This document shows, piece after piece, positions 1 to 64,000 of a DNA stretch of 64,000 nt (position 1 is the first letter of the stretch; each line of letters starts with the position of its first letter). Made by a program: the position numbers and the translations under genes. The notes under the pieces were generated by a model. That model saw only the letters and a list, made by a program, of their open reading frames with translations. It made no database searches and was not told the origin of the DNA. The stretch is from NCBI GenBank assembly GCA_964017155.1, contig OZ024856.1:47038847-47102846 (forward strand). The letters are read 5' to 3'. Origin of the DNA: Oasisia sp. SBJ-2009. Lineage: Eukaryota; Annelida; Polychaeta; Sabellida; Siboglinidae.

Positions 1-855
<855 letters not shown>

Positions 856-1135
856 CGACTGGATATACATGAGTCAATTTAAACCAACCACACCTATTTG
901 TCAACAAACATATTGCCCGTGCAACATGCATGAATGCATGGTGCAATTTTCGATCCCTGTTAGTACATCACTATGCAGGCAAATCTCTGAGTTTAATGAG
1001 TGCCTATATTTATTAGATCACACCGGGTCAACTTGTCACGAGAATGGTCGATAATGTTGACTAATTGCGCTGACAAAAACACAGCAAATTTAATGACATT
1101 GTGTCACGACGATAATATAGATTGCTAGACTAGTA

Positions 1136-1570
1136 GAGTAGTAGCCGCAGGGCCTATTTTTGCCTGTCACCGCGTAGCAGTGCCTCGCGTCTGGCATACT
1201 TTAGTGCGCGTATAATTGATACAACACCCATGTGCCACGGGCTCACGACTTGACCCCTAAGTGGTCAGGGTGCGTCACGAATCCGTCGGGTCAGCGCCGC
1301 CGTTGTGACGTTTCCTGGTGGCGGATTTCGCCGACATAAACATCTTTTATTTGGCCGGGCGCGTTTCGTTTCGCCAATGAGGCGACGCGTCGACAATACA
1401 CCTGCCGTCACGTGACCGCCTCGCAAGACGCGGCGGCGGAAGAGGCGAGCCAACCTAACATGGAAGTCGGGTCGTAGGTACAGGAAGGTGAATTTCTCCG
1501 TTGTATCGTGGCGGCCCCGTCGAACACCCGGTCAGTGGACGGCGATTTCCGTCGGGACACAGCCGAAACC
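1136..1570 (+). promoter_or_regulatory. CpG-rich promoter/5' UTR region of first exon 1A
   Basis: A CpG- and GC-rich block stands out from AT-rich surroundings and ends at the ATG of exon 1A. It contains a perfect palindromic E-box GTCACGTGAC at 1407-1416, the core bound by USF/TFEB-type bHLH-Zip factors, 155 nt before the start codon. No TATA box is apparent, which fits a CpG-type promoter. The transcription start is not determinable from sequence. Promoter function is inferred from position and composition. Confidence 0.45.
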
Positions 1571-1735
1571 ATGGCCATGGACGCCGGTGCGGCGGTGAAA
1601 GTTAGCGGCAATATGACGTTCGCGATGCAGATAGGATTGGTCCGAGAAGCCGTCACAGTAACTGTCGAAGGCGGGGCAGGCGACCTGACAATGGCTACGT
1701 TGAAAGACATCGCATGTGCTTTTGTTGATAGAAAG
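1571..1735 (+). CDS. PRKD: PRKD first coding exon, version 1A
   Basis: The exon encodes 55 residues. The core reads MTFAMQIGLVREAVTV, then GDLTMATLKDIACAFVDRK, matching the start of the PKD N-terminal ubiquitin-like region, which mediates dimerisation in this family. The start ATG is chosen because it is the first in-frame ATG in a strong context (AAACCATGG); the open frame further upstream has only a GTG. The donor is AAG|gtacgt, phase 0, and joins directly to the phase-0 exon at 32239 to give VDRK-FPEHG, as in the family. The next exon is about 30 kb away. A homologous exon follows at 3143-3298, so this is probably one of two alternative first exons with its own promoter. Confidence 0.85.
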
Positions 1736-3059
1736 GTACGTCGACTGTTTTGTAAGGGAATAACGTGTCTGTCCCCGGCTGGCTGCTACGAGCTGACCGT
1801 TCAGTGACCAGCAGGCTGGCCTATTACTATGTGGGTCATTGCCACAATGACAATGGTACAAATAAGTTGGCGACTTCACCGGCCTGCGGCTGTGTGTGTG
1901 TGTTGTGACCGTGCGACCAATCTTGACAACTGACAACCGTCTAGTGTTACTCTGTGTTGAATGTGTTGTTCTCGTAGTCAGACAGTCAGATCTTCCGTAC
2001 TGTAGTGTAGGGGATTTGGGCGATGCTAGAGTAGTTAATCAACCCAGTTTCGGCTACGGTGTGGGTTCATGACAGGTTACTCGTACACTTAACACTATCA
2101 CAGTTAGCCTGTGCACAAGCGCACATAGACATAGTATATAGGGTCAAGTTTGACATAGACCATGTCCATGATTACCACAGGTGATTTAGAACTAGAAGGG
2201 ATCTGTCATATCATGCTGCAGATGTTAAGCATTACAGTATAACTCCTTCCCATATATCTGGATGACAGCATAAACATAAATTTGGCATTGATCTAATTTA
2301 CATGAAAGGGGGGCACACCTAGCTTCACCAACTGGGGTTTATTTCGCAATACCATGGCTCATATAATTATAGGTGCATCCGTGTACAGGCAGTTGCCAAT
2401 GTGAAACATCCATGAAATATTTACATCACTTTTTAGATTCTCCACTTTTATTTGCAGATATCAGTCGCTCTTGTAAAAATACTTGTGGATACGAGAGTAC
2501 AAAATGGGATTATAAAACAAGTCCAACAAGTTTGCCAGTATCAGGTCATGCAAATTAAAATATATATATATATATGTTAACTCCACACAAATTCCATACA
2601 TTCTCGTTACATCTTGTAACATAGGCATCACCCTGTGGTGCATCAGTTAAAATTATATATAAGGCAATAGTTACCAATGCAGCGTTGTGTATCGATATAT
2701 CATATCTCAAGCTGTGTAGAAATCTCCACCGTCTCCCCGGCCTTCCTCTAGATCATTTCCTTCCGTAGGGTTTTTCCAGGTGTTTCCTACTAGTATAATT
2801 GTCACAAGCATGGGTGACATTTGGCGTAGACCTTTCAATGGGGTAAGATGGCACGAGTGACAGAAAGGATCACCCTAGATTGAGTGACAACTGACGAGTG
2901 TTATTTAGGGGTTGATGGACACTGGGCTAACTACGTAGTCGTGTCTGGTGGGTGGAGTCAAACCGTGACTTGGGCACGATGTTGCAACATTTTCTGATTT
3001 CGGTAGCCCTTTGTTGGCCCGGCCGCTTATCAACTGCGAGGCTATGCTTCCGCGGGACA

Positions 3060-3142
3060 ATAGGGGTCACATGACCAGCATATTCGCGGGAGCAGTCGGG
3101 TTCCGGTCGCGTGGTAGGTGACATCTTCATGTTGGTCAGGTT
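3060..3142 (+). promoter_or_regulatory. Possible promoter segment of first exon 1B with E-box
   Basis: This short CpG-containing segment directly precedes the exon 1B start codon. GTCACATGAC at 3066-3075 differs by one base from the palindromic E-box upstream of exon 1A. The shared motif and the homologous exon make an independent promoter plausible, but there is no direct evidence of transcription initiation here. Confidence 0.3.
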
Positions 3143-3298
3143 ATGGCGGTATCGGGATGTTCGGAGGTGGTCAGCGCCAGCGTTGTGATGACGTTCGCCA
3201 TGCAGTTGGGGCTGGTGCGCGAGAATGTGACGGTGGAAGGCCGGGACGTTACAATGGGCACGCTGCGAGACATCGCATGGGCCTTTGTTGATAGGGTG
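3143..3298 (+). CDS. PRKD: PRKD first coding exon, version 1B
   Basis: The exon encodes 52 residues: MAVSGCSEVVSASVV, then MTFAMQLGLVRENVTVEGRD and VTMGTLRDIAWAFVDRV. It is clearly homologous to exon 1A but diverged, with a different N-terminal leader and a shorter loop. The donor GTG|gtatgt is phase 0; AGG|gtggta three bases earlier is a weaker option. Both would splice in phase to 32239. Because 1B begins with its own ATG and has no acceptor matching 1A, the two are best read as mutually exclusive first exons giving isoforms that differ only in the first half of the ubiquitin-like region. Confidence 0.8.
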
Positions 3299-4587
3299 GT
3301 ATGTAGGCAAGTTTCCATAGCAAATTATGTGAAAGTACATACACAGTTCAAGATCACAGAGGCAGTACACGTTTAGTACATGGATACTGGATTATGATGA
3401 GCACTTTGAATGGGCACTTTTTAACTAATTAGCAGTGTTCCTGAAAAATATATATGTGACTAACTATAAACACATGGCATGCTGTTATCTAGGGATCATT
3501 CATTATTCACAGATTGCACGAAGCACGTTATTTTGAAATGACAACGTGCCCAGAGTGCGCGATGACATTTGTCTGTACGTGGTGAATTTACTACTTGATA
3601 CCTGTACCATAAAACAAAACTGGACGTATCGGGGTAGTTTCTTTTACAGTGTGGTAAAATCTAAATAATGATTACTCCCTCACTAATGGAAGTTTCAGCA
3701 GGCTCCTACAACGAAGGCAACAGATGTACGTAAATAATTCTGTCATGGCCGCCTACTTTTACAATGTACTTACATGATTACATCACCTCCAATGTTTACC
3801 CGCACATGTATATGCAAGCACATACACACAAACACACACATAATTTTTTTTTAAATTATATATATTTGTGTATTTTTTCAACTCTGAATTTGTGAAACAA
3901 AAACAAATTCTGTGTGTGCACTATACAAGGGAGGGGACATTTTCCTGTTTAAATGTACACAACACAAGTTGATAGATGATCCCGTATAAGAAGCTGTAAT
4001 GTGATCTGTCAGTCGGCCTTATTAGAGGTCTAGCAAATGCATCTAGCATGAATCATATTGTACAGGATTGCATGGCTTGGCAATAGAGTGCTCAGTGAAA
4101 GGACTCGATAAAGACAGTATGTACAGTACTAGTCAACTTTGTTTTTATGGTAGCGGTAATACCTGAATCATTGGTGTTTGCTGGCAGGTACCAGGAAAAT
4201 TAATAATCTTCTAGGCGACACGGTCAGCACCTGTTCAGTTGTAACAGGATACTTTTTATGAGTTCTGTAGTGTTTATCTGTGAGTATATTGTTGGTTTCT
4301 TATTTATAACATGTCTGAGTGACTGTACCGATCCATAGATTCTATACATGTGCAGTGGTATCACACAATTTGCTCGCTTTGTTGTTAAAACCAAATGCTA
4401 CATACTATTATATAAATCAGTGCCACATCGACATGAATATAAATTTTAACAGTTACTCGTATGTACAATCCTATGAATGAGGTTTGTGATGCAGTTCAAG
4501 TTTACAAAATTATTAAAACTGATGGCATTGTGTTTATCAAATCATGTTCACATATCCTCTAAATGGTATATCCGTATGTTTTGGCAG

Positions 4588-4864
4588 CAAGGATTTATGC
4601 AGGACCAAATTTTTTTTATAATTATTGTCAGTCACACACGTATGTTTTGATGGACACATGGATATTAACTGTTAAAAGCCAGTTTACAAACTTAAAAATG
4701 TGACATTTACACTCACTTCTAAGGCATAACTGACAATATCTATGGTTTTGGAACACCTTTTTTTGTTCCATCATTTTTTTACCCGTCCACCCATTTTTTT
4801 TACCCGTCCATAACGGTTTTACCCGTCCAAATGATGGGTGGATGGGTTTCTGCATAAAGCTATG
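4588..4864 (+). mobile_element. hAT-like MITE, copy 1
   Basis: This member of a roughly 280-330 bp non-coding family has short terminal inverted repeats around CTTTATGCAG and inner runs of ccgtcca. It is flanked by TTTGGCAG/TTGGGCAG, a 7 of 8 match consistent with an old 8-bp target duplication. There is no coding capacity. Confidence 0.75.
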
Positions 4865-5042
4865 TTGGGCAGTGGTAATTCAAGTGTTTCAGCAGGACAA
4901 TTGATGCATGATACTAGCGTATTCTACCCTGTGATAGTATACAAGTTCTTTGATATTTGTGAACTAAAACAACTGAAAAACATTGAAATAACAGGCAGTT
5001 GAAATAACAGGCAGTTGAAATAACAGGCTGTACACCAGACAC

Positions 5043-5349
5043 CAGGACTTTATGCAGGATCAAATAATTATTGCCAGTCACATGTTTTGGTGGACACGTG
5101 GATGTTAACTGTTAAGCTAGTTTACAAACTTTCAAATTGTGCCTGATGACCTGAAATGGGCTACAAACACACATATGACACCATTTACACTCACTTTCAA
5201 GGCATAACTAACAATATCTATGGCTTTGGAAGACCTTTTTTTTTGCTCTTTCTTTTTTTGCCCATCCACAACCCATCCTCCATATTTCTACCCATCCATA
5301 TTCATTTTTACCTGTCCAAATGACGGGTCTCTAGTCAGATAAAGCTATA
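5043..5349 (+). mobile_element. hAT-like MITE, copy 2
   Basis: Same family as copy 1. It starts CAGGACTTTATGCAGG and ends ATAAAGCTATA. A perfect 8-bp target-site duplication CCAGACAC lies at 5035-5042 and 5350-5357. An 8-bp duplication with CA-type ends indicates mobilisation by a hAT transposase. Confidence 0.88.
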
Positions 5350-6169
5350 CCAGACACAAACGAGAGTGCTGTCTGCAGAAACGTTGGCCCTTTTCAGAGA
5401 TTGGTGTGATTTGTTGTTATGAATGCCTGATCGCATGTATTCACTGAACTGATGTAATGGCATTATCCAATTACATCAGCTGAGGAGACAGCCTGTGTAA
5501 CTGTAACCCAACGATTTGCACGCACTGGATCAGCTTTGTCAAATGCTTCTTCGATATATGTTGAATTGCTCTTGAAATTCACTAGTAAATCGGCCCTCGG
5601 ATGAAAGTTTCACAAACAAGATAAGTGGCTGCACGGTACGTGAGAACCATTCCTTTTTATGACTTTTTGGTATTTTTGTCATTTGATAGCTTTCCTGAAT
5701 GCTTAAAATTGAAGCATGGTACTGCAAGACTGGTATATAAAGATAACACATTTGGGTTTACTTCTTGTTAGTCACTTTCTCATGTTTGTTTACATGTGTT
5801 AAGCTGATCTCACCATTTGTAATGATCATCATCATAGGTTTTTTCAAGCCACGTATGGATATTATTTTCAATGAACTATTTGAGCAGCTGTTTAGCTGTT
5901 GTAATTGATTACGTCTGTTTTGTCATTAAGGTAATGTAAAAAAGTATGGCCTGAAAAAACTCAATTAAGCTGTTGTCAGTTGTCACATTATGAACATATT
6001 AGAACAGTTATGTACAAGTACAGATAACGTATCTCATTTGATCATAACAACACTAAATTGCTTAGTTAACTTACACAAGTGTCTCTCTTGGAGTGTGGAC
6101 AGATGTTGTGTAAGTTTATAAATTGTAATTTAACTTTGTATAATTGGACCCACCAATGGTGGCATAACC

Positions 6170-6660
6170 AGTGCAGTTTCCAGATGAGCCCCTTCGTTAC
6201 TCCACTGGTAAGTGGTTGATGTTACGTGAACCCGATACCCCGGTCACTCCCGATCAGTTCCCGGTCACTCCCGGTGTGCGAGAGATTTCACGTTAATAAC
6301 ACTTGTGCACGGGCAATTGTGAACAATGATGCGTTAGATTTGAAATGATGTATTGCCGAGCCGAAGTGGCGAGATAATGACCCGCCATCTCAGTCCCAGC
6401 TCGTTCAGCGGGGCTGCTAATCGCATGACAACAATTCGATCTGTCTGGCAGCCGAACCCACAGAAGAGTAACGTTGTTCCGACGTCGGACGGCAAATTAA
6501 ATTTCGGCCACTTGCGAGAAAATCACTGGGACGAGAGACGCGCGGCAGGCGCAAAAGTCCGCGGCTAAAAGGCCGACAAAAATTGGCGCATGCGTTCATA
6601 CCTCAGTGCAACGCGTTGGTGGTCAGTTTTCACCGCGATCTGATTGGGTTGTGATTCGAT
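6170..6660. other. CpG-rich block in intron 1, no gene recognised
   Basis: This stretch is rich in CpG and stands out from the AT-rich intron. It has repeated cccggtcactccc motifs at its left end. It could be an enhancer, an unannotated first exon or the trace of a transposon; the short ORFs show no domain. Confidence 0.35.
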
Positions 6661-6962
6661 TGTAAATGAGAAAATTAAATTGTTCCGTTCTGTAGTCGGC
6701 TGTCGGTCCTTGTGGGTCATGTCCGACCCGACGGTTTTGTGGTCAACTCCTTGGTCCAGCTGGATTCATAGCGGGGAATTCTCTTTGGGGTGTGTCTGTA
6801 TATGTTATCGGTTTATGGTCGGTATCAAACTGATTTTGGATGTTGCTGATTGTTTATTTGTTGTTGGGTGTGATCAGTTTATGGTTTACTTTTTGTAAGA
6901 TTCACTGAAGATGGAATCCTAAAAATTGTGTAGTCTCCAAATATTTTAGTATTCCTTCTCAG

Positions 6963-7293
6963 CATAGCTTTATCTAGAGACCCGTCCACCCGTCATTTGG
7001 ACGGGTAAAAACGAATATGGACGGGTAGAAATATGGAGGACGGGTTGTGGACGGGCAACAAAATTAAGGAGCAAAAAAAAAAGGTCTCCCAAAACCATAG
7101 ATATTGTTAGTTATGCCTTGAAAGTGAGTGTAAATGGTGTCATATGTGTGTTTGTAGCCCATTTCAGGTCATCAGGCACAATTTGAAAGTTTATAAACTA
7201 GCTTAACAGTTAACATCCACGTGTCCACCAAAACATGTGACTGGCAAACCAAAACATGTGACTGGCAATAATTTGATCCTGCATAAAGCCCTG
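6963..7293 (-). mobile_element. hAT-like MITE, copy 3 (inverted)
   Basis: Reverse-oriented member of the family, with a perfect 8-bp target-site duplication CTTCTCAG at 6955-6962 and 7294-7301. It contains a small internal duplication of accaaaacatgtgactggca. Confidence 0.88.
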
Positions 7294-7301
7294 CTTCTCA
7301 G

Positions 7302-10139
7302 ATAAAGTAAGGGCATTTCATCTGAATTATAAACTACCCGAAAAAAAGCATATATTCGTAAATGAAATAAATTTCGGTTTGACACTTTATGAAATATATT
7401 CATTTACATTTTGTACGTGTTTGAAAAATGTTCATGTAGTGGTCTCAAGATTGCAATATTTGGAGACTTGGAATGTCTGTCTCTATTTTGGGACAAATAA
7501 CTGACATAATACAATCAAAAGAACATCCTATGGTATGTATACATGTGTTAAATTTCACTTCTATTTTCTGAGCATGTCAATGAGCATTCGATTCTGAAGT
7601 CGATCGTTTTGAAAATGGCATATGTGTTGAGGGAATTGCCGACTAGCTTTCTTGTGAATTCAGCTGGAAAATAGTCATTAATCCAACTGAACGAGTTGAT
7701 TTCAGCACTATGGCTTAATTTCTTTTACTCCCACCACCAATCATGATTAATTTGGATGGAGAATGTTTTAGTTATGTGCACAGTTTCTTACATTAATTTG
7801 GGAGACCATGAGCAAGAGAGATTGGTTTATCAAGCCATGTTCCACACTAAATCTCCAGATGGCAGGGCAGCAGAAACCAGTGACCTTATGAAAAGGTCAT
7901 GTACTGTTTTTTTCATCTAAATGGATGATTCAATTTTGGCTGGTATTTTTGTTTGAGACTAAACCGCTTAATTTTTAAAATAATTCTTATGGTCATAGAA
8001 ATTCAAATACAGTTATTAGAGTTATATACTTAACTCTTAAAAAAACGTGTAGTGGAATGTCTCGAGTTGAGTAAGGCATACTATTACATGTCTGTGTATG
8101 GATCTGGTAATGCTAATATGACAGACACAAGGCACTGGTAGACAGTCATCTAGTTGTGTCATTTCTCTTACTTAATGACAGTTGGCGCAGTCATACTTTT
8201 ATCACTGGTAAAGCCACTGCGTTGAGGCAAATCAAAATTGTAATCGCAATGGATTATTTCCGCTGGAATTGGAATTGATTAATGAATGAACGATGACACA
8301 CACGTATCAGGAGATTGGGGAGCCGTGTGACAAGCATACTGTGTCACTGGCCAACGTGCAAAGCAAATTTTAACAGGACTTGTAGTGGCTTTGATAAACA
8401 TGAAAGCACCTGATGATAACGTAATTTGTTACAGTGCTCAGTGACTTACAAAGTTAAAATTGGCTCTGCAGTGTGAAACATGGCAATTTGATGATTATGC
8501 TAATGGGGGACAGTTTGGTATTATGACTTCAATAAAAGGCCAGTTTTAAATGGGATTTGGTTGTATGGAAGTGATTCGTATACAATTTACAAGTACGACC
8601 GAGAGAGGTCAACATTTGTATTCACTTGTAAAAAAAAATTGAGCAAAACAAATGATTTTGAGGAAAAGGCAATTTAAAATTTATTTTTAATTCACGCTGC
8701 ATATTAGCCGCGCTGGAAAACCTTTCTCATTTGATTATATTCATGAATGAGTTGTAACAGATTTAACAATGACAGCCACCACAGCATTAGGCAGGATTTA
8801 CATGGATTTGTGCCATAATGCTAGCTAAGCAGTTCAAGGCATTGTGTGAGCAGTCTCCAAAAAATTTCAAAAACACTAGTGTTTCCCCCCGAGTAAAATG
8901 ATAGGTGAGGTGGTAGGATGGAATGAGCGAGCACCGAAGGCACCATGCAATGCTATGGGTCCAGGGGCATGGCTCCCTGGAACGATTTAGAAAAAACTTT
9001 TAAATACTAAAATGGTGCTTTCTGAAGTGTGTTTTAACTTGCGCTTCGTGACATATAAAGAGGAAACAAATAAAACTACAAATTAGCGGCATGTAAATGT
9101 TTTTACAGCACTACTTGTAAATAACCAACAGTGGGCCAATCATTACTATTTGATTGAATAAAAACAATTACTTAGACATTTTTTCTTATGTCATCAATAT
9201 GTATGAGGTAACAATTTCGGAATATTTTCGATGAAGTGGCCTGCTTCGCTCGTCAAATATTAAGGAAACACTGGTTTAGTTTGCATGTGAAGAGTCGGAT
9301 TAGCAGTAACTTGAACGAATGTAAGACACGTCAGTATTGATTTTCTATCGGCAATGGTAACATGTGATTTTGAATTAGGATCATTCAGAAACACTCCACA
9401 GGGAGTGTGAAGTAATGCACTCTCCCTGTTGGCGGTGACGGTACACAAATTTTGTGATGTTGAAATTTGTTGTTTTGGTTAAATATAAACATATTTTCGT
9501 TTGTCTTCGCTGCTTGACTGCTTGTGGCAATCAGCATTGCTAGCCTATAAATCTGTGTAATGTTTTATCTTTTTGTCAGTTTACCTCTAAGAAAGTTGTT
9601 TTGTTTTCCTTATATTTTGACTGTATCTTATTTTGTTTTCCGAATATTTCAGCTGCATCTTGCTACATTCGATGATCGTTTATGATTTTTGTCAATTATG
9701 TGACATCTCCATCTTTTCTGATACATGTCTTTTGTCTATGATTATATCCACAGGCGCAGTTTGGGGGTATTTAGATACATTTCGATGATTGCTGTTGACG
9801 CGTGTGGCCCGGTGACCTTTCGACATATTTTGTATCGTCGCGCAAAATATGACAAGACAATTTGGTGAGGAGGAGGAACGAACTGCATTAGTACATTAAA
9901 TGTCCATTAGGCGGACAATGCGTAATGTAAGTGTATATTATGCATACACGGAGCCTCTCGGCCATCCTTGATGAATGTGTGTTCGAGACACACGTGTTGG
10001 GTAATTACCTGTCTGGGCGGCCATTGTTGTGGCCGCACATTATGGTGTGGTCGACTGGGACCGCCCATGGCTGGGACAGTCTGCAGTGATGCCACTCTGA
10101 CCGCCTGTTATCGCTGTCTCCTGCCGGCATTGTTATTGT
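7302..10139. other. Intron 1 stretch without recognised features
   Basis: AT-rich single-copy-looking DNA. The only change in texture is a moderately CpG-rich segment around 9770-10110. No ORF with a known domain. Confidence 0.6.
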
Positions 10140-10372
10140 CAATGTTGTCTGTTGTCGATGCTGTTGATTGTCGTTGATGTTGTTGATGCTGTTGGCTGTT
10201 GTTGGTGCTGTTGACTGTTGTTGACTGTTGTTGATGCTGTTGACTGTTGTTGATGCTGTTGATTGTTATTGATGCTGTTGGCTGTTATCGATGCTGTGAA
10301 TGTTGTTGATGCTGTTGACTGTTGTTGATGCTGTTGACTGCTGTTGACTGTTGTTGATGCTGTTGGCATTTG
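10140..10372 (+). repeat. Imperfect GTTGTTGATGCT minisatellite
   Basis: Short units based on ctgttgactgttgttgatg are repeated with variation. The minus strand reads as Gln/His/Ser/Thr-rich ORFs, which are artefacts. Confidence 0.85.
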
Positions 10373-11111
10373 TTGCCCGTCCTTTGGTCGGTGTCCTCCG
10401 ATTAGCTCATAATATTTGAATTCTTCGTGAGTTAATATTTTATTATGACATTTTGTTTAAATTGTATTTTATGGTTATGGCATACAAGCCTGTAAATTTG
10501 TCTTTCAAGCACAGATGGGTAACTACATGTATTGAACCCATTGTGCTGTTCCAATTAACGTTTTATTCTGTACTGGTATAAAAAATTAAATTGTTTTTTA
10601 TAAACTATATATTAAAAAACTAGTATTACTTGTTGCGGTCATTAAGAGAGCTGTTAGATAGGAGCTGGGGAACTCCCCTCCCCCTGATCTTGCTCAATCT
10701 CGGACGTCTTGTTGTTTTTAGTACAGTATCAAAAGTTTTTATCCACGTGACGGTGCTGTGTGTTCGAACAGCCCCAGCTCGGATGTATTAGCTGTGGTCA
10801 TAATATTAGTTGATATCTGTTTAAGAAATAGTGTACACATCTATTGAAAAGAGCTTTACATCAACTGTCTCCATGATTATATCTGCATTATTGTGGAGTT
10901 TTGTGCACGTTATTGCTTATCAATGGTATAATTATATACAGTAGATTCGTGTAGTTGTCTAAATGGCAGTACAGCTGTAATGGTTCCAATCCCATAGCCG
11001 CTTGCTCTGACTTTCTGAGCTGCTCCTGTGAGTGCTCTTCCTCCTTTTACAAGCAGCTCTGGCTCTATGAAGAGCACAGCTCCTGTCACTTGCTGTGTCT
11101 GTCTCTGTCAT

Positions 11112-12170
11112 GAGGTCCAGATAGACATGGATTGGTAGACATGTCAGTGCTCCGAGTGAGGTCCAGATAGACATGGATTGGTAGACATGTCAGTGCTCCG
11201 AGTGAGGTCCAGATAGACGTGGAGTGGTAGACATGTCAGTGCTCCGAGTGAGGTCCAGATAGACGTGGATTGGTAGACATGTCAGTGCTCCGAGTGAGGT
11301 CCAGATAGACATGGAGTGGTAGACATGTCAGTGCTCCGAGTGAGGTCCAGATAGACATGGAGTGGTAGACATGTCAGTGCACCGAGTGAGGTCCAGATAG
11401 ACATGGAGTGGTAGACATGTCAGTGCTCCGAGTGAGGTCCAGATAGACATGGAGTGGTAGACATGTCAGTGCTCCGAGTGAGGTCCAGATAGACATGGAG
11501 TGGTAGACATGTCAGTGCTCCGAGTGAGGTCCAGATAGACATAGATTGGTAGACATGTCAGTGCTCCGAGTGAGGTCCAGATAGACATGGATTGGTAGAC
11601 ATGTCAGTGCTCCGAGTGAGGTCCAGATAGACGTGGATTGGTAGACATGTCAGTGCTCCGAGTGAGGTCCAGATAGACATGGATTGGTAGACATGTCAGT
11701 GCTCCGAGTGAGGTCCAGATAGACATGGAGTGGTAGACATGTCAGTGCTCCGAGTGAGGTCCAGATAGACATGGAGTGGTAGACATGTCAGTGCTCCGAG
11801 TGAGGTCCAGATAGACATGGAGTGGTAGACATGTCAGTGCTCCGAGTGAGGTCCAGATAGACATAGATTGGTAGACATGTCAGTGCTCCGAGTGAGGTCC
11901 AGATAGACGTGGATTGGTAGACATGTCAGTGCTCCGAGTGAGGTCCAGATAGACATGGATTGGTAGACATGTCAGTGCTCCGAGTGAGGTCCAGATAGAC
12001 ATAGATTGGTAGACATGTCAGTGCTCCGAGTGAGGTCCAGATAGACATGGAGTGGTAGACATGTCAGTGCTCCGAGTGAGGTCCAGATAGACATGGATTG
12101 GTAGACATGTCAGTGCTCCGAGTGAGGTCCAGATAGACATGGATTGGTAGACATGTCAGTGCTCCGAGTC
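11112..12170 (+). repeat. 46-bp minisatellite, about 23 copies
   Basis: The unit is gaggtccagatagacatg, then gattggtagacatgtcag and tgctccgagt. Variants (atgg/gtgg/atag; att/agt) are interspersed. It lies inside PRKD intron 1 and does not touch an exon. Confidence 0.95.
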
Positions 12171-12381
12171 TGGTCTGTTATTGGATTGCCTTTGTTAAGA
12201 CATGAGAGTGAGGAAATCAATAGTGGAGATGTAGGGATAGTGACTTAGATGGGAGGTGACTCCCGCGGCATGCCACCAGACAATGTCTGTCCCTAGCCAG
12301 TGTCTCGAGATCATTGGGATGTCCACGTGGATCTATCCCTCTGTGGCTTATGTTTACATCAGGGTCATCACGTGATCATGG

Positions 12382-12700
12382 TTTTATCTAGAGACCTGTC
12401 TTTGGATGGGTGTCGTTGTGGATGGGTGTCGTTGTGGATGGGTGTCGTTGGGGATGGGTGTCGTTGCGGATGGGTGTCGTTGTGGATGGGTGTCGTTGTG
12501 GATGGGTGTCGTTGTGGATGGGTGTCGTTGTGGATGGGTGTCGTTGTGGATGGGTGTCGTTGTGGATGGGTGTCGTTGCGGATGGGTGTCGTTGCGGATG
12601 GGTGTCGTTGGGGATGGGTGTCATTGGGTGACATTTGTTTTGGATGTGTAAATGTAAATGAGTGGTTGATCGGGGGAGGAATTTGAGGAGTAAAAAGCGT
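12382..12700 (-). mobile_element. Relic of the hAT-like MITE with internal 16-bp minisatellite
   Basis: The left edge (ttttatctagagacctgtc) matches the inverted MITE terminus of copy 3 (ctttatctagagacccgtc). The MITE's internal gacgggt-type subrepeat is replaced by about 14 copies of a 16-bp unit, gatgggtgtcgttgtg, from about 12402 to 12630. Because 16 is not a multiple of three, all frames give the same peptide text, which explains the overlapping artefact ORFs. Confidence 0.6.
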
Positions 12701-12779
12701 TTTTCAGTTATGTTGTCAGGAAAGCTTTGAGAATGGGCATCATACTTGTGTGTGCTTGGATTATTATATATTTCTAGAT

Positions 12780-12911
12780 CTATATATATATATATATATA
12801 TATTATATGTGTGTATATATATATATATTATATGTGTGTATATATATATATTATATATATGCCATATATATATACGTGTATATACAAAATATATATACAT
12901 ATATATATTAC

Positions 12912-12942
<31 letters not shown>

Positions 12943-13008
12943 TATATAATTATTATACATTATATATTATATATATATTATATATATGATATATATATAT
13001 ATATGTCT
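12780..13008. repeat. AT-rich compound microsatellite
   Basis: Mixed (TA)n, TATATGTG and TTATA runs. Open frames here reflect low complexity. Confidence 0.9.
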
Positions 13009-13655
13009 AGGTTCTATAATAGTTTTTATGTAGGCAAGTGTTTTTTTTTTACTTGCAAAAAATATGATCCTTCAATCATGAAGGCTTGCACGGGATCATT
13101 CTGTCAGTCCCTAGCTGTGGCTGACATAGATATGTAGGCATCATGTTTAGTTAATACCTTCGAGGGTAATAACATATCATGTTCAATAATTCATCGGGGG
13201 AAAAGACAACGAGAGGTAGGAAATAATCGGCTTAATATATCATAGTTCATTGTTGATGGTGGTGGTGTTTAAACTGATCAGTAATGATTAATCTTATTGG
13301 GGGTGAGGAAAATCTGCGATTATTTAGACCCCTAAACCACCCCAAAACGGACTGCACTGGAAGTAGAAAGACGGCAGATTAACTGGCAGACTGTGCTGAA
13401 ATACTACCCCACTGTGTGGTCAGTGTCTGCAACATTCTCTACACTGGAAACTGATCCATGGGTATTTCATTTACTGACAGAAACACGCAGAATTGTGACT
13501 GTAAATTGCACATCGTGGTTCACATGTTGATCAACGTTTTCATTGACAAGAATACTGTGTGACGGATTTGTATAATAATGAAACTTTATTTCAAACGAGT
13601 TTAATTTAAATGAACTGGGTTTTGCTGGAAAAGCATTTTCAGCCGATTTTGCATG

Positions 13656-13657
<2 letters not shown>

Positions 13658-13735
<78 letters not shown>

Positions 13736-13766
13736 GTTATATAGTTATATAGTTATATAGTTATAA
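13658..13766. repeat. (AT)n microsatellite followed by agttat units
   Basis: About 65 bases of uninterrupted AT are followed by short agttatat repeats. Confidence 0.9.
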
Positions 13767-14611
13767 ACGTTTTCCTACAAAAATACGACAACAACAGCAA
13801 CAAATTACAAGTGAAAAGTCTTGAGCTCTAGAACGTTCCTAACACCAACGTGTACGGTGATGTTTGTAAATAGAATGCGTCATTGTAACCAACAGCTTAC
13901 ACACCTCACGGACAGGTGCCAAGCGATGAATTGTGTGCCAGTAAAGTAGTCACTGATTGGACGGCGTCCACTTCCTGGCCTAGCGGGGGGTAGGCAGTGG
14001 TCAGTGGGGTCCACCAAGTCATCACGTCCAGGTGTTTTGTCTTAGTGTCATACCTTTCTGCTGCTCTTAATTTAATTTAATCTGGCACCGTGCCAACTGT
14101 GGAAATCACATCCCCAGGGTCAGGAGTGGGAGTGGAAGTGGGTTTAATCCCGGGTTCACTCCCTGCACTGATTATCAACATCTCCAGGTGTTTTCTGCGT
14201 CACTCTGAAAGTGGCGTACCTGTGCGTGTAGGTGCGGTGTACCCCCCAGTGTCCCAGGTACACTCTCTGCACCGTGGCGCTGATCAAACCCATCCGTGGG
14301 CAGGTTCGTTGGGTCCAGAGGAACCCCCCGGAGAGCCAATCCCTTGACTTCCCACGAGGAAGGCTGATCCTGTATTGCACTTTCCCGTGGGATGGGTCCA
14401 TCATCGCAAAACCGCGTATTCCTGGAGGCGTTTCTATTTGCAGAACACCTGTTTAATCACATCTACTTTGAGAAAAAATTTGGGGTGGGGTTAGTTTAGG
14501 GATGAACGGATTCAATGGGTTTTAAGAAGACTTGTTGATGGAATTTATTTGTCCTGGCGTATAATAAAAAATTACCTGTTTAGTCTTTAGACAACTATTT
14601 TTAACTACTTT

Positions 14612-14795
14612 ACAGGGTCCGAGGACTACCCGAAATTTAGTTGGGCTACCATAAATGACGACAGCAGTTTATCATGTTCTTTTGGTTAAATCTGGGCCAT
14701 TTCCTGACTACCAGATATCTCTCAGGACTACCAGATTTCCCAAATAGGTGGTCCTGCTGCCTACCAGAAATTTTGGAGTTATTTCTATGCCTGCT
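14612..14795 (+). mobile_element. ggactaccag-type MITE fragment
   Basis: It shares ccgaggactacc, aaatctgggccat, gactaccaga and ccagaaattttggagtta in the same order with the fuller copy at 31369-31628. The left terminus is missing. Confidence 0.6.
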
Positions 14796-15344
14796 TTACT
14801 GAAAGCTTTAAGCTTATGTTAGTTGAGGAGCAGCTACCTAATCAGACACATGGATTTCTCTGGTCTAACATAACACCGAGTGAAATGAATCGGAATGTTT
14901 CTAATGTGAACATATCTACTGTGCCACCAATATCAACACCGCTGTTTTGCGGAAGAACTAACCGCTGATTAGCCGGGCAAAAAACGTCGGTAAAAAATAC
15001 TGGCTAATCCTCCACTTGGATACAAATAGAACTTAGCTGCCGCTGAAGGTTGTAGCTGGATCAGCTGCCGGCTGTCACATGAGCCGTCATAAAACATCCG
15101 CCGTACGTCATCCTACCTGTCACAGGAGCTGTCCTGGTTCTTCAGGTGGTTAGCTTCAGTCTACAGCGTAAGGCGACTGAATTGGGGGGGGGGGGGTTGT
15201 TCTCACGGGCAAAAGTGAAATTAAATAATAATGTGTGTGGCCAATCGTAGCACCTGCCTCACCTTTGACCATTGAAGTTCTCGTTAGACAAGGCCAAGTT
15301 TTTTAGCAGCAGCTAATGAGACCACTGATTGACCACTGATTGGA

Positions 15345-15480
15345 TTTTTTTTTAAATCTACCGGCATAGACACCAGAGTTAAGGGCCCGGTGACTTTTGG
15401 AAGTCTCTTCCAAAAGAAAACATTGGGACAGTGGGATAATGTTGCCCAAGTTTTTATATGGAAGTAGGTACACTCAAACT
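15345..15480 (-). repeat. Diverged SINE fragment
   Basis: The stretch containing ggcatagacaccag, gtctcttcc and ttgcccaagttt matches, in order, the body next to the tRNA-like head at 49990-50190. The tRNA head itself is not recognisable here. Confidence 0.4.
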
Positions 15481-15679
15481 AATGATCATCGTTCTGCTAC
15501 TAATTTACAATGGGTTTGAATATAATTGATGTTGAATGTTTGCTGTTCACATCTCACACCTGATTTATAATGGTGTAGTTTATTTTTGGTATTTAATGAT
15601 AAAGTCGTAAAAATAGACCTGGTTTGGATGTCATATTGGGTGTACAGAATAGTGATCCTTTGGGAAATTGTTGGCTCCA

Positions 15680-16050
15680 GGAGACATCATGGACCCCATG
15701 AGATGTTTTGATCTGGGCCCCATGAGACATTGTCTTCAGGACCTCATGAGACATTGTCTTCAGGACCCCATGACACATTGTCTTCAGTGCACATGAGACC
15801 TTGTCTTCAGGACTCCAGGAGACATTGTCTTCAGGACCCCATGATACCTTATCTTCAGGACCCTAGGAGACAGTCTTCAGAACCCCAGGAGACATTGTCT
15901 TCAGGACCCCATGATACATTGTCTTCAGGACCCCAGGACACATTGTCTCCAGGACCCCAGGAGACATTGTCTCCAGGACCACAGGAGACATTGTCTTCAG
16001 GACTCCAGGTGACATTGTCTTCACGACCCCGTGAGACCTTGTCTTCAGGG
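15680..16050 (+). repeat. 24-bp minisatellite (gacattgtcttcaggacccc)
   Basis: Roughly 14 imperfect copies of ccaggagacattgtcttc plus aggacc. It encodes no conserved product on either strand. Confidence 0.9.
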
Positions 16051-16491
16051 TCGAGCAGCCCTTGCCAGAATCTCCGTCCTGACAGTTTTTCTGGGCTGCC
16101 AGCTTTGGATCAGTGCAGATAAATCTCCCATAAAATAGCATCATAATGTTTATTCTGTGGTTGCCGTGACGTCGCGCTTCCAGGAAGTGTTATTAATCAT
16201 GATGGATGCCCAAGGAAAGCGAGTAAGACGTCGGTGTAGCATTGGGAGTGTGTTGGTGTGCTTACGGTGCACTCTGGTCACCCCACAGAGCGTGTTGTTT
16301 TGATTCGCTGTGATTCTGTGCCGAGATTTACTTGGCTTCTCACTTTGGTGACAACTGCACGAGGCAGTCACACCAGATCTAGATAAATAAATTATGTACG
16401 TGTGCACATTATAAATACACATGTTTAATTATATAGTGTATGGGGGGTTGTAGTTGTCGTTGATATCATTAATTAAGATTTGTTTTACCAG

Positions 16492-16605
16492 TTATTTACC
16501 CCAAATGTTTTTAAATACATGTTTGGGTATTTACCCCAAATTTCTTTAAAACATGTTTGGGCATTTATCACAAATGTTTTTAAATACATGTTTGGGTATA
16601 TTCAT
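16492..16605 (+). repeat. Short tandem repeat of about 50 bp
   Basis: About 2.5 copies of a unit containing accccaaatgtttttaaa and tacatgtttgggtattt. Confidence 0.75.
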
Positions 16606-17149
16606 TGCAGTTGGTGGACATTAATTAAGGTTTATTTTTAACAAACATTTGTATTTGTTTAACACATCATTTGTATCGAAATATATAACAATATTTTGAA
16701 ATTGATATATTTAACAATAGTTTGCGTAGATATAATATACTAGGCAGTAGGACCTAGATGGGAACTTGTGACCTGTTGTCTTGAGTGAAATTTGCCACAT
16801 TCTGAAATTGCAATATTCTTCTCAGGATGCAGGAAATTGCAGCATGGCAGGAAATTCGTTTATGGTGGCGGCATGCGTTTGCAAAGTGAAGTTTCACAGA
16901 CACTGCCAGCTAATTACACAGCTGTGTGTGAATGTGTATGTGTGGATGTGCACACGCGTGCGTGCTTGCATGTGTATTGGTGTGGCATGTAACATGATGT
17001 ATGTGTGTGTTTGTAGGAGAAAACATTGTTACTGTTAACATGTGTGATGGCTTCATAAGTGCATGCATGGCTGCATGCATGCATGTGTATGCATGCATAT
17101 TGGTGTGTACACACATGCATATGTGTGTGTGACTGTGTGTACACATGTT

Positions 17150-17150
17150 C

Positions 17151-17205
<55 letters not shown>
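17150..17205. repeat. (GT)n microsatellite
   Basis: An uninterrupted GT tract with acatgtgcat-type flanks similar to the spacer of the 0-0.85 kb satellite. Confidence 0.9.
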
Positions 17206-17206
<1 letters not shown>

Positions 17207-18919
17207 ACATGTGCATATGTGCATTTATAATACGCACCTTTTATAGGCACATATTTATGCCTATCCAAGTGAGTGAACCTTTTCAGATTACAATATCGTC
17301 CATGAAGTCACCACGAACCCTGGATACTAACACCATCAATATTCAATAGTTTATTCATTTAACCCAGAAAAGGGAACAGGGAACAAATGAGGGGAATAAA
17401 CAGGCTGTTGAATATCTAAATCACGCACTCACAAGGTATTAAAAAACTAATTGACATGCGCCATGAGTAAGCGGCATGCACATTCTTAATAATCCATCAA
17501 AGACCTTGGCCACGTGCCCTCAGGAATTTCTTGCTGGGGATGCCAATGTTGTTTAATGAGATGTAATTAAGTTTTCATCTGCCGCAGTCCTGTAGTTTTG
17601 TCGCCAAGGAGACTCTTCCAGGAAGACGTGTAGTGTACGTCTCGATTCGTATCAACGTCGTTACTGGTAAACCGGTGGTTTGATTTCTGTCTCCGTTCAG
17701 CGTCTGATTAGCCTACTTGTGCCAGAAGCCGTTGTTTATATCAGCTTGTTGTCGATGCATACAAACGGAGGCCTGGGGCAATGATGGGACTGTTGTTTAT
17801 ACCATCGCACTGTGTGAATGTGTGTGTGTCAGTATGTATGTGGTGTTGCTCTCAGTCAGTGTTAGTTGCTCCCTGTCGGCTGGTTTTGCTGAAACAAGCC
17901 CAGTGTATTACTTAGGGGGCCATCTAACGTATATTTTTTGTGTGTGACATTGTGAAACACATCATCTACATTCAGACCATAACATGTAACATTATTATTT
18001 TACTTACAAGTAAATATTATTCACAGTGTCACCTTCTTGGCTATAAGCTATCACAGACAAACAACACAGACATATTTATACACAGACAAACACATGCATT
18101 CATACACGTAGACGTGCATGCACTAATGAGATTGGAAAATAAAACGACTTATCATAATTGTATACATCAACATGAATCGACTGACTGAATGTTAAACTGA
18201 ATTCATTTAATATTGCGCATTTCTTTGATAACCCCCCAAGGTTGTGCTGCAAAGTTAATTGGTTGGATAAAAAGAGAAATGTCATTGGGTCATGTGACAT
18301 ATGTTGCCGACGTGGTGTTTTCTCCGGTGGTCGCACGGCTCTGCTTATAGCCGCGGTGTCTCCGCGAAGGTCACATGTCCACCATAGGTAATTGGAGACG
18401 GGCATCTTCATATCTTATTTATGTTGACATTTCCTCGATCATCAGCCAGACCCTTAGGTGATGGTAGATGACGCTAGGTGACACTAAGTGACACGTAATT
18501 GACGCAGGATTTCAGAGCGTGCAGGTTCTGTTGGATGGCTGGTTGTCTGCACACTGACAGAATGTTTGTCATCGTGAGGTGACCCCGTCTTTTTTCGTCA
18601 CGTTGAGCAATAAACAACAACCTCTGTTGACCTTCGTTTGGTTTATTAGTATCATCATGGTATCCAATTTGTTCATTTTACATACTGAAGAAAAAATCAT
18701 GCTATGCAAATGTGTTATTGCGATTTTTCATGTTGTAGAAAATAAAAATGCATAATTTTGCAGTGAATAATTTTCTAGCATTACCATACAAAAAAAAACT
18801 GGTCAGCCATAAAACGTAGTTAATCACATTCTGTTTGATACAATTTCTCATTGTTATTATGTCATTTCTGTTGTGCCTAAATCCTTAGAAGCCAAGCTTA
18901 GAGGTCAACATGTACATAT

Positions 18920-19500
18920 GATCGATGCTTGCATATTTTATTCAAAGTTTGCTAGAGAAAGAAATTATTTCTTAGTGTAAATATACGATAAATATACGAC
19001 TGATGCTTGCATATTTTATTCAAAGTTTGCTAGAGAAAGACATTATTTCTTAGTGTAAATATACGATAAATATACGATAATACGACTGATGCTTGCATAT
19101 TTTATTCAAAGTTGGCTAGAGAAAGAAATCATTTCTTAGTATAAATATACGATAAATATACGACTGATGCTTCCATATTTTATTCAAAGTTTGCTAGAGA
19201 AAGAAATTATTTCTTAGTGTAAATATACGATTGATGCTTGCATATTTTATTCAAAGTTTGGTAGAGAAAGAAATTATTTCTTAGTGTAAATATACGATAA
19301 ATATACGACTGATGCTTGCATATTTTATTAAAAGTTTGCTAGAGAAAGAAATTATTTCTTAGTGTAAATATACGATAAATATACGACTGATGCTTGCATA
19401 CTTTATTCAAAGTTTGCTAGAGAAAGAAACAATTTCTTAGTGGAAATATACTATCAATGCTTGGATATTTTATTCAAAGTTTGCCAGAGAAAAAATCAAT
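18920..19500 (+). repeat. Tandem repeat, about 8 units of 66-86 bp
   Basis: Units start at gatgcttgcatattttat and contain tcaaagtttgctagagaa and atttcttagtgtaaatat. Length varies through the number of atacgataaat subunits; most spacings are 77-78 bases. Confidence 0.9.
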
Positions 19501-21439
19501 GTAAACTTCTAAACAGTGAAAAATATTTATGCACACTATGTTTGTGTCGTGTAGTATGTGAATAACAGACACTGGATTAGAAATCACTGAAGTTATGTAC
19601 TGGATGGAGAACATGACGCAGGAGTTCACAACTGAAAAGTGAAGCCGGCCCGGATAACATCTTATCAGTAATATTTTGTCAGTAATATGTAAGAGATGTC
19701 TCCCTGTGGTAGTGAGTTTGTGCTGATATATTTCTGTCTGGCTTGTGCAGAATTATCCTGATTTAACTTGCGATTACTGTTACCGTCATTGTCACGTCGT
19801 GATGGTCGCACATGATGTCGCAATGTCGTTGGTTACCATAACGACAAGGCAGCCATCTTGTCACGCCACGTTTATAAATAATCCACACGATTTTCTGCCA
19901 AGCATTGTAACGCCCTTACCGTTTATCGTCGGCATCTTGCCGTTCTCATCAACCAAACATCGGCTATTTTTAGGAGATTTCTTGGTTACCCGTCACGCGT
20001 CATCGACGCATCAGTCACGACTTCACCAAGTATGTTCAGTGAACCGTGACCGTTTCCATTATCCTTGTGACACACTTCACAGGGGTAGGGTGCTTGACAT
20101 GTTGCCAGTGCTATCCGTGTCATTAGCATGCCTTCTGGAGTTGTGCTTATTTTTAGGCAGATTTCTTGGTTGCCAGTCTCGCATCATTGAGCAGGTGGTC
20201 ACGACGCAGCTTGTGTGTGTGCAGTGAACCGTGACCGAGACTCCTTTGTCTGATTCTGGCTGGTCAGTGAAGGATCAGTTTGACACCAATCGAAGATAGA
20301 TTACGCGTGGTTTTAGATGATTATAATGTGTATTTCTTGAGTGTGGTGATTTTTTTTTTCAATGTTGATTTAGTTATGTGTATATGTCAGTTAAAAATGT
20401 GTTGGTCGATCACTTGATGCTCGTGGTTCATAGGTCGAAGGGCAAGGTCATTGTGTGGCGTGACAGGCACCGCAACCTGATTGGATGTTTTAGAACCTGG
20501 GTTGTCATTACATTTTGCTCGGTTCTTTGGGACTATATTTGGATGTAGGAACAACTAATACCCAGTTGAGTTAAAAGGCATTTACACGTTTCCCGTATCA
20601 CTACATTCCTGAACAAAATAATTCCGACCAGACAGTTTTGTTCAGTGTGAAATAGTCAAACGTTCAGGATGAACTTTGGCCTACAATTGTGTTTCCGTAG
20701 TTGCCGCCCAATGAGAACCAGTGACACATCTATCTCTCGGACATATGATAACTCTATAATTCATAGCATTGTGATCATGAAAAAATGCAGCGGCACGATT
20801 CGTGACGGAGTGGCTAGTGTGAGCATAGGTGTGTCTTACCTGGTAATGAGATATGTAGTGATAATGAACACTATTATATTATTAACATTAATACCAGACA
20901 ATACTAATGATAAATCAGCTACCTCTGGCATTCCATTCACCAGTGTAAAATGCCGCCGGTGCAGAAACAAAGACATCAACAAGAATGAGACAAGTGGACC
21001 TGAGAATTAAAATAACTAGATAATAATTTAAAGAAGTTGTGAGTTTTAATGGAGCATGCACCTGGGGTAGGAGAGGGTCGAGGAGTGTACAGTTCTCGTA
21101 CAGATTGGCTGCCGTACTCTAACTTTACGTTGATGAATTCGTTAGTGTGAACATGCCCACTAACGACAAGGTATCTAGGGCAAAATGCTTAACAAATGTG
21201 TTGGTGGGACAATTGCTATGTTGGAACCTGTGGCCATTAAAGGTGGTCAAAGCTTCTTAGAGCTTTATAACAAAACGTTGTATGTACTAGTACTACGTAC
21301 TAGTAAAAATGCCCATTCACCAGCAAAAAAGACTCGTAACAAATATATAATATAATGTTTTAGAATGTATCTTTTCCATATCATGATCTGGTAATTTTAT
21401 TCATCATCACTGTGCAGCCATAGTGTCCCATGTGATTTG
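19501..21439. other. Intron 1 stretch, partial internal duplication only
   Basis: Two segments (about 19970-20060 and 20150-20245) share agatttcttggtt, gtcacgac and cagtgaaccgtgaccg in order, a diverged local duplication. The overlapping ORFs show no recognisable domain. Confidence 0.5.
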
Positions 21440-21575
21440 ACTTACTTTGTAAGACAAATTTGTCGATGAGTACGACGTTTCGACCCGTCAGCTACGGGCC
21501 TTGTTTACGTACTGGTGTCACGTGTGTTGGTTGAAATGTTCTACTCATCGACAAATGTTTGCTCCAAAGTAAGTT
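21440..21575. mobile_element. Foldback (hairpin) element, copy 1
   Basis: The ends cttacttt...gtcgatgagtac and ctactcatcgac...aaagtaag are inverted repeats of each other, so the whole 135 bp can fold on itself. It shares ends and the core acgtttcgac, ggccttgtt and acgtactggtgtcac with the copy at 48143-48349. Confidence 0.7.
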
Positions 21576-22195
21576 AATTCATACAATAAACTATTCTTGG
21601 AGGCATGAGCAATATATTCAATACAGTGTCCGTGGTTTATTAGTTATCTATATATAAACAATTTGTTTAATACTTATGACCTTTACATTTTTATGGAATG
21701 ATACAAATGTCACACGAGTGATGAGTCCCATCATGTCTGGCATACAAAAATTAATTTAATAATTCCACTAAACAGTGAGGAACGTTTCCTTTGAATTCTA
21801 CCATTAATTGTCATTAAAACAGCGTCAGTTTTTTTATGCATGCACTATGGTGAATTCTTTCATCTATATTCATTTGCAGCTACATAGGCTTCATGCATTT
21901 AGTAAGTTGCCTAGCAACCTTTACACATCTAACTACATTTATTACATTGCCATCATATCGTGTATTTCTTAATTCAAAATTTTCCTATGGTGCATCGTAT
22001 TAGTGGAGTGAAAATGATATCCACAATGTCAAGTGTTACCTACTGAAAATATGTTACCTAACTTAAGCACAAGATCAGATTTGTACAGATGTTGTTGACA
22101 TTGTGTACAAACTAGAATATCTGCAAACTTTTGGGTGTTTCTCTGTACGAATTAATTTCAGTTTCACATATGTACTGTTGTTTTAACATGCTATT

Positions 22196-22342
22196 ATATT
22201 ATATTATATTATATTACATTACATTACATTACATTACATTACATTACATTACATTACATTACATTACATTACATTACATTACATTACATTACATTACATT
22301 ACATTACATTACATTACATTACATTACATTACATTACATTAT
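22196..22342 (+). repeat. (ATTAC)n pentanucleotide microsatellite
   Basis: About 26 uninterrupted attac units with a few atatt units at each edge. The YITLH ORF is an artefact. Confidence 0.97.
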
Positions 22343-25014
22343 ATTGAAAATAAACAAAAAAAGTTTTTAGAAGTGGTTAATCAAGTTGTATTTAAAACTG
22401 ACTCAGAACATGGATAGTGGAAGGATTTTGAAGAACTGAATGTGTTTCAAACATATAGGTGTAAATACCATAAATTATTAAGTAGAGCTAAATATGAGAA
22501 CATGTAATAGCTAACAGAATCAAGGATGGGCCATGTACAGTTGTACTTTGCAGAAACAACATTGATGACATGGCTCATTAGGTGTCCTACAGCTGTCCTA
22601 TTTCACACAAAGAATATCTTTATCATCTGCCCATCTGTTTTTTATGGATTTTGAATGATCTGTGAAGGTTGTAAATTGTTTCGATTTGAGTAAAGGTATC
22701 GTTTGACATGAGTCCAGCTTATAGAGATTACAGTCAACTTTGTTGGTTGGGATCCTATCAGCTGCCTACTTTATAACCTGAATTTTAGTACATTATTATA
22801 ATATGTATTATTATATGTATATTACATGTCGCCAGTAATGTATTGAATGAGGACAAAATGAAATCTTGTTATTGGGTTGGGTGAAATATTTAGTGAATCA
22901 TACTTTATAGTTTGATATCTGATATAGTTTGATACCTCATATTTAAGTAATTGTTTTAATAATGTATTAAAATACATAAGTAAAATATTAATATCAATAG
23001 TAAAACAGATTTAGGTAAGTTTAAACCTAGCACGAAAAAACATTAAGTAAACTTTAGTTAGACAAATCAGAGCACTCTATTGCCGAGACAGGCGAGACTA
23101 CATGTACAGTGTATGAATTAATGCTATATATTGTTTTATTTCAAACCTTTGAAGCGTGTATACCGTAGTATTAGTAACTGCAACAATGACAATATTCGGA
23201 TATTGCCTTTGGGGTTTAGTTGCAGCTATGTCTGTTGTCGGTGATCAGTTATAGAAAAAACAATAAAGTAATGATTTATTATAGACCATTATTATTTGTG
23301 ATGTGACAGGCCCATTTGCAAATGTGTTCTATTGATCAGTGCGGACTCGGCCACAGCTTATGACATCGAAATGGAATCGGCCGAGGAAGGGCCATGGAAT
23401 CTGACATTGGCTGCCGCTCGCTCGGTGTAATAAAACATTCCATAGATAGAATTCCTGGCAGTAAATTATTTGAATAACTTTAATACAATCAGAGTGTTAT
23501 GTGGTAGTCCGCATAGTTCAGATGTATTATTAATTATTTTCCCACTACTGAATATACTGCCAGGGTACTGATTACAACCTATAGCCTGGCAGGACATTTC
23601 AGTAAAATTCTCAAGATTTTATTTGGCAATTAGATTTTGTTTGAGACATCTATGCTTCTGTATTACTACAATTGTTATTGTTTTATTACATTTTACATTA
23701 TCCGCGTGTTTCATTGGAACTTTTATATGACTCATGTGACACCAAGATTGCTATACAAAACTGCCGATGATGCAACATTCAGGATATGAACTTCACGAGT
23801 CTGTGTATATGAACCTGTATGTCAACTACCACATAATGAGTAATAATATCCAAGGAGTTGACACTGTAGGTGATTTGTTTAGTGACACTGTGGCATCTGA
23901 AGAATGGCAGGAATGCAGATGACGACACCGTGTAATCGACCCACAGATATTGCCATTTCAGCATGACTAGATTTATCTTGATTGTGTATGATTTTTGTTT
24001 ATTATTGTCATCAAACTACCAGCAACAATTGTATCTTTATATGCAGCGTAATTTAACATACTCATTGAGGTATTCAGTAGGACAACGCACCAAGTGAACA
24101 TGTTTAACTCTCTCCGAATCCAACACAATGTTTACATTGCTCCACGCATTCAGAGCACACGTATGCATGCGTACACGTTTATGGCTTATAAGCTTATAGT
24201 TTGATTAAATTGTAAAATCAATATCTAATGTCGTTTACTGGTGACATTTCTGGGAAACATATATGCCTGACGCGAAACAGCTTGCGCAAGGTGCAAGTTA
24301 ATGGCGTTCGTTAATGAAAATATTTCGCAAATGGTAACAAATTACAGGCATTTTTGTTCGGTCGATTGCCTCTAGGTGCTAAATGGTTGTCTTGATTAAT
24401 TGCATTCGGTGTTTGTCATGGAGACATTGCGCCTGCATAGGGGCCTGCTTAGGGCCTGGATAGGGGCTACTGCTATCAGGAATAACCTATGCATGGACAT
24501 AATTAATTGACTGAAAATTGCATGTTTTATTTGATCTGCAGTGACTGGTGGGAGTAGTGCCATTATGTATTTTTATAGGTTCACTGAAGTTCTTGCTATT
24601 CATTCTCTTGCTGTTGTGAATGTTATAATCACTTTCACGTCAATTAAGTGATAACATTCGCAGCTTAGGTTCGGCACAATATCGGAATCCAGTAATTCAC
24701 ATTCTTCCGACTCATGGAAAAGGTCAAGATTCGGATGATATTTTTAGTTCAGCAATCGAGAAATAATATCATGTACACAGAAAATAAACCACAAGGAAAT
24801 GGGGTTGGCACACATTTAGTGATTCCATAGAACAAGAAATGTACAGCAATAGGGAGCATTTATTACTGCATTTTGGCTACACCAGTATGTGAGAATTGCT
24901 GCAACTCCATGACATTTGGGTTGATATTGATACTTATTACTTATTTCAAGACATGAAAGTAGTCTTGTTTTGTTGTATTTATGTTTTTGCTATTTTACAT
25001 AATATATGTATATG
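22343..25014. other. Intron 1 stretch without recognised features
   Basis: AT-rich, no credible coding sequence, no clear repeat beyond short homopolymers. Confidence 0.6.
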
Positions 25015-25020
25015 TATAAT

Positions 25021-25118
<98 letters not shown>

Positions 25119-25180
25119 CACACAAACTCAGTCACTCAGTCACTCACACAAACACACACAAACACACACACGCACGCACG

Positions 25181-25222
<42 letters not shown>
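25015..25222. repeat. (AT)n then (CA)n compound microsatellite
   Basis: About 95 bases of AT, then aaacacaca and cgca units and a CA tract. Confidence 0.95.
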
Positions 25223-25223
<1 letters not shown>

Positions 25224-26193
25224 CATATATGGGTAACTTTGTATTGGGAGGGCAGTATATTTTACTGCTTACTGTAATTGGTGGACCTGAGTGAAGTAAA
25301 TAAAACTGAAGTAAAACAGCCGTGCTCCTAAGCATCTGCATTCATGCACTGCCTGTCTGTTAGGGATGACATGGTACTTGTGGAATGGCTTGCATGTGTA
25401 TTAATTTTCACCTGGCACAGTATTCATTATTTTGCCACATGCCACAATCGCACAGATGGAATCTCTGCTTTAGTAATTTCTTCCACAATTGACACACACC
25501 GGAAAACGTCCACCTCTTGACAGTAGCCCGAAGTGGACATTATTGGTTTGGTGCTGGTCACCTGGAAGTCAAGAGGTTCTTATTACAGGTGGCTCTCTCT
25601 GGATGGTCAGACTGACCAGTCCAGCAGTGGGTTTGACCAGCAGATACTGCCAGGTGACCATATCAGTGTGGACACTGATTTTTAGGACTATATTTACTGC
25701 ATAACTTAGCAGCAAGTGTCATTGAAAACAGTTCACTGGTGGCTTGAAAAGTTATAATAAAAATAATATTGCATGGCCATTTGCCATATAGCGATTATAT
25801 TTCTAAACTATTTTGTTTGAGTAAATGTACATTTAAATTAAATGTGCTTGCTTATATGGGTGATTTGTGTAATGTTTAAATTATGTTTTTCATATATCAA
25901 CAGTACTGATCCTTGTGTGCTATGAAATATTCACACCAATAAAATGTTCACTTTGGAGTGAACACGTTTACCCCGATGTAATCACCAGCATGTGTTATTT
26001 GTGGATGTAAGTGGTATACATTATTTAGCAGAGGGTAACATTTAGCACATTTTACAAATCTGAAAAAGTTATAAATCCATTTAATTGGTGTCTAATTAGT
26101 GCAGTTTTGTTTTTATAGATGTTATGATAATTATGTATTTGTGATATTAATTTTGCTACAATCATCATCTTTATGGCTTAGTTAGTGTTAATG

Positions 26194-26217
26194 TATATAT
26201 ATATATATATATATATA

Positions 26218-26254
<37 letters not shown>

Positions 26255-26262
26255 TATATAAT
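26194..26262. repeat. (AT)n microsatellite
   Basis: Two AT tracts separated by gtgtgt, directly upstream of the truncated LINE. Confidence 0.9.
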
Positions 26263-26334
26263 TACATGCATAAATTGCATATAATTAATTATTTTAGTAT
26301 AACTATTACAACATGAAGAAGATATAAATGTTGC

Positions 26335-27325
26335 ATAGTGCTGCAATTATTTTGTTCTTAATATATATCAATGATTTGGATGATGATATAACAAGCATGG
26401 TGTTGAAGTTTGCGGATGATACAAAAGTGTTTAGAAAAATTGAAAGTGATGCAGATAGACAGCAATTACAAGATGATCTAAATAAGTTGACCGAATGGTC
26501 TGAGAAGTGGCAAATGCTGTTTAATTATGGGAAGTGTAAGTGCCTCCACACAGGACATGGAAATGAAGATGCACAATATACAATGGGTGATACTGTACTA
26601 AATACTACCGTAAAGGAAAAGGACTTAGGGTTAACTATTAGTGCTGATATGAAGGTATCAGAGCAGTGTGCAATTGCAGCAGCGAAGGGAAACCAAATTC
26701 TTGGATTAATTAGGCGAAATATAGTGTACAAGGAAAAAGAACTAATAATACAAAACAATAGTTAGGCCTCATTTAGAATATTGCATACAGGCATGGAGGC
26801 CATATCGCAAGAAGGATATTGATATACTAGAAAGAGTACAAAGAAGAGCAACCAAAATGATACAAAAACTCAGGAATATTAGTTATGAAATGCGTCTAAA
26901 AGAATGTGGATTAACAACACTAGAAACCAGGAGATTGAGAGGAGATCAGATAGAAGTTTTAAAAATATTGAATGGGTATGAAAATATTGACAGAAATATT
27001 TTTTTCTCGGTTAAGGAAGAGAGAAGGACTAGAGGACATGGAAATACATTAGCAAAGAAGCAGTGTAGACTAGATATTAGAAAATTTTCATTTTCACAAA
27101 GAACAGTAAATGAATGGAACAGATTATCGGCTGATTGTGTAGGTGCTAGTAGTGTTAATATGTTTAAAAATAAAATTGAAATGTACCTAAGAAGGGCGGG
27201 GTACATTTAGATAGATAGGTTGGACTCTCGATAAGCCAAAGGGCTTCATGGTCCACCTGCCATCTAGAGTTGATTCTCTAGGTGGCAATCTTGTTAAATA
27301 TCTCGTTAAATCTTGTTAAATCGTC
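26335..27325 (+). mobile_element. 5'-truncated CR1/Jockey-superfamily non-LTR retrotransposon
   Basis: The segment encodes the C-terminal half of a reverse transcriptase: LFLIYINDLDDD, the catalytic-site text KFADDTKVF, LTEWSEKWQM and KDLGLTI. A frameshift or stop near 26762 interrupts it, then the frame resumes through LEYCIQAW and LERVQRRATKM to a stop at 27210. The 3' end carries a gap-free tail of short repeats (atcttgttaa), typical of CR1/L2-like elements. The 5' part, including the endonuclease, is missing, so it is dead. It sits in PRKD intron 1 in the sense orientation. Confidence 0.9.
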
Positions 27326-29388
27326 CATTATTTTGGGGATGGGGTGGTGGGGGGTGGAGGCAGGGAGACAAATGTGGAATATGAATATTGAATGTTGCAA
27401 TGAAATTTGAATAGTTTCTGGCACAATGCACATTCTTAGCATGTTTTTATATGCTAGGTACTTTATAATAAACATTCTAAATCGCAGTGATGTAGACCCC
27501 AGAATCGGTCGTTTTTCTACGATAATCATATTCGCTGCGGCTGAGAATTTGCACTGCTATAATTTCATATCACACCAGCACTTGTAGCAGCACCCGTATG
27601 CATGTCGTTTATGTCGTAACGTTCAGAATCCATTCGCAAAACACAGCAAACTGAAAACCGTATTCAGATACTGACAACAGCGAGTTGAATTAGACCACTG
27701 TACACAGTGTACCAGCAGGCTGTTTTTGGTTTAGCATACCAGAACAGGCCTATCTACTGGCTCCAATCACTGATGATCTGACCTGATATGTTTGGTTCAG
27801 TGCAGTGGTTCTGAGTTCACAATGTGACCCAGTTTCAGGACTCCCAGGCTAGGCCATTCCCCCAGGCAGGAGCCAGGCCAAGGATAGGTATCTCAGAAGT
27901 GATAACAGTGATGTTGTGTCAGAACAACTAGGCTAGGATCCCATCTCATCTGTCCCCATCTATTGATAAGTGTCTGACCAGCCAAACATGAAGGCACTGA
28001 TATGTGGGAGGCTTAACCCCCAGAATGTTTTATGGTGGGGTTGCTGGTGTACGTTTTTGACGAGTTGTGCGCTGGTGAGATATTGTTTGAAGAATCAGAA
28101 GGGGTGAATTTGTAGGGTTTTCATAAGTCTGGGGCTCCTTATATTCACCCTGTTAATTTTCAGTCTGTCTTGGAACCTTACCGCAATACCAGTTATGTCA
28201 CACAGGTCAGTAGTCGCATGTCTATCATCATTCCTGTAGACTAGTTATATTATCTATGTCTGTTGCTAATTTATTAATATTTATTTACTCAGTACATAAT
28301 CATATTTTAATATTAGAATTGATATCTTGAAGAAAAACTGTCCATCAAATTTTTTCATTAAGCCTTCTGTGAATTCCTGTTTTTTAGGAATACGACTAGG
28401 AGTCAACCCAACCTACCGCTGTGCCTGGGTTTACAAAACCATCTCTTTGTTTTATTGTCTTTCAATGTCTCCTGGGGCATTCCCAGTGCCTTGTTTTGTT
28501 GCCGAATGAATAAATTGTGTAGAACGAAAAAACAGAACTATGTGAGTCATTCCGATGGATTCTGACTGAGCATCATCTTCATGTAGTTTTCTTGAACGTT
28601 ATGTCCGCATTTGCAGAAAACGTCATTTATTGCCTGTGCTTAAAAGGGAAACAAAAGGAAAAAGTTACATGCTATGCACGTGAAAGAGTTAACACAGACA
28701 AACTATTTTGAACCGTAATTAAATTTTTAACATCAGTGGTTTATTAGTAAACAAATCTGAACATCAGATTCTATTCTATCGAGGTTTGTAAGTCGCACCA
28801 TTTTGACTGCTGTGTGACGTAGCCAATGTTACAGCAGATCTGTATATTTTATACTTAAAATAATCACCAGGTGGCACTGTGTTACATTATCGCGGAATAT
28901 GGGGAAACGAACATTATTTTCATCCAGAAATAGCTTAATTTTGGTTGCAACCACTAGGCCAACATTTTCAAGATAGAACTGAAGGCGCTGGTAAACCCGA
29001 TAAAGAAAACCCGTGGGCAGCCGAAATGTAGAGGCGAGTTACAATCCGAGGCGACATTGACAAGTGGCAGTGCAAAGTTTATTGTTTTGGTGAACAATGT
29101 CAACGAATCTGCGGAAAGGATGCTGTCAGAAACAGCTGCTATTGTGCATGCAGAGCCTGTCGGTGAAGGAACTATGCACTGAGCAAGGTCTTCATGAGTT
29201 CCCAGTGGTTTCACTCAGTCATGTTGTCATGCCACATTTTGTTGTCTTTGTTTCTGTAAACTCACAGTCACTGCTGTGGTACATCTGAGTAAAACTTTGT
29301 CCCTTAAATTTGTTCTAGGAACTGTACGGAATATTACAATTGTATTGCATTCCACACAGTTGTTTCGTGGCATAGGTTTGAATTTTGA

Positions 29389-29389
<1 letters not shown>
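27326..29389. other. Intron 1 stretch without recognised features
   Basis: No domain-bearing ORF and no clear terminal repeats. Mixed composition. Confidence 0.55.

Positions 29390-29483
<94 letters not shown>
29390..29483. repeat. (AC)n microsatellite
   Basis: About 90 bases of uninterrupted AC. The Val-Cys and Thr-His ORFs are artefacts. Confidence 0.97.
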
Positions 29484-29484
<1 letters not shown>

Positions 29485-31324
29485 GGCTAGTGTTTGTGGT
29501 ATAAAATACCGCACATGCGAAACATTTTTGGATGAGAAGATCACCAGTATGTTTTTGTGTACCATCTTTTTTGTGTCTAAGACCTGAGCCGAGCTGCTGC
29601 CAGTGGCTGTGGCCCTGAGCCCGAGCTGCTGCCAGTAGCTGTGGCCTTGACAGCGGTGACTCCTCGTCTCAGACTAATGACACGGTGACTAACCTGGTGC
29701 TCTGTCACTGTGGTGTCATAACAAACACTCACTTCTAGGAAGATATTGTGGTGAGCGGTGACGCCGTGGCCGGCTTCCAGGAAGGAAGCATCTGTTATGT
29801 GTTTTAAACAAATACGTCTGGTGCTCGTTTTCATTTATTTATTAACACATTCGTCATAAGGCTACACTAAATACGTTGCTACTGGCCACCAGATTGCCTT
29901 TATTAAGCCTGTAACAAAGTCTGCGATTTGAAAATTACGACCCATGCTGTGTAAACATTTACATCCAGTTTCAAAACAAGCTTTATTGGCAATATTGGCG
30001 AGGCAAGCTGAGTTAGCGCAATACCATTTGATATTCAACAATTTCCCTGTTTCCTATGTCCAGCACAGCAGACTTGTGGTAGAAATTACGACACTGGCAA
30101 ATTCTGAGTATATGAAGACTCTCTTGGCTTAATGACACAGCGTGACACGAGGTTGATGACCTGTGTAGTGCAGTAGGTTAAAATATTAAACATCCACAGT
30201 CTAGTGAATTTGTTATAAAATAATGACTTCTTATGCACCAATATCTTTGGAGATCATGCTTAGTGGTGTGACGAAACCAAGGGAATAAGCAATCTTATAA
30301 TTGTAACAATGCATGAGTCATCGACGGATGGATAAAAGTGCTACGAAGCTAAGGAGGATAGGAAGCATTAACGATATTGGTCTATTGGCACCGGCGGAAT
30401 GAAGCTATTGTTTGATTGATTGATTTAATTTAATATAAAATGTAAAACATTGTACAGATATACATAAAATAAAAATGCAAAGACACCAAAAAGTGCAAGC
30501 ACTTATTTCCATTGTGGTCCCTGTATAGACAGATACACACATATGCATGACAGACATTGACACAATATGACAAATATAACAATATTAAAACAACAATAAT
30601 AAATAAAATGGGATATATATATAATTAAAGCTATATTTCGTTGTAATTTGACACTAACAGGAATTGAATTCCACAATTCTATCAGTTATATCTTTGAGTG
30701 TCGACGTGGTTCCGCTTGACTAGACAATGCTTACACATGTATAGGTCATAGGGTCAGTATGTGTTGTTCCTGAATTGTGCCAAATTTATCATAGTAGTTG
30801 ATAACAACAGATTGCTATGTCATGTTGTGGTCATTGCCATTACATACTGCACTGTAATGTATTACAATTGAAACCTGTAATGTAAACAATATTTACAGTT
30901 ATAATATTTACCCTATTAATATGTGACCTATGTGACCTTCCAAAAATTACAGCCTGTTTGTGACAATTGGTCAAGTGGCTCAGTTGTCTGGTGACCGCTC
31001 ACATGCTGTGCTGATGACAATAAAACTCTGCACTGGTCATCAACATTTCAATTACAGGTTTATGGCATCTGATTAATTAATAACTGATAGCTTGAAAAAA
31101 GATACAGCCACTTTCTAGTCATAGGTGGTTTCAGGTTGGCTGTACATGGATGAGCATTCTTGCCTACTGTGACAGATGCTCTCAGTGTCTGTGCTGTTGG
31201 TGGGTCATGGCCACTGTGGCATGCGAGTGGACATTAGGTAGTTGTAAGATGAGATATTTGTGGACCCTGGGGCATGTGAGATGCTGATGATTAAACCACG
31301 CTGCCACCTGTGTTTCTCCTCTTG
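29484..31324. other. Intron 1 stretch, only a small local duplication
   Basis: A 40-bp segment, ccgagctgctgccagtgg followed by ctgtggccctgag, is tandemly doubled at 29588-29650. Otherwise nothing recognised. Confidence 0.55.
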
Positions 31325-32070
31325 TTGTCAATGATTTTTTCATTGCTGGCCATCTGCGTTCATACTAGTATAGGTGTCGAAATAGTGGTAGTCTGGTAGT
31401 CCGAGGACTACCAGAAACTTGGCCGGACTACCAAGGATGATGACAGCAGTAGTCTGATGGACTACCATATGTAACATTTTGGATAATTTTTCAGATTTTG
31501 TGTTTGTCATGTTATTTTGTTTAAATCTGGGCCATATGACTACCACATATATCTGAGGACTACCAGATTTCCCAACTCTGTAGTCCTGCTGGTTACCAGA
31601 AATTTTGGAGTTATTTCTACCCCTATGGTGGTTGGATTATACCTTAAATTTTGCCGTTGTAATAGGTTTTCGTAGAAGTACTTACCATTGTGTCTGTCAT
31701 CTAATAGACATATATATATATATATATATAAATATGGAAGATCTGTGTTTGTTTTGATGCATTCGTTCATTCAACCTGATGTTTTCATTGCTGACTGTCT
31801 GCATTCACACTTCAGATTGGATTATACCTTCAAATTTAGCCATTGTAATAGTTTTGGTAGAAATATTTACCATTGTTTTTATGATCTAATAGATATAAAT
31901 TATGGATAGATACTAGTTGATCTATGTTTGTTTTGCCACATCCATATATTCGACCTGACTTTTTCATTTCCGACTGTCTGTGTTCATATTTTAAGTTGTA
32001 TTATACCGAATTGGCCAATGTCGTAGGTTTTCTTAGAAATATTTACCATTGTATACATATATATGTTTTG
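31325..32070 (+). repeat. Three diverged tandem units, first interrupted by a MITE
   Basis: A unit of about 150 bases (cattgctgactgtctg, ggattatacctt, ttgtaatagg, atatttaccattgt) occurs at 31325, 31775 and 31955. The first is split by the element at 31369-31628. Confidence 0.7.
31369..31628 (+). mobile_element. ggactaccag-type MITE, full copy
   Basis: The terminal inverted repeats are ATAGGTGTCGAAATA on the left and, on the opposite strand at the right, ATAGGGGTAGAAATA (13 of 15). The interior repeats gactaccag. Uninterrupted neighbouring tandem units show the empty site. The likely superfamily is hAT, but no clear target duplication is seen. Confidence 0.7.
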
Positions 32071-32238
32071 ATGCCTTTGTGGTCATGTGGATGCCATTCA
32101 CAGCTTCAATCACACATTTTAATGCTGTCAACATTTTATTGGGGACCGTAAATGCTTGACAATGTGAATGCATTTTTACTGCAATTCTTCGTGAAATAAA
32201 TGTACAATTTAATAATCATATTTTAATGACTTTTTCAG

Positions 32239-32377
32239 TTTCCGGAACATGGATTATACGGCCTGGAAGATAAAATACTCTTGTTCCGGCACGATCAAAA
32301 GGACCCAAACATACTCAAACATGTCGAATCCATATCAGAGGTGGTCGCAGACACACTCATCGAAGTCGTGCTCTCGG
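32239..32377 (+). CDS. PRKD: PRKD exon 2, rest of N-terminal ubiquitin-like region
   Basis: The acceptor tttttcag precedes TTTCCGG. The translation is FPEHGLYGLEDKILLFRHDQ, then KDPNILKHVESISEVVADTL and IEVVLS. This is the highly conserved second half of the PKD N-terminal domain; the KILLFRHD and IEVVLS stretches are diagnostic. The donor is CGG|gtaagt, phase 1. The exon lies after a roughly 29-kb intron and joins the C1a exon to give VVLS-A-NTT. Confidence 0.95.
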
Positions 32378-34075
32378 GTAAGTTGACAGAGCCACCTGGT
32401 GGCAAAAAACTGTACTCAATTTAACATAAATTCAGTTACTACACATAGTGATTTTTTAATGCAACGATTTTGTTAATTAAAGATTTAAAAACGTTTCTTA
32501 TAGTTATACCTCAGGTGGTATTTATTTTAACTTTGGACCTTCCTGCAATTTTCCCTATATATAAACCAAATACTTTGAGTAGAAATAGAAGTAGATGGTA
32601 AAAAAGTAAAAGTTTGTAATTTGCATGTTTTAGCAATTTTATTACTTAATATGCACAGTGTTTACTTTTGCTAAAATCACCAAAATGATCAACTTCTACC
32701 ATGAGAGGAATTATTAATTACCTTATTCTAAGGCATATAAACCTTATTCTAAGGCATATAAACCTTATTCTAAGGCATATAAGTATAGAACAGGATCAAA
32801 TTTTTTTTCATTTTCTTGTCAAATGTTTGGGACTGAAACATTATATATTATGTTAAATGCTCAATAATTATTTTGAACCCATCTTTGCTAAGGAATAGCA
32901 CGTGAATGACGCCATGTACAGGGTTTGTACTTCTGCCACGCTGTCTGTAAAACACAGCAAACACAATAGATTATATCACAGCCCTGGCAGTGACCAGGAA
33001 ATGTTACCATTGTTGGGGAATTGAATAACTCAATTTTGTAGGCGGGTGTTTTGCATAGTAATGAAATGTCAGCCAAAGTTGGGCCTTCATGGCCCATCGC
33101 CAATGTGGGACGATGTTTATATTTTGTAATGAAATTCGTTTTAAACAGCTATTTCTGTCATCATTGTTCTGTCTGTTGTACTTGAGTTCAGTGCATTTGG
33201 TTGAACTGTTATTGCATTCAACGAGACAACTAATAACGGTATAATGGTTCAGAAAACAACGTCAATTACACCGGTTTACAGTAATGATTACGTACGTTTT
33301 GAAGCAAGCATGATGAACAACTTAATAGGAAGCAGACAAATATGTTAGACAACTTTTTTTCTACCCTGTACACTATTCAAAAAGTAAAATAAATATGGAG
33401 GTGCTTAGCAGCAACTAAAAATCGGGTCAGAATATAACTATTTAATTTCATTTTGTGTCTATGAAGTTTTTATTTCTTTGTCCGCATTGAACCAGGAATT
33501 ATAATTGGTCCATCTGGCAGTAAAATGTACACAATGAAGCATATTGTGAAAATGCACCTACCAACATTTCTGGCATGTTGCCTGTGAACACTATTTATTT
33601 CCATTTTTCCGTTGTACACACGTCTGTGACATGATTAGAATAGGCATAGACTAGGGTATGCTGGTTGGTCTGCAACGATTGAATCATGATGAAGTTTTTA
33701 TAATTCAGATTCTGGCATGACCCCCTTAATTAAGGTCACAGGAATCAAGCTTGTCACATGTGTCAGATGGCAATTTGTGGAACAAACCAAAATATTCTAT
33801 AACATGAAAGCTTCGTCATGCAAATATGGTGGCAATGTGTTGAAATGGTAGCATACAACTTTTGAGAAAAAACAAGTGGTAGATCGCAGAAGTTTGTATG
33901 GAAATGTACGGAAGAGAACTAGTGGGTTTGGCAGGGAGTGGAAATAAAAATCACAACCACAACTTAATCTATGTATAAAATGTGTATGTTTTTACCAGTA
34001 ATCTTTTTTATTATTGTATATACATTTTTAGAAACTTTACTTTACACTGATAATGATGTCACAGGTTTTGTTAAT
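32378..34075. other. Intron 2 stretch without recognised features
   Basis: AT-rich; a 22-bp unit (accttattctaaggcatata) is tripled at 32720-32780. Nothing else stands out. Confidence 0.55.
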
Positions 34076-34083
34076 ACTATAAT

Positions 34084-34254
34084 CACAGGGCTGGACAAAA
34101 TCATGATTTTTTCCAATAAATCGAATAAATCAGATTTTTTCGATTAAATCAGATTTTTTCGATTAAATTGATTTATTTGATTTTTTCAACATTCTTGACA
34201 ATCATAAGAAATAATATGTACCCCTGTAATTGGGAAAATAAATAAAAGTGGAAT

Positions 34255-34298
<44 letters not shown>

Positions 34299-36147
34299 CT
34301 TTATTGTCCTTAAAAAGGATATGCATTGTACAACTCATGATCGACAATATATGGGATGGTCACAACAAAATGCAAGTGAATTCCAGATGTATCCACTACA
34401 AGAACAGTTCAACCGGTTGACAGCAATATGAATCATTTAGAATATAAGAGGACGAAGGTGTGCCTCAGTGCTGCCACCTAACGTACAGGAGGACACCTTC
34501 ACTTTTTTTACTATATAACGGTAAATACTATGGGACAAGATATTATCCGAGAGAATATCTCAGATGTGTTCACATGGTAAGTATTAATAATAAAAACTAA
34601 AATTAATGCTAAATTTTATGATTCTAATGGCCACAGGCACAAACCTCCTGCTATTGCGAGATGTTTTTACATTTTATACAACGGTATCTCCTTCGAGACG
34701 GAAGTACATGGAAGAACGTAGAGAGCGGGTGATCAGACTCAGTAGCGACAGCACGAGCTTTCTTCAAAATTGCATGGTCGATTATTTCAGAGAGCATTGG
34801 TGTAGGTAAGCCAATGATCTTGGTGGAAACGTGTGAGATTTTCAGAAGCCTGTTACGGTTTTTCACCGAAAGAGCAGGGTAGTAACAAATGCTGCAGTAG
34901 GTTATGAGAGGCTCAATTATGCTACGGTAAAGACGTAGAAGAAGTAGTGGATCAACGTAGAAAGCTCGTAACTTTCAAAGAACGTGCAGTCGCTGCTGAG
35001 ACTTTTTCTGCACGGCTGTAACATGCTTTGTAAATGACAGTTTTTCATCTAAGATAACACCAAGGTACTTGAAAGAATCAACCTGTTCCACAGGTTCACC
35101 GTTGATGACAATAGGACTATTGACAGTTCTATTTCGACGGAAGTCAATGCACATTTCTTTGGTTTTGGAAACATTCAGATGTAGAAAATTGTTACTGCAC
35201 CAACTCGAGAAACGTACCACTGAGGAAACATATGACTGGTATGAGGCAAAATCACTCAAAAGAGCGAGCATGGCTGTATCATCAGAAAACCTCACATATT
35301 GGGTAGATAGATCCACACTCCGACAGTCATTTGTATACAAAATTTGTACAAAAATGGGCTCAGGACACAACCCTGAGGCGCACCTGTGTTGCTAACAATC
35401 ACTGGTGACTTTATGTCACCCACTCGAACACACTGCGGGCGATTACTTAGGAAATTGAAACCCAGTGAACAAATGCGGCTGGAACTTCTAGTTTCTGTAG
35501 TTTATCAATCATGACATGCCTTTGTATTGTATTAAATGCTGAACTGAAATCTATAAATAGGATTCGAGCATAGTTACCAGCTGTCTCCATGTGTTCGAAT
35601 AGTTTGTGTAGAAGGCAAGCTATTGCATCATCAGTGCCTCTTCTTGAACGGTAAGCGAACTGATATGGGTCCAGTTGAAATTGAACATGTGGGAGAATGT
35701 GAGACAAAATCAGTCTTTCAAAACATTTCATGACGATGGACGTTAGGGCCACAGGTCTGAAGTGGTTTAACTCTGACGGTGATGACACTTTAGGGATGGG
35801 TACCACTATAGACGTTTTCCAGATGGTAGGAATCACACCTGTATCCACAGACTGTTTAAACAGTGGCTGAAATAACGGACCTAACTCAATTGCACATAAT
35901 ATACCCAATAGGCTGAACATTTCATTCTTAGCATTTCTAAAGAATTAAAGCAAAGTTGTTATGTACAAATTTAAACTTTATTTTAAAATACATACAGTTA
36001 AATCAACTGGTAGTAGCACGCAACGTAAGTATAAATTTAAGATAATCTGAAAAAATCGAAAAAATCAGTGTCTTGATTTTTCAAGTTGACTAAATCAATG
36101 ATTTAATTGACGATTTAATCAATTTGATTAAATCAATGCCAACCCTG
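34084..36147. mobile_element. hAT-like element carrying a nested LINE
   Basis: The left end CACAGGGCTGG and right end CCAACCCTG are inverted, followed inward by aatcaatttgatt/cgattaaatc-type text on both sides. An exact 8-bp duplication ACTATAAT flanks it (34076-34083 and 36148-36155). The interior is split by the LINE below. Confidence 0.75.
34257..35945 (-). mobile_element. Non-LTR retrotransposon, minus strand, broken
   Basis: Read on the minus strand, RT text starts with PLFQPLFKQSVDTGVIPTIW, then VVPIPKVSSPSELNHFRPVA, LTSIVMKCFERLILSHILPH, QFAYRSRRGTDDA and LFIDFSSAFNTI (first catalytic Asp). After a frame break come YTNDCRS, VRFSDDTAMLALL, NVSKTKEMCIDFRR and FKYLGVILDEKLSF. The expected F/YxDD is FSDD here, with Ser replacing Ala. 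It ends in a (ATTG)n tail at 34257-34297, typical of CR1/L2/Rex-like LINEs. The endonuclease is missing and the frame is broken, so it is inactive. Confidence 0.88.
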
Positions 36148-36254
36148 ACTATAATGAATGGTAATTATATATTTTTTTGTATAAAATATCACTTTATTAA
36201 CATAAATAGTATTGTTTTAGCATGATGGTTTTGTGTCTGAATACAATGATGTAA

Positions 36255-36312
36255 AATGGCCATGAGCTTGGTGGATACCAGCGCTATAAAAATTGCCATT
36301 ATTATTATTAAT
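36255..36312 (+). mobile_element. SINE 3' fragment
   Basis: ccagcgctataaaaattgcc followed by (ATT)n matches the GCGCTATAAA plus ATT-tail end common to animal SINEs. Confidence 0.35.
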
Positions 36313-36863
36313 CCAGCACAATACAGTTTGGTGATTAAAATGAATATTATCAGCCAAAGAAATACTTCCACAGAGTGTTATGTTATAATTAATAACTGAA
36401 AACATTATAATATGATGCATGGTTATGACACTTGCCATGAAGACGCTGCAACGGTCCTGAAATGTTATGATTTTAATTGTAATAAAAGAGATAGTAGATC
36501 TACATGATAGTGTATCAAATCACACATATGATAATGAATAGTATACATTGACGACATTGTATTTATCTTGGGATGAAATAAAAATAATGTGATTAAAATA
36601 ATTAACATTGATTAAATATATTGAAATTATAGCTCTGTAGTGATTCACTGCGAGTCTGTAATTTCAGTCATCAGTTTAACATAATAAAACTATAGCAGCG
36701 CTTAATTGCATACAAAAGTAGTACTTCTCAGACATGCTTAAAATGTACAATACACATAACCATAGGGGTGAACAGAGTAACCTGTGAACCATCTTTACAG
36801 ATGTAATGTCTTCATTTGCTGCGGTACTGCTGTTATTTATTCACTGCGGTCCTGTCGTTGCAG

Positions 36864-36995
36864 CGAACACGACAATGGAAGAGCTACAGATCCGACCTCA
36901 CATACTGTTTGTTCATTCGTACAAATCTCCACATTTCTGTGATTTCTGCGGAGAGATGTTGTTTGGCATCGTGCGACAGGGTCTCAAGTGTGAAG
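36864..36995 (+). CDS. PRKD: PRKD exon 3, first part of C1a
   Basis: The acceptor is gttgcag. The translation (A)[20 protein letters not shown], then [20 protein letters not shown] and KCE(G) carries the first His and first three Cys of a C1 zinc finger (H-x12-C-x2-C-x13-C). C1a binds diacylglycerol or phorbol ester and brings PKD to membranes. The donor AAG|gtcagt is phase 1, splitting the C1 domain before its fourth Cys. An open frame extends upstream to an ATG at 36806, but the acceptor and the family alignment place the border at 36864. Confidence 0.95.
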
Positions 36996-38012
36996 GTCAG
37001 TGGCAAGGTCAAGGTTATTTAACAAGACGGGCTAAATAATCGGACCAAGACGATTGGTCCGCTGGATAAAAATTTCAGAAAATAATTAAATCCATTTTTG
37101 ATAGTGTCCTCTATATTATTAAAATTTCATATATCATTTATTAGCAGATTTTCCCCCATGAAAAAATTGATAATAATTATAAATACTTAGTAAGTGGCGC
37201 CATTTTATTATAACTGTGAATGTTGATGTTCACTCGTTGATGCAGTTGGATTATTAATGCTTCTGCGGTATTGCTGATGAGCAGTAGTTTATATAAGCGC
37301 TGGCTGTAAAGTTGGTGAAATCAATCGTTGCCACAAGGAAAATGCCAGCTGATGCAGTCTTTTGATCGTGGGTAGAGTTTAAGCCACTGTGTCAATGTTG
37401 ACCCAGGTGTAGCCAACGCAGCTTGACTTCTGGGATTACAGTGCATAAAGACGAGTACAGTACGGGCGGGAAACGATTCTGCAATCTTACAGTTTTCAGT
37501 TAAACGCAGGTTGCGTATGTTGCGTGAAAAATACGTGTGAAAAAGTAATTGCGTTGCACATATGTCTCCCAGAAACGTGCAGGATTTACACGGAACTACT
37601 GCTGCTAAAAGTGTTTCTGATCATCACAAAATCAAAGTGACAAATCGTGCAGATTAGAGTTCTGAAAACCTTCACACATGATGTGATATTTCTGAATTTA
37701 ACTCCACAGAATTGTCAGTAGCATCGATGTATGTTAGTCGATAGGTGGCACCACCATTGCAATTGCAATTTATGTCACATTGAATGCTTGCCGTATTTAG
37801 TGACTGTTCGTGGCCACCCCTAGTGTATACCCTAGCAAATCATGTGACAAAATCTGAGCCATGTCACTGGTGCGTGACAATGGTCTACATTAGATGTATC
37901 GAAACATTGCAAGTTTCAAACAGTAATACTCCAAAGTAAATGTAAATCCTAGCAGTCGATAAAAACTGTGCAGCCATAAACGTTATGCCTTGTGTCGTTC
38001 TGTCGTCTGCAG
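36996..38012. other. Intron 3 (inside C1a), nothing recognised
   Basis: Plain intronic sequence between the two halves of C1a. Confidence 0.6.
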
Positions 38013-38158
38013 GCTGTGGACTCAACTTCCACAAGCGCTGCGCCTACAAGATCCCAAACAACTGCACCCACATGAGGCGGCGCCACTCCACCTACGGCTC
38101 CAGTCGCATCGGCTCCTTCCAGCTGCCTCCAGAGGGCGCCATTAGGCAAAACTCACAG
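38013..38158 (+). CDS. PRKD: PRKD exon 4, end of C1a and start of linker
   Basis: The acceptor is gtctgcag. The translation (G)CGLNFHKRCAYKIPNNC completes C1a with C-x4-H-x2-C-x7-C; THMRRRHSTYGSSRIGSFQL and PPEGAIRQNSQ follow. The basic RRRHS stretch resembles the basophilic segment after C1a in vertebrate PKDs. The donor CAG|gtaaat is phase 0, so either the linker/C1b exon at 44401 or a microexon could follow. Confidence 0.95.
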
Positions 38159-38916
38159 GTAAATACCCGCTCGAGATGTCGGTGAAGTGTGGTGGTGATA
38201 TCTCGCTTACATCCCCACCCCCAGGGCACACAGTCAAGGGGAGGCGTGTCATCGTTACAGCACCGTGATTGTTTGTCAGTTTGGTGACAGTTACGCCATC
38301 TAGAGAGTTGTCCGCCATCTGTTGTCAGGTAGGAGAAAGACCCTCTAGAAAAAAGCGTAATGTACCGAAACATGTAAGTAGGTAATTATAAATAGCTGTC
38401 GGTTATGAAATGCGTTGTGCATTGTATTCCGAGGCCACTGGTGTGAGGATAGAAGGAGGCATCCGGACCTCGGCTCCTGGGCGGGGATGCTATTACAATG
38501 CACCAAAGTTAGCATATTGACATTTATATAACACTTGGTGGGTTTTCTTCAATTACAATTTCCTTATTTTCGCCCACCACAGTGATGTAACTACTGTAGT
38601 TAACGTTTCGTCCGTAGGGTAGGGGTGGTTACCCTTTGGCAGGCCAGATTTATCCCACCCTCCTGGTTTCGGATCACTGCTTCCCCTGCGATAAACACAA
38701 GGGACCAGTGGTTTTAAATGTCTCATCAAACAAAGTTGAATGAATGATATTGTTCAGTTTTCAAAATGACTAAAGGTTGACTCAAAGTCAGGTTGTCTTA
38801 GTTAACAAACTAGCACTCTACTAACCAAATACTGGATCCCATTTGGTGATGTAGTTAGGTAACAGTAATATAATTTAAAGGTTTTAACTTTGAAGTTTTC
38901 CCTGAAGACTTGTGAC

Positions 38917-39264
38917 ACCTTGTGACACCATGTGACACCTTGTGACACCTTGTGACACCATGTGACACCTTGTGACACCTTGTGACACTGTGTGACACCA
39001 TGTGACACCTTGTGACACCTTGTGTCACTTGTAACACCTTGTGACACCGGGTGTCACCATGTGACACCTTGTGACACCTTGTGACACCTTGTGACACTGT
39101 GTGACACCATGTGACACCTTGTGATACCTTGTGACACCGTGTGACACCTTGTGACACCGTGTGACACCTTGTGACACTGTGTGACACCGTGTGACACCGT
39201 GTGACACCTTGTGACACCTTGTGACACCGTGTGACACCTTGTGACACCTTGTGACACCGTGTGT
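38917..39264 (+). repeat. 10-bp minisatellite (gtgacacctt)
   Basis: About 34 units, with variants gtgacaccgt, gtgacaccat and gtgacactgt. It lies between PRKD exon 4 and microexon candidate A. Confidence 0.95.
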
Positions 39265-39351
39265 AAAGTCTCAGTCACCAACGTCTGCTGTTTCAGTTAA
39301 ATTTATTTATCCTTTACTGACATGTGAAGGTAAATTTTGTTGTTGTTTCAG

Positions 39352-39396
39352 TCAAGTTTCAGCCAAGTTGGTGTTTCTGGAAAGTCTCAATCGAGT
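39352..39396 (+). CDS. Microexon candidate A in the C1a-C1b linker
   Basis: This is a 45-nt open segment between tttcag and AGT|gtcagt, phase 0 on both sides, encoding SSFSQVGVSGKSQSS. Near-identical segments occur at 40863 and 43570, and the constitutive exon at 44401 begins with the related SSLS after the same tttcag. The serine-rich peptide would lengthen the interdomain linker by 15 residues. The donor lacks G at -1, so splicing strength is uncertain. The coding reading is an inference from conserved frame and borders. Confidence 0.4.
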
Positions 39397-40377
39397 GTCA
39401 GTGACACTTATTTTTAATGTCACCTTTTAGCATTGTGCAGTTTGTTTTAATCTCATTCATGTGACACGGTTTCCTAGTTGTTTTTATGCACTCTTTGATT
39501 TCAGTAGTTTGCGTTTTATTAACAGCTTGTGTTTTTCATTTAACTGCTTTTAATGTTTTTTTCCATTAAATGCTTTTAATGTGCCATTATTTGCAATTTG
39601 TAGAGGTTTTGTTTCAGTGAAACGTATTTATGTCACAGAGGTAGCAAAATATTTTTTGTCAGAATTGTTTTTGTCTGTTACATTTCATTTCTGGTGTTTT
39701 AGTCAAGTCTGAGATTGTGTGAGTTATTTAGCAGCCAAATTCTGTTGTAGTGTTATACGTAGTATCAATTCAGCTACATTGCGACATTGTGTTTCGTTGA
39801 CATTTGTTAGTCAAGTAGAAATCTGGATACAGTGCAAGTCAGTGCGTTTAAATAAAATCAAATTATGCTTTTCTTATTAGTCCAGTAACAGTAATGCTAA
39901 TAATTACATATTTATCAAATGTTGTGCATTCAGAATAAAAGTAATGCTTAGAGTTGCATAAAATCCGGAATTAATAAAATGCGACTAAAATGATATACAG
40001 TATGCTTGCAGTAAACATTTGATGAGTTATGTATGTATTACTAAAGGTATTAATATAATGCAAAAAAGTATGCACAATAGTGATGCAAATATGTTTATTA
40101 ATAAATGAATTACTTATTATCCTTGTTAATCTACTCAATCCAAACATCTGAATTATGAAAATATGGTGCACAGGAAATATGACCAAGTTTTTAAGAAAAA
40201 GTAATACAAATATAGTGGAAGCTTGAATCAGGGGAGCAAAAGGCAATAATTATAAGAAAACTTCCAGAATTCATCCTGAGCATTATGGATGATTGAAGAT
40301 ATAAAGTGGAAATGAAATACAGTATCAAAAATATTATGTTTGGGTTATGTCTATGGAAGATATATATTGTTTCAAAT

Positions 40378-40795
40378 GATTGAAAAATAACTGTTAGGTC
40401 ATTCCGGATGATTTAAAAATAACTGTTAGGTCATTCCGGATGATTTTAAACTAACTGTTAGGTCATTCCAGATGATTTAAAAATAACTGTTAGGTCATTC
40501 CAGATGATTTAAAAATAACTGTTAGGTCATTCCAGATGATTTAAAACTAACTGTTAGGTCATTCCAGATGATTTAAAACTAACTGTTAGGTCATTCCAGA
40601 TGATTTAAAACTAACTGTTAGGTCATTCCAGATGATTTTAAACTAACTGTTAGGTCATTCCAGATGATTTTAAACTAACTGTTAGGTCATTCCAGATGAT
40701 TTTAAACTAACTGTTAGGTCATTCCAGATGATTTTAAACTAACTGTTAGGTCATTCCAGATGATTTTAAACTAACTGTTAGGTCATTCCAGGTGT
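40378..40795 (+). repeat. 32-bp minisatellite, about 13 copies
   Basis: The unit is taactgttaggtcattcc plus agatgattttaaac. Variants are atttaaaa versus attttaaac and gga versus aga. It ends about 70 bases before microexon candidate B. Confidence 0.95.
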
Positions 40796-40862
40796 TAGGT
40801 GCAGGCACAGAGAAAGCGTGTGCTTGGTCGTGTTAATGTGATTGACTTGTGTTGTGTTTCAG

Positions 40863-40904
40863 TCAAGTTTCAGCCAGCTGTGCGCCATGTCGTCGAAGTC
40901 GAGT
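40863..40904 (+). CDS. Microexon candidate B in the C1a-C1b linker
   Basis: This 42-nt segment lies between gtttcag and AGT|gtcagt and encodes SSFSQLCAMSSKSS, phase 0 on both sides. It is one codon shorter than copies A and C and the most diverged in the middle, yet it keeps the same frame and both borders, which argues against random decay. Its frame stays open to 41042 if no donor is used, so a terminal read-through form is also conceivable. Confidence 0.4.
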
Positions 40905-40949
40905 GTCAGTGATAAGTCACCTCCCCGTTACGCTTCACTCACGGTCTCA

Positions 40950-43560
40950 CACACTGCGTATTTATTACTAGCCTCGTCTAGGTCGACGCGTCTGCTTTCG
41001 GTGTTGGCACCGGTTATTTTGCTCCGCCTTGCTCCAGCGTAGAGCCTTGAGTCTCGCCACTCTACTGTATGCGGCCTGCCACTAGCTCCATTGCATTACT
41101 GCCCACTGTCAGCCCTCGGGAAATACCCGGCTAGAGTAGGGTACGACCGCGGCTGACGAATGGTTGACCTATGTCACCGTCAGAATTACACACGTCATGG
41201 CCGTCATGCTTTGCCGATCTGACACTTGTACATATGTGCATTACGCCTATACAGCGAGCGGCATGACGTCTGCTAGACCAGCCTTCCCAGCATGCATGTC
41301 CTCCCAGACACTTACAGTTTAACTGTAAAATGTTATATTTTTCAAAGGGATACATTGGGGGATTGGGACACAGAAGGAATTCTTTTCAAATTATAATGAA
41401 ATGTGATTCTATGACAACTTTAAAGTCTTTGTAATGTACACAGTACTGTTAGTGTAATTATTTCGTGTAATTGTACGTCTTCATTTCATTAGAATTATGT
41501 TTTATTGATCACTAATAACCAGGCAATGTACGGAAAACATGGGTGATCGAGCTTAAACTGAAAACTTTGTATACGCCAAGTTATTTGGGACATAAATGGG
41601 AGATTTTATTCAATATATTATCAAGAGTCGTTAGTGATTAATAACACATAATTCTAATGAAACGAAGGCATAGAGTTGCACGAAATAGTTATATTAATTA
41701 CAAATTGTATCCATTACACAGAGTTTTCTATTCTCAAAAAATCCCTTTTCATTATAATTTGGGACAAAAGAACCCCTTTCGTAACCCAAAAAACCCATTA
41801 AACCCCTAGCTGGTCACTGTATTTTAACAGATATATGATATAGCATAAACAAATGGGGAAAAACACTCAAAATGACTTGTGTAATACAATAATGAAAGAC
41901 CTATACATGGTGAATGATACGTTTTACAATATTTACTTACTTATTGAAAGGGGATTCATACGGCAGCAAGATATACAGATAGCTATTTATTGAGCTAGAC
42001 TGATAGAGAAGTAATAAGGAGCAAAGTATAATTCTTAATAAATAATTTCTCAGATTAGCAGGTTGTCAAAATGAAACTGAGTGAACACCATTTATAAAGT
42101 AGTAATCTGAATAATCTTGTAATTTTTTGAAAATTTAAGGCATTTGGGAAAACAGATTACCATAAATTAATGTGGATATTTTGGACACTACTTCTACCAA
42201 TAGATTGTATGCACATGTTTTTGCGCTATTTGCTAAATATGTTGACTGTAATGTTATATCAACCATTTGGGCAATAATGCATCTTAGCCATGTCTGCACT
42301 AGCTGGTACACATGTATAAGTATTGGTTACGTAATGTTCCTGTCAAGTTGTTGTCAAAGTCACACTTTTATTGTATCATTTAAACCAGGTTTATGTTTCT
42401 TTAATAGTTTAGGCAACATCTGTTTTTGTTTCAGTGAAATAGACATTTGAATGAAATAGTCTTTTTGGTTGTGTTTCAGTCTAGTTGCTAGTGTTTCAGC
42501 GCAGTTTGTTGGTGTTTCTTGTGTCTAGCCACGTAGTGTAGTGTTTCAGTCAGAGCAACACGCCCAAGTGTAGTATTTCAGCCAACTGTCTTTGTGTCGG
42601 ACAATTAAGGCTCCCATTACAGCTTGTTTAGCCAGTTGCAAATGTTCATTGATTCCTGTAGTGCATGTGTAGTTGTAATAGCAGTGTGCAAGTTCTGTTT
42701 AATATAAAATAAACAATAATTATATAATAATCATCATCAAACAAATAAACTACTATTGTGTAGCCTGTAAATATCCATGCCATGTTATATAGTTATGGTA
42801 TGCTTTGACCCAGATAATGTTTGTTATTTCTTGTCAAGTGTTGGAAGTAACTTCTAGTTTGTGTGATGGTGGTGATCTCATCGGTTATTAAAACATTTGT
42901 ACAGACTGGATGGTATGCAACAGTGGTTGGCAGATAGATTGGATTTGTTGTGAAACTATTTTAAAAGTAGATGAATAAGAAATTTATCATTTGAAACAAA
43001 GAACTGTCACATTTCAGTCAGTCGGGTATTATTCATTTATTGTGTCTGAGTTAAGTGAAGTTATTCTGTTAAAGTTGATGTCAGTGAAGTCATGTTGTTC
43101 AGACAGTCTAGTCATACAGTTTATGGGGTGTGGTTGGAATCATTCATAGTGGTTATCATTAGCAGGATATTCAATTAATTTCACCTGTGATTCCAATTTG
43201 TACACTAGTGGGGAACTATACCAATTGAAAGCAGTAATTGCTAGAGGCTACTAATTTAAAGTTTCTAATTTGAACTTTTCATCATTGTAGCACATAAATT
43301 GGGATTTTGTTTTGATTTATAACATGCAGTTTGGTGGGCAATATACCATCACACAGCGTTTCAAGTATTTAAAAGATTGTTTAAAAAATTAAAGAACATG
43401 ACCTTGTTTTAAGACACGTGACCTTGTTTTAAAACATGACAACCTGTTGAGTTGTTTCAGGATGTTAGTGCAGTTAAACTGTATCGTTGCTATTTCAGTG
43501 ACATTCGGCTAATGCAACAACTAACGCATGTAAACTAATGCGGTTAATGTATTGCTGTTG
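40950..43560. other. Linker intron stretch rich in tttcag
   Basis: No coding exon recognised apart from the decayed microexon copy at 42480. The acceptor-like string gtttcagtc recurs often here and to 44.1 kb, which supports past tandem duplication of a microexon-bearing segment. Confidence 0.45.
42480..42525 (+). pseudogene. Decayed copy of the linker microexon
   Basis: Following gtttcag, the segment starts TCTAGTTGCTAG and then resumes the family text around GTTGGTGTTTCTTGTGTC. It aligns with copy A but has an in-frame TAG at the fourth codon and an insertion. It appears to be a dead member of the microexon series. Confidence 0.35.
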
Positions 43561-43569
43561 TTGTTTCAG

Positions 43570-43614
43570 TCAAGTTTCAGTCAAGTCGGTGCGGCTGGAA
43601 AGTCTCAGTCAAGT
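43570..43614 (+). CDS. Microexon candidate C in the C1a-C1b linker
   Basis: This 45-nt segment lies between gtttcag and AGT|gtcagt and encodes SSFSQVGAAGKSQSS, two residues different from copy A. Phase 0 on both sides makes it interchangeable with, or additional to, copies A and B. Serine-rich linkers between PKD C1 domains carry regulatory phosphosites in vertebrates; whether these do is unknown. Confidence 0.4.
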
Positions 43615-44213
43615 GTCAGTGTTATTTTATTAAGTCATGTTGTGTCGTTGTCACTTCCACGTTTAATTTGTTTAGATTCCAGGTATGATAGCGTGTTTAT
43701 TAGATTGATCTTATATATGATTATTTTGATATTTTATGTCATGTCACTGCTGTCTGTCACTGTCGATATATTTGAGTAAATTGTGGTTTCTGTGTTAAAT
43801 ATTACCCATGTCCCTTCCCATTTCAGTTGCATCATGAAGTCATGTTTATAAGTCATGTTTATAAGTCATGTTTATAAGTCATGTTTCCTCATTTCAGTTC
43901 AGTCCTGTGTATGTGTTTCAGTCACAAGTCTTCGTTTCTCAGTCAGTCAGTCACAGTGTTTCAGTAGTTCCATCTGCCCTGTCAGTCATTCAGTCAAGCA
44001 TCATGTTCAGTCATGCGATAGTGCTTACATATGCCATATTTTGTTTACCCATCATGCCATTGTGTTTCAGTCCAGTCTTGTGTATCAGTCGTGACGTTAT
44101 GTTTCAATATAGTTTTGTGTCTTTCAGTTGTGCCATTGTGTTTACCTTCAGTACTACACTTGTCTCAGTCATGGGTCTGTGTCTCTCAGTCAGTGCGTCT
44201 AGTTTCAATTGAT

Positions 44214-44375
44214 TCTTGTATTGATCTTTTATTGATCATGTATTGATCTTGTATTGATCATATATTGATCTTGTATTGATCTTGTATTGATCTTGTATTG
44301 ATCATGTATTGATCTTGTATTTTTCTTATATTTTTCTTGTATTTTTCTTGTATTTTTCTTGTATTTATCTTGTAT
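44214..44375 (+). repeat. 11-bp repeat (ttgatcttgta) and ttttcttgta variant
   Basis: About 14 short units immediately upstream of PRKD exon 5; the later units become pyrimidine-rich and lead into the acceptor. Confidence 0.85.
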
Positions 44376-44400
44376 TTATTGCCAAGCGATTGTGTTTCAG

Positions 44401-44614
44401 TCGAGTCTCAGTATCCCAACCACGAGTTCGACCGAGTCGCACAACTCGCGCCCGAAGTCTTGGAGTGGGCGCCCCCTGTGGCTAGAGAAGGAGTACGCAG
44501 TGCGCATCAAAGTGCCGCACACCTTCGTCGTACACAACTACAAGAAACCCACCGTCTGCCAACTGTGCAAGAAACTGCTGCGGGGGCTCTTTAGGCAGGG
44601 CCTCCAGTGTAAAG
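44401..44614 (+). CDS. PRKD: PRKD exon 5, linker and first part of C1b
   Basis: The acceptor tgtttcag starts [20 protein letters not shown], then [40 protein letters not shown] and [11 protein letters not shown]. The second C1 domain starts at HTFVVHNY with H-x12-C-x2-C-x13-C intact; C1b is the high-affinity phorbol-ester binder of PKD. The donor AAAG|gtaact is phase 1 and its position matches that in C1a. The last 42 bases of sequence around this donor are repeated 16 times downstream, so the border given here is the first of many identical donors; it is chosen because it gives a normal C1b. Confidence 0.93.
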
Positions 44615-45288
44615 GTAACTTCATAGGGCTCTTCAGGCAGGGCCTCCAGTGTAAAGGTAACTTCATAGGGCTCTTCAGGCAGGGCCTCCAGTGTAAAGGT
44701 AACTTCATAGGGCTCTTCAGGCAGGGCCTCCAGTGTAAAGGTAACTTCATAGGGCTCTTCAGGCAGGGCCTCCAGTGTAAAGGTAACTTCATAGGGCTCT
44801 TCAGGCAGGGCCTCCAGTGTAAAGGTAACTTCATAGGGCTCTTCAGGCAGGGCCTCCAGTGTAAAGGTAACTTCATAGGGCTCTTCAGGCAGGGCCTCCA
44901 GTGTAAAGGTAACTTCATAGGGCTCTTCAGGCAGGGCCTCCAGTGTAAAGGTAACTTCATAGGGCTCTTCAGGCAGGGCCTCCAGTGTAAAGGTAACTTC
45001 ATAGGGCTCTTCAGGCAGGGCCTCCAGTGTAAAGGTAACTTCATAGGGCTCTTCAGGCAGGGCCTCCAGTGTAAAGGTAACTTCATAGGGCTCTTCAGGC
45101 AGGGCCTCCAGTGTAAAGGTAACTTCATAGGGCTCTTCAGGCAGGGCCTCCAGTGTAAAGGTAACTTCATAGGGCTCTTCAGGCAGGGCCTCCAGTGTAA
45201 AGGTAACTTCATAGGGCTCTTCAGGCAGGGCCTCCAGTGTAAAGGTAACTTCATAGGGCTCTTCAGGCAGGGCCTCCAGTGTAAAGGC
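44573..45288 (+). repeat. 42-bp minisatellite spanning the C1b exon donor site (array 1)
   Basis: The unit reads gtaacttcatagggctct, then tcaggcagggcctccagt and gtaaag. Sixteen copies of gtaact occur every 42 bases from 44615 to 45245, followed by a unit end lacking the donor. A degenerate copy follows at about 45299-45330. The units look identical or nearly so. Each contains the end of the exon ([10 protein letters not shown]) plus the donor, and 42 is divisible by three, so the whole array is open: each extra unit would add 14 residues ([14 protein letters not shown]). The homogeneity implies recent or ongoing expansion. Confidence 0.97.
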
Positions 45289-45928
45289 AGGGCTCGTAAG
45301 GCTCTTCAGACAGGGCCTCCAGTGTAAAAGTAGGCCTTACTGGGATCTTCAGATTGAGCCTAGATTATGTAGGTTGTCCTCATTTAGTTCTACACACATT
45401 GCCTCAGTTTAAAGTAAGACTCACTGAGCCCTGCAGAGAGAGAGAGAGAGAACCTCTAGTATAAAGAGGAGTGAATGGGCTGTTCAAATAGGGAGAGTGA
45501 AAAGAAGGCCCACAATAGGTAGGTAGTACTAGGTCCCATGATACTTAAGACAAGGCCTACAAAGTATTTGTTTGGCTGGCTTGTGTGGGATACATCCTAC
45601 CGAGTTCTTTGTAGACTTTGTCATTTTAAAACCACTTCTAAGGAGGAAACAAGAATCTGTTGAACTGTTGCACAGTTATGAAAGGCCTTTTTAGTCATGT
45701 CCAGTGTGTATGTTTTTTTGTTAATATATATATCTGTCTTTTAACATGTGCTTACTTTGTATTTTGTACTATGCAAACCACCTTGTAGAACTGTAGTTCA
45801 CTATAAATTTTGTGTTGGTTATTAATCAGGTATTCATAAAAGTGTTGTTTTAAGATAGTGACACACACAAACTAGTCACAAATGACAAGTAGTGTCCTTC
45901 ACTCTCAAGGTATCTCCTCTGTCTACAG

Positions 45929-46012
45929 ACTGTAAGTTCAACTGCCACAAGAAGTGTGCCCCGCAGGTGCCCAAGAACTGCCAGGGCGAGATGAAGTGGG
46001 TGCCAGGAAGCA
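45929..46012 (+). CDS. PRKD: PRKD exon 6, end of C1b
   Basis: The acceptor is gtctacag. The translation (D)[17 protein letters not shown] completes C1b (C-x4-H-x2-C-x7-C), then [10 protein letters not shown] follows. The phase-1 junction with exon 5 restores QCK-D-CKFN, the usual PKD text. The donor GCA|gtaagt is phase 1. All eight zinc ligands of C1b are present across the two exons. Confidence 0.95.
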
Positions 46013-46054
46013 GTAAGTCATCACGGTTGTCTAGCAACTATCATGTTTTATCAT

Positions 46055-46500
46055 GTTTTTTATCGCTTTCACGCATATGTTATGTTTTTTTAATTATTTA
46101 TTTTATATTTACATTTTTTATCCTCGGTATATGTTAATAACTGTTTTTATTGGTTTCATGCATATGTTATGTTTTTTTTTATTATTTATTGTATATTTAC
46201 ATTTTTTCTCTCCTATGTATATGTTAATAACTGTTTTTATTTGTTTCACATATATGTTATGTTTTTTTAATTATTTATTTTATATTTACATTTTTATCCT
46301 CGGTATATGTTAATAACTGTTTTTATTGGTTTCATGCATATGTTATGTTTTTTTTAATTATTTATTGTATATTTACATTTTTTCTCTCCTATGTATATGT
46401 TAATAACTGTTTTTATTTGTTTCACATATATGTTATGTTTTTTTAATTATTTATTTTATATTTACAATTTTTCTATCCTCAGTATATGTTAATAAATGTT
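46055..46500 (+). repeat. Tandem repeat of about 88 bp arranged as alternating dimers
   Basis: Units contain atgttatgtttttttaatta and ggtatatgttaataactg. Two variants alternate, one with ggtttcatgcatatg (46151, 46329) and one with tgtttcacatatatg (about 46241 and 46419), so the real period is about 178 bases. It starts just after PRKD exon 6. Confidence 0.85.
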
Positions 46501-49442
46501 TTATGATTTACGCAAATGATGTACGAAACGAAAATAGTGTACGGTACAAATTAAAAATAAATTTATAATTTAATTTAAATATAAACAAAACAATATTGTT
46601 GTCTTCCCTGTTGAATACCAGTGCCACTAATGGAATGGTCACCCCCCCCCCCTAATATGACTGGGCCAGCTTTTTATGCTATTTTACCCCTCATAGATAA
46701 CCACTTGGCAGTAAGAATCGCTCTGTATAGGCAAGCTGATTTCCCGAGAGGCTTGGCTTGAATACAAGGCTTTTACTACCCATGCAGTTTGGCTTTGCTT
46801 TGCCAAATCATATTTTGCCTATGTTCGTTTGAAGTTGCATTCTGAGTTGAAACTACAACTTTGTGCAAGTCTGTGTGCTACATTAACAACGTATTCCCAT
46901 TTGATTGTCACTCAGGCATTTGCTATGTTATCTGACATATTACACTTTTGCTAAATTAATGGTCACCAGGTGTGACCAGTGGATTACAAAATGAGTGGCA
47001 TGCAGACATATTCGCTGTTATCGTAAAATTGCATAATTTATTTATGGTGTAAGAAACATTTATTTGGTGATGAGAAAAGTCGTACATGTAATGGTTTTCT
47101 GGAAATTTGTACTTACCAGTAACACATGATTGAACTAAGAGAGCTGCTTTAGAGGCTTTGTCCATTGGATATTAATTTCATCATCCATCAATATACATTA
47201 ATATGTACATTCTGTATAACATTCCATGCGGAAACCAAGGATCGGATTAGTCCATCTTAGAAGGTCACCTGTCTTGTACAGCCAGCAAAACTTTGAATAG
47301 GGGCTGCCTGCTTAAGAAAGAACAAAACACAATATTCACAACTTCTCTCGTGTCTAGTTACTAGAACTTAAACTGTCCGCATGTATAATTTTTACGAGTG
47401 GATATGGTTTCATTGGAAAGCAGTGCACTTCGGTGACAAAATGTCATAATGTAATAAACATTACTAGTATCGGTAATAAAATAATAAACGCGTTACACCT
47501 GACGATACAGTCACTGATTTCACGGAAGATTTCCATTTTTTCCTGTTAACTTTCCACATTTCTCAGCTCCATGTTATTTAATGATACATGATTTGGACGA
47601 ACTCAGAATGTGTGTTATTATGAGATAACACTCAATAACGTCACAGACACAGGTGACTATTTCTGGCTCATAGCATGACATCAACATATAATATATTGTT
47701 CCTGTCATACATCATCAACGTAACATTTGAATGTGACTATTCACATCCTGTTTTTTTTGTGTAAACACAGCTCTTATTCCACATCATAACAACTTCGCAG
47801 TTTGTCGAAACTGTCATGGCGAACGTACGTACATTTGACGGAAATTGTGTCACTTTGAATTTGAACAGTCGTTATGCGTGTTTTTCTACGATTGTTCCAA
47901 GTACACGCATCCGCAGTTGTGAAAGATTTGCGTAGCTTGCAACAATCGTAGTTTGATTGTTCGTAGAAAGTATACTGACTAGATGATGTGAAAAAGCCAG
48001 TGAGTTCATGGCATCTTCACTGAGGTGCATGATACATCCTCCCCCATATTAACAGTACATATTGTCTTTATTGACTAACAGTTTGATTATAGATTGAATA
48101 TATTATTCATGGCTCCAAGAATGGTTTATTGTGGTATAATTTAACTTACTTTGGAGCTTAATTGTCGAATCTGAGTACGACGTTTCGATCCACCATCTAC
48201 TGGCCTTGTTCACGTACTGGTGTCACAAATTATCCCGCCTCCTGCCAAAATCTGAGGCAACACACGTGACACCAGTACGTGAACAACGCTCGTAGATGAC
48301 GGGTCGAAACGTAGCATTGAGCTTCGACAATTAAGCTCCAGAGTAAGTTTGATTCTAGTTCTAGGTCTGGGTTCTGTTGTCATCATTGCAGATATTTCTA
48401 AAGCAGAGGCAACGTGCAGGGTTCATGTTGTTTATTCACAGTGTGAAAGTGATTGAAATGTAAACTGGTCCACGATGTTAAAAACGTCATCGTAAATTGG
48501 GCTCATTAGAAATGATCCTACCATACCGGGGATTGTCAGTAAACTATTCGTGCGTAATGTTGTTTCTCTGTCGTCTGTTGTTCTTTACTTTGTGCTGAAG
48601 GTGTGAATCCTTTGGTTGCAATAGGCACAAAGTCTGATCCCCATATGTGGTAGACATACCATTCATATGGTACATAGTCACCTGTTCCCCTCCCCTGTGA
48701 TTATCCTTGTGTACGGATCACGTACAGCCCCCTAATAAATCTAATATTCAACAACTGCGTAACATTTTAGATGTCCACTGATTTTACTGTCTTTGTTCTT
48801 CCTGTGATCAGGTGATGATAATTCACACCGTTGCTCATATCAACTTACAGCAGTTGTCCAGTAAAATAGTTTATGATGGTGATTATGTGTCATGTTTCAT
48901 AGTGTGTTACATCATATTTTGTAGGCAGTGTATGACTGTGCTTCATACCGTTGATTTAATGAGGGAGTAAATATTTGCTTTCTGCACAAAACGCTACAAT
49001 GAATAGAGATGAAAGTCATTGATTTATTGAAAGTCTGACCTTTTGTGTAGTCTAGCCGATCTTTATCAGACAGATGTCTGTCAGTTGTAATTTTAAGCCG
49101 ATTCTTCCTCCGTGAGAATGAACTGTTTCTTATCCAATTTGTGCTGTTTTTACTAACTTGTCACTGCTAAGCACTTACTATGATAGCCAGTCAATCTTTG
49201 CAACTATTCAGTATTGACAAATTATGTTTAGCCACCCCTTTATATCAGTTGGAATGCAACACGTGTTTTCAGAATGAGGTTACTGCTGAGGAACAAAACC
49301 ATCTTGATGAACAAATAAATCTTAGTGAAATAGTTCTCTAGTCTACATCAATCTGGAAATAATTTTTAACCTATTATCTCTTTGTGTATTTTCTAGTTTA
49401 TCGACGAGCAGACGGCTTGTAATGCGTTGTGTTGTTTTGTAG
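46501..49442. other. Intron 6, nothing beyond the foldback element
   Basis: AT-rich intron sequence; only the hairpin element at 48143-48349 stands out. Confidence 0.55.
48143..48349. mobile_element. Foldback (hairpin) element, copy 2
   Basis: The left arm starts aacttactttggagcttaat and the right arm ends attaagctccagagtaagtt. The inner arms gtacgtgaac/gttcacgtac and tgtcac/gtgaca are also complementary, giving a nearly full-length palindrome with a short loop around 48235-48255. No coding capacity. Confidence 0.8.
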
Positions 49443-49551
49443 TCGTCTCCATGAACGACGCCGACCTTATGGACGACCTTGAGACGTCACAGTCGCCAAG
49501 TGGTGACCAAGAAGAGGATGACGAGGATTCGGACCATAAACCTCCTCTCAG
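49443..49551 (+). CDS. PRKD: PRKD exon 7, acidic linker
   Basis: The acceptor is ttttgtag. The translation (I)VSMNDADLMDDLETSQSPSG, then DQEEDDEDSDHKPPLR/S is strongly acidic, matching the acidic stretch that separates C1b from PH in PKDs. The donor CAG|gtgaca is phase 2. The exon is short and low in complexity, but frame, position and composition agree. Confidence 0.88.
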
Positions 49552-49614
49552 GTGACAACCTGTTCTTAGTTCTTAGGTTGTTTCCTCCAAACAGCCCAAA
49601 CTTTTTTTTTTAAT

Positions 49615-49935
49615 AATAATAATAATATAATAATAATAGTTTTTTATTTCACTCTCTGGGCAATCAATACAGATTGAAATAGGTACATAAAACATGCAAA
49701 ATATATTTGTTAAAATAGATTGAAATAATATATAATTTAAAACATTAGCATAAATATAAAATTAATTAAAAAGTAGAGAATAATTTATTTGAAATGTATC
49801 TATAAAGGTAATTTAAATAGGTTAAGACATTAAAACATATTTTCTGTGATTATTTGACTAAACTTAAAAAAAAATACTTTAATAAAATATTTTAATAAAT
49901 TCTTTAAAACATTAAAATAAATAGATAAAAACTTG
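49615..49935 (-). mobile_element. Interspersed repeat, minus copy
   Basis: Its reverse complement shares taagtttagtcaaataatca, atgttttaatgtct and attgcccagag...gtgaaataa, in order, with 61040-61330. The tail gtgaaataaa plus (ATT)n looks like a retroelement 3' end. Confidence 0.65.
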
Positions 49936-49989
49936 GGCTAACGCAGGAGTTCTTCTCTAGAATTAGTGAGTTCACTACAGGTTACACAT

Positions 49990-50190
49990 TTACCCCCTGT
50001 GTGGGATCTTTTACTTCCCCTGGCATAGACACCAGATAGAAGGGACCACCGGCTTTAGTGTCTCTTCCGAAAGACACAGGCAAATGTGGGGTAAACGAAA
50101 TTGCCTAAGTTTCGAAACGGCGGCAGGTGGGATTGAACCACCGTCCCCTCGATTGACAGTCCGGCGCTCTACCACGTGACCACCGCTCCA
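49990..50190 (-). mobile_element. tRNA-derived SINE
   Basis: On the minus strand a tRNA-like head begins tggagcggtggtcacgtg, then gtagagcgccggactgtc, with a B-box GGTTCAATCCC. A tRNA-unrelated body follows. The head resembles tRNA-Asp-like arms, but acceptor-stem pairing is poor and there is a long body, so it is a SINE rather than a tRNA gene. Confidence 0.7.
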
Positions 50191-50968
50191 CATGTTACAC
50201 TGAGCATAACTTTTTATGTTTTCTGATGCATTGTACAGCAAGCTCAATTCGCACATAGAAAAAGTCAGTTAAAACAGTGGTCTTTTAGTCAGCAAAGCGG
50301 TAACAATGGTCTTCATAATAATACACAACATTTATGACCACGAATCTGTACCAAATCTTTTGAGAAACAATGAAATATCACTAAGAAAAATGTATTTCCA
50401 ATTCGAATTACCGAACCATAGAATAGTCTCCCCGATACAGTGGTAACAGCAAAATCTCTAGAATCATTCAAAACATGACTAGACAAATTCTGGTATAACT
50501 AGGATATTGTGTATGACTTTGAAGCACCGTTAAGAATTACTAACAATAGAACCGGAACACGCGATCTTATATTAATAAATTATGAAAACGAAGAGCTGAT
50601 CACAGAGGAACACAGAATCCTACGATCAGAACTGTCCTAAGTTATCCTAAGGTATTATATACATCATGACTGAAAACTTTCCAGAGAAGTTGACTGTTGG
50701 ACAGTATCCAGCCAAGATGTGAACTATAAAAAGCAGTTCTCTCACTTTGTGGCACTATACACAGCTTATCTTTAAAAGTAACTGTCAGTCAGTCATGACA
50801 CAATGGTACCTCTGTATTAAGGACATTTCTGGCACTGCGATAAAGTGACCTGAATGGCGAAATGATTTGTTAATGTGGCTAGCATCTGATATGGGACACA
50901 AAAATAACCTGCGAATGTCCTAGGGTGACTAATTGAAAGGTGGCCATATTACAAAGGTGTCCGTGAAT

Positions 50969-51260
50969 CAGGACTTTATGCAGGATAAAATTATTGCCAG
51001 TCACATGTTTTGGTGGACACATGGATGTTAACTGTTAAGCCAGTTTACGAACTTTCAGATGTGCCTGATGACCTGAAATGGGCTACAAACACACATGACA
51101 CCATTTACACTCACTTTCAAGGCATAACTAACAATATCTATGGTTTTGGAAGATTTTTTTTGCTCCTTCATTTTTTACCCGTCCACCCATATTTCCGCCC
51201 GTCCATATTCATTTTTACCCGTCCTAATGACGGGTGGACGGGTCTCTGCATAAAGCTATG
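50969..51260 (+). mobile_element. hAT-like MITE, copy 4
   Basis: Starts CAGGACTTTATGCAGG and ends GCATAAAGCTATG. A perfect 8-bp duplication CCGTGAAT lies at 50961-50968 and 51261-51268. It lies directly upstream of PRKD exon 8, leaving 49 bases between element and exon. Confidence 0.9.
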
Positions 51261-51309
51261 CCGTGAATTGAGGTTTGACTTATGTGATGTTCTCGCATTT
51301 TTCTTGTAG

Positions 51310-51433
51310 CCCGAATGAGAGTAACAACATTCCGTTGATGCGCGTCGTTCAGTCGGTGAAGAACACGAAGAGAGCTGGGTCAAATATCATCCGCGAAGGC
51401 TGGATGGTACACTTCACAAACAGAGACAATCTT
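51310..51433 (+). CDS. PRKD: PRKD exon 8, entry to PH domain
   Basis: The acceptor is ttcttgtag. The translation (S)[18 protein letters not shown], then [20 protein letters not shown] and DNL contains [14 protein letters not shown], a PKD signature, and the first beta strand of PH (EGWMVHFT). The donor CTT|gtaagt is phase 0. This border is also the first unit of a 45-bp tandem array; the first donor is chosen because exon 9 (RKRHYWKL) then continues the PH fold normally. A hAT-like MITE ends only 49 bases upstream of the acceptor. Confidence 0.94.
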
Positions 51434-53080
51434 GTAAGTGTAGGTGGGATGGTACACTTCACAAACAGAGACAATCTTGTAAGTGTAGGTGGGATGGTAC
51501 ACTTCACAAACAGAGACAATCTTGTAAGTGTAGGTGGGATGGTACACTTCACAAACAGAGACAATCTTGTAAGTGTAGGTAGGATGGTGCACTTCACAAA
51601 CAGAGACAATCTTGTAAGTGTAGGTGGGATGGTGCACTTCACAAACAGAGACAATCTTGTAAGTGTAGGTGGGATGGTGCACTTCACAAACAGAGACAAT
51701 CTTGTAAGTGTAGGTGGGATGGTACACTTCACAAACAGAGACAATCTTGTAAGTGTAGGTGGGATGGTACACTTCACAAACAGAGACAATCTTGTAAATG
51801 TAGGTAGGATGGTGCACTTTACAAACAGAGACAATATTGTAAGTGTAGGTGGGATGGTTCACTTCACAAACAGAGACAATCTTGTAAGTGTAGGTGGGAT
51901 GGTACACTTCACAAACAGAGACAATCTTGTAAGTGTAGGTGGGATGGTACACTTCACAAACAGAGACAATCTTGTAAGTGTAGGTGGGATGGTACACTTC
52001 ACAAACAGAGACAATCTTGTAAGTGTAGGTGGGATGGTACACTTCACAAACAGAGACAATCTTGTAAGTGTAGGTGGGATGGTACACTTCACAAACAGAG
52101 ACAATCTTGTAAGTGTAGGTGGGATGGTACACTTCACAAACAGAGACAATCTTGTAAGTGTAGGTGGGATGGTACACTTCACAAACAGACAATCTTGTAA
52201 GTGTAGGTGGGATGGTACACTTCACAAACAGAGACAATCTTGTAAGTGTAGGTGGGATGGTGCACTTCACAAACAGAGACAATCTTGTAAGTGTAGGTGG
52301 GATGGTACACTTCACAAACAGAGACAATCTTGTAAGTGTAGGTGGGATGGTACACTTCACAAACAGAGACAATCTTGTAAGTGTAGGTAGGATGGTGCAC
52401 TTCACAAACAGAGACAATCTTGTAAGTGTAGGTGGGATGGTGCACTTCACAAACAGAGACAATCTTGTAAGTGTAGGTGGGATGGTGCACTTCACAAACA
52501 GAGACAATCTTGTAAGTGTAGGTAGGATGGTACACTTCACAAACAGAGACAATCTTGTAAGTGTAGGTAGGATGGTGCACTTCACAAACAGAAACAATCT
52601 TGTAAGTGTAGGATGGTGCACTTCACAAACAGAGACAATCTTGTAAGTGTAGGTAGGATGGTGCACTTCACAAACAGAAACAATCTTGTAAGTGTAGGTA
52701 GGATGGTACACTTCACAAACAGAGACAATCTTGTAAGTGTAGGTAGGATGGTACACTTCACAAACAGAGACAATCTTGTAAGTGTAGGTAGGATGGTACA
52801 CTTCACAAACAGAGACAATCTTGTAAGTGTAGGTAGGATTGTACACTTCACAAACAGAGACAATCTTGTAAGTGTAGGTAGGATGGTGCACTTTACAAAC
52901 AGAGACAATCTTGTAAGTGTAGGATGGTACACTTCATAGATAGAGATAATATTGTAATTGTAGGATGGTAAACTTCACAAATAGCGATAAACTTATAAGT
53001 GTAGGATGGTACACTTCACAGAGACTACCTTGTAAGTGTAGGATGGTTACACTTCACAAATAGAGACATTATTGTGAGTG
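51398..53080 (+). repeat. 45-bp minisatellite spanning the PH exon donor site (array 2)
   Basis: The unit reads gtaagtgtaggtgggatg, then gtacacttcacaaacaga and gacaatctt. Donor-bearing units occur every 45 bases from 51434 to 52154 (17). After a 2-base deletion they continue from 52197 to 52602 (10), and after a 4-base deletion from 52643 to 52913 (7). Four or so degenerate units run to about 53080. One unit at 51794 has gtaaat. Each regular unit adds [15 protein letters not shown] in frame; the deletions shift the frame further in. Variants (gtggg/gtagg, tac/tgc) are unevenly distributed, with gtagg concentrated in the 3' part. Confidence 0.97.
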
Positions 53081-53193
53081 TAAAAGAATTATTAGCAATG
53101 GAATTTTCACAGAGTGTGTTTGGTCCAGGTTATTCTGCGACTGTCTGCTCTGCTATTACTTCTCTATTGTAAATGCTGTATTCTTTTCTGCAG

Positions 53194-53271
53194 AGGAAAC
53201 GTCATTATTGGAAACTTGATACCAAGTCAATCACAATGTACCAGAAGGAGAATGACAGTCGCTACTTCAAG
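53194..53271 (+). CDS. PRKD: PRKD exon 9, PH domain strands
   Basis: The acceptor is ttctgcag and the donor AAG|gtgagt, phase 0 on both sides, 26 codons. The translation [20 protein letters not shown], then DSRYFK continues the PH fold; the KRHYWKLD strand is conserved throughout PKDs. It joins exon 8 as TNRDNL-RKRHYW. Confidence 0.95.
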
Positions 53272-53482
53272 GTGAGTGCATTTGGGCTGACTGTACAAAT
53301 CACGGTGTACTACCTGACAGTAATGTCGCAATTTTAATATTACTCGTTAGCACAATTGACATTTTATTTACTAATGCTTTTGACTAATATTTTCCATTTG
53401 AAAAATATTTCACTTTCAATGTCTTTACCATATCTGGACCTGCTCCATTGGGAATATGAATGTGGGATTTAGTATTTTTTTC

Positions 53483-53553
53483 GCTCACCGCAGCATAGGA
53501 TTCGAACCCGGGTTATCATAGTGGAAGCTCTACCCCGGAGCCATTGCGCTCTA
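53483..53553 (-). mobile_element. tRNA-like SINE head
   Basis: The minus strand reads gagcgcaatggctccggg, gtagagcttcc and a B-box GGGTTCGAATCC. It lies 38 bases upstream of PRKD exon 10. The same head, more decayed, is at 56747. Confidence 0.6.
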
Positions 53554-53590
53554 CAAGTCTACTGTGTCTGTTTCCGTTTCCCGCCACCAG

Positions 53591-53858
53591 GACATACCTC
53601 TGAGCGACATCGGCCAGGTGGAACTCACGAATTCGCCCCAGAGCATCGACGCGACGCGTAACCCACACGTGTTTGAGTTCCGTGTCAACAGCACAGTGTA
53701 CTACGTGGGGGAGGACCCGACCTGTCGAGGGCAGGAGGACAACATCGTCACCTCCGTGGAGAGCGGGATCGGCCTGGAGCAGGCGTTGTCGTGGGAGAAC
53801 GCCATCAGGCAGGCCCTCATGCCCGTCACGGCCAAACACAGTCCAAAGGGAGATGCAA
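53591..53858 (+). CDS. PRKD: PRKD exon 10, rest of PH domain
   Basis: The acceptor is cgccaccag. The translation begins DIPLSDIGQVELTNSP, continues with HVFEFRVNSTVYYVGEDP and ends the PH domain with the helix LSWENAIRQALMPV, containing the invariant PH tryptophan, then TAKHSPKGDA. In PKD the PH domain autoinhibits the kinase. The donor CAA|gtaggt is phase 1. A MITE copy begins within about 8 bases of this border. The exon is notably GC-richer than its introns. Confidence 0.94.
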
Positions 53859-53865
53859 GTAGGTG

Positions 53866-54104
53866 GCTTTATGCAGGATCAAATTATTGCCAATCACACA
53901 TGTTTTGGTGGACACATGGATCTTAACTGTTAGCTAGTTTATAAACTTTCAAAGGTGTCTGATGACCTAAAATGGGCTACAAACACACATATGACACCAT
54001 TTATAATCACTTTTATTTTTACCCATCCACCCATATTTTTGCCCGTCCATATTCGTTTTTACCCGTCCTAATGATGGGTGGATGGGTCTCTACATAAAGC
54101 TAAG
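53866..54104 (+). mobile_element. hAT-like MITE, copy 5, abutting a splice donor
   Basis: CTTTATGCAGG starts at 53867, only 9 bases after the end of PRKD exon 10, and the element ends ACATAAAGCTAAG. It is internally shortened. No target duplication is visible, so its left end may have been remodelled together with the intron start. Confidence 0.8.
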
Positions 54105-54623
54105 CTCCCCCTACTCGTGGGAGGGTCGCGCGGAATGTTTTCCACCAAAAATTTGTTTAATTCTTACATCTGGGGAACTGTTTGCATTTATGAGCCAAAT
54201 GGCAATGCGATATTTAAATTAAAAAGTTGATATGTGCGCAGTTGTATGCAGTAGATAACATGATTTTGTGATACACACAGTCAGACTTTGATAAAGTTGC
54301 ATTGTGATTGTAAATGTTTCAGATAGGGATAAATTAGCAAGGAAAATTTCCTACAAAATGTTTTTTCAAAATTATTTTAAGACTATGGTGATTAATATAT
54401 TCTACTTTTTTTGACATGAAACAGGATCTAATTGAGTGTATGACTTCTAAGGTTATCGTCTTACAAATGACTAACATTGTTGTAGTGTATTTACAATAAC
54501 AATATATTTATTCATACAAAAAGTGTTTTCCGTCTCTATCAAAGATTCGTTACCACTAAAACATTTCGAACTTTCGTAATAACACATTGTCGTTTAGTAA
54601 ACGTGCAGTTGCCATGGTTACAG

Positions 54624-54664
54624 ATGCAGTGAAGGGCGTGAGTCGAGGCTCTACGACTGGCATG
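54624..54664 (+). CDS. PRKD: PRKD exon 11, short linker exon
   Basis: The acceptor gttacag and donor ATG|gtgagt bound 41 nt, phase 1 to phase 0, translating (N)AVKGVSRGSTTGM. The sequence itself is poorly conserved, but the phase change is exactly what is needed to join exon 10 (ends phase 1) to exon 12 (starts phase 0), so skipping it would break the frame. Confidence 0.7.
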
Positions 54665-54899
54665 GTGAGTCAGAAGGTAGGGCTTGTACTTCTCCCCGCC
54701 AGGTGGCGCCCCACTCTTCCCGTGATCCGTTGTCGTGCCATGTGACCTGTCTCTGCCCTGCCTCGCCGGTGTGTCAACATCAAACGTGACACGTCGATTT
54801 CTGTCACTTTTGGCTGTTCACGTCAACACAGTGACGTCTCCTGATGCTTTGTCTTCATCTCAAAGGGAGGTGCCTGGTCCTATAACCGAAATTAGCCGA

Positions 54900-55070
54900 A
54901 ATTGAATTGGACTTTATTTCGGTCACAACGTACAAACAAATTGCATAAGCGTACACATGAGTATAAAATGTAACCGTGGAGATCCTCTAGAAACCCCTGG
55001 GGCTTATACCGAGGACCACCAAGAACATAATACTTTATGGACATATTCGTTATTATAAAAGTAAACTAAA
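54900..55070 (-). mobile_element. 3' end of a LINE, minus strand
   Basis: The reverse complement contains ataagccccaggggtttcta and accgaaataaagtccaat, like the 3' UTR of the CR1-like element near 27230 (gataagccaaagggcttc) with a terminal AATAAAGT. No coding part remains. Confidence 0.4.
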
Positions 55071-56214
55071 TATATATAAATATCATTATCAGTATCATGA
55101 ATGATGATATTAGAACACTACTACTATTACTAATATTACTATTATCACATCATCAGTATAATGAATGATGCTAAATACTTAAATAAGTCTAAAAAATAAA
55201 TAATACAGATAAATAATAAAAGAATACATTAACTACGGTACGTAATCCTTATAAATGCCTAAATTAACTACGGTACAAAAACCTTATAAATGCCTAAGTT
55301 AACTATGGTACAGTCATTCTTATAAATGCCTAAGTTACATATCCCATCAGTAATAACTCCTTTAGCTTACTTTTAAATTAGCCGGTGTAGCAGAAAGTCT
55401 GTTGTTTGGAACACGGGCACTTAAACGTTGTATAGTTATGCAGTTATACATCATTGCCAATTAAGTTTGTTTGAAACGGGATGTTTGTTTACCATTTGAA
55501 TGCGAAGCACAGTGGAAACTTTCAAAATGCAAACATTGGCCGAGTTTAATAAAGTAACTGAACACAAGTTCAAAGCCGGTATACCATCAGCATATGTATT
55601 ACAGTCGTAAGAACGGAATATTAAATAAAACCCTAAAACCTAGGAGTGGACACCAATGTTTTAGGGTCAGACATTCACTGTGTTGTCTTGGTCAGTTTCT
55701 CTGTACTCATCCCAGCATGTGTTCTATCAGCTTAGTTTCCTTCCAGCTACTTCTCTTTGATGTTTCTGTTGTGATTCCTGACCTCTATTACTACACTGTT
55801 CATCCAGTGTTCTAGTGTAGTTGTATTCCAGTAGCTGCTGTTATTCGTTATGTGTATCTATTCTTTCTAACTCTCAAGTTTGCAACAGGGTTTATCAAAT
55901 ACTTGATAGCCCGTGTACAACTTGGAGTTTGTAGTCACCCTGATGGCTGTCTTTCATCCTTCAACACCTTTGAATAACTTGGATATGTACATTAGAACGT
56001 TTTTATGTTTTATCTAAAATTTCATATATTTTGGTACAATTCTTGTAGTTGGCTGTCCATATCCTCTAGGTTGTGTTTATCATGCTAACGTTCCTATGTC
56101 CTCAAAGATCTACCTCAGTTGTTAGACCATCAGACTAGATCTAGACATATCCAGTTTGCCTCCTCTTGCTGCTACGTATAACCTTGGACAAATTTGTTCG
56201 CTATACATCGATCC
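55071..56214. other. Intron 11 stretch without recognised features
   Basis: A unit of about 35 bases (taactacggtac, ccttataaatgcctaa) is repeated three times at 55230-55335. Nothing else recognised. Confidence 0.55.
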
Positions 56215-56405
56215 TATACTCAGCTGTATGAAGGAGAACCTGGCTATAGGCAATGGTGGATATTTATTTTAAAGTGATGTTAGTGTGGTAATTACAACAT
56301 GACTGAATTCTTCCCGGAGACGTTTAGACAGTGTTCAATTGAACAAACCTGCCATAGTGCCAGGAAGAACTTAAAACAACCCCACTGACAGGATACAGTG
56401 GTATT
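56215..56405 (+). mobile_element. Diverged SINE body fragment
   Basis: ctggctataggcaatggtgg and cttcccggagac match the body of the SINE at 56742-57000. A further weak match lies around 50660-50720. Confidence 0.4.
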
Positions 56406-56545
56406 AAGTACTAACATTTACTTTGGACATTTTTCAAACTCTTTTCAGAAAATGTGATAGATCCATCATAGAAAACTCATACAATGAGTGAACGGGTTTG
56501 ATTATCATTTAGAGGTGTGGTTCATGTAACCTGTCCGTGTTGCAG

Positions 56546-56618
56546 GATATTGCCAAGCTTTACAAGATCTTCCCTGACGACGTTCTCGGTTCCGGTCAAT
56601 TTGGAATTGTCTATGGAG
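56546..56618 (+). CDS. PRKD: PRKD exon 12, start of kinase domain with glycine loop
   Basis: The acceptor is gttgcag. The translation [20 protein letters not shown], then IVYG(G) carries the glycine-rich ATP loop [25 protein letters not shown] is near-invariant in PKDs. The donor GAG|gtaatc is phase 1. Confidence 0.96.
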
Positions 56619-56741
56619 GTAATCTTTGATATATGTCAGATATGGAAGAATGAAAATTATGTAGAATTGTAGTAAATTCATGTGTGTTGCAGTCAAACAG
56701 TTTGAATATTATTAGGGTTTTATTGCTTTTGTATTATAGTT

Positions 56742-57000
56742 TGTAGAGTGCAATGGCTCAGGATAGAGCTTCGGACTCTCGACTACGAGAATGTATAAAC
56801 GAGTATCTGGCTATAGACAGTGGTGGATATGTGTATGAGCAGCCTTCCTGCATTAATTGTAGCATATGGCTGGATGCTTCCCAGAGAAGCCGAGATGGTG
56901 TCTGGGTAAACAGGTCTGCCAGGAAAGTAAAATGTAAAGTGCTTTGAACAATCCTGAGGACTGGATACCTCGCTATATAAAAACTTGCCTTTATCTTTAC
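56742..57000 (+). mobile_element. SINE with tRNA-like head and AAAGTGCTTTG 3' end
   Basis: The head agtgcaatggctcaggatag matches the head at 53483. The body includes ctggctatagacagtggtgg and gcttcccagagaagccg; the end has aaagtgctttgaac, then cctcgctatataaaaactt. The conserved-looking GCTTTG...GCTATATAAA end is widespread in animal SINEs. Confidence 0.65.
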
Positions 57001-57578
57001 TTTTTATAGTTGTGTTTTAATCCTCCGGAACCTGAATTTAGACATGTGAAAGCAAAACGGTTTGGCAGTCTTGAAATCATGTGATGAGTATCATCAGACT
57101 AGATAGTTCAAGTCATTATCCTTTCTATGTCTCTCAATCAGGGAACCTTTTTTCTCATTACATTTCGATTGCTATCAGCAAATGTAATCAGACAAGTGTT
57201 GCTAGATGTATTACGAAAAAAGATTAATTGTCTGGAACAAAACAATGTATCACATGACCAACATCATGTGACAATGATAAATTTCAAAATGCTGAAGTAG
57301 GCCACAAGATGTGGTCTAAGTTATAAACAAAAAAATTGAGCATGTCTTGGGAGGTAAATATACCTGATATGAATAACCGATCAGTATATTGTGGATGAAA
57401 ATGCTACTGTTTTAAAAAACTGCAAGATAAAGTCATATAAGTTTGTGAAGTTTTAATGTTTGCATACTTTTGAGGCCATCTTCCGGCAGAGTATAAGTTT
57501 AAAAGTTTGAGATGTGTGCGGGTGTGTAGATGCGTGATTGTGTGACCTTGTGTGACCTTGTGTGGCCTTGTGTGGCAG

Positions 57579-57685
57579 GCAAACATCGCACGGAGGAAAG
57601 GGAGGTGGCTATTAAGGTCATCGACAAACTACGCTTCCCAACGAAGCAGGAGGCTCAACTGAAGAACGAGGTCGCCATTCTACAG
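57579..57685 (+). CDS. PRKD: PRKD exon 13, kinase N-lobe with VAIK lysine
   Basis: The acceptor is gtggcag. The translation (G)[18 protein letters not shown], then [17 protein letters not shown] holds the ATP-contacting Lys in VAIKV and the alpha-C Glu in NEVAIL. The donor CAG|gtaact is phase 0. The polypyrimidine tract is replaced by a short tandem repeat (tgtgaccttg and variants) running into the acceptor from about 57537. Confidence 0.96.
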
Positions 57686-58396
57686 GTAACTGCGTCGTGG
57701 GAACGGGGTCGGACGTGTAGCAGGACTCTAGCGTAGCCACACAATTGACTGTCCAAACTGGCCTGATTAAAGGAGTGACCTGATTAGAGAAGCTGGTCAA
57801 TTCTGACATAATTGTGTAAATGTATACAATTTGCAAAAATGTTCATTGTTATCATTATTTATCATTTTTTGCTATTAAAAAGTAAGAATACATAGAAGGA
57901 AATTTGTGACAGGTGTCAGGAATAATTGAGAGTTCTTTTAAAAATAAATATTGAACGATGTCAAGGAATTAGTTGACCATTTCATATGATATAAGTAGAT
58001 GTATTGTGGAGGAGAGAGGGTGATCGCCCCTTAGAATTTGTCTCTGATGTGGATGTCAGAGGAAAATAGAAGAGACTATGTACAACATTTTCAAGGGTGG
58101 TAATTTCAGAGTGCCTGCTGCTTCAAGGATTCTGTTCCTTTAGCTGATTTTAAGTCTACTTATTTGCTATTCCAGAAGGCAGTATTTACAACTGAAATTC
58201 AAGCAAGTTGTCAAATGTACCTCAGATACAGTGACACATTTTAATGGGATTGGTACATTTGTGTAGTGAACTTAACTTTCTCAGTTTTGTTTGTCAGTGA
58301 TAGAACATGTCTGACTGGAGAGATGGGTGAAAACAAATGTAAATTATCTAGACTGGCACGTGTGACGTGATGTGATTGTGTGAATGTTTTATTCAG
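57686..58396. other. Intron 13, nothing recognised
   Basis: Plain AT-rich intron between two kinase exons. Confidence 0.6.
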
Positions 58397-58453
58397 AACC
58401 TACACCACCCTGGGGTTGTTGACCTGGAGAAGATGCTTGAAACCCCAGAGAGG
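58397..58453 (+). CDS. PRKD: PRKD exon 14, kinase beta4 region
   Basis: The acceptor is attcag and the donor AGG|gtaagt, phase 0 on both sides, 19 codons: NLHHPGVVDLEKMLETPER. LHHPGVV is conserved in PKDs and in the wider CAMK group. Confidence 0.95.
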
Positions 58454-58913
58454 GTAAGTACAGCTCAATTTTCCCCCGTGTTTTTATTGGAGTACTGGCT
58501 TGGATTTTGTCAACAGCTGATAACACCATTGAATTGATTGAGACCAAATATGGTCTAAGTGTCTGCATTTGAAATGTAATTAAGTTCCAGTTCCAACAGG
58601 AAAATATAGGTGGGTTTCATACAGTCTGAATGTTGTATTCCAACACCAAACAATTATTATCAGCTGTATGAAAACCTACATTACACAATGTTAATATTAT
58701 TTTACATTTCTAGGGTATCCAAAAACATGTGGTGTCCAAATGCATACAGTGGTTACATTATCATGCCAGTCATGATTCATGTATCACTAGATGTATTTGG
58801 TATGTGGTAGATGAAAAGTATTTTCTACATTGTAGACGACTGTATCCTGATTGATTATTTGTCTAGACTTGTTTTGTTCATTGTGTAATTGTCCATGTTT
58901 GAAATCAATAAAC

Positions 58914-59065
58914 TGGTTGGCTGGTTAGTTAGTTAGTTGGTTGGTTGGTTAGTTGGTTGTTTGGTTGGTTGTTTGGTTGGTTGGTCGAATGCTTGATTGA
59001 TTGCTTGATTGATTGATCTATTGATCACTTGATCGATTGCTTGTTTGACTGATGACTGATTGACA
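58914..59065 (+). repeat. GGTT/TTGA tetranucleotide-rich stretch
   Basis: Runs of ttgg/ttag followed by ttga/ttgc units, leading up to the acceptor of PRKD exon 15. Confidence 0.8.
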
Positions 59066-59083
59066 TGTGTTGTGTGCCGCCAG

Positions 59084-59188
59084 ATCTTCGTGGTGATGGA
59101 GAAGCTGAAGGGAGACATGTTGGAGATGATCCTGTCAAGTCCTCGCGGTCGCCTCACAGAGCGACTCACCAAGTTCCTCGTCTCACAG
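59084..59188 (+). CDS. PRKD: PRKD exon 15, kinase hinge and alpha-D/E, last exon in window
   Basis: The acceptor is gccgccag. The translation [20 protein letters not shown], then [15 protein letters not shown] contains the gatekeeper Met and hinge (VVMEKL) and runs into alpha-E. The donor CAG|gtactg is phase 0, so more exons are expected, but the catalytic loop, DFG, activation loop and C-lobe do not appear on either strand up to 64000. The frame is intact, so there is no sign of pseudogene decay here. Confidence 0.95.
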
Positions 59189-59433
59189 GTACTGTCCTCG
59201 TGAACCTCCTCATACTATCAGTTGTAACAATCATAATCATTACATGTGGACCCTCACACTTGAAACTGTAATTAATCCATTGGCTAGTAAGCTTCTATGT
59301 TCCACCTGTCTTACAGTTGTAATTACCCACCTTTGCCAGTCTTGAAGACTGTCAGACGGATCTGTTACTAAGCCCTTGAGTGCACTGGCTTTCTGCTGTC
59401 CCCTAGAGCAATGTGTCAAGGGTCCTTGTTGCC

Positions 59434-59635
59434 ACATCCATGTGAACACATCCGTGTGAACACATCCATGTGAACACATCTGTGTGAACACATCCATGTG
59501 AACACATCTGTGTGAACACATCCATGTGAACACATCTGTGTGAACACATCCATGTGAACACATCTGTGTGAACACATCCATGTGAACACATCTGTGTGAA
59601 CACATCCATGTGAACACATCTGTGTGAACACACAG
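59434..59635 (+). repeat. 28-bp minisatellite made of two 14-bp halves
   Basis: About 7 copies of catccatgtgaaca plus catctgtgtgaaca. The minus-strand Cys/His-rich ORFs are artefacts of the repeat. Confidence 0.93.
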
Positions 59636-59939
59636 ACAGTCACCTGGCAGTTCAGTCACTCTGCGTCCACAACATTGCCAGTAGATCTTGTTTAAAATCT
59701 AAATGTTTTGTTTGTAATTTGAACATTTGTTGTCCGCAAACATGCCAAGCTATGGAAGGACCATAGTGGAAACAAGTGTCACACTATCTTGTGTTAATCC
59801 TTATAGTTAATGTGCTCTATTTATACGTTATGTACGTGCAAGCTTAGTTTTTGATTTCATAAAGCTATCCAAATCTATAAAGGATGGACCTTCGGTAAGA
59901 CAAATGCTTCCTTGACCATTTGTCATCTTGTGTTAATTC

Positions 59940-59985
59940 ACTGGGTGGCAATCTTCTTAAATCTTGTTAAATATAAAAACTAATG
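59940..59985 (+). mobile_element. 3'-tail fragment of the same CR1-like element
   Basis: The text gggtggcaatctt followed by cttaaatcttgttaaat repeats the 3' end of the element at 27270-27325 almost exactly. This is an extreme 5' truncation. Confidence 0.6.
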
Positions 59986-60211
59986 GGGGGCCTCATTTTA
60001 AGTTAATAAGAAAGAAATGCAATATTCCATAGTTGCTTAACGGAGACAGAAAACGACTATGTTGCAAATGAAAACAACAGAAATAGAATCCATTGACACT
60101 GCATAAATAATAGTAACAAGTGCCACATTGTGCATCAAATAATTTAATAATTTGCAGAAAGTCTTTACAGAATCGATATCACTATGAAATTCACTGGTCG
60201 ACCGACATAAA

Positions 60212-60979
60212 TCATGTGATGTCCATATATCGTGCGCCGTCAGTCAGAAATATCTTCTTGTCGACGGTGATCTCGATGTAGAAGTGGGGCAGCTGCATGC
60301 ACCCGGCACTGCGGTGGTTCTCGTCCTTACAACATGTCCACTTCCCCCCTCGGAGGGCACGGAAATGCACCCGGCACACCTGCGGCTTCTGCGGCTGGTA
60401 CTCGCTTCGACAGAACATGCAGTAGCGACTCATTGTCTTGTTCGTCGCCTCCAGACTGAAGCTGCGGTCGATCGACGGTAACCGTAATTCGGCGCTGACC
60501 CGCGGGCCGACGTTTGCCGTGAGCATCGAGTGAGCGGCCTCGATCGTATCGCGAGCGTCTCGCCGTCGGTACATCTTCTTGAGCGTTAGGTTCTGCTGCC
60601 GCATGTGGAACTCGATCTTCTCCTTCTCGCGCATCAGCACGTTGAGTCGCTCCTCCACCGCTACCTTCGATTGTCTCATCTTCGTCAGTTCGGTCTTGAT
60701 CTTCTGTAGTTCGGTCCGACTCATCGTTCCGTTCTCGACGATCTCGAGGATCCGGGACTGGATCTGTTCCTCGTCTGCGTCAGCGCTCAGGTTTAGGGTC
60801 TCCTTGTACTTGCGTTCCCGCCGCTGGAGCTTGTCGAGTTCTTTCTGCTTCTCGTCCTGCTCTGAGGCAACGGTGGAGAGCTCAGATTCGAGTTCCTTCA
60901 CCTTCGCCTGCGACTGTTCCAGTTGCTCTTCCAGAGCCTTCATTTCCTGTTGCTGTCGCGGCGTTGCCATCATCTGTAC
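60212..60979 (-). CDS. Antisense gene, last exon: coiled coil plus C-terminal Cys/His box
   Basis: The acceptor gccacag on the minus strand opens VQMMATPRQQQEMKALEEQL. About 140 residues of heptad-rich coiled coil follow (KVKELESELS, KQKELDKLQR, KEKIEFHMRQ), then a linker and a Cys/His-rich end: CMFC, then CRVHF, then WTCC, GCMQLPHF and a hydrophobic tail, with TGA at 60214-60212. The spacing C-x2-C, C-x2-H, W-x-CC, GC-x4-H looks like a small zinc-binding fold, but I do not recognise the family. The exon is GC-rich relative to its flanks and has human-like codon spread, so it is real. It is in phase 0 with the exon at 62496-62965. The protein may be a scaffold or adaptor. Confidence 0.85.
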   Translation of the reverse strand, partial: VQMMATPRQQQEMKALEEQLEQSQAKVKELESELSTVASEQDEKQKELDKLQRRERKYKETLNLSADADEEQIQSRILEIVENGTMSRTELQKIKTELTKMRQSKVAVEERLNVLMREKEKIEFHMRQQNLTLKKMYRRRDARDTIEAAHSMLTANVGPRVSAELRLPSIDRSFSLEATNKTMSRYCMFCRSEYQPQKPQVCRVHFRALRGGKWTCCKDENHRSAGCMQLPHFYIEITVDKKIFLTDGARYMDIT

Positions 60980-61039
60980 CTGTGGCAGACAAAAGGGGAT
61001 TATAGCGAGAGATCGTATCCTCTGTTCCTTAAAAAATAT

Positions 61040-61340
61040 TGTAAAGCCTTAATTTATTTTTTAGATGTATTTATTTTAATGTTTTAAGCTATTTATTATT
61101 TTTTTATAAGTTTAGTCAAATAATCACATAAAATATGTTTTAATGTCTGAAATTATTTTAATTAGTTTTATAGATAGATATCGTGTATTCTCTACATTTT
61201 ATTTTATATTTACAGTAATGTCTTAAATTATATATTATTTGAATCTATGTTAACAAATATACTTTGCATGTTTTATATACCCATTTCAAACTCTATGATT
61301 GCCCAGAGTGAAATAAACTATTAATATTATATTATTATTT
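61040..61340 (+). mobile_element. Interspersed repeat, plus copy
   Basis: Plus-strand partner of 49615-49935, ending attgcccagagtgaaataaa, then ctattaatattatattatta. It lies in the last intron of the antisense gene. Confidence 0.65.
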
Positions 61341-61889
61341 AACCATATTAATTACTACACACAGGCCATGCCATGAAGCGATTTCTCATATTGAAAACAG
61401 ATTTTAAGATGCTGATAGGAATATGGCCGTATGCTACTTTTAGATAGATTTGATTCAGCTATGAAAACTATATTTAAATTAACTATGTCATGTATGTATA
61501 AAGTGGTATAGTGCAAAACGGATGTTTTCATGCGAGGTAGATTTCTGACATAACTATAGTAGATTGAGAGGTATCTGGTAGTGAGGCTGACAAAAGTACA
61601 GTGACACTCCTCGTGAGTGATACGGAATGTGTTCAGTTTTATTGAGCACTTGGTCCTAAAGTTAGTGGGTGTCTGGGCCACTACCGGAAATTAGCCACTT
61701 GTAATTTGTAAGGGGAAGACAGGTCAGTCTGACATGAGACTAACAGGAGAAAGAGAGCAATAAGTGAGACTCAAGGAGAACAATGACATGGCTTGAGGAG
61801 AAACAGAAAACAAATTAGACTTAGGAGGAAGACAGCTACAATGAGACTTGAGGAGAATGAGAACAAGACCCATGGAGTAAGAGACCAAC

Positions 61890-62430
61890 AATTAGAAGTG
61901 AGGAATAAAAGAGTGAATCAGTGAGACTCTAGAAGAAAGAGACCAACAATGAGACTGCAGGAGAAAGAGAACAAGAAAGAGACCCATGGAGTAAGAGACC
62001 AACAATGAGACTCTAGAAGAAAGAGACCAACAGTGAGACTCTAGAAGAAAGAGACCAACAGTGAGACTCTAGAAGAAAGAGACCAACAACGAGACTGCAA
62101 GAGAAAGAGAACAAGAAAGAGACCCATGGAGTAAGAGACCAACAATGAGACTCTAGAAGAAAGAGACCAACAGTGAGACTCTAGAAGAAAGAGACCAACA
62201 GTGAGACTCTAGAAGAAAGAGACCAACAGTGAGACTCTAGAAGAAAGAGACCAACAACGAGACTGCAAGAGAAAGAGAACAAGAAAGAGACCCATGGAGT
62301 AAGAGACCAACAATGAGACTCTAGAAGAAAGAGACCAACAACGAGACTCAAAGAGAAAAAGACCAGCAATGAGACTCAAGAAGAAAGAGACCAGCAACGA
62401 GACTCAAGCAGAAGTAGGCTCAAGGAGAAA
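61890..62430. repeat. 28-bp purine-strand minisatellite in antisense-gene intron
   Basis: Repeats of gagactctagaagaaa plus gagaccaacagt, with a higher-order segment (gcaagagaaagagaacaaga, then aagagacccatggagtaa) recurring about every 135-180 bases. The strand asymmetry (nearly all purine on +) could favour triplex or R-loop structures. Confidence 0.9.
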
Positions 62431-62495
62431 GAGACCAGAGCCCGACACAATGAGCGTGACCTCAGTGACCTCCAGCCACGAGGCATGTGTCTCAC

Positions 62496-62965
62496 CTGCA
62501 TGTGGTTGAGCTGGCGGATGATGTCGAGGTACTTGCTGTTCAGCTCGAGCGTGTCCTGGTACTCCTGCTGTGTCTCGTCCAGGATCTCCTTCAGCTTGCC
62601 GTACTCCTCATCCTTCCTCACGATCACGCTGTCCTTCTCCCTCAGCATCTGTCTCATCTCGTCCTCCAGCGACGGCACGTCCCACTTCGCCACGCTCATC
62701 CGACTGGTGGCGCCACCTGCCGGCGAGTCGGGCGTACTCAGTCGGCTCGTGCGGCCGGGGGTCGTGAGGTCGTTGCTCAGGTCGGAGCGCTGTCGGAGCG
62801 TCATCTTCGCCTCGAGCGCCCGGTTGGCAGTGTCCAGTTTGCTCTGCAGGTCCGTGATGTCCGTCTGGTGAAGTGATTTGGGGATGATGAGCATCGCGAG
62901 GGTTTTGAGTTTCGCCTCGGGGATGTCGGGGAGTTCGGTCTGGAGCAGCTGCATGGTTCTCTTGT
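62496..62965 (-). CDS. Antisense gene, internal exon: coiled-coil segment
   Basis: The acceptor gaccccag precedes ACAAGAGAACC on the minus strand. The translation KRTMQLLQTELPDIPEAKLK leads into TDITDLQSKLDTANRALEAK, a Ser/Thr/Pro-rich stretch (TTPGRTSRLSTPDSPAGG) and then SLEDEMRQMLREKDSVIVRK with further coiled coil to IIRQLNHMQ. The donor CAG|gtgaga is phase 0, matching the next exon. The TP/SP sites in the middle could be phosphorylated by proline-directed kinases; this is inference. Confidence 0.85.
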
Positions 62966-63676
62966 CTGGGGTCGGGGCTGAAACAAGACGACTTTCATTC
63001 CAAACAAATTTCGCAATTACACAACCAGCAATGTTCTACTTGCTTCTACGTTTCGACCACCATCAGCGGCCTACCTCAGGAACTGAATGTTCAGTGGTCA
63101 CTGCTCGCTAGATGGCGTGACGAGCAGACTGTCCCAAATGTGACTTAGTCTGTAGCCCCCCTTGTCTCTGTTCAGTGTAATTATGAAATTTGTTTGGAAT
63201 AATATACTGCCAACTTAATGAACATTTTCACGAAAGATGACTTCCAGTTGGAATCATGATGAGATATGGATACAGCAGGGTCTAGAATTCAAATCAGTGC
63301 TGGTGGGTTCAACTGGTGGTTTATTCAAGCTGCACAGATAAAATAAAACTTGTTATGATTCCAATGGTCCCATTGTGGTTCTGGTGTCATTATCTTTTGA
63401 AGACGGTGGATGTACAGCGATGTGAAATGGCTGTGTAATGCTGTAGTTATATAATGTTCAACTGCAATTGTCTCTTTCAAGTTCTTGTATTTTACTTTAT
63501 TTTATGTAGAGATAGCTTCCAAAACCCTGCTCGTGATGTTGCTGTTATGTTAATGTATTTGTTCCTAATACTAAATATAGACAACGTTGGAAACTATTTA
63601 AAAGTTTTCACCCAACTATTGTACACAAAGTCTTATTCTGCCACTGATGCAGTGAGACATGTCAATGTCCAGCTAC
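62966..63676. other. Intron of the antisense gene, nothing recognised
   Basis: Phase-1 intron on the minus strand. The text tacgtttcgaccaccatcag near 63050 weakly recalls the core of the foldback family, too short to call. Confidence 0.5.
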
Positions 63677-63824
63677 CTCCATTCTTCTTGGGTTTGAACA
63701 AGGCCGTCACATTGTGGCAGTTCCTGTGTTCAAGGAGCTCAATGAAGCGCAAGTATGTGCGGTTGTCCTTCCGTTTGAGCAGACACACTAGTTCAAGCAC
63801 CTTGCCGCTCGATGTGTCGTCTTT
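63677..63824 (-). CDS. Antisense gene, exon resembling the C-terminal half of a CARD
   Basis: The acceptor tttctgcag is on the minus strand. The translation KDDTSSGKVLELVCLLKRKD, then NRTYLRFIELLEHRNCHNVT and ALFKPKKNG has the spacing of the last helices of a caspase-recruitment domain: a hydrophobic helix, a basic turn, an aromatic plus FIELLE helix, then the final short helix. The donor GAG|gtagct is phase 1, and G joins AC AAG of the next exon to give NGDKRT in frame. CARD plus coiled coil would suggest an immune or NF-kB-type adaptor of the CARD9/11 architecture. The family call rests on pattern only. The gene's 5' part lies beyond the window. Confidence 0.6.
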
Positions 63825-64000
63825 CTGCAGAAATGATACTTACAGTTAGGGACGATGCTAGACATGTATGTGCAAAGATGGAACTAGTGTCATTTAACCT
63901 TTGACCTGTGTGAGTGTGTGTGCAACAATTGAATTACAATAAACAGTTCCTAAATCCCCAGTATTTTCAGCCCAGGAGCACAAAGAAGCAAAGGTTAAAG

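Follow-up and report, generated by a model that had tools for sequence, protein, structure and literature searches.

The window analysed here, a stretch of 64,000 nucleotides from the tubeworm Oasisia sp., holds on its plus strand a gene that is, judged by its predicted protein, protein kinase D (PKD). A C1 domain, an acidic stretch, a PH domain and the start of a kinase domain follow one another in its exons, with the C1, PH and kinase parts in the order found in PKD, and the joined exons match Pfam C1_1, PH and Pkinase. The C1_1 match of the joined exons stands at 1.4e-18, the joined PH exons match the solved PH domain of PRKD3 (2d9z) at 1.5e-34, with PRKD2 chains also matching, and 6-7 kb beyond the window the same strand carries the rest of the kinase core (L009 6161-7409). 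The C1 domain is encoded by an exon at 44401..44614, read from the sequence as ending in AAAG at phase 1, and by a second exon of 21 residues at 45929..46012, placed by the sequence and by gene model P0122 of Ridgeia piscesae. The PH domain opens with a 124-nt exon at 51310..51433, ending in CTT at phase 0 and delimited by splice signals in the sequence, by P0122 and by the PRKD3 match; it continues in a second exon of 26 residues at 53194..53271, bounded by a CAG/AGG acceptor and an AAG/GTGAGT donor and likewise present in P0122, and in a third (DIPLSDIGQVEL...) at 53591..53857, taken from the translation and with an approximate 3' end. All of these exons lie on the plus strand, and the intron between the first two PH exons, 1,760 bp long, is mostly filled by a tandem array.

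Elsewhere in the window, a coiled-coil gene on the minus strand (60212-61048 and 62376-63035) is nested in the PKD gene, sitting between kinase exons, as the motifs HCDLKPEN (L009 6161) and KLCDFG (7346) come after it on the plus strand. A 28-bp array at 61922-62413 was considered as a further exon-end array and rejected, as it is found beyond the donor of an exon on the minus strand and has a pyrimidine-rich unit; read on that strand, the unit resembles a repeated acceptor (CTCTTTCTTCTAG/AG). A 46-bp array at 11111 was considered likewise, but inspection by eye showed no coding sequence in 10800-11110. Scans of the whole window for tRNA and Rfam families returned no matches.

The array in the PH intron is a donor-spanning minisatellite, called by TRF at 51402-53082 on the plus strand with a period of 45, 37.9 copies, 93% matches and a score of 2830. 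Split by hand, it falls into 38 units: 31 measure 45 bp, and the remainder 43 bp (unit 18), 37 bp (unit 37) or 41 bp (units 27, 34, 35, 36 and 38, the last by our own cut). Each 45-bp unit spans the exon/intron boundary, combining 32 exonic with 13 intronic nucleotides; in unit 1, the exonic portion consists of the final 32 nucleotides of the first PH exon. The copies bear the splice signal with them: by exact count, GTAAGT occurs 34 times and CTTGTAAGT (CTT/GTAAGT) 33 times, the variant borders being GTAAAT in unit 9 and ATT/GTAAGT in unit 10. Units 1-17 are open and in frame, each further unit adding 15 residues (with R in place of the second G of the repeat in some units), until a 2-bp deletion in unit 18 loses the frame; all 17 are open because a single open 45-bp unit is repeated. 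For a 1.7-kb array of such identity, chance is no issue, and the first-pass annotation, which had described a 45-bp unit with about 34 donors at the PH exon border and 17 open units, is borne out on both points.

Variation within the array is polarised. Identity to unit 1 is 87-100% across units 1-34 and about 78% in units 35-38, so that the edge units are diverged and the inner ones homogenised. The degenerate tail, units 34-38 at 52881..53082 on the plus strand, closes with the donor GTGAGT and repeats at 41 bp, the fraction of identical letters being 0.573 at lag 41 and no higher than 0.329 at any other lag between 34 and 49. The 41-bp form contains TAGG once and the 45-bp form twice, which makes up the four additional bases.

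The C1-domain exon carries a structure of the same kind, as the first-pass annotation had also noted: a 42-bp donor-spanning array at 44584..45332 on the plus strand, established by TRF and a unit list. Counted from TGTAAAG, it has 16 identical copies and then decayed ones spaced 43 bp apart, of which two clear copies reach to 45365 and another two, less distinct, to about 45451; 0, 0, 1 and 13 of 500 letter shuffles reached the scores of these four. Its tail shows a same-letter fraction of 0.477 at lag 43 and of at most 0.333 at other lags. The units of the two arrays differ, as had been stated, by a reading of both consensus units without alignment, and the homogeneous blocks on the exon side, of 45 and 42 bp, do keep phase.

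The splice donor that gives the conserved PKD protein, according to the reading frame and P0122, is the GTAAGT of unit 1 (51434..51439, plus strand). Compared as joined peptides, PKD of Oasisia and P0122 of Ridgeia are identical at 284 of 288 residues (98.6%), and P0122 runs through the junctions NL/RKRHYW and QCK/DCKF with no array residues, as would be expected if both exons with an array were spliced at their first donor. Two further open reading frames, P0123 and P0124, for which protein sequences only were compared, continue from DNL to V with no repeat; this would fit a phase-0 intron starting with GT at the same donor position without an array, and suggests that the donor is older than the array. 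Scored with a weight matrix drawn from general knowledge, the first donor ties with 33 other sites and is surpassed by no GT up to 53190; position rather than strength should therefore decide which donor is chosen. From the protein model of the relative, we infer that the spliceosome mostly uses the first donor, while each of the 34 equal-scoring sites could plausibly act as a donor, and some splicing may leak to later ones. In lancelets, RT-PCR led the authors of one study to conclude that comparable repeats seem not to disturb regular splicing (PMC3087553).

The structure is thus real and striking, but it is explainable as a border minisatellite. Very probably, a minisatellite was born over an old donor, has been spliced out from its first copy onwards and is near neutral. 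The seed would have been one local tandem duplication that by chance took in the border between the exon and an intron already in place, giving an early unit of 41 bp; a 4-bp duplication of TAGG would then have produced the 45-bp variant. Through unequal exchange or slippage, this variant would later have spread and become homogeneous next to the exon, with decay at the distal end. The additional copies belong to the intron, and if the spliceosome mostly takes the first donor, the protein would be unchanged and the array close to neutral, because that donor closes the normal 124-nt exon. The 42-bp array on the C1 exon would have arisen likewise and independently, and because the tails repeat at 41 and 43 bp, neither array probably started from a unit divisible by three; a shared mechanism copying whole codons is not supported. 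This account is favoured by the polarised variation, by the lack of array residues in P0122 and of a repeat in P0123 and P0124, and by the general abundance of minisatellites in this genome. Counting against it, homology was part of the evidence, together with ab initio prediction and RNA-seq, from which the Ridgeia gene models were built (PMC9921365).

How unusual two such arrays in one gene are depends on how common minisatellites are at large. Outside the window, 31 arrays of at least 15 bp and at least 3 copies were found in 240 kb, a sample of 24 loci that is not fully random, with 4 loci flanking the window and 2 on short contigs. Taking the Ridgeia count of 24,096 genes (PMC9921365) and an assumed 6-11 donors per gene, random placement would put two donor-spanning arrays into 0.6-2.2 genes if at least 10 copies are required, into 1.4-5.0 at a threshold of 5 copies and into 8-28 at a threshold of 3, so that a reader seeking an odd case could find one by random placement. 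The question of whether arrays gather at donors, raised in the first-pass annotation as a scan of annotated exon ends, was addressed by donor words instead: the 764 Mb of the same genome (33 contigs, 14 of them seen at 42-71 Mb) were searched for three successive donor words 29-59 bp apart, with the reversed word as control, and arrays were counted by our own reading among the first 100 or so sites listed. For CAGGTAAGT, 376 triplet matches included 23 arrays among those listed, to 32 Mb on contig C5, vs 201 matches and 14 arrays in the same territory for the reversed word. As the word itself occurs 6530 times and its reverse 5493 times, the rate ratio per occurrence is 1.38 (interval 0.68-2.9, p 0.21); power is limited, because the reversed word is an imperfect background and, even if it is fair, real donors may make up only about one sixth of the CAGGTAAGT occurrences. 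For CAGGTGAGT, triplet matches numbered 2106 vs 810, and among the matches listed, to 20 Mb on contig C1, 10 arrays stood against 3 (p 0.05 before correction for word frequency, 0.11 with three neighbouring arrays counted once). Pooled, the arrays listed number 33 vs 17, with p 0.016 uncorrected and 0.063 when corrected with the CAGGTAAGT frequencies. Raw triplet matches for the shorter AGGTAAGT ran the other way (1408 vs 2008 reversed), and arrays were counted in place of such matches because large arrays dominate the raw counts. In 304 kb of sampled sequence, word counts were small: with the array masked, 1 vs 4 reversed for CAGGTGAGT and 6 vs 8 for AGGTGAGT, besides 1 vs 2 for CAGGTAAGT, 6 vs 16 for AGGTAAGT and 124 vs 263 for GTAAGT; because CAGGTGAGT is not commoner than its reverse there, its 10 vs 3 may be a true excess. 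A modest excess of arrays at donor words is therefore possible and not established.

Against this background, other readings of the locus can be weighed. Long homogeneous arrays can be mis-sized in assembly and the copy number may be off, but an array that is altogether an assembly artefact is barely credible, given that its units carry scattered differences and end in a decayed tail within a 58-Mb contig. A functional array of donors, in which the nth donor would add 15(n-1) in-frame PH residues and produce a ladder of isoforms, could draw on the 17 open units and on donors of equal score; it is nonetheless highly improbable, since one open unit accounts for all 17 and unit 18 breaks the frame, the protein model of the relative has none of the array, and the sister array would split the zinc-binding C1 domain. 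Another candidate is a mechanism that preferentially makes tandem copies at exon ends, tied for instance to co-transcriptional splicing or R-loops. The presence of two arrays at donors within one gene speaks for it, as do the higher numbers of listed arrays at both donor words, a possible surplus that would also tell against a minisatellite placed purely by chance, and the finding that CAGGTGAGT is not commoner than its reverse in the masked sample. Yet the CAGGTAAGT excess is slight and its interval wide, three of the ten CAGGTGAGT arrays fall in a single stretch of 170 kb, AGGTAAGT triplets are fewer than their reverse, the arrays were counted by donor word and not at verified exon ends, and neutral density can explain two arrays in one gene. 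Such a mechanism is accordingly rated as improbable, and the border minisatellite of chance origin is retained as the preferred account.

The remaining alternative concerns reading frame. It had been proposed that both units are multiples of three, owing either to selection for frame or to a shared mechanism that copies exon ends; the first statement holds for the homogeneous exon-side blocks and fails for the degenerate distal tails of 41 and 43 bp, and neither cause is upheld, as decayed units do not keep the frame in either array and as only 9 of 29 donor-word arrays have periods divisible by three, vs 9.7 by chance. That count, in which arrays were located by word and not by exon end, gives no over-representation of such periods. 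Among the matches listed with a readable period, it comprises 7 of 19 CAGGTAAGT arrays and 2 of 10 CAGGTGAGT arrays; 4 of the 33 arrays, all from the 23 with CAGGTAAGT, were left out as irregular (C1:30279418, C1:35616571, C2:36239911 and C3:9019826, by contig), two CAGGTAAGT arrays with mixed steps (42/21 and 45/18) were entered as multiples of three, and all 10 CAGGTGAGT arrays were kept, with steps varying around 35 bp taken as 35, steps of 13 bp as 13 and steps of 27/54 as a multiple of three. Among minisatellites at large in the sampled sequence, 15 of 31 outside the window, or 21 of 49 with the window included, have such periods, and because they are frequent locally, two in one gene are no strong coincidence: the odds for both expanded units, which remain a point against chance, are 1/9 if one third of arrays qualify and about 0.23 at the local 15/31. 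The frame argument is consequently weak, and a frame-keeping length may well be chance. The one observation still in its favour is that, beside the exon, expansion took place in both arrays only with a unit that is a multiple of three. Selection could act if later donors were occasionally used, since arrays of other periods would then shift the frame and be removed or stay short, and only frame-keeping ones would expand; the contrast between homogeneous blocks (42, 45) and decayed tails (43, 41) in both arrays is in its favour, as are the lancelet PGBD5 splice-site repeats of 60 and 108 bp, both multiples of three (PMC3902484). This reading is nevertheless unlikely, because it rests on two cases where such periods are common locally, because the donor-word arrays, though located by word, give no surplus, because neither the 157-bp unit of lancelet BflGb9 (PMC3087553) nor the 31-bp unit of human CBS (PMC2630376) is a multiple of three, and because residues inserted amid the zinc ligands of the C1 domain would probably do harm even if the frame were kept. 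It is similarly doubtful that frame filters which units grow beside an exon, such that the 43- and 41-bp units stayed few and, once a small indel had made them multiples of three, reached at least 16 copies. If such a filter is real, border minisatellites would record the use of later donors, constituting a natural assay by which splice-site leakage could be measured from genome sequence alone.

In anatomy, the array fits the border minisatellites known as mirages, tandem repeats spanning exon/intron borders that were named in lancelet Adh3 and occur also in globins, where units measure 150-160 and 157 bp (PMC3087553); repeats of 60 and 108 bp overlap splice sites in lancelet PGBD5 (PMC3902484). 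The lancelet cases (Adh3, BflGb6, BflGb9, TnC and PGBD5) share with the tubeworm arrays minisatellite-like copies across an exon/intron boundary, many of them with splice signals, homogenised inside and diverged at the cluster edge, and with variable unit lengths (PMC3087553, PMC3902484). Unlike them, the present case comes from an annelid, with two arrays of at least 16 near-identical units each in one gene, and is known from one assembly and from DNA alone. The human CBS VNTR, c.1444_1467+7(16_21), is also a border-spanning repeat at a donor, in 16-21 copies, whose 31-bp unit comprises 24 exonic and 7 intronic nucleotides by its notation (PMC2630376), but that unit is no multiple of three, and the repeat is a known polymorphism in an unrelated gene. 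Variable internal tandem repeats in human segmental-duplication genes likewise lie at exon-intron boundaries and can alter gene structure; they have been read as making new introns (PMC2812944), whereas the tubeworm donor position looks older than its array. In the open-licence literature searched, only lancelet papers used the name mirage and no annelid or tubeworm precedent for a border minisatellite was found, the nearest annelid case being the minisatellites in the first intron of earthworm metallothionein, which do not appear to lie at exon ends (PMC12783039). The locus thus carries a mirage-like structure into an annelid, so that such structures may arise generally as a by-product wherever a genome is rich in minisatellites. 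It also amounts to a clean experiment of nature on spliceosomal choice when dozens of donors are identical.

Several further observations accompany these results. A 44-bp array at position 21172627 of contig C1 (G000) has a unit reading SDLDDERLYK before AAG/GTAAGT and is possibly an exon-end array, with a period that is not a multiple of three. At L023 9486-10000, a 44-bp array that runs into the end of the stretch carries a minus-strand CAA/GTGAGA in its unit and is possibly donor-spanning. Three CAGGTGAGT arrays with periods of about 35, 31 and 38 bp, at 16714866-16884079 on contig C1, may form a related cluster within 170 kb. COX1 (L013 6983-8569) has its best named match in a siboglinid cluster, at only 86% identity, although PKD reaches 98.6% to Ridgeia, and most other named COX1 matches near the top of the best 120 listed are annelids. 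Together with the PKD identity and the mitochondrial gene order given next, these matches make a siboglinid annelid the most likely host and speak against a lancelet, which the mirage literature had brought to mind. In the first 10,000 of the 15,483 bases of the mitochondrial contig C33, genes named by eye run on one strand in the order ND4L-ND4 and ND1-ND3-ND2-COX1-COX2-COX3, which we take to be the annelid order.
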